From Lichina pygmaea (taxonomy: Eukaryota > Ascomycota > Lichinomycetes > Lichinales > Lichinaceae), in contig OY730170.1 in the NCBI GenBank assembly GCA_963422465.1, forward strand, positions 3,448,379 to 3,512,378: DNA of 64,000 bases, read 5' to 3'. The position numbers and the translations under genes are program-made. The notes under the pieces are model-generated. The model was not told the DNA's origin and made no database searches. It was given only the letters and a program-made list of their open reading frames with translations. Every line of letters begins with the position of its first letter. Within the stretch, counting starts at the first letter, position 1. Shown in pieces: positions 1 through 64,000 of the stretch.

Positions 1-1985
1 TTTGACTTTCCAACCACGGAAGACCTAATATAACTTCATGTGGTATCTGGACCAAGTCGAATTCTTCTGATCCGATTGTCGTACCGTCGACACACAGTCG
101 TAGGTTCTTGGTCTCCTTCGTCACTCGTCCTTGGTCGTTGGAGAGTGGTGTCCCGTCCACTACCGTTAGTTGGTATGGATTCCTCTTTTCCTGAGTCGGG
201 ATCTTGTGCTTCCTGGCGAAACTTTCTGACATGAAGTTGCCAGTAGCTCCAGAGTCGATCATGGCATTTGTCAGATGCCCGTTGACTCTCATCTTGATGC
301 GAAAATGCGGACTGCAGGCTGTCGCGTCAAGGCTCTGCTCGACCCCTTCTCTCCGGAGTGTTGTCTTGCCTGCTCTTCCGACTCCGGATTTGAAGAGCAC
401 TGCTAGTTTTTTGAACAACCAAGGCCCTGAGCCTGGCGTTCTGCCGCATGTCTTTCGCATTTTTCAGTGAAGCATAGCTCCCATGCGTCTTCTCCGCAAT
501 CATCGTGTTCTTTCCCTTGCTGGCTTAGCTGGTGCTTGATGCTCCAGGCTTTCTTGTGGTATTCTGGGCCAGGGAAGTGGTGCCTTCTCCTTTTCTCTAG
601 GAGATGTTCCTTGCAGTGGTGGTCCTCACATCCTTTCCAATAAGGACGTCTGCAGGCTGGTGTCGTAGCCTGGTGATAGTCCACTTGCGCTGCGATGTCT
701 CGGGGCTGTGAGATGCTGATGGTGTCGTCCACCCATCGCGTCACTCTTGCTTCGCCGTCCTCCGACAAGGTCGCATCCTGTCGTCGGAGTAGTGGTGTCT
801 CGGGAACTGGTGGCATGCCGGTTATGTCAATCTCGTAGTCTGTTGTGTCGAATTCGGAGATCAGGTCATCCTCCCAATGAACCTTATCGATCTGGTCTTG
901 GATTGTGTGCAGGTCCTCCAGTGACCTCTGCAGATCGTTCTCCAGTCTTTCGATGTGCTGTCTGAGATTGTCCTCCTGTCCGAGGAGTGTTGCTTCTGAC
1001 CGGTTCATGGGTAGCGTGCCTCTGGGAGCCCTCGGTGGCTCCTGAATGCCCTTGCCTTTCCAGGCACCGGTGGCATTCAACTGCTTACCCTTGCCTTCTT
1101 TCTTCTTCTTGCTTTGGCAGTTGGCTGCGAGGTGTCCTACCTTCTGGCAATTGTAACACTTCCGTGTTTCTTTCTTCTTTGTTGCCTGTGGTGTTGTTGC
1201 ATCGATCTCCATGGGTGTCAAGCTGTACTTGTCTTGTGCTGGCGCTGTCTTTTTGCCCCATGGCCTTGCATGCTTGCCTCGCTTCTCGAGTTCTCGTTCA
1301 AACTGTCGGTCGTCGATGCGTACCGCTGTGTCGATCATATCCTTGAGGTCGGTGGGTCGATCTCCTCGTGCGATGTCATCCTTGACTCGTTCCTTGAGAG
1401 CTTGGTAGAATAGTGCCGTCAAGGCACTGTCTCCCCATTGCGTCCTCACTGACAACTGTTGGAACTTCGCCGCGAAGTCTGATGCTGACCCTGTCTGCCG
1501 TAGTGCTTGGAGCTTTCGTTCCGCATCTCATTCTTCATCAATGACCCCGAAGGTCTTCTTCATCTGGGTCTTGAAGGTAGAGAATCTCCCAATGATCTGC
1601 CGTGTCGTGGTCTCCATGCTAGAGGGATCTTCCTTGTTGTCGAGGAAGTCTCGTAGGTAGACATTAAACCAGGCAAATGTCGGTCCGTCCAGGTAGGAAG
1701 CTGCGAACAGCACCTTCTCCTGTTCTGTAGGGAATTGTGCGGCGTTGAATCCGTAGTAAAGCTCAAGCTGAGAGAAGAATAATTCCAATCCCCCTCGTGA
1801 TCCATCGTACCTCTTCGGCATACCTACCTTCAACGGCTTTGGAGGTAAGGTGAGGGTGGTAGGGACAGGTGGTTCCTGGGCTTGCGCCTGAGGCGCAGCC
1901 CGAGGTTGGCCTGCCTGCGAAGGGGTAGGGCTGCGTGGATCTGCCATCGTATTGAGCCGGTGTCCTATGTGTTAGAGGCTGAAAC

Positions 1986-2424
1986 TGTTAAAGGCCAGTC
2001 CACGTTCACACAGAATGTGGGTGGTCCTGTCTTCGACCGAGGAGGGCAGGGACTCAATAGATGAATAGCAAGTGGGGTAACTCTCTTGCTATTGTTGCTC
2101 GTAATGTGCGTTCAGCCTGGAGAGCTAATCCCTCCGGGCTCTTTGGGGGTCTTTATACAGATGCCCCAAGGGGGGGGGTCTCCTCGAGGGGTATCATCCT
2201 TTTGCGTGGACGAGCTCCTCGCTTAGCTCCTGCTCGTCCACCGGACAAGCTCCTCGCTTAGCTCCTGCTCGTCCACCGGACGAGCTCCTCGCTTAGCTCC
2301 TGCTCGTCCACCGGACGAGCTCCTCGCTTAGCTCTTGCTCGTCCACCGGATCGGTCGGATGTTGTTCCGCATGACTCACACCTCTCCCTCGCTTACCTGG
2401 GCTGTTCCGGCCTAGGCCTTAACA
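1986..2424 (-). repeat. 5' LTR of copy A (439 bp)
   Basis: The LTR begins TGTTAA and ends TTAACA on the plus strand (TG...CA ends). It matches the LTRs of G1. Four 35-bp tandem units lie at 2211-2350, in U3 upstream of a minus-strand TATAAA near 2152-2160. The opposite LTR lies outside the window. Confidence 0.92.
2211..2350. repeat. LTR minisatellite, 4 x 35 bp
   Basis: Four consecutive near-identical 35-bp units each contain CGAGCTCCTCGCTTAGCTC and end in CCACCGGA. The same array has 3 and 4 units in the two LTRs of G1 and 4 units in copy B. It sits in U3, just upstream of the LTR TATA box. Confidence 0.93.
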
Positions 2425-3212
2425 AATTGGTCATCAGTCTCCCACAGCTGAGCCTCAAGCTGCTTGCACTTAAGTTCCATCTTCTTCCATTCTGATTCTG
2501 AGAGATGAAGGTCACAGTGACAACCCTTCTCAACACACCGACAACAAAAAGATGATGCAGAGCTCACGACACACTTGGCGTGGTCGCGACAACAAGCACT
2601 GCATGCGATTTTTGATTCCTTGCCTATTTTGCCAATACAACAAGAAAGAAAACCACAACAACAAGTTCAAGTTGTCTGGCCTTGGTTCATGACAAAAGAG
2701 GAGTAGGAACAAAAAGGATCTGGGGACAGAACCCTTGGAGGGAGGGGATAGTGTTAAGGCCTAGGCCGGAACAGCCCAGGTAAGTGAGGGAGGAGTGTTA
2801 GTCATACAGAACAACATCCGACTGATCTGGTGGACGAGCAAGAGCTAAGTGAGGAGCTTGTCCGGTGGACAAGCAGAAGCTAAGCGAGGAGCTCGTCCAG
2901 TGGACAAGTAGGAGCTAAGCGAGAAGCTTGTCCGGTGGACAAGCAGGAGCTAAGCGAGGAGCTTGTCCACGCAAAAGGATGATACCCCCCGAGAAGACCC
3001 CCCCCCCTCGGGGCATCTGTATAAAGACCCCCCAAAGAGCCCGGAGGGATTAGCTCTCCAGGCTGAACACAACACGCACACATCATACTGAGACAATAGT
3101 ACAGAGAGAGTTACTTATCTGTCTATTTCTCTATCGAGTCCCTGTCTAGAATCCGCTCTGCGAAGCAACAGACTGTACCGGTTTCTGTGTGAACCCAGCC
3201 CGGCCTTTAACA
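2425..3212 (+). mobile_element. Ty3/gypsy copy B, 3' remnant in opposite orientation to A
   Basis: This fossil belongs to the A/G1 family and has its sense strand on plus. It keeps a remnant of the antisense accessory ORF region (about 2425-2712, minus strand, matching 45720-45960 of G1), a purine-rich tract just before the LTR (2737-2751), and the 3' LTR at 2752-3212. Its 5' part was displaced by the insertion of A and lies outside the window. It is broken and more diverged than A or G1, so it is probably older. It is inserted in LINE copy C: the sequence resumes at 3213 at the point matching 42900 of LINE1. Confidence 0.85.
2752..3212 (+). repeat. 3' LTR of copy B (461 bp)
   Basis: It starts TGTTAAGG after a polypurine tract and ends TTTAACA before LINE sequence. 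A four-unit 35-bp array lies at 2826-2965 in inverted orientation to that of copy A, followed by TATAAAGA near 3020. The R/U5 part is the most diverged from G1. Confidence 0.85.
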
Positions 3213-4280
3213 GGGCTGCAAGACATGGAATAGTCTTCTCTCCTGAGAAATATGAAATACTTCATTTTTCCAGAAGAAGATCAGACAATCTTCAGCTTAA
3301 GCTCAGACTGGGGAATGTGATTCTAAGACCAAAAGAAGAAGTGTGAGTATTAGGAGTGTACCTGGATGCAAAACTCCACTGGCATAAGCACCAGAGAATT
3401 ATTCTTCAAAAAGCTCAGAAGGCACTTTCCTCTCTTTCTAGAACTTCATATTCTACTTGGGGTTTCCCAGTCCTCACATCATGTCTTGTGTACACTGCAA
3501 TACTCAGATCTTTACTGAGATATGCTGTGGGGATCTGGTTCAATCCTCTAAGAAAATCTTCTAATATCTCTTCTCTTAGCACATTCCAGAACAAATGCCT
3601 GAGACTTATTGGAGGTGCCTTCAAAGCCACTCCATCTTTCTTATTAGAGATTCAAAGAAAGAACTACAGAAACTCTTTGTTAAAGAGTGGGAAAACCAAT
3701 GGGAGGAGAAGAAAAGAAGAAGCTACTCTGGGTGGCAGGTGTTTTGTCAAAAGCCTCACCACAACAACCTGAAGCTCTACAAAAAGCTACAGAAAGCTGA
3801 GGCAAGTCTACTACTACAAACCAGAACTGGGAGGATTGGCCTGGCAAGTTTTCTATTCAGAGCTGGAGTTCCAGATTTTCCTACCCCTTTATGTGTCTGT
3901 GGTCAAGCGGAAGAGACAGTGAAACATATCACCTCTTCATGCTCTCTTTATTCAAGTCAAAGACAGTAAGCTCCTTTTAATTCTCAAGATTTCACTTCTA
4001 TTATTTCAAACCCAGAGCTTCTACAGAAGTTTCTATACTGGTTCATGTCTTTGAAAAGACTGAACCAGTTTAATCTAGCTTTCAAACTCCACTATTCACA
4101 CTCTAATATCTAGAAGTCTTCTTTCTACCAGTCACTACAAGATTTCCTTTTGCTACATCCTCTAGTCACCCCCAGTCCTCAGTTTTTATTCCTCTAAAGG
4201 TTTTCTGAAGAAAATCACTCTTAGCTAGAAGATCTGCATGGCTGAAAAGCTACTATCAGTGTAAGAATCAAAAAAAAAAA
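3213..4280 (+). mobile_element. Tad1-like LINE copy C, 3' part
   Basis: This is the 3' portion of a LINE of the same family as LINE1 (38886-44196), from the region after the FADD motif to the oligo-A tail at 4270-4280. It encodes the thumb region and the C-terminal knuckle (CVCGQAEETVKHITSSC). Compared with LINE1 it lacks about 230 bp near position 3650 and has several frame breaks, so it is a dead copy. Its 5' part is separated by copies B and A and lies left of the window. Confidence 0.88.
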
Positions 4281-5645
4281 GATGGTTGTTAGGCACAGAC
4301 AAGACAAGAAAGAACATCCGAAAGGCATCAGCTTGCCTCAGATACGTACGTACGGGAGTACGCACAGCATGTCGTTCCAGAGGCTCGTGTTCCCAAACGC
4401 TGTTCTGCTTCTGAGCTGACATTGCCATCTCCGGTGTTGACCAAAGACACTCGCACCGCGTGACGTCAATCTCAGCGACGATGCGTCTCATTGGGATCAG
4501 AAGGCAGGCCGACGAAGATGCGCCTGTAGTCGTAGGGAAGAACGTCTTCACCGTCTGGACCAATGTCGGCTAGGCTGGGCATCTATTTGTGCCCGAGACC
4601 ATCCCAGGCGAGGCGATCCGTCGGATTCCCCATCATCTGACGACGGCTTTGGAGCTCGCTCGACGAGCTGGATCGATGTTGGTCGCGTAGGCCGCCATGT
4701 CGAACCGCTTCCCCGATGCCGTGGCGTCTCTGAGCGTCGATCATGTTATCCGCCAGATACCTGAACACGACCAAGTTGGACCCGAAGCACGAGCGATTCC
4801 CAGCCTTGTAGTCTGCCCCGGATACACTGTCGTTTGTTGGTCGCGGTGCCAGCCGCGGCTACCACAGCTTAGAACAATGGGCCGACTGCAGAGCTGTCCC
4901 GGCTGGATCTGCCCAGACCTGATCCTCATGTCCGGTTCCTGGAATGGTGTCTGGGACGTGGTCGTGCACGAGCTCGCACTCTGAGATGTGTAGATGCACG
5001 GCCAGCCCCAGCTCCCTCGGCCGTAAAACTCACGCGCTGCTGCACCGAGACAACGCAAACATCATCCCCCTCTGCGAGAACCTCCGGCTTCAGGTCAGGG
5101 CCACGGTGAGATTCAAGCGTCTCATCCGAGGGCAAGGTCGCCATAACCACGTGGTAGTGGGGCCAGACAACAGGCAGTGGCCGCAAAACAGGACTGATGA
5201 ACACCTTGAAGGAATGATGCACCATCAGGAGACCTCCCAGGTGATTCTCGAAGAGCTGCAGATTCTGCTGAGCTTGGTGAGAAGTTTCGTGAAGGTGGGC
5301 AACATAGTGCCATTCTGACGATATCGCGTCCTGAAAGCCTCCAATCCCGAATCTGTGTCCCAGAGCCAGGTCGTCGGATGATTGAATCTTCTTGTGTTTA
5401 AATCTCTTCCGTTGACCGTCTCTGCCGTGAGTAACAATCCTTCATGGTGGGTGGTGGCTCGCCGATAGCCACTCAACGACAACCTTTGGTATGACCAACT
5501 TCATCCTCTTGACCGGGGACTCGACAGGGAGTCGCCCGAGGATCCGAAGGGGGAGGCCGAAGCAGCCTCTCCCTGAGCCACGCTAAATTGTCGTATGTGA
5601 CTAGATTGCAGAGTTAGTCTTCTCGTCGCTCGCTGGGACCGTAGA
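4281..5645. other. Unassigned region, possibly decayed gene
   Basis: GC-rich sequence resembling host DNA rather than the transposons. Short open stretches occur on both strands (for example minus 5482-5225, 5225-4926 and 4563-4225), but none makes a coherent protein I recognise and they change frame repeatedly. It may be the remains of a gene; I cannot name a family. Confidence 0.35.
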
Positions 5646-5647
5646 TA

Positions 5648-5877
5648 CAGTGGGTCGACACAAGTTTGAACAAGCCGGTTCCTGCTTACAAACCTGATAC
5701 GGTACCGTAGTCATAGGTAGTAATAATTCTGTGTGTACGGAGTACTTCCCATACAATTGTTGTCATATCAATAGGGGTAAAAGAGGCAATGAGTATGGAA
5801 CCTATGTTAGTCTGTACGAGTAGTGGAAGTAAGTCAAGTTTGTATGGGGGCCTGTTCAAACTTGTGTCGCGACACTG
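5648..5877. mobile_element. MITE-like element with Tc1/mariner-type termini (230 bp)
   Basis: The two ends are imperfect inverted repeats of about 29 bp. The left end reads CAGTGGGTCGACACAAGTTT and continues as GAACAAGCC. The right end, read on the minus strand, is CAGTGTCGCGACACAAGTTT and continues as GAACAGGCC. TA dinucleotides flank both ends (5646-5647 and 5878-5879), as expected for Tc1/mariner/pogo integration, and the CAGTG terminus is common in that superfamily. There is no transposase frame, so it would be non-autonomous. Confidence 0.75.
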
Positions 5878-5879
5878 TA

Positions 5880-6820
5880 GATAGACCAATCTAGACTCCT
5901 TCCCCGGCCGGACGCAGGTTATCACAGCCCAGCTGGTACCCTCTGTGAACTTTCGTCGGGCTTTATGTGGCTGACGATATCGTCGGCCATGAGCCTGATC
6001 AGCTGTCAGCTCGGTTCTCGAAAGGTGGCATCGTCATCATCGCCGAGACCACGGATTGGAAGGATCTGGGATGCTTACGAGAGGGCACGGGCTCACGCTT
6101 CTGAAAGGGAAACCTTAGCTCCGTACGAGCCCGGACCACTATTCCCTGGTGAAGACTATGGTACACTCAGAAATCTGGTGCGGCGAGAAGCGGACAATAT
6201 CCACTGGCACGTTCGACAGACCATCATGAACACTGCAACAAGCTTGAGGGGAATATAGAAGTTATTCCAAGAGACACGGCCGGCCAGCGAGTATCCCAAT
6301 CCATTGCCATTGGGATACATTGCTCTGGGCCAATGGAGAGCAATGGTGAAAGGTTGAAGGGGAGCAAAAGCATTTTCCGAGTACATGGCGTCAGTGTCTC
6401 TGCATCATGCGTAGCATGCCATGAGTTGACTAGGACACTTGGATGGAACAGCGTCGACAGAAGCGTACCAATAGATGAAGAGTGTCAACAGGCTTGTTCA
6501 GAAACGACAACGTCCTTGATTTCAGATCGTGGAGAGGCTGTCTCGGTCCCAAGTGTCCTGGAAGGATGCATCTGATCCCGTGGTCTAACTGCACTTGGTG
6601 ATAGCTCAATCAACTTCACTCTTGGGCCGAGACGCGTAGCATACCAGTTATTCACTGGTACCTCATACGGTACGTACGAACAGGAACCTGGATGGCATCA
6701 TGAGAAGCAGCATTACAACGATGGTCGTTCACCTTCACATGCTGTCCTTCTTCCTACTGTCATCTGTGGTAACACTCAGGTCTCGATTCTCATGACATCA
6801 GCCTCGTCAGATGACGCTGG
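5880..6820. other. Unassigned region
   Basis: Contains an open stretch at 5965-6258 (plus, 97 codons) and one at 6333-6575, neither of which resembles a family I know. Frame changes and stops are frequent. No reliable gene call. Confidence 0.3.
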
Positions 6821-7543
6821 CTTAAATTATGCCCGCGTCCTCTTCACATGGGTGTGGATATAAAACCGACCAGCTCAACTTGCGATGTCCGACGGTCGTG
6901 TGGCAGCTGACAGCCTGACGCGTGTTCGGAACAACTCGGACGGAAGGGCTCCCGCCTGGAACTTCCCGGACGCCAAAGGAGCGTCGCCGGCCGGAACTTT
7001 TCGGGCTCGGCTCATGCAGGTGCACGAGCTTCTGTTGGGTGACGGTAAGACAGTGGGCGCTGCGTGAAAACTTCAAGCCGTCGGCTAAAACGGTTGCCGA
7101 CTTCACGATGGAGAGAGATGACTGACTCGGCCAGAAGTTGCGGGGAGGAGAAGCGAGGCCGAGGGAAAGGCAGACGGCGCCAGACTTGTGACGGAGAAGG
7201 CGCCGGATCGTGGCTTTGGACGCGGTGAGATGGGACAAAACCGGTGACCGGATCAAAAGACATGACCGGCCCGATACAAGCAAGGCACGACGTCGGCCAC
7301 AACGCGGCATTTCTTACACTCGTCCATCAAAAGATCACTTGCCTCTTTTTCTCTCTGTCTCTCTCACTCTCACTTTCACTCTCACAATCTCCTTGAAAAA
7401 CAGCCATCTCCCGCCCTAGAGAATTTTTCAAGCGTCCTCAGCCATAATCGATCCTAGTAGAGTCCATACCATCGAGACCATTAGCTACCGTACCGTCGTC
7501 GTCGTCGTCGTCTGCCCCGTTCCCATTAGACAGCCCAAGCACA
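6821..7543 (+). promoter_or_regulatory. PEPCK upstream region
   Basis: GC-rich upstream sequence of the carboxykinase gene. A CGG-N7-CGG motif lies at 6992-7004. A CT-rich stretch at 7329-7390, typical of fungal transcription start regions, and a CGT triplet run at about 7495-7512 precede the ATG at 7544, which has a favourable context (ACAATGGC). Confidence 0.5.
6992..7004. promoter_or_regulatory. CGG-N7-CGG site (candidate AcuK/AcuM-type element)
   Basis: CGGAACTTTTCGG is an exact CGG-N7-CGG, the complement of CCG-N7-CCG. As I recall, that motif is bound by the gluconeogenic Zn2Cys6 regulators AcuK/AcuM of Aspergillus. It lies about 540 bp upstream of the PEPCK start. Such a motif occurs by chance fairly often in GC-rich DNA, so this is only a candidate. 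Confidence 0.35.
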
Positions 7544-7928
7544 ATGGCTCCAGGGATCATTGACCGCACCTTGCCGCCGCCGGAGCGCAACGGCTCCCCG
7601 GGTCCGGTCTCCTTCGAGTCCGCTCGTCAGCAGGTGCTTCGGGGCAACTCCAACTACCACTCGACCTCCCTACGCAACTTCACCAAGGGCACGTCCGTGA
7701 ACAAGACGACGCTGCACCCGGCAGGTGTCCAGTGAGCTCGATCTATTCCTTCCTTCTTCCCCTGCCGAAAGACTTATCGCTGAGGACTGACTACGGCGTC
7801 CGCGTCAGGCCTCTCCATGACATCCGGGAGCACACCGAGATCGAAGAGGAGCTGCATGATAAAGCGAACATCGACTACGATCGGGTCGCCATCGTGAGTA
7901 GCATCTCGAGGGGACGACGGCCCAGTCT

Positions 7929-7959
<31 letters not shown>

Positions 7960-10429
7960 TTGCTTCCACCGGCCCGGCCTCCCCGCTGAACGATGGCAAC
8001 GCGAGCACTTCTAGATTCCGAACCCGTCGGTGGCCTCCCTGTACGAGGATGCCCTGGTCTTCGAGACCGGTTCGGCCATCACCTCGACCGGCGCCCTCAC
8101 GGCCTACTCGGGGAAGAAGACTGGCCGGTCGCCGCAGGACAAGCGCATCGTGAAGGAGGATGGCTCGTCGAAGAGCGTCTGGTGGGGTCCCGTAAACAAG
8201 CCCATGACGCCCGAGGTCAGTGTCCGGCCGACCAGCCGGACGGTTCCCGCAGCAGCAATCGTTTGGCTGTTGCTCTCCCCCAGTTTACGTCTCGGTCCCC
8301 CCCTCCTCCCCCTTTCAAAAAAACCCAAGCTCGCGTGGGAGATGCGGTCACGTGCTCCTGCATCCGGCCCCGCATTCCACTTCCCCGGGCACGCCCTGCA
8401 TCCTTAGCTCCTCGTGTAATTGCAACACGGTAGCTGACAACTAGCCGTCGTCTAGGTGTGGCGCATCAACCGCGAGCGCGCCATCGACTACCTTAACACT
8501 CGCAACCGCATCTACGTGGTTGATGGATACGCCGGCTGGGACGAGCGCTACCGGATTAGCGTTCGCGTCGTCTGCGCCCGCGCCTACCATGCCCTCTTCA
8601 TGCGCAACATGCTCATCCGGCCGAGCCGCAAGGACCTCGAGCACTTCCACCCGGACTATGTCATCTACAACGCCGGCTCCTTCCCGGCCAACCGCTACAC
8701 CTTCGGCATGACCTCGGCCACGTCCGTCGCCATCAACTTCGCCGACAAGGAGATGGTCATCCTCGGCACCGAGTACGCCGGCGAGATGAAGAAGGGCGTC
8801 TTCACCGTGCTCTTCTACGAGATGCCCGTCAAGCACGACGTCCTCACCCTGCACTCGTCCGCCAACGAAGGCGAGACCGGCGACGTGACCCTCTTCTTCG
8901 GTCTGTCCGGCACCGGCAAGACTACGCTGTCGGCCGACCCGAAGCGGAGGCTGATCGGCGACGACGAGCACTGCTGGAGCGAGCAGGGCGTCTTCAACAT
9001 CGAGGGCGGCGTACGTCCCATTCCCCGAGCCACGGCGCGGACCGTTCTCGTTGCTGACGCCGCGACATTCCCAAGTGCTACGCCAAGTGCATCGGCCTTA
9101 CCGAGGAGAAGGAGCCCGACATCTACGGCGCCATCCGATTCGGCGCCGTGCTCGAGAACGTCGTCTTCGACCCCGTGACCCGAGTCGTCGATTACGAGGA
9201 CAAGACCTTGACCGAGAACACTCGCTGGTAGGTGGACCCCTCTCCCTCGGATCTTCCGCCTCCCGTGCTGACGCTCTACCCCGGCAGCGCCTACCCGATC
9301 GAACATATCGACAATGCCAAGATCCCGTGCCTCAGCACCAGCCATCCGAAGAACATCATCCTGCTGACATGCGACGCCCGCGGCGTGCTGCCGCCCATCT
9401 CGAAGCTGACGCTGGAGCAGACGATGTTCCACTTCATCTCGGGCTACACCTCGAAGATGGCCGGCACCGAGGACGGCGTGACCGAGCCGCAGGCGACCTT
9501 CTCGTCGTGCTTTGCCCAGCCGTTCCTGGCTCTGCATCCGATGCGCTACGCCCGCATGTTGGCCGACAAGATGTCGCGCCATAACGCCGATGCCTGGCTG
9601 CTCAACACCGGCTGGGTCGGCGCTGGAGTCACCAAGGGTGGCAAGCGTTGCTCGTGCGTGGCCTCCACCCCTATCTTTATCTCTTGGCCTCCCTCCACGC
9701 TCCAGCATCTCTTCAGACCGCCGTCATTGACGTCTCCGAACGGCGCACAGGCTCAAGTACACCCGCGCCATCCTCGACGCCATTCACTCGGGGGAGTTGG
9801 CCGAGGCCGAGTACGAGACGTACGGGACCTTCAACCTCCACGTGCCAACGTCGGCCAACGGCGTCCCGTCCGAGCTCCTAAACCCGGCCAGATCCTGGAC
9901 CGCCGGTCTCGAGGACTTCAAGGGCGAGGTCAACAAGCTCGCCACGCTCTTCGTCGAGAACTTCAAGAAGTACGAGGATGAAGCTACACCGGACGTCGTC
10001 GGCGCGGGTTCGTACCGTTCCAAGTAGTCCCGCTCTTGAACGTCTTCCGGTCCCCTTGCTTACCTGCTCGCAGCTCCGGTTGTCGAATCCGCAAAGCCCG
10101 TCTCGAACGAGGCGCAAACGGAACCCACGTCCGGTGGAGTGCAGACGGAGGCCCTTTCTGGCGGACCACCATCGGGCCCGGCATCCAACGATGCGCAGCC
10201 CGGATCTGCAAACGATGGACCTCGTGTAGACCCCGTTTCCGGCAAGGCGCAGACGGAAGGTGCAATTGACGGACCACGATCCGATCCGGCCTCCAACGAC
10301 GCCCCCGAGCAAGTGATACCCAACCGAGCACAGCTGGACCAGGTTCCCGCTGAGACGCTCAAGGAGTCTGCTGCCAATGGTGGACAGACTGAATCTGTCA
10401 ACGAAGCAGGCAAGGAAAAGTCTGGTTAG
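7544..10429 (+). CDS. acuF: Phosphoenolpyruvate carboxykinase (ATP)
   Basis: Converts oxaloacetate plus ATP to phosphoenolpyruvate, the committing step of gluconeogenesis in the cytosol. Inferred exons: 7544-7731, 7809-7893, 8015-8215, 8456-9010, 9076-9227, 9288-9653, 9751-10007 and 10074-10429. They sum to 2160 nt (719 aa) in one frame. Diagnostic motifs are the kinase-1 loop [13 protein letters not shown], the metal-binding [23 protein letters not shown] and [16 protein letters not shown]. If the last intron is retained, translation stops at 10027 (607 aa, ending SYRSK), close to the usual length. If spliced, the protein gains about 118 hydrophilic residues rich in Q, T, E, S, G and P with repeated PASNDA and QTE blocks. 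The catalytic core is intact. The identity is certain; the C-terminus is not. Confidence 0.95.
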
Positions 10430-10741
10430 TCAGGGACGGAACGCAGCAGCACATACTCTGGAAACGCGGTCAGGCTGTGATTGAACCGTTACCGTTGCAG
10501 AAGGCCCCATTTAGTCATTTTCGGAAGAGGTCCACAGGGTCAGAGATCGGCGTACAGTATGCCCGAATTTGCCTCAGGGTCTATATCTCAGAACCAAATG
10601 AACATGATCGACTTTTTATTTTGGCCTTGCTCTGTCAATCTCGCTCTCTATTTCTCTCCGCGCATGGAAAATTGGGATACTGATCGTAAAGAATGCGCCA
10701 GCTTCTTGGTTCAGTTACGTATGGTGGTGGGTGGGGTGGGT

Positions 10742-10763
10742 GGGGGGGGGGGGGGGGGGGGGG
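10742..10763 (+). repeat. Poly-G tract (22 G) with flanking GGTGGG runs
   Basis: An uninterrupted run of 22 G preceded by GGTGGTGGGTGGGGTGGG (from 10723). It lies between the end of PEPCK and the PAN2 start and could fold as a G-quadruplex. Homopolymer length is prone to sequencing error. Confidence 0.85.
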
Positions 10764-10949
10764 TTGGATCAGTGTTCACTAGTCTATCGCTAGTAAGCGC
10801 CAACTTCACTTGACGCACCACAGTATTTCACCTCGCTGTTAACGCCCCACTATAAAATCACTTCGTAGGCTTTCGTGTTACAAGTACGCCACTATGGACT
10901 CGCGTGATCTTCTGAATGCAAAGAGGGCACGTGAACGGTAGCCTCCGTG

Positions 10950-13900
10950 ATGGAAGCTGATTGGGATGAGGTCCGTCTTGCTGGAGCTGTGCTTCGCGAA
11001 GATCGCTTGCTGACGGCGGAGCACGCGAAGGTCGCCCGGACCGCCTTTCCACCCCCAGGCATCCATGCGCTTCACACCGCGGTGACTACGCTCGCTTTCG
11101 ACAACCTCCAGGAGCTCCTGTGGACCGGAAATGAATTCGTAAGGGACCCTCGAGTCACCGACGAAGCTATCACCAGAAGAGAACGCGCAACGGCTAACCC
11201 TCGTGCGCACAGGGCCGAGTCACGTCGTTCTACGGCGCCGAGCTCATCAAATACACTTCGTTTCGAGCGCACTCCTCCGGCGAAGGTCCCGTCAAGCAGC
11301 TTCTGCTCCATGAAAAGGGCGTCATCTCGCTCGCGCCCGGGAGCGTCCACCTGGCCCTCCGGAGGGGCCTGGCGCAATGGCACGTCACGTACGTCTTCTG
11401 GAGCGCCGTGTCCCAGATGGTCCAAATCGTCCGATGCGCCAAGGTTCAGAGGAGCTCACATTACGTCGTAGGCACGAGAGCGTGAGAGATGTCCAATGCA
11501 TGAGCTATACGGCGAAAGGTCCCTCCGAGATCCTCGTGGCCGGCTTACAGCCTTGGATGATGACTATCGACGTCGAAAAGGGCGTGGTGACGAAAGAGGT
11601 GCGCTGTCAACGATAGACATCGGGCTATCTCGGTGCTGCCGCTCATCGTGGCAGGTAGATACCAACCGACACGAGCTATACCATGATGAAGCGCAGTCGG
11701 TATATATGCGCCGCCACCAACACAGGATCCGTCGACATGCTTGACCCCAGCACTTTTGTCGTCCTCAAGACCTGGAGGGCCCACGCCGCTGGAATCAACG
11801 ACATGGACGCTCAGAACAACTTCCTGGTCACATGCGGTTATTCACCCCGTCAGCAGCAAGGCTTCATGTTGGATCCGCTGGCGAACGCCTTTGATCTCAA
11901 GACCATGAAGCCTCTCCCGCCTATTCCCTTCCACGCCGGTGCCGCGTACGTCCGCATGCACCCGAGGATGTCGACCACGGGCATCGTCGCTTCTCAGACC
12001 GGCCAGATGCAGGTCGTGGACCTGATGAACCCGAACACCGTAAACCTCCGGCAGGCCGTCGTCTCTAGCTACCTGACCGGCCTCGAGTTGGCGCAATCCG
12101 GCGAAGCGCTGGCGCTGGCCGACGCAGACTGCTTCATTCACCTGTGGGCCTCACCTACGAAGGTTCGCTTCGCCGAGATCTCATCGCCCGTAGAATTTGG
12201 AGCCCTGCGCGCACAGCGGCCGACGGCGGCTATCGACTGGACGCATCATTCGTGGGTGCTCCACTCGTGACCAGTGGCGCGGCCGCCTCAATGGAAGCTC
12301 ACCACGAATTCTAGAGCGCTCAATTCCATCGGCATGCCCTACTATCGTGAGCGGCTTCTATCGGCGTGGCCGAGCCATCTCATCAGCGACATTGGCGCGC
12401 CGCCTCTCAAGATCGACCCGGATATCCTGGCCACGATGGCACCGACGGACTTTGGCGGCTACGCGCCAAACCCAAGGAAGGTCTTGCGAAACCAGGCCAT
12501 CAACACTCGAGAGACGCAGAAGTCCAGTGGCCCCGTCATGGCTCCCAAGTTCCTCAGCGAAAAAGCCCGAGATAGGTCCAGCGGCGAACGCGTGGGGCGC
12601 CGAGCGAGCGACGCCGTGGAGGCTCTGAGTGCCATGGGCATCGGCAGCGGACTGAAAGCCGAGGTGCCTGCAATGTATCGTAACGTGGAGATCAAATACA
12701 GCAAGTTCGGGGTCGAGGACTTTGACTTTGAGTACGCCCACCCAAAAGGTGAAGCATGTCGTCGTACGTCTTCTAGTCGCTGACCTTGGGGCCGTAGATT
12801 CTACAACCGGACGAAATTCTCCGGGCTCGAGACGCATATCGCCAACTCGTACGCCAACTCGCTGCTCCAGCTATACAGATTCACACCGCTGCTGCGGAAC
12901 CTGGCCATGCAGCACGCATCGACCAGCTGCCTCTCCGAGACGTGTCTCCTGTGCGAGCTGGGCTTTCTCTTCGACATGCTGGAGTCGGCGAGCGGGCAGA
13001 ATTGCCAGGCCACGAATTTCCTCAAGACGTTCAGCCACATGCCCCAAGGTGATTCGCGTGGATTCGAGAGCTGGGTAAGAGCAGTGGCTTATTCAGATGC
13101 GTCTAGCTGCTGCCCTCGGCTTGGTCGAAGATGAGCTGTTCAGCAACTCCCTCAGCGCGGTCGTTCAGGTCATGAATCGCTTTTTCCTGGAGCGAATGTC
13201 GTCGGACTACAAACAGATCTTGCCTCAGTCCACCACGTTTGAGAATGTGAGCTCTAGTCCGTCCTTGTTGCGTCTTGTCCTTGCTAAGCTACGCAGACCA
13301 TCGCCACTGCGGGCGTCAACGGCATTCGATGTGTCCATTGTCACTCGGAAACCGGACGGCCCGGAGGAGCTTTTGTCAACGACCTGATGTATCCGGTGAC
13401 GGTACGTGGTCATGCCGTCGCTGGAGAGCCTCTACTCCTCTAGCGAACGTGTATTTGATCTGACACGCGAGAAGCAACCACTGCAAGGTCCCTTGCGCGG
13501 TCACCTGCGCTCCTTCTCGCAGGTCCTCAAGGCCAGCATCGAGCGGCAGGAGCAGACCCGTGGCTGGTGCGACCGATGTCGGCGTTACCAGTCGCTAGCG
13601 ACGCGGAAGACCGTCCAGAGCGTGCCGGATGTTCTGCTGCTGAATGCGGCCGTACACAGAGCTGAGGCTGCTCAGTACTGGGCGGCGCCCGGTTGGCTGC
13701 CGGACGAGATTGGGCTGTCCGTCGAGGGTGGCCAACTATTGTGCTACGAAGGGGATGATCTCAAGATGCGGCTTGAACGGGAACACGATGAGACAGTGGT
13801 ATACGAGCTTGTCGGCGTGGTCGCTGAAATCGACAGCGGCGAACGACAGGCCTCTCACTTGGTTTCGTTGGTCAACGGTGAGTTCGTCATCTGTGTTCTC

Positions 13901-15308
13901 CATTGGCTTCGCTGCGGTGTGGGCGCTGGGCGCTGACCGGTCGCAGTTGCCATCTCGTCGCGCGAGCCACGGCAAGAGGGCCAGTGGCATCTTTTCAACG
14001 ACTTTTTGGTCAAGACGGTGTCCAAGGAGGAGGCTCTGCGATTCGTGCCATCTTGGAAATTACCGTCGATACTCGCCTTTCAGGTCAAGCGGGGCCGTCA
14101 CGTGGTCAATGACTCCTGGAAGGAGAGCCTCGACACGAGTTTGCTATATCATCAAGTCTCCACCAAGTGCGTCGTTGTTCGTTGTTGCAAAATTCAGGTC
14201 TTGATTGCATCTTTCTGACCTTGAGTGCCTTGCGTGCAGCCAATCACCGGACGTGACTCGAGCATATAGCCTACTGTCCCCTGAGACGGAGGCGCCGGGT
14301 GTCGCGACGCTCGTCGCCATCGATGCCGAGTTTGTCGCGTTGCAGCAGGAGGAAGTGGAGATCAAGGCGGACGGTTCGCGCGAGACGATCCGGCCGAGCC
14401 GTCTCGGTCTGGCCCGCGTGTCGGTGCTCCGGGGAAGCGGCGTCGACGAGGGAGTGCCGTTCATCGACGACTACATCGCCACGACGACCGAGCCCATCGT
14501 CGACCACCTCACGGCGTACTCGGGGATCCAACCCGGTGATCTCGACCCGGCCCTATCCACACACCACCTGGTCTCGTTGAAGGTCGCCTACAAGAAGCTG
14601 TGGCTGCTGCTGCATCTGGGGTGCATCTTCGTCGGGCACGGGCTGCCCAAGGATTTCCGGATCATCAACATCTACGTGCCGAGGACGCAGGTCGTCGACA
14701 CGGTCGAGCTGTACTTCATCCGGGCCCGACAGCGCAAGCTGTCGCTGCGCTTCCTCGCCTGGTACGTCCTGAGGGAGGACATCCAGTCCGACAGCCACGA
14801 CTCCATCGAGGATTCTCGCTCCGCCCTCAGGCTCTACAGGAAGTACCAGGAATTCCAGGACGCCGGTGTCTTTGTGAGGATCCTCGCAGACATTTACGCA
14901 AGGGGCAGGGAGCTACAGTTCAAGGTTCCGACTACCCAGGGGCAGCGCCAAGCACAGGGCCAGGGTCAAGGCCAGAGTCTGAGCTCCGGTCAGGCAGGGA
15001 CGGCGCCGGCTGGACAGGCAAGAGGGACAGCCGCATCAGGAACGGGAGCGGCACCGGGAGTGTCCAGTCGGCGAGGTGGTCTCGGCGAACGAACAAGTAC
15101 TTCTGCGAGCATTGGCAATGCTACTACTTCTGCCAGTGTCGGTGGGTCTGGATATACTACCGCTCTTCCTACCAGTCCAGCGCCTTCTCCTTTGAGAGGC
15201 TGTCTTCTTCAGGAACCCGCCAGTGCCAAAGCCGAAGGAGACCGAGAAGGGAGGGACACTCTTCTCGCCTCTCCTACCCTCGGTACCCCTCCTACCTTTT
15301 CCAGGTAA
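10950..15308 (+). CDS. PAN2: PAN2, deadenylase catalytic subunit
   Basis: Catalytic subunit of the PAN2-PAN3 poly(A) nuclease, which shortens mRNA tails in the cytoplasm. Eleven inferred exons: 10950-11138, 11213-11388, 11472-11598, 11659-12251, 12315-12731, 12798-13048, 13107-13246, 13297-13401, 13472-13877, 13947-14166 and 14240-15308. They total 3693 nt (1230 aa) in frame. Domain order is the family's: N-terminal WD40 propeller ([37 protein letters not shown]), linker, then a ubiquitin-hydrolase-like domain with Asn where active enzymes have Cys ([10 protein letters not shown]), hence inactive. Last comes a DEDD exonuclease with [14 protein letters not shown] and [11 protein letters not shown]. 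The last about 130 residues are a Q/G/S/T-rich tail. Introns are 50-83 bp. Exon 7-8 junctions were chosen by frame and family similarity and are the least certain. Confidence 0.94.
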
Positions 15309-17129
15309 CACTAATCTATGGTGTTCTATGATGCTGTACAATACTCTTCTCTCCCTTTCTCTCTCTCCCACTTCTTCCCTATTTGTATATTACACAGAGC
15401 CGTATCCCTCCTTCCCATTCTCTTCATCCTCCAATCTCACACGCTCCCTATTCTCTCCTCTCTCTCTCTCCCCCTTCATGCAACTAATCTTTTCCTTTCA
15501 ACTCCAACCAACTCTAGCCAGCCTACATCAGGTGTAGAGAGAATTGGAGATGAGGCACATCCAAGAACTATTTTTGCATAAATACCCTACAATCATAAGC
15601 TCTTTCCAGTTTGACAACTTGTTATTCAACCTGACAAGTTGTTTTCCTTGAAATCCTGGTCCTGGTCCCGGCGAGGACAAAGCTAGGTACTTGGGCACCT
15701 GGGCATTTAGTGGAGGTCAAGGAATTCAGCTTGGTTATCTCGATCTGCGACTCGACTGATGTATACTGTACATCTCACTCCTCACATGTCATGTTGAGTA
15801 CTTCTCTGTGGATGTCTGGTGTGGTGCTAAGGCAGCGTTGTAGAAGATCATCGTGCCTGACTAGCACTTGCTAATCAAAGTGGTTGTTATGGCCTAGCGA
15901 GTGGGCCGGTGACTGCTGCTTTGTTTGGGACCACTTCTTGACTACGTATTCCAACTAATGTCATGTTTTGTTCTGTGTTGACCACTCATTTATTCTGGGT
16001 GATTGGTCTGTACGTACGTACAAGTAATTAGTGTGTACTGTACTCCGTACAGCGTACGGAGTACAGAAGCTAGTGACGTCTGCACCGAGTTGTTGCGGCC
16101 CTACTCGTAGGCAGGCGCCAGGGGCTAGCCTGGCTTAGCCAGTAGCGTTAGTCAGCTAGATAAGGGGCATATAGCCCTCAAGTCGAGAGGGCCTCAATCG
16201 AGCAGGCTTCTCCCTCTTTCTTGATGGGCCGATGCCTTGTAGTTGTGCCGCAAATAATTATACGTAACGTACGTATTACTCCCTGTCTCTCTTGTTGTGC
16301 CTTGTACAGACAAGCAGCTTTCGACTGACTGGTCAACATTGCCAAGTACCAACTGGGGACTGGTTGGAGGCTTGTGAGCAGAAGTCTGGAAGCATATTGG
16401 GATGGCCTGTACTTCCGTACGTACGTAGATGATTGTACGAAATTTGTAGCACCCTACCACACAACATGCTACGTAACGTACTTACTACTTAATTTTATGA
16501 TGTCCGGTACCGACTGCTCCAGTACTTTTGCAGATTTCTGCTCTCAAGGCGTGAGCTTTGTCAATGATTCATCACTAATCACTATGTCAAAGTACTGAGT
16601 GCTCGACTACCCGTACCCAAGTCTCAGCCCCTTATTTTTGGGGGTTGGACTTAAGGGTTGTGTTACCACAACACCCCCCTGGGTGTTGGTAGAATGACAC
16701 CCATTTTAGCCCTCTCTTAGCATTGTTAGTGACACGCCTTGTACGCAGACACTGATATCAACTCTTATCCAACCTCAAGTCGTGAACTCCTGACAGTCTC
16801 TCGTGATTATAGGATTACTCTTGTCTATTCTAAGTAGAGTCATAAGTCGTGATGCCCAGTAGCTCTCTCACTCTTATGACACCCTTCCTACGTACGTACC
16901 ATTTACGATCTGAGAGCGACTCGAAAGCAAGGCGCGGCATCCCCCCGTGGTCCGACAGACTTTCTCGGCCCTCCTTCAGCGATCTCTTTGGCAGGCGTAC
17001 CCGCTCGCGGAGCAATAGTGCTGGGAGCGCTGGCACTAGCTTCACGGAGGCCCCCCGCCAAGGACTCAGATGTTTGGTCGGGACCCCGGGGGAGGTGACG
17101 GCTGGAAACCCAACAAAATACTATACGGT
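15309..17129. other. Intergenic region, no gene seen
   Basis: AT-richer DNA with a CT-rich 3' flank after PAN2 (15340-15480), several GTACGTAC palindromic runs (16010-16060, 16415-16430, 16888-16900) and no convincing coding frame. The open stretch at 16849-17331 has low complexity at its start and joins the LINE stub below. Confidence 0.5.
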
Positions 17130-17560
17130 ATCGATCGAAGATGAAAGGAAGCATCCTTACGCAGGTTTGTACAGGCAAGATTGCTGTAGGCTGGCAGCCT
17201 TCCTTTCCAAGTGGCGGGTCCCCGGCTCCGCCACGCCGGAGCTTGCAGCTGTGGCTGGCAGTGGAAGACAGCCAAACATGTGTTTTTGGACTGCCCCAGC
17301 CTTGCTCGGGCACGGAGAAGTCTGGGTTTAGCAGCTTCTACTACTGACTACCAGGTTTTGACATGACGACCGCGGCCCGCCGCCGCCCTGACATGGGTTT
17401 TTTCCGGCAGTTCTCCTGATGTCACGAGCAGCTGGAAGGTGGCTTCTCGCCAGCCCCCATCCCATGTTCTACAGTTCCTTGACGTGATAGTACTGGCTAG
17501 GCGGTACAGAGGAAAGGAGTTCACCTCAGCAGGTCTAGCGGTGTCCTTGCCTTAACTCTC
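17130..17560 (+). mobile_element. LINE stub (LINE3 family), 3' end of ORF2
   Basis: Coding traces include SILTQV, LAAFLSKWRVPGSATPE and, further on, a stretch parallel to 56693-57151 on the other strand (ACTACTGACTACCAGGT, GAGCAGCTGGAAG). It is the post-RT C-terminal segment of a LINE distinct from LINE1/LINE2. It is 5'-truncated with several frameshifts, a dead copy. Its exact ends are uncertain. Confidence 0.7.
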
Positions 17561-17882
17561 ATAGTTGACCTAGCATGGTCTAGATCTCTAGTGCTAGAGT
17601 GGAGTAGGAATACCGATACCAATACCAACCACCTGAAGGCTGAAGCCAATAGGACCATTCAAGCGATGTGATTGACTTTGTTTCTATGCAGATAAATGCA
17701 TTGGCTGAGCAACTAGCACTATATAGACATGCCAACAGCGGCAAGGTAAGCAAGTAGTGATGGAACTATATAGTGAAAGAAAAAGAGTGAATGATACACA
17801 CTGGAGATACGGAAGGAAGAGATTGATACGACCAGCCAAACAATCAACCAAACGGCAAACCAAACAACCAACCAATCACACA
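17561..17882. other. 3' flank of TCO89-like gene
   Basis: No coding potential seen. Contains a CCAA/CAACC-rich run at 17832-17878 just beyond the stop of the minus-strand gene, probably its 3' UTR. Confidence 0.4.
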
Positions 17883-20216
17883 TCAGTCCCCGGCCCCGGC
17901 ACCGTCCATCCTCTCCCACATCCTCCTTTTGATCTGTTCGATCCTGTCCAGTTCGCCGCTATCCCGAACCTCGTCATCGTCCCCGTGCTGCTCCTCTGCG
18001 TCGGCGTCTCCCCCAACACCCATCATATCCTCGCCGGCCCGGCTCGGGGGACCCATCGATCCTTCCTCGACATCCCCATGGTGAAGATAGTCGCCTGCGT
18101 CGCTGGCACCGTCGACGTCGACCGCTCGATTTCCGCCCTTGTCCCGGGACAGACGAACGTGGGACCGCTCTGGTCGCCGGTGACGATAATTCTCCTTCTC
18201 GTCGAAGTCCCGCGGGTCACTGTCTCCGCCGTGCTCATAGTATGATCGAGGCTTCGAGGAAAAACCCTCGCCCGGAGGATAGTCGGTCGACTGCGTACGG
18301 AACCGGGCTGGGCGAGGGTCGTGGCTGCTTTGGCCGGATCGAGAGTCTGGAGTCGAATGCTGAATGGCACCAGCGCCGCTGCCACCGCTGCCGCCGCGAA
18401 CACTGCGTACGCTGCGGATGCTTCCGCCCCCGCCTCGACGTGAAGGTCTGCCGTCGCTGGGACCGGCGTGGTGAGAGTTACCAGCGGACCCCGGGTGGTG
18501 ATGCTCCCCACCCCTTCCGTCGAACATGAAAGTGACAGCCCTCGGAGTGCCTGGGTTCGAACCAACACCGGAACCAGGACCACTGCTGGTGCTCCGTCCA
18601 CCAAGCTCGACGCCACGCATCCTGCTCAGCCGTCTGATAGAGTCTAAAAGCGGGTTCTGGAACCGTCGTAGGACATTGTACTCGACCTCGGCCCGATCGA
18701 ACTGCTTCTGCACCCGCGGATCGCGGCCGTCACCGCCGAAGCCCGCGCCCACCAGCCCACCTGTACCGCCCGCTGCGTTGCCACCGATACCAAAGCCGCA
18801 CTCTCCTGGCATCAGCTGCTGCGGCTCGACATTCGAGCTCGCGCGTTGAAGCCATAATTTCTGCTGGATCCGAGACGGCTGCGTCGGAAGATTCTGCGGT
18901 CGAAGACTACCACTTGAACCGTCCGAGTCCGGGGATCCGCGAGCTGGCAGCAGAAGATTACCCGTCGATCTGCGGCGCCGCACGTGATCTCCGTCGTCAT
19001 CGTCTCGGTCACGGTCGCAGGAGCCGGCCGCGATCCCGATGCTCCTCCTCCCCATACCAGAGTAAGGGCGTCGAAGGGGAGACATGGAGCCGGCGTCATC
19101 GTCACCGGCACCAGGTGTACCTTCGTGGCTTCCAATGATGAACCGAGAGACGACCTTGTCTCGGCCAGGCGTGCCGGGTGCCGTGGATGTCTGGCTGCGG
19201 CTCGAGCCGCGCGGGCTGTTCAAGGCAGGCGCAAAAGTGGCCGAGACGGCACTTATCTGAGGAGGTGCATTATGCGGCGGATGGCGCCCTAGCAGACGAG
19301 ACGTTATCGTTGCTTGAGGGGTGCTGATGGGTTGAGGACGACCCTGGCTCGGACTGGGATGCATCGGCGCTGAGACTGTCCGGAGTCTCGGCGGCGAAAG
19401 TCTGCCCCGAGCGTGGGGAGACGGCGTTTCTGGCAACGACGGCGATCGCGAGGGCTGAGCGCGTAGGTCATCGACAGGCGGATCGCCTCCTGCAGTGTGG
19501 TCTTGCTCTTCGTCTGAAAGTGACACGGGAGATGCCCTCCTCGCCTCCCCTGATCGGGGTTTCGAGGGAGATTCCGAGTTGCTGATCTCGGTCCAATCCG
19601 CGTCTGGACCCTCGGTATCCAGATCGAAATGCACCGCCGAGTGTTTCTTGCCCTTCTTTTGTGGGCTCTGGTCGGTAGCATGTGCGCGAGACTCGGACTT
19701 GAGAGCTTTCTTGGCGGCTTGTTTTGGTTCGACGGCCTTGACAGACAGCCTGGACAAATCCCTCCTCATAGATACGGTAGACGTGTTTTTCTTCAGCGAG
19801 ACGGTGGACCCATTGCGTGCCAACGACAATGCTGACCCTGTTCGTTTGGATGTCGTCGCCTTCAAGCGCGGACTGCTGGGCGGGGTGTGCGAATGCGAAT
19901 GCGAGCGACGGCGATCTCTAGTCGACGCTACGGTCTCGGCAGCAGACCCCTGGTGAGCCTTTGCCAGCCGATTGACACTCTTGCCATATGAGGACGTCCT
20001 GCCGTAATATGCCCGATCGTGGCCGACCGCATGCATGCGGGGATGTGACTTCTGTGCTGGACTCTTTCCAGGTGCATGTGGCACTGACGTTGTCGAAGTC
20101 GACAAAGCTGTGGGATGACCATTGTGCTTCTCCTCCAACGATGCCGACAAGGACGAGTTGCTTATCGACCCTGACGATGGACGTTGGGTCTGTGCTGACA
20201 CCGTCTGCGACGGCAT
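17883..20216 (-). CDS. TCO89: TORC1 subunit TCO89-domain protein
   Basis: A single exon of 777 aa, largely disordered and rich in S, R, G and P. Segments that match my knowledge of fungal TCO89 proteins are a conserved SSYGKSVNRLAKAHQG block near residue 75, serine-rich SLARNGSTVSLKKNTSTVS repeats, an acidic VHFDLDTEGPDADWTE motif near 200, SRFIIGSHEGTPGAGDDD, and a conserved stretch QKLWLQRASSNVEPQQ followed by KQFDRAEVEYNVLRRFQN and PLLDSIRRLSR. In yeast Tco89 is a TORC1 subunit at the vacuole membrane that links nutrient signals to growth. The assignment is by family pattern. The start at 20216 is the first ATG of the frame, and no intron is needed. Divergent with the GH47 locus, sharing the 20217-20884 interval. 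Confidence 0.72.
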   Translation of the reverse strand: MPSQTVSAQTQRPSSGSISNSSLSASLEEKHNGHPTALSTSTTSVPHAPGKSPAQKSHPRMHAVGHDRAYYGRTSSYGKSVNRLAKAHQGSAAETVASTRDRRRSHSHSHTPPSSPRLKATTSKRTGSALSLARNGSTVSLKKNTSTVSMRRDLSRLSVKAVEPKQAAKKALKSESRAHATDQSPQKKGKKHSAVHFDLDTEGPDADWTEISNSESPSKPRSGEARRASPVSLSDEEQDHTAGGDPPVDDLRAQPSRSPSLPETPSPHARGRLSPPRLRTVSAPMHPSPSQGRPQPISTPQATITSRLLGRHPPHNAPPQISAVSATFAPALNSPRGSSRSQTSTAPGTPGRDKVVSRFIIGSHEGTPGAGDDDAGSMSPLRRPYSGMGRRSIGIAAGSCDRDRDDDDGDHVRRRRSTGNLLLPARGSPDSDGSSGSLRPQNLPTQPSRIQQKLWLQRASSNVEPQQLMPGECGFGIGGNAAGGTGGLVGAGFGGDGRDPRVQKQFDRAEVEYNVLRRFQNPLLDSIRRLSRMRGVELGGRSTSSGPGSGVGSNPGTPRAVTFMFDGRGGEHHHPGSAGNSHHAGPSDGRPSRRGGGGSIRSVRSVRGGSGGSGAGAIQHSTPDSRSGQSSHDPRPARFRTQSTDYPPGEGFSSKPRSYYEHGGDSDPRDFDEKENYRHRRPERSHVRLSRDKGGNRAVDVDGASDAGDYLHHGDVEEGSMGPPSRAGEDMMGVGGDADAEEQHGDDDEVRDSGELDRIEQIKRRMWERMDGAGAGD

Positions 20217-20884
20217 GGCGCTTGCGGGGCACTGCGTCGACGACGATGCCTGACCGACTGGACCAACCAGCAGGACGCAGAGCGCTCGGACTCAGCAGTT
20301 CTGCCAATCAACAGAGAATGCCAGATGATTATCTGACCGTCACAGGGGTATGTCGCACCACAAGTACGCCGTTGCTGTGGTAGAAGATGCTCAATGGACT
20401 ACTCCCAGGCTTGCAGCATCGAGTCGACATTGGTTGACGAACCGCCAGTACCGAGGTACCACAGGCAACTACCGAAGACTTCATGACGGCGGCTAATCCT
20501 AACGTCGGCACGGGATTACTTTGACCCGAATATCATACGAGTACGAATAAGCGCTGGCTTGCCAGTACTCGTACGCAGACGATCGGTCTTGACGAATGGA
20601 GACGATCTGTTCTGGCCACGGTGAGCCACGTCCAACAGCCCTGATTTGCGATAGCTCTATTCAATCAGGCAGCGCTCCCATGATCTATGGGATATTAGAC
20701 GCTTTGAGAAGGAGTGCCAGGGTAGCGGCTCCTTCGAATAGCAGAGCATGATGACTATCAGCTCGTCTGAAAGAGCTTTGAGGAACTACCATCTTCGATC
20801 ATTACCGGTACAGCCTCGCCTCTGGATTTTTGATCTTGAGTTGTTTCAAGGATTGCTGAGACCTATTTTGAATTGGTGAGCTGT
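20217..20884. promoter_or_regulatory. Divergent intergenic region between TCO89 and the GH47 pseudogene
   Basis: Separates two divergently oriented genes and must hold the promoter of TCO89. No specific motif recognised. Confidence 0.4.
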
Positions 20885-23247
20885 ATGTCAATTGTGAGGC
20901 ATCATTCAATCCACTGGAGGGACATCACCTACGGACAATACTGTCATGAGGTGCTGAAAGTTCCCCGGAACCGCCCAAAACCAGTTCCTTTGTACCTCGT
21001 ACATTATAACCTGCAGGCACGAACCTCATTTACTAGCAGAGTAATAGCCACCCAGGTTCCCCTGGAGGGAGCAACGTCTCCATGCTGGAACGCGCTAAAG
21101 CGAGGGGCGCTTTCATCTCAAGCATTGCTGTCAAAGTTCTCTACCAGCGATGTTGCCGAGAGGACTTCTACTTTCTGGCTTCACAAGGCTGTCGATATCG
21201 CATTCGAGGTTATCACCATCGTGCCATCTCGGCAGAGGCGCTGGTGCTTTCTGGTCCTTGCAATTGCCATCAGTGGACTTTTATATCATCTCATCCGGTT
21301 GCAATGCTGGTACATCCTTTCTGGAAACGCTGGCTTACATCAACCGGCTACTACCAGGATGATGCCTCCTTCGACTTCCAGAACTGGACGTGCAACCGAC
21401 TGGGCAAACCGCGAGCAGCATTACCCTGTGGTCTCAATGATTCCCTTGCCGACAGACCAACAAAAGGCCATACCCAGGACAAAACGAGTTTTTGGTAAAG
21501 GACAAGAGGACGCCAAGGCCAAGACTAATCGCGAAGAGAGGCGCCAGACCGTGAAAAAGGCATTTCAACACGCCTGGTCGGGCTACAAGCGGCATGCATG
21601 ACTCAAGGATGAGATTGCTGCTATCACGGGCGGGTATAGGGGTACCTTTGGAGGCTGGGCGGCTACGCTCGTAGACGCATTGGACACCCTTTGGATTATG
21701 GGTCTGCATGGAGAGTTTGAAGCAGCCATTCGGGCATTGGAAACAATCCATCTCGCTTACACTGCAGATACGCAATTGAACTTGTTCGAGACCACCATCC
21801 GATACTTGGGAGGCCTCCTCGGCGCCTACGACGTCAGCGATGCGAAATATGCAGTCCTTTTGGAGAAAGCCAGGCAACCAGGGGACATGCTCTACGCCGC
21901 CTTTGATACTGCCAATCGCATGCCCGTGACCCGCTGGAACCCGCAGCTGGCCGCACAAGGAAATGCGCGAGAGCCTGCGGAGACTGTCTTGGTCTCGGAG
22001 CTGACCTCGCTGTCACTGGAGTTCACGCGGCTGTCTCAGCACACCAACGACGACAAGTACTGTGACGCGATCCAACGGATTTCGAACGAGCTAGAAAGAG
22101 CCCAAGGCTTGACACGACTGCCGGGAATGTGGCCAATCGCCGGGATTGCTCAGAATATGCCCTTCTCAAATGACAAACATTTTATATTCGGCGGGATGCC
22201 GGACTCGCTATACGAGTACTTGCTCAAGGTCGGTCGTTGGAAACTGCCGACGTGTCACTGTCTCACACAACGGAGGAGTACCTGCCTCTTGGTGGCTCGG
22301 TACCTCAATTCAAGCTTCTGTACGAAGGATTGTTGCAAGCTATAAAGAAGCATCTCGTTTTCCGCCCAATGACCACAGATGACAGTGATATCCTCTTCAC
22401 CGGCACCGCGCGAACGAGCGAGCTCGAACAGGTGCACCTTGACCTGGAGGTTCAGCATCTGGGATGCTTCGCTGGCGGTATGGTTGGCGTGGGAGCGAAG
22501 ATATTCGACGCTCCGGACCATCTTGCAGTTGCCCGGAAACTGGTTAACGGCTACATCTGGGCATACGAGTACATGCCAACTAGCATCATGCCAGAGATCT
22601 TCCACACTGTGTCATGTGGTGACCCTTGTCGCTGGGACGTCCAGAATTGGTACTCTGCCGTTGCCAAGACAATGAAGGCTGCGGATCGGAGCCATTCACA
22701 ACCGGAACAAGAGCGTCTACAGATCAAGATTCAAGGAGACCGGCTGAATCCAGGCATCACCGCACTTGATGACCAGACCTATAAATTGAGGTGCAGTTGA
22801 CCTCGTCGTCTCATGGGACACTGGATTTTGCTGACACCACACCCCACAGCCCGGAGGCCATGGAGCCAGTCTTTGTACTGTATCGCGTCACCGGTGACAC
22901 TACGCTCCTCGAAAAAGCATGGGTCATGTTCGAGGCCATACAACAGCACACGAAAATTGCCTTTGAAACGCGGCTCTGGATGATGTCACGGTGACCAACC
23001 CGCCGAATTCGAACCGGATGGAGAGTTTCTGGCTTGCAGAGACGCTGAAGTATTTCTATCTCATATTCAGCGATCCGAATGTCATCAGCCTGAACGATTC
23101 TGTTCTGTAAGCGCAAGTGACTTTTCATGATGTTTCATAATGTTTCATGATTCCAGACGGGAGAAAAGCGTGGTAGGCTGGGTGCATTGTGTGCTGATTT
23201 GGCGTTTCAGGAATACCGAGGAGCACCCTTTGAAGAGACCAACATGA
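20885..23247 (+). pseudogene. GH47 class I alpha-1,2-mannosidase, broken
   Basis: Family enzymes trim mannose from N-glycans in the ER/Golgi as type II membrane proteins. Visible parts: a membrane segment (CFLVLAIAISGLLYHLIRL), then GGWAATLVDALDTLWIMGL, FETTIRYLGGLLGAYD, SLSLEFTRLSQ, LPGMWP, HLDLEVQHLGCFAGGM, AMEPVFVLYRVTGD and a final exon NTEEHPLKRPT containing the calcium-site Thr. Inferred introns: 22229-22275, 22791-22849 and 23107-23210. An in-frame TGA at 21599-21601 stands where the family has Trp (HAW), and one base is missing near 22966 ahead of [13 protein letters not shown]. Upstream of the membrane segment the true start is unclear. With two lesions in conserved sequence I call it a pseudogene; a sequencing error could explain one of them. 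Confidence 0.82.
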
Positions 23248-23393
23248 TTGTATCTCAGGATTCATTTTCTGTAGGCTGATTCGTGATATTCCATGCGGAG
23301 AGAGAAAGATAGAGCATTTGTATCTACAAGCTCTTTCCCACCTGGTCCCTTAGTCCTCCACGCCCAAACTAACGCCTGTTATCTTGGGACAGT
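23248..23393. other. Spacer ending in LINE2 target-site duplication
   Basis: Short 3' flank of the GH47 locus. Its last 13 bases, atcttgggacagt (23381-23393), are repeated exactly at 52701-52713 and bracket the whole nested transposon block. Confidence 0.85.
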
Positions 23394-24028
23394 TATTTTA
23401 TTATTTTTATTTTTATTTTTATTTTATTCTTACACTGATTTAGCTGTAGAGCCATGCAGAACTTCTAGGTACATGTTTGTTTCTCCAGAAAACCTTTGGA
23501 GGAATAAAAACTGGAGCTTGGGAGAGACTAGGGAAAATCTTGTGGAATATGCAGTAGCTAAGGAAATTTGTACATGTAGCTATTTGTTAAAACAAACAGT
23601 TGACTTGGTAGAGCTTAGAAAGAGAGTTGGTGGGCTAGGTTGAACTGGTCAAGTCTTTTCAAAGACATAAACCAGAAAAGAAGTTTAGGAAGTAGCTTGG
23701 AGGAGAATAAGATAGATGGGAAATCTTGTAGAGGGAATTGGACTTGTTGTCTTTGGTTTGAAAATTTGTTACAGAAAAAAGTGATGTGTTGGGCTGTTTC
23801 TTCTCCAAAACCACATGTGCATAGAGGGGTGTTAAAGTCTGGAACATTTGCTCTGAAAAGAAAACTGGCCAGTCCTATTCTTGCTGACAGAATTTGAAGA
23901 AATAGACTAGACTCAGCTTTTCTCAAATCTTTGAAGATATTGAGGTTTTTCTTCTGTGGCCTTCTGGTGAACATGTCCCAAATAGCAGAACAATTTCCTC
24001 TGCTTACCTGCCATCTGGCTTCCCATTC
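23394..24028 (-). pseudogene. LINE2 segment: ORF2 C-terminus, 3' UTR and tail
   Basis: Minus-strand coding 23974-23615 ends the ORF2 product, with LQILSARIGLASFLFRAN, the C-terminal knuckle CTCGFGEETAQHITFFC and WFMSLKRLDQFNLAHQLSF. The 3' UTR shares CTGCATGGCT with LINE1. The tail is an (A4-5 T) run at 23395-23433. The boundary at 24028 is the cattc duplication of G3. Confidence 0.88.
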
Positions 24029-24290
24029 TGTTGCGGTCTGTACCGTACTGTCCTATCCGAGTATAGGATTAGGGCGAGAGGTGGAAGGCGGGTTGGTTCT
24101 CGCAGGAGAGGAGTGTCAAGGAGTGCGAAGGGGTTTGGTGGAACGTGGTGGTGGTGACACCTGATCAACGGCTTCGTACAAAAGGATTTTATTGAAGTAG
24201 ATCTAGTTGTCTGGATCACAACATGAGTTGAAGAGAATTGTTCCATAGGGGAACTATCACCAGACTATATAGTGCTCAGTTCGTGAGCAC

Positions 24291-24599
24291 AGTGAGCTCT
24301 GCTCACTTTGCTCACGGTTCATGCACGCTGCGGTGAGCTGGGTGAGCTCTGCTCACTTTGCTCACTTGTTCATGCACGCTGCGGTGAGCTGGGTGAGCTC
24401 TGCTCACTTTGCTCACTTGTTCATGCACGCTGCGGTGAGCTGGGTGAGCTCTGCTCACTTTGCTCACTTTTCATGCACGCTGCGGCAAGCTGGGTGAGCT
24501 CTGCTCACTTTGCTCACTTTTCATGCACACTGCGGCGAGCTGGGTGAGCTCTGCTCACTTTGCTCACTTGTTCGTGCATATGCATGCTGCGGCAAGCAC
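24291..24599. repeat. G3 LTR minisatellite, 6 units of about 51 bp
   Basis: Each unit begins GTGAGCTCTGCTCAC, a 6-bp inverted repeat with a 3-base loop, and continues through TTTGCTCAC, TTCATGCACGCTGCGG and AGCTGG. The matching array in the other LTR (30331-30482) has three units. Confidence 0.92.
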
Positions 24600-24690
24600 T
24601 CCCTGGTTTGTCTTGCCGGTCATGTGACTGGTTCCCGTGCCACACTGTCTGGTACTTCCGTCCAGTATCCTGTCTGCTGCTTTCTGTGAG

Positions 24691-24700
24691 TATATAAATA
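24691..24700 (+). promoter_or_regulatory. Antisense TATA box in the G3 3' LTR
   Basis: TATATAAATA on the plus strand, 24 bp before the LTR end and about 140 bp before the antisense accessory frame. The same site in the other LTR reads TATATAAA at 30575-30582. It points toward the antisense ORF, opposite to the element's own transcription. Confidence 0.6.
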
Positions 24701-24839
24701 CTGTGTTCCTCCTGGGTCGTAACACTATCCTCCTCTCCATCTTTCATCATCTTGATGAAATCTGGTCATGCCTCCAAAGTCACATGCGACTGTTAGCTGA
24801 ACTCAGCTTGCTGCTCAAATCCGCAATCAGGGTTTTGTT

Positions 24840-25172
24840 TTGCGTACGCCCTGCGACTTTTGTGTTCTCCGTGGTCATCCGTGCTTCCAGATGCCAGGAG
24901 AAGACGATAAGTTGAAATATGCTGCGTGCACTCGGCGTGGAAGGTCTTATATCTCTGTGTCCTGGGAATCTCTGAACATGTCCCAGGACAACCTCCGTGA
25001 GGATGTGGCCACTGACAAGGCAACGCGCGACGCACTCTTTGAACAACTTGCCACGGTGCAGGCTTGTCTGTCTCAGAAGCGAAAGGTGTTGGAGGGCACT
25101 GAGGTCTGTGCGAAGCAGAAGCTTCAGTGCTTGGTGAAAGAGATGGAGTCAGATGGCGAGGATTTGACTTGA
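24840..25172 (+). CDS. G3 antisense accessory ORF (Zn-cluster-like plus coiled coil), fossil
   Basis: Lies between the 3' LTR and the chromodomain end of pol but on the opposite strand. The frame encodes about 110 residues: TPCDFCVLRGHPC gives C-x2-C-x6-C, followed by a basic CTRRGR block and a charged, probably coiled-coil stretch (LFEQLATVQACLSQKRKVLE). The arrangement parallels the better kept G1 frame (45686-46258), and the second cysteine trio is only partly preserved. The start is not certain. I know no named domain for it. It is probably non-functional in this copy. Confidence 0.55.
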   Translation: MRTPCDFCVLRGHPCFQMPGEDDKLKYAACTRRGRSYISVSWESLNMSQDNLREDVATDKATRDALFEQLATVQACLSQKRKVLEGTEVCAKQKLQCLVKEMESDGEDLT

Positions 25173-25233
25173 TCAGTCATTGACATGTCCCTCTTGCAGG
25201 CCAAGCTGTTCAGTCCTACTCCTGCTGAAACTG

Positions 25234-28200
25234 TCACAGAAGAAGCTGGCAGTTCGTGAGGTTCTTGAGTGGTTCCCAGGTATTTTCCGAGTCTGGGTAT
25301 CCTTTCCACTTGACAAGGTATTGCTGACTTTTTCTAGCCAGGATCTGTTCAACTTCAAACTCTTGTTCTTCTTCAGGTTGATAATGGAATGTTTCCTGCA
25401 AGGGTATGCTCTGGTCGGCTGGTTCAATCATCAATATATGAAAGTTTGGATAGACTCTGGCATCCCTTGGTAGTTGTATCTTGATGTTGACTGGTTCTGT
25501 TTTTTCTTCGACTGAAAATAGTCCAACCTTGATGTTGTCAAGTTTCTTTGTCTTTGGTTTCTTTGTTTTCCAATTTCTTGTGAGGAGGTAGACTTTATCC
25601 TCTTTCTTTAGCTGAGGTGCCATTTTCGATTTCTTGTCCATTTGACGTTGCATTCTTTCTGAGGTCTCTTGAAGGTAGTGCCTCATCATTGTGTGTGTTT
25701 GTCGTAGGAGCTTGTCATGTTGGAGTGCTTTCTCTATGTTTGGTGAAGCTCTGCTTGGCATCCCGATGTTCGCATGTTGTCCAAAATTGGCAAAAAATGG
25801 TGATTCCTTTGTTGAGTCTGATCTGTGCTGGTTGATTGCCAGCTGTGCCACCGGTAATAACTGTACCTAATTGCTGTGGGTCTGGTTGATGTAATACTGT
25901 AAGTAAGTCTCCAGGACTTGGTTTGCTCGCTCTGTCTGGCTGTCAGTTCATGGGTGATAGGCTGTAGACATTTTGGGTTTTGTTCCTATGGCTGCACTGA
26001 TTGTCTTCCAGTAGTTGGATGTGAAGAGTTTGTCTCTGTCTGTAATGATCGTGATTGGAACTCTGTGGTCTCTGACCAATCTGTCCAGTAAAAAGTGTCC
26101 CAACTGTTCTGCTGTGTGGGTCTCCTTGAATGGTACTACTATTAGATATTTTGTGAATCTGTCCACTATCACCATAATCAAGTCGTAGGTGATTCCTGTG
26201 ACTGGGTCTTTGGACTTGGGTAGCTTTGTGATGAAGTCTATTGACATGTCTTCCCACAGGCCTCTCAGTATCATGTTCAGATGTCCTTCTCTGTATGGCT
26301 TATGTCTTCCATGTTTGTTTTTCTGGTATAGTAGACACTTGCTGATGTAGTTTGTGACATGTTGTCAGAGGTTAATGATATTGTTCTCTGCCTGTTGGAT
26401 AAGGTCTGTGGTCTTGGAGATTCCTGGGTGACCATGTGCTAGATTATCGTGGTAGTTCCTTATTAGTTCTTCAGTGTCTTCTGCTGTGAGCTTGTTGATC
26501 TGTGGTTGAGGCATCAGGTTTCCTTGCTGGTCCTGCTGTAAGATTGTTCCTTGGTGTTCATCATCTTCCATGTGGTCTTTTTGTCAGCTTAGTGCGTCTG
26601 CTCTCCTATTGTCTTGTCCAGGGGTGTACAAGATCTTGAACTTGTATTGCCCTAGGAGTTCAGCCCATCTGACTTGCTATCTGTTCAGCTTCTTAGTTGT
26701 TGTGAACATTGTCAGATTTTTCTGGTCTGTGAGAACAGTGAGTTTGGAGCTGCTTTCCACGTACACTCTCCAGTGTTCGAGTGCGTTGACAACTGCCAGT
26801 AGCTCTTTGTTGTGGATATCATAGTTTTGTTCTGCTTGTGTTATTTTTCGTGAGTAGTAGGCAACTGGGTGCCACTTGCTGTCTGCCTGTTGGCATAGAC
26901 ATGCTCCCACTGCCTGATCTGAAGTGTCTGTCTTGATTTGTGTCAGTTGGCCTGTCTTGAAGTTGAGGAGAACTTGTTCCTTGGCACAAGTGTCCTTGAG
27001 CTGTTGGAATGCTTTTTGTTATCTCTCCATCCACCAGTACTCCACGTCCTTCTTTGTGAGTTCTGTCAGTGGTGTTGCTATCTGTGAGTAGTTCTTAATA
27101 AACTGTCAGTTGAAGTTGGCAAATCCTAGGAAGGCTTGTACTTCCTTAACTGATGTCAGTGTTGGCTATTGCTGAATCACTTTGATTTTCTCAGGGTCAA
27201 TCTTGATCCCTTCAATCCCTATGATATATCTGAGGAATTCAACTTCCAGTTTGTTGAACTTGCATTTCTTTGGGTTGAGCTTGAGCCCTGCCTCTTGTAG
27301 GCATCGTAGAACATCCTTCACATGTTTGGTATGTTCCTGTTGCGTGTTCGAGTAGACAAGAATGTTGTCCAGGTAGGTGATAGCTGTTTGGTCCAGGTGT
27401 GCTCTGATGACATTATTGATCAATGCTTGACATGTTGCTGGTGTGTTCGTGAGTCCGAATAGCATAACCAGATACTTGTAGTGTCTGTATCAGGTTCTGA
27501 AGGCTGTCTTCCATTCTTCTCCTTTTTTCATGCGTATCAGATTGTATGCTCCTTTCAAGTCCAGCTTGGTAAAGATTATAGCTTGGCTGATCCTGTCTCA
27601 CAATTTGTTTGTATTTGGCAACAGATATCAGTTCTTGATGGTAATGTTGTTGAGTTTCCTGTAATCCACATAAAGTCGAAGACTTCTGTCTTTCTTTAGT
27701 GCAAATAGTATCGGGTATCCTGCTGGCGATTGAGATTCTCAAATGAAACTCTTTTTCAGGTTTTCCTCCAGGTACTCGCGAAGTACTTGGAGCTCTTTCT
27801 CTGATAACTGGTAAATTGGTCCAAATCCTGGCTCCATCCCTGGTTGCAACTTGATCTCATGATCCCAAGGTTGGTGCTTAGGCAACACTGCTGTTGTTGT
27901 CTCTTCCTGAAAGAGGTTATCATACCCAGGTTAGTACTCTTCAGGGATCTCCAGAGGGTTAACAACTTCCTCTCTCTTTATCTCTGACTGTTTGGCCACC
28001 TGGTTCTGGGGTGTGCCTGTCAAGGCAGACCTCTTCTCTTGAGAGTTGTCCTTTCTGTCAGTGAGGTTCCACTGAGGACTTCTTCCCTTATCTGTCCACG
28101 CCTTCTACAGCTGGTAACAGGTCCAAGCTGTGTTGTTAGTGCAGTTCCTAAATGTGAGTACTCCTGTCCTCCAGTTAACAACTGGGTTGTGCTTCTTTAG

Positions 28201-29567
28201 CCAAGGCATCCCCAAATAGATATCCTGAGTGGCCAACTTGACAATATCAAGGTGGATCCTTTCAGTATAGTGTCCGGTAACTATTTCTATTAGCTGTGTC
28301 TCATGGCAGACTAGCTCTGTCTGTCTATTTGCCATCGTGAGCTGATAGGGCTGCTGCTTGTGTCTTCTTCCAGTGCCGAGAGTGTTGTAAAGTTGTCTTG
28401 AGATGTAGTTCCCGCTGGCTCCAGAGTCAACAAGTGTGTATGTCTGTACTGGCGTGTTGGCGTGTAGTGACACAGGCAATCGCAGGTGCTTTGTGTTGCT
28501 AGGGGTCATGTTGTTGAGCTCCTGATGTCACCCCTTGACAAGGGAGTTCAGTCTTTTCCTGATTGAAGTGTCTTTCCACTGACTGGGTAATGGGTCCAGC
28601 CATTCCCATCAGTTCTGAGGAATCTGTTCATGAATTTGTCTTGCTGATACTTGCCACATCCAGACTTGAGGCAGTACTGCTAATTGTTGACGTAGCAGTT
28701 GTGGTTGTTGCCTTGCTGTAGGAACATGAGGTGTTTGTGCCAATCATGTGTGTGCCCAGGGAATGCGGTGTGTTAGTGTTTGTCCCAAAGATGGATCTCA
28801 CACACATCCTTCTCGCAATTGACCCAATGCTTGTGGCAGGTGGTGTGGTAGGGTGAATGTCCTCTGTACCTTTGTAGTTGTTCATGGTAGGTGCAGTAGT
28901 GCTTTGTGCAAAACCTCCACTGTAGTTCGCTGTGCTGTAGATTTTGTGGGTCCATGCTGTAAGCATAGCTTCCTCGTAGTATTTCTTCTTTGATAGACGT
29001 GGGTTTGTCTCAGTCCCTATCAGAGGTGGTTAAGGGCTTCTGTCCCTTGTCCTGACCTGTCTGTTCTGGTAGGTTCTTACCTCCTGATGTTGCTAGTTGG
29101 TGGGCTGCTTCCAATGTCTGATTGTAGTTGTCCTATTGTTTGAGGGATAGCTGAGCCTCTTCTGGTGGGTCCTCTGGCTTGATGACATTCCAGTCTCTGT
29201 TGAGTGTATTAAGTTGCTGTCGGTGTACCTTGTTCTTTGAACAACAGTCTTTCACCATGTGACCTAGCTTACCACAGGCATAGCACTTCAGTGCTTTCCT
29301 CTTTTTGTTGCTCCTTCCCTTCGTGAACCTTCTCTTGTGGTGGACTGCATCCAGTTCCATGGGTGCATAGCTATATGGGTCATGTGGTGGTGCTTTGTTA
29401 GGCAGCTTGTAGTGGTTGCTCACATGCCATGCGGGGTGGCTGTATCCTCTGTCGTGGTGTTTCTCTATTGCTTGCTTGAATAGTTTGTTATCAATGTTGA
29501 TTGCTTGTGCGATGAGTTTGTCCAGTGTGTTGACCACTTGTCTGTCAAAGGTGATTTCATCCTTCAT
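25234..29567 (-). pseudogene. G3 gag-pol region
   Basis: Minus-strand remnants of gag (from about 29567, knuckle CYACGKLGHMVKDC), retropepsin (VDSGASGNYISRQL), reverse transcriptase (TYLDNILVYS in the YxDD position), RNase H (DQKNLTMF), integrase (MSIDFITKLPKSKDP) and chromodomain. Fossil with many interruptions. The upstream gag start region extends to about 30047. Confidence 0.85.
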
Positions 29568-30065
29568 GTTTTCCTTGAGTCCACATCAGTACATGACCAT
29601 CAGGGCATCATTGTCCCAGTCAGTCAGTACTGAGTATTGCTTGAACTGCGTGGTGTACTCTGCGGCTGAGTGTTGTTGTTTGATGTGCTGGATCATTTGT
29701 ATAGCCACTTTGTCTTTGTTAGATAGTCCAAGGATTCTTTTGATCTTGTCCTTGAATCACATCTATTTTGTTATCCATTCTGTTGTACTGTCATGGTCTC
29801 TGTTTCCTGAGAGATGTTTGTTGACGTAGGGCTTGATCCATCAATAAGCATTGCCTCTCATGTAAGTGGTTGCAAAGAGAGGCCACTTTTCCTTAGGCAG
29901 CTTCGTCTCTGGTTGGAATTGAAAGTAGACTTGGAGTTGCATGAGCCAGTTGTTGACCTTGTTTCTTTCACTGTAGAACAGGTCTGGCTTGGCGACACTA
30001 ATCTTTCCATCTGGGAAGTTGGGGTTGGTTACTCCTGAGGTACTCATCTTTGAGGGTCTTCAAAG

Positions 30066-30609
30066 TGTTGCAGTCTGTACTGTACTGTCCTATCTGAGTA
30101 TAGGATTAGGGTGAGAGGTGGAAGGCAGGTTGGTTCTTGTAGGAGAGGAGTGTCAAGGAGCATGAAGGGGTTTGGTGGAACATGGTGGTGGTGACACCTG
30201 ATCAATGGCTTCGTACAAAAGAATTGTATTGAAGTAGATCTAGTTGTCTGGATCACAACATGAGTTGAAGACAATCATTCCATAGAGGAACTATCACCAG
30301 ACTATATAGTGCTCAGTTCATGAGCACAGTGAGCTCTGCTCACTTTGCTCACTTTTCATGCACGCTGTGGCAAGCTGGGTGAGCTCTGCTCACTTTACGC
30401 ACTTTTCATGCACACTGCGGCAAGCTGGGTGAGCTCTGCTCACTTTGCTCACTTGTTCGTGCATATGCATGCTGCGGCAAGCACCCCTTGGTTTGTCTTG
30501 CCAGTCACGTGACTGGTTCCCGTGCCACGCTGTCTGGTACTTCTGTCCAGTATCCTGTCTGCTGCTTTCTGTGAGTATATAAAGACTGTGTTCCTCCTGG
30601 GTTGTAACA
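30066..30609 (-). repeat. G3 5' LTR (544 bp)
   Basis: Partner of 24029-24724, with three array units (30331-30482). Sense TATA CTATATAG is at 30300-30307 and the oppositely facing TATATAAA at 30575-30582. The duplication cattc follows at 30610-30614. Confidence 0.92.
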
Positions 30610-30614
30610 CATTC

Positions 30615-32367
30615 TTTGTGGAAAACCTCCTGTAGACTTTTCTTTGAGAAGTCTTGGTTAATAGTTAGTTGTTCCAGCCAGACTGTTCTCCAGTTTAGAG
30701 AAATAGTTGTCAGAGACTTTGGTGTAGTTCTGAGAGAAGAAACATAGAGAGAAATTTGACTGTGTAGTTTGTGGAGAAGTGTAGAAGGAGAGTTGGGTAG
30801 TGTGTTTGAATAGAAAGATGAAAGAAAACATGCTGTTCTCAGCTTGAAGTATAAGTCTAGAGAGGGTAGAAATAGTTCTGATTCAAGTAGGAAAATAGGA
30901 GTGGCTTTAAAGACACCTCCTATAGTTCTTAAACATTTATTTTGGAAAGTAGATAATGAAATAATATTAGAGAGTTTCTTTTGGGGATTGAACCAGACTC
31001 CTACTGCATAACTAAGAAGAGATCTTAGTATAGCAGTGTAGACATGACGTGCTGTTAGGACTGGTAGTCCCCAAGTAGAGTAGGTTGTTCTGGATAAAGC
31101 TGAGAAATATTTGGAGACTTTCTGTAACATGATTTTTTAGTGTTTTTTCCAGACAAGTTTTGAGTCAAAGTAAAGTCCCAAGATGTGCACTTCTTCTTTT
31201 GGTTGAAGTACCACTTCTCCAAGTCTTAGACTGAGCTGAAGATTGTGTCTTCTTCTTCTAGAAAAATGGAGAAGTTCATACTTTTCAGGTGTAAACTTCA
31301 TACTATGTTTTCTTGCCCAGTCCTGACATTTGGAATGTGTAGACTTCAACTTGAGAAGGTTGCTTTTCAAGGAGGAGGAGAATGCAAGAAGATTAGTGTC
31401 ATCTGCAAAACCAAGTGCTGAAACTCCTTTCTCAGGGGTGTGTACAGTATTGTGCAGTTCTGAGATATAGAAAAGAAATAGAATAGGAGAGAAAGGTGAT
31501 CCTTGAGGGACTCCACAGTATATAGGGAACTGGGGGGATTCTGAGTCATCAAACACCAGAGAGGTAGTACGTGAAGTAGTGAAGGAAAAGATCCAGGATA
31601 CAAACCACTTAGGAATCATTCTCTTAATCAGGATCTTTCTGAGAACTTCTGGCAAGACTCTGTCATAGGCTCCAGAGATGTCTAGAGAGAGAAGACTAGC
31701 AACCATTCCTTCTTTCCAGATCTTTTCTACCTGGGAGGTCAGAAGAAAAAGTGCTGATTCTGTTGATCTTCCTTTTCTGAATCCCATCTGGATTTCTGGC
31801 AAGAGATTTTCTTTCTCAGCTAGTTCACTTAGTCTTGCAGCTGCAATAGCTTCCATTAGCTTCCCAATTGTATTCAGGAGAGCTATAGGGCGCCATGCTT
31901 TTGCTTGACAGTAGGATCCCTTGCCAGGTTTCCTTAGGCAGATTGTCTTGACTGACTTGTACCTGTCTGGAAAGTATTCCAGTCTCCAGCAAGTCTCCAA
32001 AACCTTAGCAATTCTTTTGTTGAAAGAGTCTCCCAGTGCTCTTAGGAATCCATTTGGTAGAGTATCTTGGCCTGGTGCTGAGAGAGGTTTTTTCTTCTTT
32101 AGAACCTCTTGTACTTCTTCCTTGGAGACTTCTTGGGATAGTTGCTATTCCTGGGTTTCTTCTGGCAGGTCCTGTTCCTCTGGCTCTGGCTGTAGGGGAA
32201 GAGGGAAGAATTGAGTCCTGAAAGCTTCTGTTTTCTCTTCAAAAGACTTTGCCAGCTGTCCTTGTTGTCCTATAAGTTCTGGGACTATTGGTAGGTCAGG
32301 AACTTTGCCGGCTTTTTCTTTTCCCCATTTGGCAATTCTCCAGTAGTCCTGGGTTTCTGCTAGCTGG
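30615..32367 (-). pseudogene. LINE2 segment: ORF2 reverse transcriptase
   Basis: Minus-strand coding 32000-31137 and 31130-30615 shows the LINE reverse transcriptase blocks: PIALLNTIGKLMEAIAAARL, QMGFRKGRSTESALFLL, LSLDISGAYDRV, CGVPQGSPFSPILFLFYIS and LGFADDTNLLAF (FADD instead of YADD, as in LINE1). Stops interrupt it, for example a TAA near 31137 where LINE1 has Gln. The ends are the G3 and G2 insertion sites. Confidence 0.9.
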
Positions 32368-32686
32368 TGTCACAGTTCTGGCCCAGTTGCATATCTGGCA
32401 CAAGCCACACACCTTGCCGGGAAGTCCCATCTGCACTGTTTGCCTGTATGCTCCGCTGTTGCCGGGAAGTCCCATCTGCACTGTTTGCCTGTTTGCTCCG
32501 CCATTGCCTGATCCCCTGCCTATAAGAACTTCTCCTGCTCCCCCAGCTTCTTCTCTTCTTCTTTTCTCTTTTCTTTCCTTGTCTTTCGTCTTGTACATCA
32601 ATCCAAGTCTCAAGTCTCAAGCCAAGTCAGGTCAAGGTTACTGAATCAGTTAGGCTTGAGTTCTGCTCTGCTATTGCCTTGTCACA
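32368..32686 (+). repeat. G2 5' LTR (319 bp)
   Basis: TGTCACAG to CGTCACA-type ends. Two 45-bp tandem units at 32416-32505 (each beginning GCCGGGAAGTCCCATCTGCA) precede CCTATAAGAAC at 32518-32528, the likely TATA region. Same length as the 3' LTR. Confidence 0.92.
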
Positions 32687-32744
32687 CTACGAAAGACCTA
32701 CCCAACCATAACACACTTCACCAAGCCACGTTCACGTCCTTGTC

Positions 32745-33545
32745 ATGTCTCAACAACCAGACCAAGCCATGCCAGTTGCTGGAAATGACAAGTTCCTTTG
32801 CAACATGTTTGCAGAGTTCATGCGAATTCAAGCTACTAACACTACTCCCAAGTCCAAGTCTGAACACACTGCTGACCCAGAGATCTTCAGTGGTGATGGC
32901 GGAAACACAGAAATCACGCATGAGAAGCTTGAGAGCTTCATTATGTCACTGTCACTCAAGATGACACTCAACACTGACTGGTACCCCACAGAAACATCAT
33001 GGATTGTGTACGTCTTTTCACGCACGACTGGCACTGCGCAGTCCTACATCTCAGCTAAGATCACAGCTGGCCAGTACATTGACTGGCATGACATCATCCA
33101 AGATCTCCGGAACACCTTCTCCGACCCAGACCCAGAGTTCCTAGCTCAGAGAAAGCTCATCACCTTGCGTCAGGCCAACCATTCCTTTGCTGAGTTCTTC
33201 ACAGAGTTCAATCAGTATACTCCACGCACAGGCTTCAACAACAAGGCCTTGAAGTGCCATCTTCGATGCACTGTCTCTGAAGAGCTTGCCAAGCAGCTTG
33301 TTAGCATCAACCTCAAGGACATCAGCTATCAGAAGCTTGTTGAGGAATGCCAGCTGCAGGACAACCAGTTGCGTGCCACTTCTGCCAACTCTCACTGTCC
33401 ACGTCAAGCACCTCCCACCCAAGCCTCAGTTCCACAGTCAGAAGCTTCAGTTCTGTGTCCAGAGTTCATCAAGCCAGTCTTCACGCCACAGCCACCAAGT
33501 CCTACCATAGATCTCAGCCACTCTAAGCTGACACCAGAAGAGTGA
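32745..33545 (+). pseudogene. G2 gag remnant
   Basis: A 266-codon frame resembling Ty3/gypsy capsid: AQSYISAKITAGQYIDWHD, FSDPDPEFLAQRKLITLRQ and FAEFFTEFNQYTPRTGF. It starts 58 bp after the LTR. Treated as a fossil with the rest of G2. Confidence 0.8.
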
Positions 33546-36500
33546 GAACATCACTGAAGCAAAGGCCTCTGCTTCTACTGTGGAAACCAAGGTCACATCT
33601 CAACCTTCTGTCCAGTGAAAAACATGCCTGTTGTTGCCACCACCACAACCACCACCAAGTCTGCCACTGTTGAGACTACTCCAGAGTCGGAAAACAAGTA
33701 GTCCTTGGTTATCATCACACCCAAGAATATGAAAAGAATCTCCATGTTGGCTATCTGTCTCCAGACCAGCAATTAGACAGCAAGTGCTTGGTTCTTCCTT
33801 GTATCCTAGATAGGAAATTCAAGTGCAATACTCTTATTGACTCTGGCTGTTCAGTATTTGACTGCATTGGTGTTTCCTTTGCACAATCTCTTCACCAAGA
33901 ACCTCTCCCCTACCCACACACATTGTGATTGTTTGATAGCAAGATGTCACAAACCACACATCTCACCAAGACAATCATGACCCCAGCACATGGCATGCAC
34001 CAGAAGGAAGTCTCTCTCTTTGTGTCTCCTGGTCTTCACTATGATATGATTCTGGGGATACTATGGCTCCAGAAGTACAGGCTACACATTGATTGGACAA
34101 ACACCTCAATCATGTTCAAGTCAGATCACTGCTGATCTGCATGCCTCAAGTCAAACAATGGCTATCCAATCTCTTTGGATCTTGAAGCCAAGATGTCTGC
34201 TGGAAAGCCTCAGGATCCCAAGCCTCTTTCTGCCACACCAATCCCCATCAATGCTGCCGCATTTTCTCTCCTTACTGCCAAGCCAGATCACCAGGTGTTC
34301 AGTGTTTCTCTGAGAGACATTGAGCAGGTGTTGAAGCCAAAGAAGTGTGTGGACCCTGCCACACTTCTCCCTGCTCAGTACCACAAGTTCCTGGACGTCT
34401 TCAGCAAGGATGACGCTGACAAGCTTCCTCCTCTACACCCAGGAGTTGACCACAAGATCAAGATGGAACCAGGAACCCAGGCACCCTCTGGACCTCTGTA
34501 CAGCATGAGCAGAGAAGAACTTGAAGTTCTCAAGAAATACCTGACAGAGAACCTGAACAAGAGCTTCATTCAAGCATCTTCATCACCTGCTGCTGCACCA
34601 GTCCTCTTTGTCAAGAAGCCAGGAGGTGGATTGCGTTTCTGTGTAGACTACAGAGCACTCAACACCATCACCATCAAGAACTGTTACCCCCTACCACTGA
34701 TCCAGGAGATGTTGGACCAGCTTTGCAAAGCTGTGTGGTACACCAAGCTTGATATTGTTGGTGCCTTCAACTGTATCCAGATGAAGGAAGGTGAAGAATA
34801 GAAGACTGTGTTCCGCACACGCTCAGACCTCTACGAATACCTTGTCATGCCCTTTGGTCTTGCCAATACTCCAAGCATGTTCCAGAACTACATCAATGAT
34901 GTTTTGGGACCTGACATCCTTGATGTCTTTGGCACTGCCTATGTGGATGACATCCTTATCTACAGTCAGACACTCAAGAAACACCAGAAGCATGTCAAGC
35001 TTGTTCTCAGTCAACTACAAGATGCAAGCCTGCAAGTTGACATCTCCAAGTGTGACTTTGAAGTCCATCAAGTCAAGTACCTTGGCCTTATCATTCAGTC
35101 TGCCACTGAAGATGGCTGACCCAGATCTGTGAGTATGGACCCAGCCAAGACCAACACCATCAAGGAGTGGAAGCCTCCTGCCAGTCTCAAGGAAGTGCAG
35201 AGCTTCATTACCTTTGCAAACTTCTACCACCAGTTCATCAAAGACTTTGCCAAGCTTGCATCCCTGCTCACAGCTCTGACCAAGAAGAATGTTGCCTTCA
35301 AGTGGGAAACCCCAGAGCAGTGCTTGTTTGAAAGTATCAAGAAGGTGTTCAGCACTGCACCTATCCTGCAGCACTTTGATCTGGAGAAGGAGTGTGTTGT
35401 TGAGACTGACACTTCTGACTACGTCTCTGGTGCTGTCCTGTCACAGCCAGACCATGAAGGAGTTCTACACCCTGTTGCCTTCTTGTCACACTGCCACCTG
35501 CCAGCAGAATGCAACTACAAGATCTACAACAAAGAGTTGCTGGCAATTGTCTGTGCCTTTGAAGAATGGCGAGCAGAGCTTGAAGGATCTCCAGAACCTG
35601 TCAAAGTGATCTCTGATCATAAGAACTTGGAGTACTTCATGTTGTCAAAGCACCTTTCCCACTGTCAAGCCTGTTGGAGCGAGTTCTTGTCACACTCCAA
35701 TTTCAAGATCAGCTACCGCCCAGGCAGTCAGTGCAAGGCCAACACCCTCACTTGACATTCCCAAGACCTCCTGTCAGACAGTGATCCCCATCAAGACTTC
35801 ATGGAGCAAGTCGTCCTCAAGCCCAAAAATCTTGCATATTCAGAGGTTCAAGTCAAGCTCATCCAGATCCTGAGATGTTCAGAAGCTGCACCAGTTGACA
35901 CTGAACCTGATGCTACACCTCTTTCAGACATCATCCAAGCTGCCTATAACAACCTTGCTGAAGGTGACCCAGTGGCAACAGTGTCACAGATGCTAAGGGA
36001 TAGTGTCAGGCACAGTCGAGAAGTGTCTCTCTCAGACTGCAGCTTGGAAAATGACTGTCTCTTCTACAAGAACTGACTCTGGATCTCTGAGAATGATGAG
36101 CTACACCTACACCTGTTCCAAGAAGTCTATGACCAAGCAATGGCTGGCCACACTGGGATTGCCAAGACCCACAATCTTCTGTCTTGTTGGTACTATTGGC
36201 CAAAGATAGTGAACATCATACAGCAGTACATCAGGAATTGTCATGTCTGCTCTTGAGCAAAGCCTGCCTGTGATCGCCAAGGAGAGCTGCTGTCTCTCCC
36301 TGTGCCTCTGCAATGTTGGCAGGATCTGGCTATGAATTTCATTACTGACTTGCCCAAGTCAAGAGATGCCTGCTTCCCTGGTGCTAAGCACATCTGGGTC
36401 ATCACTGACTGTCTCACCAAAGAACACCACTTTGTGCCATGTGCTGAGATGACAACCTCGCATCTTGTCTGGATGTTCATCTAGTTTGTTGTCTGTACCC

Positions 36501-37462
36501 ATGGCTTGTCCAGAAGTATTGTCTCAGACAGAGGAGGTCAGCTTGTCAGCCTATTCTGGAAAACACTCTGTGCCCATCTTGATGTCATGCTACGACTATC
36601 CTCAGAACACCACCCAGAGACAGATAGTCAGACAGAACAAGAGAATCAGGAGCTTGAACACTACCTGAGATCCTATGTCAACTATCTCCAAGATGACTGG
36701 GTCCAATGGCTTCCTCTGGCAGAGTTCACGCAGAACAACTCCCAGTCTGATTCCTCTGGCATGTCACTGTTCTTTGCCAACAAAGGGTTCCATCCACAGC
36801 TCAGCATCATACCCACAAGTGAAGCCTGCAACCAAGATGCTATAGAAATCTCTGGAGAAATGACGCAGATTCTGGAACAGTTGCAAGCTGAACTCCGACT
36901 ATCCCAGGAAGCTCAAGCTCACACCGCCAATTTACATCAAGTCCTGTCACTGTCCTATCAAACTGGAGATCTTGTTTGGCTGAATACCAAGAACATCAGG
37001 ACACGCCACCCATGCAAAAAGCTTGACAACAAGTGGATTGGACTATTCAAGGTGTTGAAGACAGTCGGAAGCTGTGCCTGCCATCTGGAGCTTCCACACA
37101 CTCTCAAGATCCACCCTGTCTTTCACGTTTCCCTTCTACGTCTGACACCTGCTAATCCTATCCCTGGCCAATCAAATGAACACTCTGGCCCTGTCATTGG
37201 TCAAGACACAGATGAAGAGTTCTAGGTTGAAGAAATCCTTGACTCCAAGCCAGCAACATCTTGACAGAAGTTCAAGTACCTGGTCAAATGGTCTGGATGG
37301 CCAATTGAAGATGCCACTGAAGAGCCTATTGAGCATCTTGACAACACCAAAGACACCATCTACAACTTCCATGAGAAATACCCAAGAAGACCACAGCCAC
37401 AGAACTACACCCACAAGCGGCCTGAGGCTCACAGGAGTTTGCCATGTGAAGGAGAGGGGTAA

Positions 37463-37781
37463 TGTCACAGTTCTGGCCCAGTTGCATATCTGGCACAAGC
37501 CACGCACCTTGCCGGGAAGTCCCATCTGCACTGTTTGCCTGTATGCTCCGCTGTTGCCGGGAAGTCCCATCTGCACTGTTTGCCTGTTTGCTCCACTGTT
37601 GCCTGATCCCCTGCCTATAAGAACTTCTCCTGCTCCCCCAGCTTCTTCTCTTCTTCTTTTCTCTTTTCCTTCCTTGTCTTTCGTCTTGTACATCAATCCA
37701 AGTCTCAAGTCTCAAGCCAAGTCAGGTCAAGGTTACCGAATCAGTTAGGCTCGAGTTCTGCTCTGCCATTGCCTCGTCACA
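37463..37781 (+). repeat. G2 3' LTR (319 bp)
   Basis: Partner of 32368-32686, preceded by a GGAGAGGGGTAA purine tract. The two tandem 45-bp units are at 37511-37600. Confidence 0.92.
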
Positions 37782-37786
37782 GCTGG

Positions 37787-38885
37787 TGGAGATGTGTTCT
37801 GAATATCTTTCTTTTGGCTTGTCTGATCAGACTCTTTTTCTTTTTAGTTATCTCCTCTAGTCTGGTGGTTTCCTCTTGGCCTTGGAGTACTTTTCTTCTT
37901 ACTTTTCTTTCCTCCTGGATTATTTCTTTGATTTCCTGGTTCCACCATGGTACTGCATACCTGGACTCTTTGCAAGGTTGGGTTGTCTTGTTTGCAATTT
38001 CTTGGAGAGTTTTGTCCAGTCTTTCCAGGTAATCATCCACTTCTTTCTTGCTAGTAAGAGATGGAATAGGTGGTAGGTTATCAGCTTCTTGTCTTGCTTG
38101 ACTAGCATCCAGAGTTCTCCAGTTCTTTTTGCCTGTTCTGGTTTTTCTTGGAGTCTCCAGACTGAGAATTGTGTGCACTGGTCTGTGGTCTGACCCTGTG
38201 TGGAATCTTATGTTAATTTGTGAGTAAATAAGAGAATTAAGTAAAGAACTTGAAATAAAAGAAAGATCAATTGCTGATGAAGGTGGTTCTAGAAGAGTTC
38301 TTGCTCTTGTTGGTGTGTAGGGAGCTATTGCCAGCTCTAGTCTCCATTTGCCTGTTAGGTTCTTGAAGGATAAGGCCAGTTCTGAGTATAGCTGGCTTGA
38401 CTTTGACCAACTTGGGTGGTGGAGATTTGAGTCTGTCAGGAGAATATGTTCACCCTCTTTTTGGATAGCTTGTTCCAGTAGGTCTAGAAGAGTCTGAGCT
38501 GACTCTCTATAGTTCCTTTGGCTTGTGGGTGTGAAATAGAGGTTGTGGATCCAGAATGACTTTGTTTGAACTCTTATCTCCAAGGAGACTAGATCTTTAC
38601 TCCAGAAAATTGGGCTTATAGATGACCGCAAAATTCTTCTGTTAACAAGAACAAGTGTTCTCCCTAGCTCCTGGCTTTGTAAAGGGTAGAAGGCTGAGAA
38701 TGTTGTAGAGATGCTTGATTCTTGGTGGGGGTTTTTCCAGGGTTCTTGCAGAGTGATGATGTCCACTTCCTGTAGTCTAGGGTTTGCCAGTAGAAGTTCT
38801 TGGCATGTCTGGCTTTTCTGGACATTGTACTGGAGAAGGTTAAGTGTGGAGTAACTCATTAATCCTCTTGGCTAGAGTCTTCCAA
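37787..38885 (-). pseudogene. LINE2 segment: ORF2 start and endonuclease
   Basis: Minus-strand frame from ATG 38859 encodes an APE-type endonuclease: LLQYNVQKSQ, ITLQEPWKNP, LLTDSNLHHPSWS, IDLSFISSSL and GSDHRPVHTI supply the N, E, D and H residues expected. ORF1 stop and ORF2 start overlap as TAATG. It runs open to the G2 site. The last 12 bases (38874-38885) are the left copy of the LINE1 duplication. Confidence 0.9.
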
Positions 38886-39389
38886 CAAATTCCAACTCTT
38901 CCCAGAACCACGTTCTTCAAGGACCATCATTTTTGACAAACACCACAATTTGTCATATGTTCTGGAAAACAGCCGAGTTCCTCTCTGAAACCACCCAAAC
39001 CTTAAGGTGAAAACCCATCACCTTTGAGAATCACACCTGTTTGTCAAAAGTTGTGATCTTGAATCCACGATCTTCTTCTTCAACAACCAGCAATCTACCC
39101 ACAACCAGAGAGAGAGTCTCAGGATAAGAGGAATGGTAAGAGTCTGACTGACTCTGGAGCTAGCAGAGTCTTTGACTCAAGGAAAGTCTAGATAGGGGGT
39201 CTGGTCCCTAGTCTAGGTTAATACTTCTAGCTTTGCCCAGAGCTTAGTTGGAAAAAGCTGCCCAGGAAAGTCTAGTCTTGGGGATTGGTCCCAGGACTAG
39301 ATTATTACTGCTGGGAAACCAGGTGACTCTTCTTTCTGGCAGTACTCTGCAGACAGGAAACACCCAACCAGTGCCAAACAATCTCTAAC

Positions 39390-40781
39390 ATGGCTCCCAA
39401 GAAGAAAAAACCCACCTTTTCAGAAAGTAACACCAGAGCTACACCAGCTATACTCTCCCAACCAGCTCCCAGTCTGGCTAGCACCCAGTCCAGCTCTCCT
39501 ACCCCCCAACCAGCTCCCCAGAGTGACTACAAACTAGTAGACTCCTGGATCAAAACTCAACCAGTCCCAGAATCCATTCTGAAAAGCTGGGAAAATATCA
39601 AAAAGAACTCCTTCCCTACAGAAGCCCAGTCTAGCTCCACTGGCCTCACCAACAGAATCTTCCAGGAGCTGGAGAATATCAAAAAGCGGCTGGACAAACA
39701 AGAAGCCAAGCCATCATATGCCCAGGCTGTCCAAAAATCTATTCCAGCACAAATCCCTCTACCTGCAAGAATTCTCAAAGAAGTTCTTGTACATCCTGGT
39801 ATCCAGCCACCTGACATGGCTAATACAACTCACATCCAGCTTTTCCAGGCTCTTCAAGACAGACTACCCAGCCCCTACAACAAGCAGGTCAGAGCAGTAA
39901 GGAAACTTCCTTCAGGGGATATCCTTATTAACACAGAAAGCCAAGAGACTAAAGTCTTCCTAGAGAAAACCCCTGCCTGGGTATCAGCTATCTTCACAAA
40001 GGAAGCAACCATCCAGCCCAAGAGATTTCCAGTTCTGATCCATGGAGTCAGAACAGAAGATATCCAACCTGAAGACCTGGAGAAAACCCGCCAGATAATC
40101 CAGAACAGCAACCCATCTCTGAGCAAGCAAATCACCATCCTGAGAGCCTACTGGTCTAAGAAGGCTATAGCTCAAAAGAAGCCAGTTACCTCTCTCCACC
40201 TGGATCTGGCTACCCCTGAACAAGCCAATCTTTTGATTGAGAGTGGGCTAGTGCTGGGGCACAGGATGCATGAAGCAGAACCTTTTCTGGCAGACACAGT
40301 TATTGCACAATGTTTCAAGTGCTTTGGCTATGGGCACCAAGCACACTTCTGCAAGAACAAAGCTGTGTGTGGTGCCTGTGGAGGCCAGCATGAAAGGAGA
40401 GCCTGCCAAGTTCCTGAACAGCTTCTCAAGCCAAAATACTGCAACTGCAGAGGAGCTCACCCAGCCTGGGCCAGTGTCTGTCCAGTACGCCAGGAAGCAG
40501 CCAAGAAGGCAAGAGAAGCATGGAACACACGCCCAGGAAAATATGAGATCCCAACAGCTACCTCTGTTCCAGCTCTACAACCCCCCCCAGTTATGTCTTT
40601 CCCTCTCTCTCAGTCTCTACCAGGGGGGAAAAAACGTAAAACAGCTGAGCCAAGCAGAAGCTCAGAGAGACTCAGAGGTGCACTCCCAGAAGTGCAAATT
40701 CTTTCTTCAAGATCAGCCAACTCTGGAGGAAAGCTACCAGCTAACTCCTTCAAGATCTTTGATGCTGAGATGTCTGCATGA
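39390..40781 (+). CDS. LINE1 ORF1 (zinc-knuckle nucleic-acid-binding protein)
   Basis: An open frame of 463 aa. The N-terminal half is P/S/Q-rich (MAPKKKKPTF), followed by a coiled-coil-like NIKKRLDKQEAKPSYAQAV and an RRM-like middle. Near residues 310-365 are three CCHC-type knuckles: CFKCFGYGHQAHFC, CGACGGQHERRAC and CNCRGAHPAWASVC. Such ORF1 products bind the LINE RNA in the RNP. Its stop overlaps the ORF2 start (ATG at 40778), so ORF2 may be translated by reinitiation. The frame looks intact. Confidence 0.9.
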   Translation: MAPKKKKPTFSESNTRATPAILSQPAPSLASTQSSSPTPQPAPQSDYKLVDSWIKTQPVPESILKSWENIKKNSFPTEAQSSSTGLTNRIFQELENIKKRLDKQEAKPSYAQAVQKSIPAQIPLPARILKEVLVHPGIQPPDMANTTHIQLFQALQDRLPSPYNKQVRAVRKLPSGDILINTESQETKVFLEKTPAWVSAIFTKEATIQPKRFPVLIHGVRTEDIQPEDLEKTRQIIQNSNPSLSKQITILRAYWSKKAIAQKKPVTSLHLDLATPEQANLLIESGLVLGHRMHEAEPFLADTVIAQCFKCFGYGHQAHFCKNKAVCGACGGQHERRACQVPEQLLKPKYCNCRGAHPAWASVCPVRQEAAKKAREAWNTRPGKYEIPTATSVPALQPPPVMSFPLSQSLPGGKKRKTAEPSRSSERLRGALPEVQILSSRSANSGGKLPANSFKIFDAEMSA

Positions 40782-43462
40782 AAGACACAAAGCTGACACT
40801 TCTCCAGTATAATGTGCAAAAAAGCCAATCAGTCCAAGAGCTACTGCTAGCAACCTCAGCTCTCCAAGAGGTGGACATTATTGCACTTCAAGAGCCCTGG
40901 AAAAACTCTCACCTAGAAACAAGCACTTCAACTGTTTTCTCTTCCTTTCTTCCTCTCTACTGTTCAGAGATTGGCAGAACACTTTTTCTTATTAATAAAA
41001 ATCTGAAACTCTCTTCTCTTCATCCTACCTTCTGGAATAAAGACTTTGTTTCTCTTGAAATCTACTTGGAAAACTCTTCTACTTCTCTTTGGGTACATAA
41101 TCTCTACTTCACCCCATCAAGTCAAGAAAACTACACAGAGGCATCAGAAGCTCTTCTCTGTTTACTCCGAAATGCTTTACAAGAACAAGGACAACATATT
41201 CTTCTCACAGACTCAAATCTTCACCACCCAGACTGGTCAAAGAAAGGAAGACTGTACTCTGAGACTGCAAACAAGTTTCAAGACCTAATGAAAGATTTAA
41301 ATCTGGATTTAGCTATTGCACCTTTCACCCCTACCAGAGCAAGATCTCTTTCTGAAAAACTATGTTCTTCTATTGATCTGTCTTTTATTTCTTCTTCTCT
41401 TTCTAACTCTCTGATTTTCTCTAAAGTGGCTCTTCAGTTCTTTCATGGGTCTGACCACAGACCTGTACTAACCTGCCTGGACCTGGATCCTCCAAGGAAA
41501 ATCTGGAAACCAGAAAGAAACTGGAGAACACTGGACTCAAACCTTGCAAGAGTAGAGTGTGAGAAGCTACACCTGCCCTTCCACTTCCAAGACAAATATG
41601 AAGTGGATGAGTACTTGGAGTATCTTGACAACTTTCTCCAAGAAATAGCAAGCAAATCCACACAGCTCCAGAAGCAATCTGGCCACTCAGTTCCCTGGTG
41701 GAATCAAGAGATCCAAAACAAGGTTAAAGAGGAAAGAAGAGTAAGAAGAAAAGTGCAAAAAAGGCAAGCAAGTCAAGAGGAACTTGAGCAAGCAACTAAG
41801 CTCAAGAAAAAGGCAGTCAGAGATGGAAAACAGAACACTTTCAGACACCAAATCCATGAGCTGGCCAGCTCTTCAAAGTTCTGGAAGCTTGCAAAGTGGG
41901 GAAAGTCCAAAGCCAACAAGACTCCTGATCTTCCTCTGGTTCCTGACCTGGAAACACAAGAAGGAATAGCCAAAACCTTTGAGGAAAAGACTAAAGCCTT
42001 CTCACAACAGTTCTTTCCAAAAGCTCTAGTTCCAGAACCAGGCTCAGAAAGCTCCCAGACTATCTCTGAGATACAGCTCTCCCAGGAGGTAACATGTGAA
42101 GAAGTGGAGCAAATTCTGGCCAAGATGAAACCTTTCACAGCAGGAGGGAGAGATAAGCTGCCAAATGGATTTCTGAGAGCTCTGGGGCCTAGGTTCTGCC
42201 AAGCTCTAGCTATTCTGACTTCAACATGCTGGAAACTGGAGTACTTCCCTGAAAGATTTAAGAGTGCAAAAACAGTCTGCTTGAGGAAACCTGGCAAGGG
42301 AACCTACAATCAAGCTAAAGCCTGGCGCCCTATAGCTCTGCTAAACACAACAGGCAAGCTGATGGAAGCTATTGCTGCAGCCAGACTAAGCAAGATAGCA
42401 GAAGAAGCTGGACTATTGCCAGATATCCAGATGGGCTTTAGGAAAGGAAGATCCACAGAAGCAGCACTTTTCCTTCTAACCTCCCAAGTGGAAAAAGTCT
42501 GGAAGGAAGGCATGGTTACATCCCTACTCTCACTGGATATCTCAGGAGCCTATGACAGAGTTCTCCCCAAGATACTACAGCAAATTCTGAAAAGAAAAGG
42601 AATACCTGCCTGGCTAGCTTCCTGGATCTACTCCTTCTGTGATAAGCACTCTACCACTCTTGTCTTTGATGATTCTGAGTCTTATTCTATTCCTATTCAT
42701 TGTGGAGTTCCTCAAGGTTCTCCATTATCCTCTATTCTTTTTCTATTCTACATTTCTGAATTGCATGAGACTGTGCATACTCCCTCTTCTGGTGTATCTG
42801 CCCTGGAGTTTGCAGATGATACAAATCTGCTTGCTTTTGGTCACTCCTTGAAAAGTAACCTTCTGAAGTTAAAGAACACACACCACAAATGTCTATCCTG
42901 GGCTGCAAGACATGGAATGGTCTTCTCACCTGAGAAATATAAAATACTTCATTTTTCCAGAAGAAGATCAGACAATCTTCAGCTCAAGCTCAGACTGGGG
43001 AATGTGATTCTCAAACCAAAAGAAGAAGTGCGAGTACTTGGAGTGTACCTAGATGCAAAGCTCCACTGGCACAAACACCAGAGGATTATTCTTCAAAAAG
43101 CACAGAAAGCACTCTCTTCTCTTTCTAGAACTTCCTATTCTACTTGGGGCTTTCCAGTTCACACATCACGTCTGGTGTACACTGCTATACTGAGATCTCT
43201 ACTGAGCTATGCAGTGGGGATTTGGTTTAACCCTCTAAGAAAATCCTCCAATATCTCTTCTCTTGTTTCATTTCAAAACAGATGCCTAAGACTTATTGGG
43301 GGTGCCTTCAAAGCCACTTCTTCTTTTCTATTAGAGAGTGAGCTTTTTCTTCTACCTCTAGACCTATACTTTAAATTTCGCACTGCCTGTTTTCTTTCTT
43401 CTATTCAAAACTCCCCTCTCAAATACTTTCTTGACAGTATCTTTTCCACTATTTCCAGCTAA
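40778..43462 (+). CDS. LINE1 ORF2 (endonuclease-reverse transcriptase), C-terminally cut
   Basis: An open frame of 894 aa. An APE-like endonuclease occupies about residues 1-230 (LLQYNVQKSQ, IALQEPWKN, LLTDSNLHHPDWS, GSDHRPV). The reverse transcriptase lies at about 480-760: PIALLNTTGKLMEAIAAARL, QMGFRKGRSTEAALFLL, LSLDISGAYDRV, CGVPQGSPLSSILFLFYIS and FADDTNLLAFG. A stop at 43460-43462 ends it before the C-terminal region that copy C and LINE2 share; the frame continues afterwards at 43463-44020 with another stop and the knuckle CVCGQAEETAKHITSSC. The element is therefore probably inactive, though close to whole. Confidence 0.9.
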   Translation: MKDTKLTLLQYNVQKSQSVQELLLATSALQEVDIIALQEPWKNSHLETSTSTVFSSFLPLYCSEIGRTLFLINKNLKLSSLHPTFWNKDFVSLEIYLENSSTSLWVHNLYFTPSSQENYTEASEALLCLLRNALQEQGQHILLTDSNLHHPDWSKKGRLYSETANKFQDLMKDLNLDLAIAPFTPTRARSLSEKLCSSIDLSFISSSLSNSLIFSKVALQFFHGSDHRPVLTCLDLDPPRKIWKPERNWRTLDSNLARVECEKLHLPFHFQDKYEVDEYLEYLDNFLQEIASKSTQLQKQSGHSVPWWNQEIQNKVKEERRVRRKVQKRQASQEELEQATKLKKKAVRDGKQNTFRHQIHELASSSKFWKLAKWGKSKANKTPDLPLVPDLETQEGIAKTFEEKTKAFSQQFFPKALVPEPGSESSQTISEIQLSQEVTCEEVEQILAKMKPFTAGGRDKLPNGFLRALGPRFCQALAILTSTCWKLEYFPERFKSAKTVCLRKPGKGTYNQAKAWRPIALLNTTGKLMEAIAAARLSKIAEEAGLLPDIQMGFRKGRSTEAALFLLTSQVEKVWKEGMVTSLLSLDISGAYDRVLPKILQQILKRKGIPAWLASWIYSFCDKHSTTLVFDDSESYSIPIHCGVPQGSPLSSILFLFYISELHETVHTPSSGVSALEFADDTNLLAFGHSLKSNLLKLKNTHHKCLSWAARHGMVFSPEKYKILHFSRRRSDNLQLKLRLGNVILKPKEEVRVLGVYLDAKLHWHKHQRIILQKAQKALSSLSRTSYSTWGFPVHTSRLVYTAILRSLLSYAVGIWFNPLRKSSNISSLVSFQNRCLRLIGGAFKATSSFLLESELFLLPLDLYFKFRTACFLSSIQNSPLKYFLDSIFSTISS

Positions 43463-44208
43463 GCCTCTCTCTTGAAGAAACCTTTAAAAGAATCCTCAAC
43501 TATCTCTCCTAAGTGGAAATTCACTTGGTTAAGTCAAATAACTACTAACCAGGCTAGTTCAAAGAAAGAACTACAAAAGCTCTTTACTAAAGAGTGGGAA
43601 GACCAATAGGAAGAGAAGAAAAGAAGAAGCTATCCAGGCTGGCAGACTTTCTGTCAAAAGCCACACAAAAACAATCTGAAGCTCTACAAAGAGTTACAGA
43701 AAGCTGAGGCAAGTCTGCTACTGCAAATCAGGACTGGAAGAATTGGTCTGGCAAGTTTTCTTTTCAGAGCTGGAGCTCCTGACTTCCCTACCCCACTATG
43801 TGTGTGTGGCCAAGCAGAAGAAACTGCAAAACATATCACCTCTTCATGCTCTCTTTATTCAAGACAAAGACAACAAGTCTCTTTTAATCCCCAAGACTTC
43901 ACCACTATTATTTCAAACCCAGAGCTACTACAGAAGTTCTTGTACTGGTTTATGTCTTTGAAAAGACTAAACCAGTTTAATCTAGCTTTCAAACTCCACT
44001 ATTCCCAATCCAATACCTAGATTCTCTTCTCTTACCAGAAACTTCAAGATTCCTTTTGTTACATTCCCTAGTCACACCGTGCCTTCAGTTTTTATCTCTT
44101 CAAAGGTTTTCTGAAGGAGTTCACTATTAGCTAGAAGATCTGCATGGCTGTAAAGCTACTACCAGTGTAAGAATCAAATAAAAAAATAAATAAAAAAGAG
44201 TCTTCCAA

Positions 44209-45221
44209 GATCTCAGTAGCTTTTTTTCTGGGTATGTTGATTTGGAACTCTGAGTTCTGTGCAAGTGGGAAAGTGGGGAGCTGAGTGTTCAGTCTTGAGC
44301 TTGAGCATACTCTTAGTACTTCCCCTTGTTTTCTTTTCTTAGCTTCTTGTCTGTCTTGTAGACTTGGCCCTTTTTCTTGTGTTGAGGGAGTCTGAGGTAG
44401 AGCTAGTCTGGGAGCTATTGTGTACCTCCCTGGTCTTGCTAGCCATACCTCTCTTGCTTTCTGGATTGCTTCCTGTTTTTTCTGGCAGGACTTTGACCAG
44501 GCTGGGTGGTTTCCCTTGCAGTTTGCACATTTTGGTGTTAGAGTTTCTGGAGAAGTCTGGTAGTCTCTTCTGGCATGCTTTCCTCCACAGGCTGTGCACT
44601 GGGCTTGGGCTTGGCAAGTGCGTGCTTGGTGTCCAAACCTAGCACATTTGTAGCACTGGGTGACTGATGTTGCTAGCAGGGCTGGTTCTACTTCATGTAG
44701 AGTGTATCCTAGAACTACTCCTTTCTCAATTAGGAGGTTTGCTTGCTCTGGGGTGGCTAGATCCAGATGTAGAGATGTGACTGGCTTCTGGAGGAGTTTG
44801 GCTTTTCTGGACCAGTAGGTTCTTAGGATGTTGACCTTACTTTCCATCCCAGGGTTTTGGGAGAAGATTGTCTTTTTTGTTTCCTCCAGGTTTTCTGGCT
44901 TGAAGTCTTTTGTCTGCACCCCATGGACTAGCACTGGAAAGATTCTGGGTGATATCTTGGCCTCTGCTGTAAAGACAGCTGGGATCCAGTCCTTGTTTTC
45001 CTCTAGCTGAGTCTTGGCTTGAGGAGTTTCCAGAGAGATTATAATATCTTCTGAGGGTAGTTTTCTGGCTGCTCTTATTTCTTTTTGGCAGGAGAGTGGT
45101 GTTTTCTTCCTGAGAGCTTCCATGAGCTGGGCTGGTGTTCTGTTTGCTAACTGGCCAGTCTGAGTTCCAGGTCTGATAGTGATTTCACTGTGGATTCTGG
45201 TTGGAACAGGGATTTCCTGTC
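44209..45221 (-). pseudogene. LINE2 segment: ORF1 C-terminal half
   Basis: Minus-strand frame 45123-44200 carries the RRM-like region and three knuckles (CYKCARFGHQARTCQ, CTACGGKHARRDYQ, CANCKGNHPAWSKSC), parallel to LINE1 ORF1. The second knuckle lacks its last Cys. The frame runs into the LINE1 tail at 44208, giving a chimeric end. The right end is the G1 insertion. Confidence 0.88.
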
Positions 45222-45624
45222 TGTTAAGGGCCAGTCCATGTTCACACAGAATGTGGGTGGTCCTGTCTTCGACTGAGGAGGGCAGGGACTCAATAGATGA
45301 ATAGCAAGTGGGGTAACTCTCTTGCTATTATCACTCGTAATGTGCGTTCAGCCTGGAGAGCTAATCCCTCCGGGCTCTTTGGGGGTCTTTATACAGATGC
45401 CCCAGGGGGGGGGTCTTCTCGAGGGGTATCATCCTTTTGCGTGGACGAGCTCCTCGCTTAGCTCCTGCTCGTCCACCGGACGAGCTCCTCGCTTAGCTCT
45501 TGCTCGTCCACCGGACGAGCTCCTCGCTTAGCTCTTGCTTGTCCACCGGATCAGTCAGATGTTGTTCTGCATGACTAACACCTCTCCCTCGCTTACCTGG
45601 GCTGTTCCGGCCTAGGCCTTAACA
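45222..45624 (-). repeat. G1 3' LTR (403 bp)
   Basis: TG...CA ends. Three 35-bp units at 45446-45550. It is exactly 35 bp, one unit, shorter than the partner LTR. Confidence 0.94.
45446..45550. repeat. G1 3' LTR minisatellite, 3 x 35 bp
   Basis: Same unit as 2211-2350, with one CCGGA and a GAGCTCCTCGCTTAGCTC core per unit. Lies in U3 upstream of the minus-strand TATAAA. Confidence 0.93.
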
Positions 45625-45685
45625 CTATCCCCTCCCTCCAAGGGTTCTGTCCCCAGATCCTTTTTGTTCCTGCTCCTCTTTTGCC

Positions 45686-46258
45686 ATGAACCAAAGCCAG
45701 ACAACTCAAACTCGTCACCGTGGTTTTCTCTCTTGTCGTGTTGGCAAAATAGGCAAGGAATCAAAGATCGCATGCGGTGCTTGTTGTCATGACCACGCCA
45801 AGTGTGTCGTGAGTTCTGCATCGTCTTTTTGTTGTCAGTGCATCAAGAAGGGTTGTCGCTGCGACCTTCATCTCTCGGAATCAGAATGGAAGAAGATGGA
45901 GCTTGAGCGTGAGCAGCTCGAGGCTCAGCTGCGGGAGACTGATAACCAACTGTCAAAGCTGCTTCCCCGGCAGATCCGCCTCCGCCGGCAGCTGGGTTGT
46001 CTCTCACAGAAGGAGGCCGATGCCATCTGTCGTGAGCTGTCAGCCATCAAGGATCAAGAGTCCCTTGATGCTCAGGAACAAGAGGCCCTCTGCGTTATCC
46101 GCGAACAGGAGGCCTGTCAAGCTGCTGCTCCACTGTCCTTTGAGGACGTCTTCTCTTCGGAGGCTTTGGCTTCTCTCGAGCTGTTGTCTCCGTCAGACCT
46201 GGTCACTGTGGATTTGCTCGGTGGTAATCCACCAATTTCTGGTTCATCGCAGAGCTGA
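45686..46258 (+). CDS. G1 antisense accessory ORF: Zn2Cys6-like cluster plus coiled coil
   Basis: An open frame of 190 codons on the strand opposite to gag-pol. It starts 62 bp inside the 3' LTR boundary, and its end overlaps the end of pol by about 55 bp, tail to tail. Cysteines 30, 33, 40, 49, 52 and 59 give C-x2-C-x6-C-x8-C-x2-C-x6-C, the spacing of GAL4-type binuclear zinc clusters. A charged heptad-like stretch follows (about 64-105, EREQLEAQLRETDNQL), as in fungal Zn2Cys6 regulators. The C-terminal half is acidic. There is no Trp-rich or other known domain. Similar frames occur in G3 and as a remnant in copy B. Role unknown; DNA binding is inferred from spacing only. Confidence 0.65.
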   Translation: MNQSQTTQTRHRGFLSCRVGKIGKESKIACGACCHDHAKCVVSSASSFCCQCIKKGCRCDLHLSESEWKKMELEREQLEAQLRETDNQLSKLLPRQIRLRRQLGCLSQKEADAICRELSAIKDQESLDAQEQEALCVIREQEACQAAAPLSFEDVFSSEALASLELLSPSDLVTVDLLGGNPPISGSSQS

Positions 46259-49200
46259 AGTTCTCGGTTGGTTCCCACGAATTCTCCTCTTCGTCAAATC
46301 CTAACCACTTCACCAGGTACTCAGTTTTCCGTCTGTTTCTCCGGCTGTCTAGGATCCTTTCGACATTGTACTCTTCTTCGTCGTCCTCGAAGTGCCATTC
46401 TGTTTCGATTGCCGTGTCGCTGGGTGCTGGCTTGAGCAGCGAGACATGGAATACTCAGTGTATCCGTGCCTTTTTCAGCAGTCTCAGTCGGTAGTTGACT
46501 TCTCCAGTGCACTTCTCAATCTCAAACAGTCCGATTCGTACATGATCCAGCTTTTTGCTCGGTCGCTTCGAGCGCAGGTTTTTTGTTGACAAATAGACCT
46601 TATCCCCCCTCTCCAGGGTTGGTCCCTTCAACCTTTTGCTGTTTAGGTGGTGGCTTGTTGTCTTTTGTGCGGATTCAATTGCAGTCTTCATTTCCTCATG
46701 CATAGCAGTGAGTTTTTCGACGTTCGTTGAAGTGCCACTTCCAGCCGCCATCACTTCCCAGCAGGGGTTTCTGCCGTAGTTTGCAAAGAACAGCGTCATG
46801 CCCGTCACGCTGTGTTGCTGATCATTGTACGCAAACTGAGCCATTGGTAGCAGTTCTACCCAATCGTCCTGTCGGTGGTTGACGTAGTGGCGTAGGTACT
46901 GTTCCATCGTCTGGTTTGTTCTCTCAGTTTGTCTGTCTGTTTGTGGATGGTAGGCAGTAGACATCCTCGTGTCTATCCCTAGCTGTCTTGTCCACGTGTT
47001 CCAGAATTTCAAGGTGAAGAGTTTGTCTTGATCCGAGATAATCTTCGTGGGTAGCCCTCGCTGGCTAACCAATTCTTTGAGCAGGACATTGGCAAGTTCG
47101 CTTGCTGTTCCTGTCTCTCGCCACAGGATCAGGTGAGCGTATTTGGTGAGTTTGTCAACAACCACCAAGATACTGTCATATTTCACCTTTGTTACCGGGT
47201 CCTCTGACCTCGGCAGCTTCACCACAAAATCCATTGTGATGGTATCCCAAGCCACTTCTGGGAGGTCTATTTGTTGACTCTCTCCATAGGGTTTGTGGCA
47301 TGATGGTTTGTTTTTCGCACACTCTTCGCAGTTGCGAATAAATTCTGTCACTTTCCGCTTCATTCTGTTGAAGTGGTAACATCTCCAGATCTTTTCCAGG
47401 GTCTTGTCTCGCCCAGGATGTCTGTGTAGAGGTCCATCGTGATGTTGTCGAATCACGTCCTCTTGTGCACTCTCTGGCACTTCTTCCTTGTTCGTGGCCG
47501 CAACGTTGTGGCCTAGGGTCAGGAGTGCACCCATTTCTTCAGTTTTCGCTAACTGAGGTTGAGCATAGACCAGAGTTTGTCCTTTTGTCACAAGGATTGG
47601 GCGCTCTTCTGTCGTGTTGTCTGTCGTCATATCAGGCCGCCTGCTAAGCGTGTCTGCTCATGCATTTTCTGATCTTTTTCGATAGAAGATCTGGAAGTTG
47701 TATGAAGCTAAAAGCTCCACCCATCAGACTTGTCGTCTGTTTAGCTTCTTCATCGTCGTGAAGTAAGCCAAATTCTTGTGGTCTGAGTACACGTCCACTG
47801 TGTACTTTGCTCCTTCCAGGTAAGGTCTCCACTCCTGGAATGCGTCGACAATCGCTAACAACTCCTTGTCGTGAACATCGTACCTGAGTTCTGGGCCAGA
47901 GAACTTTCTCGATCAGTATGCGACAGGGTGTAGGCGGTTTTCGGCGTCTGGTTGACACAAGCAAGATCCAAGTGCTTGGTCCAAGGCATCTGTCTCCATG
48001 ATGATCTGCTGTCCAGGATCAAATGATGCCAGTATGGGTGCGGAGGTGAACTTCTCTTTCAGCTCCTGGAACACTCTCTCTTGGCTGTTCCCCCATGTGA
48101 AGGTTTCTTCCTTCTTTGTTAGTTCAGTCAAGGGTGCTACTGTCCTTGAGTACTCCTTGATGAATCGTCGGTAGAAGTTCGCAAATCCCAGGAAGGATTG
48201 GACTTCTTTGAGGTTTTTGGGTGTTGGCCAGTCTCGTACTGCCGTGGTTTTTGTATCGTCTATACAGATTCCTTCTGTTGTCAGGATCGATCCCAAATAT
48301 TCCACTTCTTTCACGTGGAAGACACTCTTATCAAGGCGTAACCTTATTCCTGCTTCTTGGAGCGCATGTAGGATCTTCTTGACATGCTGTCTGTGCTCCT
48401 CCAGGGTTCCATTGGTGTAAACCAAGATATCGTCAATATAAGCAGTAACAAATATATCCAGGTATTGTTGGAGGATGGCGTTAATAAGCGATTGGAACAT
48501 CGCCGGTGCATTTGTAAGGCCGAATGGCATAATAGTATACTTGTAATGCCTGTACCTTGTACGAAAGACTGTCTTCCATTCTTCGCCATCTTTCATCCTA
48601 ACCAGGTTGAAAGCGCCTCAGATGTCGAACTTGGTAAACTACTTGGCTCCTTGGATTCAGTCCTGGATTTCCGATATTAACAGTAGTGGGTAGTGATTCT
48701 TAATTGTGATCGTATTAAGCTGCCGGTAGTCGACACACAGTCGTAATTTGCTGTCCTTCTTTGGCACAAACAATATCGGGTATCCGGCCGGTGATGTTGA
48801 AGGTCTTATGAACTCTTTCGCTAGGTTCTCGTCCAGGTAATCTCTTAAGGCCTCAAGCTCCTTTGCTGATAGAGTGTAAATAGAGCTATGTGTGGGTTTC
48901 TTTCCGTCTTCCAGCAGAATTTCGTGATCCCACTCTTGGTGTTCTGGTAGCGTCGCGACCACTTCCTCACCAAACATCTCCTGGTAGTCTTTATACTCAC
49001 TTGGCAGCTGCGGTGCCTGAGTCTCGCCCACGGCGTCATGCGTGGTGTAAAGTTGATGGTTTCGGGGCTTCATCCAAGCCACATAGGCTCGCCCTCGCCG
49101 GTGGTGCTTCTTCCACCCTGCATATGAGATCTCTTTGATTCTCACTTTCTCTGGCTCTGCTCGAGTTGCCAGACTCCTCTTCGGAAAGACTAGGTGCCTT

Positions 49201-51169
49201 CTTTTCCAGTCGATCCTTGGGTTTTGACTTTCCAACCACGGAAGACCCAATATAACTTCATGTGGTATCTGGACCAAGTCGAATTCTTCTGATCTGATTG
49301 TTGTACTGTCGACACACAGTCGTAGGTTCTTGGTCTCCTTCGTCACTTGTCCTTGGTCGTTGGAGAGTGGTGTCCCGTCCACTACCGTTAGTTGGTATGG
49401 ATTCCTCTTTTCCTGAGTTGGGATCTTGTGCTTCCTGGCGAAACTTTCTGACATGAAGTTGCCAGTAGCTCCAGAGTCAATCATGGTGTTTGTCAGATGC
49501 CCGTTGACTCTCATCCTGATGCGAAAATACGGACTGCAGGCTGTCGTGTCAAGGCTCTGCTTGACCCCTTCTCTCCGGAGTGTTGTCTTGCCTGCTCTTC
49601 CGACTCCGGATTTGAAGAGCACTGCTAGTTTTTTGAACAACCAAGGCCCTGAGCCTGGCGTTCTGCCGCGTGTCTTTCACATTTTTCAGTGAAGCATAGC
49701 TCCCATGCGTCTTCTCCGCAATCATCGTGTTCTTTCCCTTGCTGGCTTAGCTGGTGCTTGATGCTCCAGGCTTTCTTGTGGTATTCTGGGCCAGGGAAGT
49801 AGTGCCTTCTCCTTTTCTCTAGGAGATGTTCCTTGCAGTGGTGGTCCTCACATCCTTTCCAATAAGGACGTCTGCAGGCTGGTGTCGTAGCCTGGTGAAG
49901 GTCCACTTGCGCTGCGATGTCTCGGGGCTGTGAGATGCTGATGGTGTCGTCCACCCATCATGTCACTCTTGCTTCACTGTCCTCTGACAAGGTCACATCC
50001 TGTTGTCGGAGTAGTGGTGTCTCGGGAACTGGTGGCATGCTGGTTATATCAATCTCGTAGTCTGTTGTGTCGAATTCGGAGATCAGGTCATCCTCCCAAT
50101 GAACCTTATCAATCTGGTCTTGGGTTGCGTGCAGGTCCTCCAGTGACCTCTGCAGATTGTTCTCCAGTCTTTCGATGTGCTGTCTGAGATTGTCCTCCTG
50201 TCTGAGGAGTGTTGCTTCTGACCGGTTCATGGGTAGTGTGCCTCTGGGAGCCCTCGGTGGCTCCTGAATGCCCTTGCCTTTCCAGGCACCGGTGGCATTC
50301 AACTGCTTACCCTTGCCTTCTTTCTCCTTCTTGCTTTGGCAGTTGGCTGCAAGGTGTCCTACCTTCTGGCAATTGTAACACTTCCGTGTTTCTTTCTTCT
50401 TTGTTGCCTGTGGTGTTGTTGCATCAATCTCCATGGGTGTCAAGCCGTACTTGTCTTGTGCTGGCGCTGTCTTTTTGCCCCATGGCCTTGCATGCTTGCC
50501 TCACTTCTCGAGTTCTTGTTTGAACTGTCGGTCGTCAATGCGTACTGCTGTGTCAATCATATCCTCGAGGTCGGTGGGTCGGTCTCCTCGTGCGATGTCA
50601 TCCTTGACTTGTTCCTTGAGAGCTTGGTAGAATAGTGCCGTCAAGGCACTGTCTCCCCATTGTGTCCTCACTGACAACTGTTGGAACTTTGCCGCAAAGT
50701 CTGATGCTGACCCTGTCTGCCGTAGTGCTTGGAGCTTTCGTTCCGCATCTTGTTCTTCATCAATGACCCCAAAGGTCTTCTTCATCTGGGTCTTGAAGGT
50801 AGAGAATCTCCCAATGATCTGCCGTGTCGTGGTCTCCATACTAGAGGGGTCTTCCTTGTTGTCGAGGAAGTCTCGTAGGTAGACATTGAACCAGGCAAAT
50901 GTCAGTCTGTCCAGGTAGGAAGCTGTGAACAGCACCTTCTCCTGTTCCGTAGGGAATTGTGTGGCGTTGAATCTGTAGTAAAGCTCAAGCTGGGAGAAGA
51001 ATAATTCCAATCCCCCTTGTGATCTATCATACCTCTTCGGCGTACCTACCTTCAACGGCTTTGGAGGTAAGGTGAGGGTGGTAGGGACAGGTGGTTCCTG
51101 GGCTTGCGCCTGAGGCGCAGCCCGAGCTTGGCCTGCCTGCGAAGGGGTAGGGCTGTGTGGATCTGCCAT
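46203..51169 (-). pseudogene. G1 gag-pol region
   Basis: Minus-strand capsid/nucleocapsid, protease, reverse transcriptase, RNase H, integrase and C-terminal chromodomain in the usual Ty3/gypsy order. Fossil with several interruptions; described under G1. Confidence 0.9.
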
Positions 51170-51207
51170 CGTATTGAGCTGGTGTCCTATGTGTTAGAGG
51201 CTGAAAC

Positions 51208-51645
51208 TGTTAAGGGCCAGTCCACGTTCACACAGAATGTGGGTGGTCCTGTCTTTGACCGAGGAGGGCAGGGACTCAATAGATGAATAGCAAGTGGGGT
51301 AACTCTCTTGCTATTGTCGCTCGTAATGTGCGTTCAGCCTGGAGAGCTAATCCCTCCGGGCTCTTTGGGGGTCTTTATACAGATGCCCCAGGGGGGGGGT
51401 CTTCTCGAGGGGTATCATCCTTTTGCGTGGACGAGCTCCTCGCTTAGCTCCTGCTCGTCCACCGGACGAGCTCCTCGCTTAGCTCCTGCTTGTCCACCGG
51501 ACGAGCTCCTCGCTTAGCTCTTGCTCGTCCACCGGACGAGCTCCTCGCTTAGCTCTTGCTCGTCCACCGGATCGGTCGGATGTTGTTCCGCATGACTAAC
51601 ACCTCTCCCTCGCTTACCTGGGCCGTTCCGGCCTAGGCCTTAACA
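51208..51645 (-). repeat. G1 5' LTR (438 bp)
   Basis: Partner of 45222-45624, with four 35-bp units (51432-51571). TATAAA (minus strand) lies near 51374-51381, on the gag side of the array. The duplication ctgtc follows at 51646-51650. Confidence 0.94.
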
Positions 51646-51650
51646 CTGTC

Positions 51651-52700
51651 CTACTGTTTTCTGGGCTGCCTGGGCATATGTTGGCTTGGTGTTTTGTTTT
51701 TGGACTTGTTTCTCAATGCTGTCCAGTCTCTCAAGTATCTTCTGGAGACTCTGGGAGTTAGGTGAGTGAGTAGAGACATCTTTGTCCAGAGCTTCTGCCA
51801 CTTTGGACAGAATACTATCCCATGCTTTTTTGATGTGTTGGGGAGCTTTTGTGTGGATAAGCTATTCTTCCACTAGCTGGGGAGGTGTCAGCCCCTTCTC
51901 TTCTTCTTTTTCTTGAGTCTGGGATTGGTCTGTCAGGGAGTTAGCCACTGGGGGTTGCTGGGAGCTTGGAGAAGGCTGGTTTTCTTTCTCTTTCTCTGGT
52001 TTTTTCTTTGACATTATGTGATTTTGGGTGTCTTCCAGCAGTTCTTTTTGGCTGGGATTGGTGAGGCTCTTTTGGAGGCTTCTTCCAGTTGTTCGCAAAG
52101 GGTCACCTGGTTCCTAGCAGTAGTTGCACAATCCTGGGACCACTCCCCAAGACTGTACTTTCCTGGGCAGTCTTTTCCAACTAGACTCTAGGGAAATCTG
52201 GTTGTATTAACTCAAGCTAGGGACCACACCCCCTGCCTGAGCTTTCCTAGAGTTTTTCAACTCTACCAGCACTAGAGGCAAGCTCTAAACTATTCCTCTT
52301 ATCCTGGGAGCTCTGATCTCCTTGTTGGTGGGTGTTTCTCACTTTTAGAAGAGGTTTCGTGTTTTATCTCTGATAGACTGGGAGTGCTGGCTCAATCCTG
52401 AGTTTTAGTCTCAGGGCTGATTGTTCCAAGGTAGGTAGGGCTTTGCCCAGTCCTTCAGAATACCTCTGGTCCCTCTCACTCTTGTTGTGGCTGGGTGGTT
52501 GGTAGTTGAAGCAAGAAGACGTGAGTTCTGGGATCACAACTTTTGACCAATAGGCCTGATTCAGAAAAGTGATGGGTTTTCACTCTTGGGAAGTGGGTGG
52601 TTTCAGCAAGCTTCACGACTGGTTTCCAGGACTTATGACCAAATCCGCTGATTGTCAAAAGTGATGGTCCTTTGACGATGTGGTACTGGGAAGAGTTTTG
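51651..52700 (-). pseudogene. LINE2 segment: 5' UTR and ORF1 N-terminus
   Basis: The 5' end at 52700 aligns with the LINE1 5' end (shared CTCTTCCCAG and GGACCATCA). ORF1 probably starts at ATG 52014 (MSKKKPEKEKENQPSPSS), comparable to MAPKKKK of LINE1. It is interrupted by a stop near 51862 and then by G1 at 51650. Confidence 0.88.
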
Positions 52701-52713
52701 ATCTTGGGACAGT

Positions 52714-53344
52714 AAACTTGTGATGAATCGGAATAGCGGCACATGCGCTATTGGCTCGATACCTCGTGAGTAGTCCATCCTCACCATTATCATCTATTCG
52801 CGGATTGCCGTAGAGCTCTACTGACTTCTCCTTCTGGCTGTCAAATCATCGCAGCCCATGACAACGTGGTGTTCTTGTATCTTTATCTCCTTCGGCGGCA
52901 GCATAGGTGGAGGTTTCTCGTGCCTCTGCCAACAGACCAGCTGTGGCCCACCATAAGACCCGAAGAAACAAGCAACGCTAGCCGTGACTGCTACGAGGAA
53001 GACCGCCGCGCGTGAGCTTCAGTTGAGCTCCATGCAGATCACATAATCATCCAACAGGCCAACCAGGCCAGTCCAGTCTGAAGGCTGAAAGGATGTATAT
53101 CCGCGCAAGTTTTACCGCTCGATTGATGATTATCGGCCATTCTAGACGAACATGTTGACGGTGGCTTGCAGCTAAGCTGTCACAGCCTTGTGCTCAGCCG
53201 TCCGCAGAGGCATGTGCCAGCCGCCGAGGGTGGCAATGCTAATAGGGTGCAGCCTCGTTCCATCGACATAATGTACTGCAGCGCGACCCAGGTACAATGA
53301 GGATCACCGTTCTGTCTTCCTTCTGTCATCTCGGCTAAACCGTG
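52714..53344. other. Intergenic spacer right of the nest
   Basis: Host-like, CpG-containing sequence after the right copy of the 13-bp duplication (52701-52713). No gene seen. It holds the probable promoter of the ankyrin locus. Confidence 0.5.
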
Positions 53345-55827
53345 ATGGACCCGATTTATATCGCCGGCACTGTCGCCGCCTGCTGACGCTGGCCGCTACT
53401 ATTGGCAAGCAGTTGAGGGAGTCATACGAAACCGTCACCGAAGCTCAGACGGTGCTGGAAGGTATCAATAACGACGTCGAGTTTATCACCACCATTGCTA
53501 CTGCGCTCAAGGCGCGTCTTGACGCGAGCAATGGCCTCTACAGCGTCTCCGATCTGAGGAGCGTCCGCGGCTATGTCTCCGAGACCCATCGAACTTTGAC
53601 TACGCTGGAAAAGAAGCTGTCGGGGCTGCGAAGCACCGACTCGAGCAGCCGGCAATTGAAGCGAGCACGCTTGCTGCGGAAGAAGACTGAGACGGACAAG
53701 CTCCTGCAAAGTCTGCAGCGCCACAAGCTAAGCCTGATACTTGGTCTTGTGTTGTTGGGGATGTATGTTCGCCATATATTAATTACTCGCACTAACGTCG
53801 TACTCCTTGAATTTGCCTGCTAACCATCTCGCTCATCGTATAGGACATCCCACCAAAGCTTGTATCAATTGATGAAGATGACCAACAGCTCGCTCAGCTC
53901 TGACATGGAAGAGATCAAGACAGCTTTAGGAGTCATAATGCCGTTGCTCATTCAGATGTGCAGTCGTCAAGATCGCTTTGAAAATGTGGTGACGACTAGG
54001 TTCTGTGAGGATGTCCAAAGGCAAATCTATTGCGCGCTCGAAAAAGCAAGGCTTGAGCCTCCGTGCAAGTGTGACAAGGCCGACGATCAAGACTTCGAAA
54101 AGGGATTTCCTGCACGCCAGTACACCGGCTATTATGGAGCAGTCCATAAAAATTGGAGCTTGGGGGCTGTGGACTTGGCTTACGGCTCGGCACCGTACTT
54201 CCTGCCCGAGGACAGTAACCGGTCTAGAGGTGTCGGCTTCCGGTTGACTTACGTACTCCCACAGTGGATGCTTGGTCTGATATTGAACTTGTCTTTCGCG
54301 GTCGGCTTCTCTCCCGGAATGGAAACTCGTCCCAGACTTGAGGTCACTCCTGTTGTGCCTCGCAACGCAGCAATTTTTCAATTCATAGAAGTTGATGATA
54401 TGCCTCAACTTCAAAAAGAGTTTGCTTCTGGCGCTTGGAGTCCCAAAGTTCGAGATACTGGGGGCTGAACACTGCTACACGTGAGCATGTCGTTTTCTCA
54501 TAGGAAATTGCTGTCCTCTCGCTTGCCATCACTGTATGTTAGAACCACATTGACTCGTGTCTTACCAAAGTACGCTGCATACCTTGGCCATCTTAAAATT
54601 TGCCAATTCCTTGTACGTCAAGGAGCGATACCACGGCCACTGCGATTTTTCGGTTTGGGGCCGAAAACATCCAAACGTCAGTATCCCATTGCTCCTGATG
54701 CGCAGCCACTAGAGTGTAAAGACCCACAGGGAGGCAGCTTCTGATAGTCTAATTCCAGCACTCCGCTCCAAGCTCTGCGCTTTCGTCTTCGAAAACAGGA
54801 CTTGACCAGGGACACCGAAGAAACTGATCGTCTTCTACGTGGCCAGGAGCCTCTCTATACCACGAAGACTGGCCGACAGTCTGCTCTGCAGGCCTTCATG
54901 ACCTCGCCTCAAATGTCTTCAGCAAAACAGTTGTCGAAATGGTCAGAACCAGCTATTGATTGGCAACTAATGCTCTACATTGCATGTCAATTTAGGAGAG
55001 ACGATCTTTTGAAGGTGATGATTAAGGGAGGCGTGGACGTGAACTTCCACATGCAAGTCTATAGATTTCCACCTCTTCATGCTGCGGCCATGTCTGGGGG
55101 CGCAGCATGTGTGAAATTACTTCTCAGGGCAGGCGCATCTGTGAACGCAGCAGATGTTGTTGGTGATACAGCACTTCACCGGGCCTGCCTCTTCGGAAAA
55201 CGTGACTGCATTGAAGCGCTTCTCAACGGCGGGGCCAACTGGACGACCCGAAATCCCCGTGGGCATACACCGAATGACAAGGCCAAATCTCACGGCCACA
55301 TCGACGTATGAAACACCGCGTTCGAATCCTTCAAGGAGAAAAAACGTATCAAATTGCGGGAACACCGGATGAAAAAGCAGGAGCGCCTAGGATCGCTGAA
55401 GATCGAGCCCGGAGATCTCGAAGCACTGTTCGAACTAGAAGCCCACTCGGAACGGGCTACCACCGAAGAAGGAGAGGTTGTTTCTCTAGGTAACGAACGA
55501 GGCCTGCGCGAAGCTAGTGTTCCTGGGGGAGGCGCGCAACGAACGAACCTCCACAGAACTGCCACCGACGGAGACCAAGCTCGGACTGCCGGGCCATATC
55601 CTCGCTCGATCAGACAGCTCGTCTCTAAGGAGAGTATCAGAGCCAGCCAACGCGCCCCACAGAATCAACGACGACGTCCACCGAGTCCAACACGAGCGGG
55701 ACCTGGGGAGTGGAAGCTGATCTCGTCTAAGCACCTGGTTGTTGCTTTCTGCGCCATGGTGATGATACCCTCGTTGAGCTTAACGACGAGGACAGCTCAA
55801 GGTGCGCTGCTGAGGATGATATCTTGA
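53345..55827 (+). pseudogene. Ankyrin-repeat protein gene, decayed
   Basis: Traces of a fungal ankyrin protein: N-terminus MDPIYIAGTV at 53345, a helical N-domain (53413 on), and a middle GVGFRLTYVLPQWMLGLILN. Ankyrin repeats follow (YAAYLGHLKICQFLVRQGA; PPLHAAAMSGGAACVKLLL; TALHRACLFGKRDCIEALL) and a basic C-terminal region. Introns 53763-53843 and 54481-54570 restore similarity. Lesions: a frame shift just after the N-terminus; TGA at 54466-54468 inside a repeat (GG-stop-TLLH); TGA TAG at about 54742-54747; and TGA at 55309-55311 where NTAFESFKEKKRIK follows in frame. I therefore read it as a pseudogene. Its original role is unknown; such proteins are often cytosolic scaffolds. Confidence 0.72.
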
Positions 55828-56519
55828 CCGCGGACGAGTGAGGAGATGGTAGGAGAGAAGAATATTGGGAGACGTTGGGGACGCAGAGTGTACAGAGGGT
55901 GTTTGGCTGTCCAAGATCGATACACGTCGAGGTTGAGCAACGCAGTTATCCCAGTCTGGAGTTTCCTGGAGTACGGTTGTTGGAGTTCACTTGCAAAGCT
56001 CTGAGGGTTTCCTGTCTGGACTGCCTGCCATTTTTCTTTCCTGGCAGAAGCTGGCTTGTGTTACGCTTATTTTCGGGGGTAGTTCTCCATCCATCCTACT
56101 CTCTGCATACACTTACCTTGCCCTTTGTCTTTTCCCAACACGACGATGGAAATTGTATTGAAGCAACCAGTCAAAACTTCTTTCTTCAGCCAGAGCTTGT
56201 CGAATGCTCACAAGTACCGGTAAACAGGCAAGCAATCCACCAACCAACCAACCAACCAAGAGACCATGTAGCGCCAGACCAGCTATTGAAATCAACTAGC
56301 CAGCTCTCTGTACTCATTTATCGATGCAGTCCAGATATCTAGGGAGACCAGCTCCCAACACCTACAGTACTGTTTTCAAGAAAACATGCACTGACCTACC
56401 AACCAACCAACCAGCCACAAAAGCGAGGCATGCAGCACAGTGATGAACAAGCGGGCATTGGGCAGACTTACTAGACTAGTTATTCAGAACACGGCTAGCC
56501 CGAAAAACAAAGAGAATAG
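55828..56519. other. Intergenic region
   Basis: No convincing coding frame. Contains CAAC/CCAA tetranucleotide runs at 56235-56262 and 56399-56412. Confidence 0.45.
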
Positions 56520-57080
56520 TTTGATTGATTGATTGAATTTCCTACACCATTTTAGCAGTAGTGTAACTAGGCTATGCTGGGTCTTCTATAAAAACTAGGC
56601 TAGGAAAACTTTAAACAAGTAAAAAACCTCTCCCTGCAGCGCCTTGCCAGCGCTATCCTATCGAGTCACTGTAAAACATGGAGGGTGGCTACCTAGTAGC
56701 CAGCTTCCAGCTGCTCCTGAGCCCAGGAGAACTGGGGAAGGACACCGTGGCGGAGGATCCAGGCTGTGAGGGCGGCAGCGGGCCGCGGTCGCGAAGTCAT
56801 CACCTGGTAGTCAGTAGTGGCCGCCGCTGCATGTAGGCTGCCGCGAGCTCGCAGAAGGCCAGGGCAGGCAACAACTACATGTCTAGCTGTTTCCCACTGT
56901 GCTCCACAGCTGCAGGCCGGCGTCGGGAAGCCGGGGACCCGCCACTTGCAGAGGAAGGCCGCCAGCCCAATCTTACCTGTGCGGACCTGTGTCAGGATGC
57001 TGCTCTGGGCCTTCGACAAGCCAGCGTGAAGCCGGAGAGATGGCAAGTACGGCATCTTGTCCGGTAAAGAGAATAGTAAT
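56520..57080 (-). mobile_element. LINE stub (LINE3 family), 3' end
   Basis: Minus-strand coding within 57151-56693 reads GLSKAQSSILTQVRTGKIG, LAAFLCKWRVPGFPTPAC and a CSCGAQWETARHVVVAC knuckle, the C-terminal end of a LINE ORF2. It is followed by a 3' UTR and an ATCA-type repeated tail near 56521-56537. It matches the stub at 17130-17560. It is 5'-truncated; the 5' limit is approximate. Confidence 0.78.
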
Positions 57081-57811
57081 TGGCCGGAAAACTGAGTCTT
57101 TATGTAGACAAACAAGTTACACACGACAGCTCTACCTTGTAAACAAGACAATGTGAGAAAGTCGAGACAGTGAAGTCCTGGACTACAAGTGCTGGAGCCT
57201 CTGATTAATATGCATATACTCAGGGCCGTTCTGACTATCTAGACCTCTAGGTCACTCTGGAATTGGACATGCTTCTCATCACAAATCTTGAACATCAGAA
57301 GGTGCTCCACCTCCAACCACACTTCTCTTTTTCTCATCACTGACAAGAAGTTCTTTGTGCTGTGCTTGATTTTCCAAAACCCAGTTTCCCTCCGAGTCTC
57401 CACCCCAGTAAAAGCATCAAGAATATACATGCAACAAACACACTGTGACTATAAAACATGTAGATACAGTACAGCACTCCCATGTCTGACCTGAGCGACA
57501 TGCTCTGAGCGAAACTTCCGATTGTAAAAGAATGAATCAGTCTAGGTCTGTAAATAACGTAGGTGTTGCCCAACTCTGTTCTTCAAATCTAATAACGCAG
57601 GACGATGAAGAGAATGTGGAAAGGGAACAGAGAAAGAGCGCAGAAAAGAAAGATGGGGAAAAGGATTAAAGTCAGACAGACAGAGAGAGACATGGGGCGG
57701 AAAAAGAAGACGAGGGAGAAGTATTAGAGGGAAAGAGACCGAGAAGGAAAAAAAGAAAGCTGAGAGTGGTATATTCTAGGTCAATGAAGAACAAGCGCAG
57801 CCAGCACCACA
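57081..57811. other. 3' flank of the ABC transporter gene
   Basis: No gene seen. A purine-rich stretch (57600-57765) directly follows the stop on the plus strand map and is probably 3' UTR of the minus-strand gene. Confidence 0.45.
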
Positions 57812-60800
57812 TTAGACTGAAGACGACGCTGGGCCGCCAGCACCACTCTTCTCGTCAGTATGTCCTCCTTGCACACGTTCGCCGCCCTTGTTCCCTCCCT
57901 CTTTGGCAACGCCATCACGGCTCGAACCAGAAGAGGCATCGGAAGACGAAGACGCAGACGCAGACGCAGCGCCACTGCGTTGTTTTCGCTGGCGGAGACG
58001 GCGTTTGAGCTCACGTCCACCTCTAAGGTAGATGTAGCTGCAGAAGAAGACGGCGACGAAGTTGAAGATGCAGAAGGCCCAGAGGATGCCGTAGTCTTGC
58101 CATTTGTCCGAGTAGGAGATGTTCAGAGATGCAGCCTAAATTTTTGAGAAGTTAGTAGCGGTTGGGGGAAGAAGGAATGAGAGTGGAAGGAGGGTGGGAG
58201 GAGTAGGGATTGGAGGTGGGATTGGAGGTGGGACTGGAGGAGGGACTAGAGGGGGGAAGGGAGGAAGAAATGGTGGAAGGGAGAGGCAAGAGGAGCCGAA
58301 GAGTGGCAAAGAGCGCAGCGTATCGAGATGGACTCGCAGGAATACAAGGGTATGAGAGCGACTCACAAATTCATCCCCGTTGGCATACTGACAGAGCATG
58401 CACATGCCATCCTGTTCTCTAACATAGCCGCCAGCCCGAGCGATATGCGGCGCCGAATAGTCCTGACATGTCTGGTCTGGCGGAGGCGAGAAGCGCGCGA
58501 ACTCATTGTCGGCACACTCGATCGGCACGTTATGCAGTATTGGACCCAGGAAGCCTCGCAACAGGTAGGTAAAGGGCGTGAGATGGTACATCCATCTGGA
58601 TTATTAGTTAGTGGGTTGAGTAAGATTCATGTTTTCCCGGAGAGGGGACTTCGAGAAGGATGGAAAAGTCGAAAGACAAAGTTGTGATGGCCCTTGGAAA
58701 TGTGATAGGGGATCAAAGATGGGGAGGTGGGAATAGGAAACGAGACGAGACTTACGCTTTCCAGAAACCTGGCAACGCCGCGTAAGGTACGACAACACCA
58801 CAGAAGGAGACAACGAAGAGGACTGGAGAGCGTCATTAGCCGGATTCAGCAGCGCTCATTGAACATGACAAGAAGGAAGGAAGGTAGCATGGACGAGAGG
58901 GAAGGAGAGACCGACAAAAGACCGGCACAAGAATCGAAGCCAGGAGTTCGTTCGGCGAGAACGAAGCGATGGCTTGACCGAATCCAATGTAGTAGATCTC
59001 GAACAGCATGAGGAACATCCAAGTGAGACCTGCTGCGAGGCTGTTTCGCGGAAAGCCCACGCCCCAGTACCAGCAGTTGAAGTACTATTGTGCCATGTAC
59101 GGATTAGTCAAAGATGGCCTCCTTGCGACGGGGCTGACTGGGCGTAAGAATGATGACGGGGAGTCGGATGAAGATGGTGAAGAGGAAAGGGGACGTGGCC
59201 AGACGTACGATAGTCCCAGCGACGATTCCATACGGCAACTCCGTCAAGACGGCCGCCGTGCAAAAGGCGACCCAGGAGTATATCTTCGAGTTAGCTTCGC
59301 GCGACTTGTACAGATCCCTGAACTTCAAGAACTGCGGCTGTAATTGCTGGATGAGCGGGGGCGAGATGGTAAGCTACACAAGAACGTTAGCTTTGGTGTT
59401 TAGAGCTATCGGCGGAGGAGACGAAGCTGCAGAAGACGAGGTAATAGTTGTAAAGAGGCAGACGAACCGTCACAAACACCGAGAACAACCTCGATTGCAT
59501 GTCGATGACCGAGTTACCCAGCTTGTAGAACGTAAAGGTGTTGAACAACCCGGTGAAGATGTGCAGCACAAATTTCCCGACGATGTAGTCCGGATTCCGC
59601 CAGTACGACACAAAAGCCCGCTTGACGACGGCGAGCACCTGCGTCCCCAGCGGCATGGCGTACTCGCGATCGTCTCGCGTTTGGGCGTCGGTCGTCGCCT
59701 GCTTGCGTCGATTCTCGATCATCTGCTGAATCTCGCGAGTGCGCTCGTTATGTTCGGACGACCGTGCCCAAACGTCGCCCCAGTCCTTGCCGCGGTAGTC
59801 TGGGTTGCCGGCGCCGATGGCCTCGAGCATGTACTCGGCCGGGTTCGAGTTCGGCGGACAGCGTTTGGCGTCGTTGCGCTCAAAGTAGTCGATCAGCGTC
59901 TGGCTGTCCTTGCCGAGCGGACCGTGGTAAACGACCCGGCCGCCGCTCTTGAGCAGGAGAAGCTCGTCAAAATACTCGAAGAGCATGGCCGACGGCTGGT
60001 GGATCGTGCACAGGATGGCTTGCCCGGCGTCGGCAAGCTTCCGCAGGAAGCGCACGATATTGAAGGCGGCGCCCGAGTCGAGACCGGACGTGGGCTCGTC
60101 GAGAAAGATGAGCAGCTCGGGCTTGCTCGCGAGCTCGACGCCGATCGTCACCCGCTTCCGCTGCTCCTGGTTCAAGCCGGCACCTATCTCGCCGATGGCG
60201 GCGCCGGCGATGTCGCGCATCTCGAGCAGGTCGATGATGCGCTCGACGTACTCGTACTTCTCTGCCTCGGGCACCTCGCGCGGTTGACGGAGCAGGGCCG
60301 AGAAGCGCAGCGCCTCCCGGACGGTGGCCGTCGGTTCGTGCACGTCCATCTGCTCGGCGAAACCGGTGGCACGCTGGAAGGACTTCGGCAGCGGCCGTCC
60401 GTCGACGAGGAAGTCGCCTCTGACGACGCCAAAGGTGACCCGTTGCGCCAAGACATTGAGCAGCGTCGTCTTGCCCGCGCCCGAAGCTCCCATGAGCGCC
60501 GTGAGGCGGCCGGGACGCACGTAGCCCTGGACGTCCTGCAGCAGCTGTCGCTCGCCACCCTTGACGGGAATGACGTAGTTGACGTTGCTCCAGGTAAAGA
60601 CGGTCTCGTTCTTGGCGACGCCCTTCGCGCCGACATCGTCGGCCTGAGGCCCGTCCAAAAGAACCTCCTCCTTCTTGACCTCGCCCGATTCCTCGTCCGA
60701 CGGGGCCGCCGTGCCGTCCTCGATGGCCCTGGTGACGCTCTCGGGGGCCTTGCCGCGCTTGAAGATGGTGACGGCGCCACCGCCCTTGTTGGGTTTCTGC

Positions 60801-63433
60801 ATCTCTTGGCCGACGACGGTCATGAGCACGAACAGGGCCCAGAAGGCGATGATGACGCCGACGTTCCGCCACAGGTGCGAGCGCGAGTAGCCGTATCCTT
60901 CACGTATGTAGTCCGATCCGGCGACGAAAGCCTGGCCGGGGCGGCTGCCTCGGAGCGAGCAGGCCTGATGCTCGGGCACAGCGTTGGGGCCGAGAGGAAC
61001 CAGGAACGGCGGCACGCACGCGACGTCGACGCCGGCGAACTCATTGGCGATCAGAGCCTCGTAGCCGTACTGCACCGGGTTGATGTACGTGAGCCACTTG
61101 AACCACGGACGCATCTTGTTGGGCGGGATGAGGTAGCCGGTGTAAACGATGAGCGCTTGGATTGAGACGCCGGTGATGCGGGTGGCGACGTCGAGGTTCC
61201 TCGACAGCGAGCCTATGGCACGGAAAAAGGAGTACATGGTCATCGTCGCCAGGAAGAGCACGAGGATGCAGATGAAGAAGGCGGACGCGGTCCGTCGCAG
61301 GTTCGTCATCCAGTACACGATGATGTTGAAGATGAGTACCTGGATGAGGACCAGCGGAGCGTCGACGACGACCTGGGCGATGCCGTAAGCAGCGGGACGG
61401 TAGAAGGAGAAGCTCTTGTGCTTCAGCATGATGGGACGGCCCGAGAAGGCCGCCGTCAACTCGGCGAGGGCCAAGAGCGCGTTGAAGAGCAGCAGGAAGA
61501 AGAGCACGCCGCCGCGCGGGAAGACGCCGGTGGTGGTGTTGGGCATGTCGAAGAAGAGCGAGCCGACGATGATGCCCTGGAAGACGATGCCGCCCCACTT
61601 GCCGTACAGCGAGAGGCGGTCGCCGAGCATGACCTTGACCTGCCGCCGCGTACAGGCGAGCACCTGCTTGTGAAAGGGGATCGTGTAGTTCTTCTTCTTG
61701 GGCATCTCGGTCTGGGCGGCGTCGCGCTCGCGCCTCTTGTCGGCCATCTCGGCGTCGAGGTCGTCGAGGTCGGCAGTGTTCTGGCGGCAGACGTCACTGG
61801 CGCGGTAGGCGTGCTCGAAGGCGTCGGCCGTGCGCGGGATGCGGTCCTCCCAGCCCGGACGGATCTCGCGCTCGTGCTGGTCGACGACGGAGGTCAGGAA
61901 CTCGGCGGTCGTGCAGCGCGGCGGACAATGGAAGCCGAGACCCTCGAAGTAGGCCTTGGCCTCGGTGGTCGGACCGTAGTAGGCGCAGCGGCCCTCGTGG
62001 ATGAGCACGACCTTATCGAAGAGGTCGTACAGGCTCTCGCCGGCCTGGTACAGCGCGACGAGGGTCGAGACGTGGGCCATGTTGGTCAGGGTGCGCAGGC
62101 TCTCGACGTACTCGAGCGCCGTGCTCGCGTCGAGCCCTCGGGTCGAGTTGTCCCAGCATTGCGTGCTGGCCTTGGTGATCATGGCCTCGGCGATCGAGAC
62201 GCGCTTCTTCTCGCCGCCGGAGACGCCTCGGATCATGGAGTCGCCGAGCTTGGTGTTCAGCGTGTGCTCAATCCAGAAGAGCTTGGCGACGACGCGCAGG
62301 AACTCGCGCACGTAGTCGGACCGGGTCTCGCCCTGCTCGCGCGAGTCCTTGCCCGGGGTGCGGGTGGTGAGGGCGAAGGTGAGGGTGTTCTTGACGGTGA
62401 GGGTAGCGTAGTGCAGATCGTCCTCTGGGTTGTAGAGGACGTCGCCGCGATAGCTCTTCATCATCTCGGCGGCCGAGGCGCCGCCGTAGGTGACGTCGCC
62501 GGACACGTCCTCGTAGCCGAACCTCTGGTTACCGAGCACCTTGAGAAAGGTCGAGCAGCCGCTGCCGGGCCGGCCCAGGACGAGCAGCATCTCGCCCGGC
62601 CGCACGCAACCATTGAAGTCGTGCAGAAGGGTGCGAACGGGTGGTTTCGCGCCGGCGGCGCGCCTGGGCCCTTTCGTCACGAGGTTCTTGAGAAGGCGTG
62701 GCAGGGACAGCAGCATGTCGCCGACGGTCGGCTGCAGGGCGGCGCCCAAGCCCATGCCCTTGACGGTCAGACCTCGGAAGATGAGGCCGACGTGTCGCGA
62801 CCGCTCCTCCAATGAGTGCGCCTGACGACCGCGGCCGAACATGCGTGACATGAGGCGTTGGATCTCGGCGCGCGCCTGGTCGTCATCGCCGTTGTCGTCA
62901 TCGGCCGTGGTGGTCGAACCCCTGCGACCGCTGACGTTCGTGCGTCGCTTGGAGAGGATCTTCATGATCTCATCCGGCGCGATCTCGCGACCGCTCTCAG
63001 TGCGCCGGAGCGCCGTCGCGTCGCGCTTCGAATCCTTCGTGCGAGCGGGCTCAATCGGCTGGAATCGCCTGCCGGCCGCCTCCTGCTCCACATCGATCGG
63101 CTCGTGAGACGACGAGGCATGGTCGATCTCGTCACGCTCTGGCCGCGCTGCGGAGACGGCCTCTGGCCGAACGACGCCGTTCTGAGAATCTGAAGGAGAC
63201 GGAACTGCTGTGCGATCGGCCGAGATTGGTTGGCTGTCTACAGGCGCGACCATCGGGTTGTCGCCGGGTGCCGGTCCCTCACCACCGGTCGATCTCGCAG
63301 CGACGGTAGAAGAATCGAGGGGGTCGGCTATCGTGGTGGGCATGCCGGTCGCATCGGCCGTTGCCTGAGCCCTGACCTCGGCCGTCGTCGCCGGGTAAGG
63401 ACCAAGACTCCCTTTCGCCGAATCCTCGGCCAT
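57812..63433 (-). CDS. PDR-type (ABCG) ABC transporter
   Basis: A full-size plasma-membrane drug/lipid efflux pump of the fungal PDR family, (NBD-TMD)x2. Inferred exons from the 5' end: 63433-59468, 59373-59209, 59084-58916, 58822-58756, 58595-58367 and 58135-57812; total 4920 nt, 1639 aa, in frame. The start is ATG 63433 (ATCATGGCC). The N-terminus has about 190 low-complexity residues. NBD1: GRPGSGCSTFLK near 290, VSGGEKKRVSIAEA, WDNSTRGLDAS. NBD2: GASGAGKTTLLN near 980, NQEQRKRVTIGVE in place of the signature, LLIFLDEPTSGLDS. The Cys in the first Walker A and the degenerate second signature are normal asymmetry for this family. The last TMD has the Cys-rich loop (CADNEF...GMCMLCQYANG). Intact; substrate not predictable. 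Confidence 0.93.
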
Positions 63434-63798
63434 GATCTCCAGGGTTGTGCCCTGCGTATCGCAGAGGAGCACAACAACGAGAGATTAGGAGGTAAACAAA
63501 CCGACGCCGACGATCTATGACGCAAGGAAGGTCGGCGCTCGCAAAGCGACGACAAGAGAGCTCCCCCGTCGCAACCACTATGATTCCAATTAGTGCTCGA
63601 GGGATGAGAGCAAAGGACGATGGGAGCGAGGACAGCAGCCTTTTCGGTGGGTATGAGCTAAAACGGCGTCCCAACGATGATTCCAGCTCATCGACGGAGG
63701 AGATGATAGATATATACAAGAGCTGTCCAAGCGGGAATCTTAGAGAGTCGAAAGGTCATCATCTCGTGTAGGAAGAGCCTACAGTAATCGTGATACCG
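63434..63798 (-). promoter_or_regulatory. Proximal upstream region and 5' UTR of the ABC transporter
   Basis: No other gene seen. A pyrimidine-rich stretch on the minus strand lies around 63470-63560. The plus-strand open stretch 63517-63771 has no recognisable content. Confidence 0.4.
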
Positions 63799-63964
63799 TC
63801 GGAGAACGACTACGCCGACATCCGACACCGGACAACCGACACCGAGCCTTGTTTGGACTCGGACAATCGGAGCTTTTCCGGACACGGGAGCTTAGCCGGA
63901 GTGGTCGGACATCGGAGTTTAGTCTGACACCGAAGTAGCATCGGATATCGGAGCTTCGGTCGGA
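63799..63964. promoter_or_regulatory. Clustered CGGA motifs upstream of the ABC transporter
   Basis: About eleven TCGGA/CCGGA motifs on the plus strand within 166 bp (for example 63799, 63828, 63859, 63867, 63878, 63896, 63905, 63912, 63941, 63948, 63960), plus a few in the other orientation. This lies 365-530 bp upstream of the start codon. CGG triplets are the half sites of Zn2Cys6 regulators, which commonly control PDR pumps. Function inferred. Confidence 0.45.
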
Positions 63965-64000
63965 CCGACTTTCGTCAACCACCGGCACTACGTGTAGATT

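What the first reader, a model, noticed from the sequence alone, without database searches (positions are those of the whole stretch)
45686..46258. Retrotransposon-borne antisense gene with exact Zn2Cys6 spacing and a coiled coil
G1 has a 190-codon antisense frame with C-x2-C-x6-C-x8-C-x2-C-x6-C followed by a heptad-rich segment, the layout of fungal GAL4-type regulators. It lies beyond pol and overlaps it by only about 55 bp, so its coding is not a by-product of pol. I know no described gypsy accessory protein of this kind. It could be a transcription factor for the element, a silencing antagonist or a chromatin tether.
Basis: partly seen in the sequence, partly recalled or inferred. Interest (0 to 1): 0.8.

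Follow-up and report, generated by a model that had tools for sequence, protein, structure and literature searches.

The report
Antisense zinc-cluster gene in fungal retrotransposon
A family of virus-like jumping elements in a genome that looks fungal carries, on the strand opposite to its other genes, a conserved small gene that looks like a fungal gene-control protein, and the element's own promoter region holds arrays of paired DNA motifs, so the element may run its own switch.

Summary
The 190-codon antisense frame (45686-46258, +) lies between a chromovirus-type gypsy pol and its 3' LTR and overlaps pol by 56 bp. It is a real gene, not a by-product: the genome search scored 150 of 274 candidates, 147 of them matching over the whole frame, and found a second family of 61 copies about 60% identical in protein. 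Between families this frame has dN/dS about 0.2; four other frames exceed 1, and the mirrored one (about 0.4) is full of stops. The six cysteines CX2CX6CX8CX2CX6C are intact in 100 of 110 copies. All 15 Foldseek PDB matches of a predicted relative are Zn2Cys6 DNA-binding domains, none individually significant. An 83-residue coiled coil follows. New here: the LTR carries 35-bp tandem repeats with dyad half-sites; the second family keeps the half-site in an otherwise different 47-bp array; a second gypsy family in the window repeats the layout with a diverged cluster and another dyad. Best reading: an element-encoded zinc-cluster factor that regulates its own LTR. Zinc and DNA binding, expression and sign are inferred. 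Antisense accessory genes are known; I found none of this kind described.

The parts
45686..46258 (+). antisense accessory gene (aORF), 190 aa, frame unbroken in this copy
45773..45862 (+). Zn2Cys6-like cluster, residues 30-59, CX2CX6CX8CX2CX6C
45878..46126 (+). predicted coiled-coil helix, residues 65-147 (in relative P0001; 10-residue pLDDT means 94-97 over residues 71-140)
46121..46219 (+). acidic-hydrophobic C-terminal stretch shared by families A and B, activation-domain-like (inference)
45222..45624 (-). 3' LTR of the element (403 bp)
45443..45550 (.). 35-bp tandem array (3.1 copies) in the 3' LTR, upstream of the sense TATA-like box; proposed binding-site array
45467..45485 (.). dyad GCTCGTCC-ACC-GGACGAGC
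45502..45520 (.). dyad GCTCGTCC-ACC-GGACGAGC, second copy
45388..45394 (-). TATA-like box of the presumed sense (gag-pol) promoter, GTATAAA on the minus strand
51208..51645 (-). 5' LTR (438 bp)
51429..51571 (.). 35-bp tandem array (4.1 copies) in the 5' LTR
45217..45221 (.). target-site duplication CTGTC, low side
51646..51650 (.). target-site duplication CTGTC, high side
50501..51169 (-). gag
49958..50443 (-). CCHC zinc knuckle piece
48657..49640 (-). aspartyl protease piece
47913..48596 (-). reverse transcriptase / RNase H piece
46455..47630 (-). integrase piece with SH3_Tf2-1
46206..46454 (-). chromodomain end of pol; its stop at 46203-46205 lies inside the aORF
24768..25172 (+). second gypsy element (G2): antisense gene with diverged zinc-cluster spacing; this copy is broken early and keeps 4 of the 6 Cys
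24292..24578 (.). G2 LTR array, 50-bp unit, 5.7 copies, dyads GTGAGC-TCT-GCTCAC

Best explanation
The frame is a selected accessory gene of a Ty3/gypsy chromovirus. It encodes a small zinc-cluster (GAL4-type) DNA-binding protein: an N-terminal Zn2Cys6 cluster, a long coiled coil for dimerising, and a C-terminal acidic-hydrophobic patch. It is probably transcribed antisense from the adjoining 3' LTR (inferred). The dimer is proposed to bind the dyad half-sites of the tandem array in the LTR, which lies about 50 bp from the sense TATA-like box on one side and about 135-245 bp from the aORF start on the other. It would thereby act in trans on the LTRs of its family, most likely as an activator with autoregulation. 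Shown: coding selection, conserved cysteines and frame, LTR arrays and their kept half-site. Predicted: coiled coil and cluster fold. Inferred: zinc binding, DNA binding, target site, transcription, sign of regulation.
For: Between-family dN/dS 0.21-0.27 (9 A-B pairs) and 0.23-0.33 (6 pairs of A with older copies), 2dlnL 25-51 in 15 of 15. Outside the pol overlap it is 0.18-0.22 in this frame in 3 of 3 pairs, against values above 1 in four of the other five frames and 0.38-0.41 in the mirrored one, which has 4-11 stops per sequence. Zinc region dN/dS 0.09-0.12 in 3 of 3 pairs. Exact six-Cys pattern in 100 of 110 A copies and 8 of 8 B/older copies. Pfam Zn_clus aligns in register in 5 of 10 proteins scanned, best P0006 (20.0 bits, E=7.6e-4; cut-off 21). 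Foldseek: 15 of 15 PDB matches at E<=10 are Zn2Cys6 DNA-binding domains. Long helix. LTR dyad: 185 exact 17-bp matches in the genome, 0 for the reversed control. Half-site GGACRAG in either orientation 6 and 8 times in the two window LTRs and 5 times in each of two family-B LTRs, against 42 in the other 63,155 bases of the window, which include the LTR of another copy. In B the array period (47 bp) and the intervening letters differ but the half-site stays. G2, also a chromovirus, repeats the layout with a different cluster and a different dyad.
Confidence: 0.6

Rival explanations
1. Same DNA-binding protein, but a limiter: it binds the LTR and represses gag-pol, or antagonises a host activator on the same repeats, as HBZ antagonises Tax in HTLV-1.
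For: Same placement as HBZ, whose transcript starts in the 3' LTR and which antagonises Tax (abstract and passages of PMC5797633). The array lies near the sense TATA-like box.
Against: The C-terminal patch shared by A and B is acidic-hydrophobic, as in activators (reading inferred). Nothing here measures sign.
Confidence: 0.2
2. Chromatin or integration tether: the zinc cluster and coil guide the pre-integration complex or help the chromodomain choose sites; the LTR array is unrelated.
For: pol ends in a chromodomain in this element and in G2, so targeting matters; the aORF overlaps the end of pol.
Against: Does not explain why dyad arrays accompany the gene in A, B and G2 and why a half-site is kept when the rest of the array changes.
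Confidence: 0.12
3. The antisense RNA, not the protein, is functional (dsRNA, silencing or antisense interference), and the frame is incidental.
For: Antisense transcripts with RNA roles are discussed for retrotransposons (PMC7264820).
Against: Frame-specific purifying selection with dN/dS about 0.2 and frame preservation over copies and families.
Confidence: 0.03
4. A captured host regulator kept for an unrelated purpose, such as countering silencing or changing host genes.
For: The genome encodes at least 27 Zn_clus domains, so a source existed.
Against: The match lists show runs of near-identical multi-copy families and no stand-out intermediate; whether every match lies in an element was not checked, and the lists are capped.
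Confidence: 0.05

Closest known systems
brtn of Boty-like gypsy elements of Botrytis cinerea (Zhao et al. 2011, paper not seen; known only as cited in PMC7264820, PMC8365987, PMC4227169)
   Same: [quoted passage not shown]
Plant aORF-3R genes: Grande gene23, RIRE2, Retand ORF4/TRP28, PvRetro13
   Same: [quoted passage not shown] Grande protein nuclear; [quoted passage not shown] PMC11963269 passages).
   Different: Different domains (TRP28, SMC), no zinc cluster named in what I read; the Retand repeats lie in the internal region, here the arrays lie inside the LTR.
HBZ of HTLV-1
   Same: Antisense gene started in the 3' LTR encoding a regulator with a dimerising coil (PMC5797633 abstract and passages; dimerising role recalled).
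   Different: bZIP, not zinc cluster; a retrovirus of people; no homology claimed. A likeness of working logic only.
GAL4-type Zn2Cys6 regulators (PUT3, HAP1, Leu3, GAL4, Pho7)
   Same: Cys spacing, nearest predicted folds, coiled coil after the cluster (general layout recalled).
   Different: Carried by a mobile element, 176-190 aa, below the Pfam cut-off.

Membership tests
GAL4-type Zn2Cys6 zinc-cluster proteins | six cysteines with CX2CX6C-X5-12-CX2CX6-8C spacing (pattern recalled) | tested here: met
   CX2CX6CX8CX2CX6C in the window copy, 100 of 110 A copies and 8 of 8 B/older copies
GAL4-type Zn2Cys6 zinc-cluster proteins | profile match to Pfam PF00172 over its curated cut-off | tested here: inconclusive
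   best 20.0 bits against 21 (P0006); matched at all in 4 of 11 (E<=10), 5 of 10 (E<=10) and 8 of 24 (E<=1), none seen over the cut-off
GAL4-type Zn2Cys6 zinc-cluster proteins | binuclear-cluster fold | tested here: inconclusive
   [not shown]
GAL4-type Zn2Cys6 zinc-cluster proteins | two zinc ions bound and sequence-specific DNA binding | not testable with these tools
   needs protein
antisense accessory genes of LTR retrotransposons (aORF-3R) | frame between pol and 3' LTR, antisense to gag-pol | tested here: met
antisense accessory genes of LTR retrotransposons (aORF-3R) | present in many copies with coding conservation | tested here: met
   the share of all element copies that carry it was not measured
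brtn of Boty | sequence homology | not testable with these tools
   brtn sequence not available; papers found mention it only in passing
Ty3/gypsy chromoviruses (carrier element) | gag, PR, RT, RH, IN and a C-terminal chromodomain, LTRs and target duplication | tested here: met

The most novel reading that the evidence does not exclude
Fungal chromoviruses carry a self-encoded zinc-cluster transcription factor on the antisense strand, and each family co-evolves its factor with a private array of dyad sites in its LTR: the array is the operator and the gene its regulator, transmitted together. Families A and B, with near-identical residues between the second and third cysteine, share a half-site; G2, with a different stretch there, has a different one.
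Probability: 0.45. Interest if true: 0.88.

Novelty: new variant of a known kind. Interest (0 to 1): 0.74.

Why it matters
Antisense accessory genes of LTR retrotransposons lack assigned functions, according to the review read in part here (PMC7264820). This one comes with a recognisable regulator architecture and a candidate binding site inside the element's own LTR, in two related families and one distant one in the same genome. That makes the question directly testable with simple DNA-binding and reporter assays. It would show a retrotransposon lineage using the typical fungal regulator class for self-control, a working parallel to HTLV-1 HBZ/Tax outside retroviruses, and it offers a natural set of factor-site pairs for studying how specificity changes.

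Tried and rejected
Chance frame: rejected by six-frame dN/dS controls, shuffles and a whole-window motif scan (3 of 492 frames, one of them a repeat artefact). By-product of pol coding: only 56 bp overlap; selection persists when codons after 172 are left out, while in the overlap itself dN/dS is 0.72-0.78 with no significance. Antisense RNA only: see rivals. RING, PHD and other readings: weak Pfam or PDB hits, not consistent between members; the best of them is zf-PHD-like in one G2-type protein (P0098, E=0.0018, below cut-off). Within-family diversity was not used as the main selection test: it is dominated by transitions, and transversion differences are few. Domain-wise estimates for the coiled coil ran to or near the boundary, so only whole-frame and zinc-region values are used. 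PHROGs gave nothing. The association of dyad arrays with the gene rests on A, B and G2 with it and G3 without, too few for statistics; 0 dyads in the G3 LTR is also what shuffles give (mean 0.34), and the motif scan would miss a decayed gene there, as it missed that of G2. The dyad counts are nested readings of the same sites; for A and for G2 the best of 200 shuffles reached the same count (means 0.86 and 1.13), so those counts alone are weak. Mononucleotide shuffles were used.

Full report
Observation. The element runs on the minus strand: gag, CCHC knuckle, protease, RT/RNase H, integrase with an SH3_Tf2-1 domain and a chromodomain. It is a Ty3/gypsy chromovirus by its domains, with 403- and 438-bp LTRs (the longer one has one more 35-bp repeat) and a CTGTC target duplication. 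The two LTRs differ at 10 of 403 aligned positions, all transitions. In this copy gag-pol is broken into several frames. The accessory frame is unbroken and ends 56 bp inside the end of pol. It starts 61 bp from the LTR edge.

It is a gene. The protein search of the unnamed 32.5-Mb genome scored 150 of 274 candidates; all 150 match and 147 match from residue 1 to 189 or 190. DNA of 110 of these 150 was obtained; 109 of 110 aligned without gaps and one with a 3-base gap, 4 of the 110 lacking some of the start. Of 110, 40 have no internal stop, 52 one, 15 two and 3 three; 61 of the 91 stops fall on a single codon near the N terminus. Excluding that codon the stop rate is 0.14 per 100 codons (0.44 with it), against 0.75 in the integrase piece of the same copies; the scan favoured intact matches of the accessory gene, so this comparison is biased. 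A second family (B) of 61 copies at 84% identity or more to P0038, 53 of 61 without a stop, and older relatives at about 56-66% are in the same genome (150 of 281 candidates scored). An own implementation of a GY94 codon model gave dN/dS 0.21-0.27 for 9 A-B pairs and 0.23-0.33 for 6 pairs of A with two older copies, 2dlnL 25-51 against neutrality; 3 A copies (the top three by CpG content of 39 stop-free, full-length ones) and 5 of 8 B/older copies were used; one B copy against an older copy gave 0.42 (2dlnL 12). With codons after 172 left out, the antisense frame has dN/dS 0.18-0.22 in 3 of 3 pairs, with no stops in the A and B copies used; four of the other five frames exceed 1 and the mirrored one is 0.38-0.41 with 4-11 stops per sequence. 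Differences at codon positions 1, 2, 3 were 34, 28, 66 in the first pair.

The LTR has matching architecture. It holds a 35-bp tandem array, 3.1 and 4.1 copies in the two LTRs, about 50 bp from a sense TATA-like box and on the accessory gene's upstream side. Its junctions form the dyad GCTCGTCC-ACC-GGACGAGC. The 17-bp core occurs 185 times in the genome and the reversed control 0 times. The 30 A copies with long flanks all have at least one repeat unit and 28 of 30 have two or more by one unit motif. In family B (two copies seen) the LTR is homologous (76% over 453 columns with the leader) but its array has a 47-bp period and different intervening sequence; it keeps the half-site GGAC(G/A)AG in direct and inverted copies. 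A B array motif occurs 222 times in the genome, control 0. GGACRAG in either orientation: 6, 8, 5, 5 per LTR against 42 in the remaining 63,155 bases of the window, which include part of another copy of the same family.

The layout recurs. A second gypsy element in the window (G2, minus strand; protease, RT, integrase, chromodomain; LTR 24029-24724) has an antisense gene at 24768-25172, broken early in this copy and with 4 of 6 Cys. In the genome 150 of 497 candidates were scored for it and all 150 match. Of 56 database relatives 16 were aligned; 9 cover the region and 7 of 9 have all six Cys in CX2CX6C-X10-11-CX2CX6C. Pfam support is weak: Zn_clus in 1 of 9 proteins scanned, E=0.86; other zinc families fit some members as well or better. 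Its LTR carries a 50-bp array with dyads GTGAGC-TCT-GCTCAC, 22 GTGAGC/GCTCAC sites against 28 in 62,759 bases elsewhere, and a TATA-like box in the accessory gene's direction near the LTR edge. A third element (G3, 32.4-37.8 kb; gag, RT, SH3_Tf2-1) has a 45-bp LTR repeat, no dyad of this kind and no frame with the motif. So the residues between the second and third cysteine are nearly the same in A and B, which share the half-site, and differ in G2, which has another. This is three points, suggestive only. That this stretch contacts DNA in GAL4 is recalled.

Mechanism. I commit to an element-encoded zinc-cluster factor acting on its own LTR. Shown: selection, cysteines, arrays. Predicted: coil, cluster fold. 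Inferred: zinc, DNA binding, target, antisense transcription from the LTR, activation. The nearest working parallel is HBZ of HTLV-1 (abstract and passages of PMC5797633). A limiter role is the main rival.

Literature. [quoted passage not shown] it calls their function not known. PMC11963269 (passages) reports antisense TRP28 proteins, predicted DNA-binding, in Retand. PMC8365987 and PMC4227169 (passages) mention brtn. Searches for a zinc-cluster accessory gene in print (judged by listings) showed none; the library lacks most subscription papers, and the brtn paper was not seen.

Limits. 

Noticed in passing
24768-25172 (+) with LTR 24029-24724: A second chromovirus-type gypsy element in the window carries a diverged antisense zinc-cluster gene and its own dyad-bearing LTR array (50-bp unit); 150 of 497 genome candidates scored, all matching.
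   Followed up: partly
window 24691: TATA-like box pointing toward the G2 antisense gene close to the inner LTR edge; with the TATA-like sequence at 24266 it brackets the array, as in a two-way promoter.
   Followed up: partly
32368-37762: Third gypsy element (G3, plus strand) with a 45-bp LTR repeat and no antisense zinc-cluster frame found; a possible contrast case.
   Followed up: partly
2514-2603 (-): A piece of another family-A accessory gene with the full cysteine pattern, just beyond the part-copy at the window's start and in the opposite orientation.
   Followed up: no
39390-43462 and 44131-45123: A non-LTR element (endonuclease and RT in 40778-43462) and, about 100 bp from the gypsy insertion, a frame resembling its first ORF by eye; neither first ORF has a Pfam match at E<=0.001.
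   Followed up: no
C2:3444842-3445411 of G000: Another copy of the same gypsy family begins before the window and covers roughly its first 2.3-2.4 kb (extent inferred).
   Followed up: no
genome G000: Six-frame search found 27 Zn_clus domains at E<=0.001 (41 of 41 candidates scored), apparently few for a filamentous fungus (recalled expectation).
   Followed up: no
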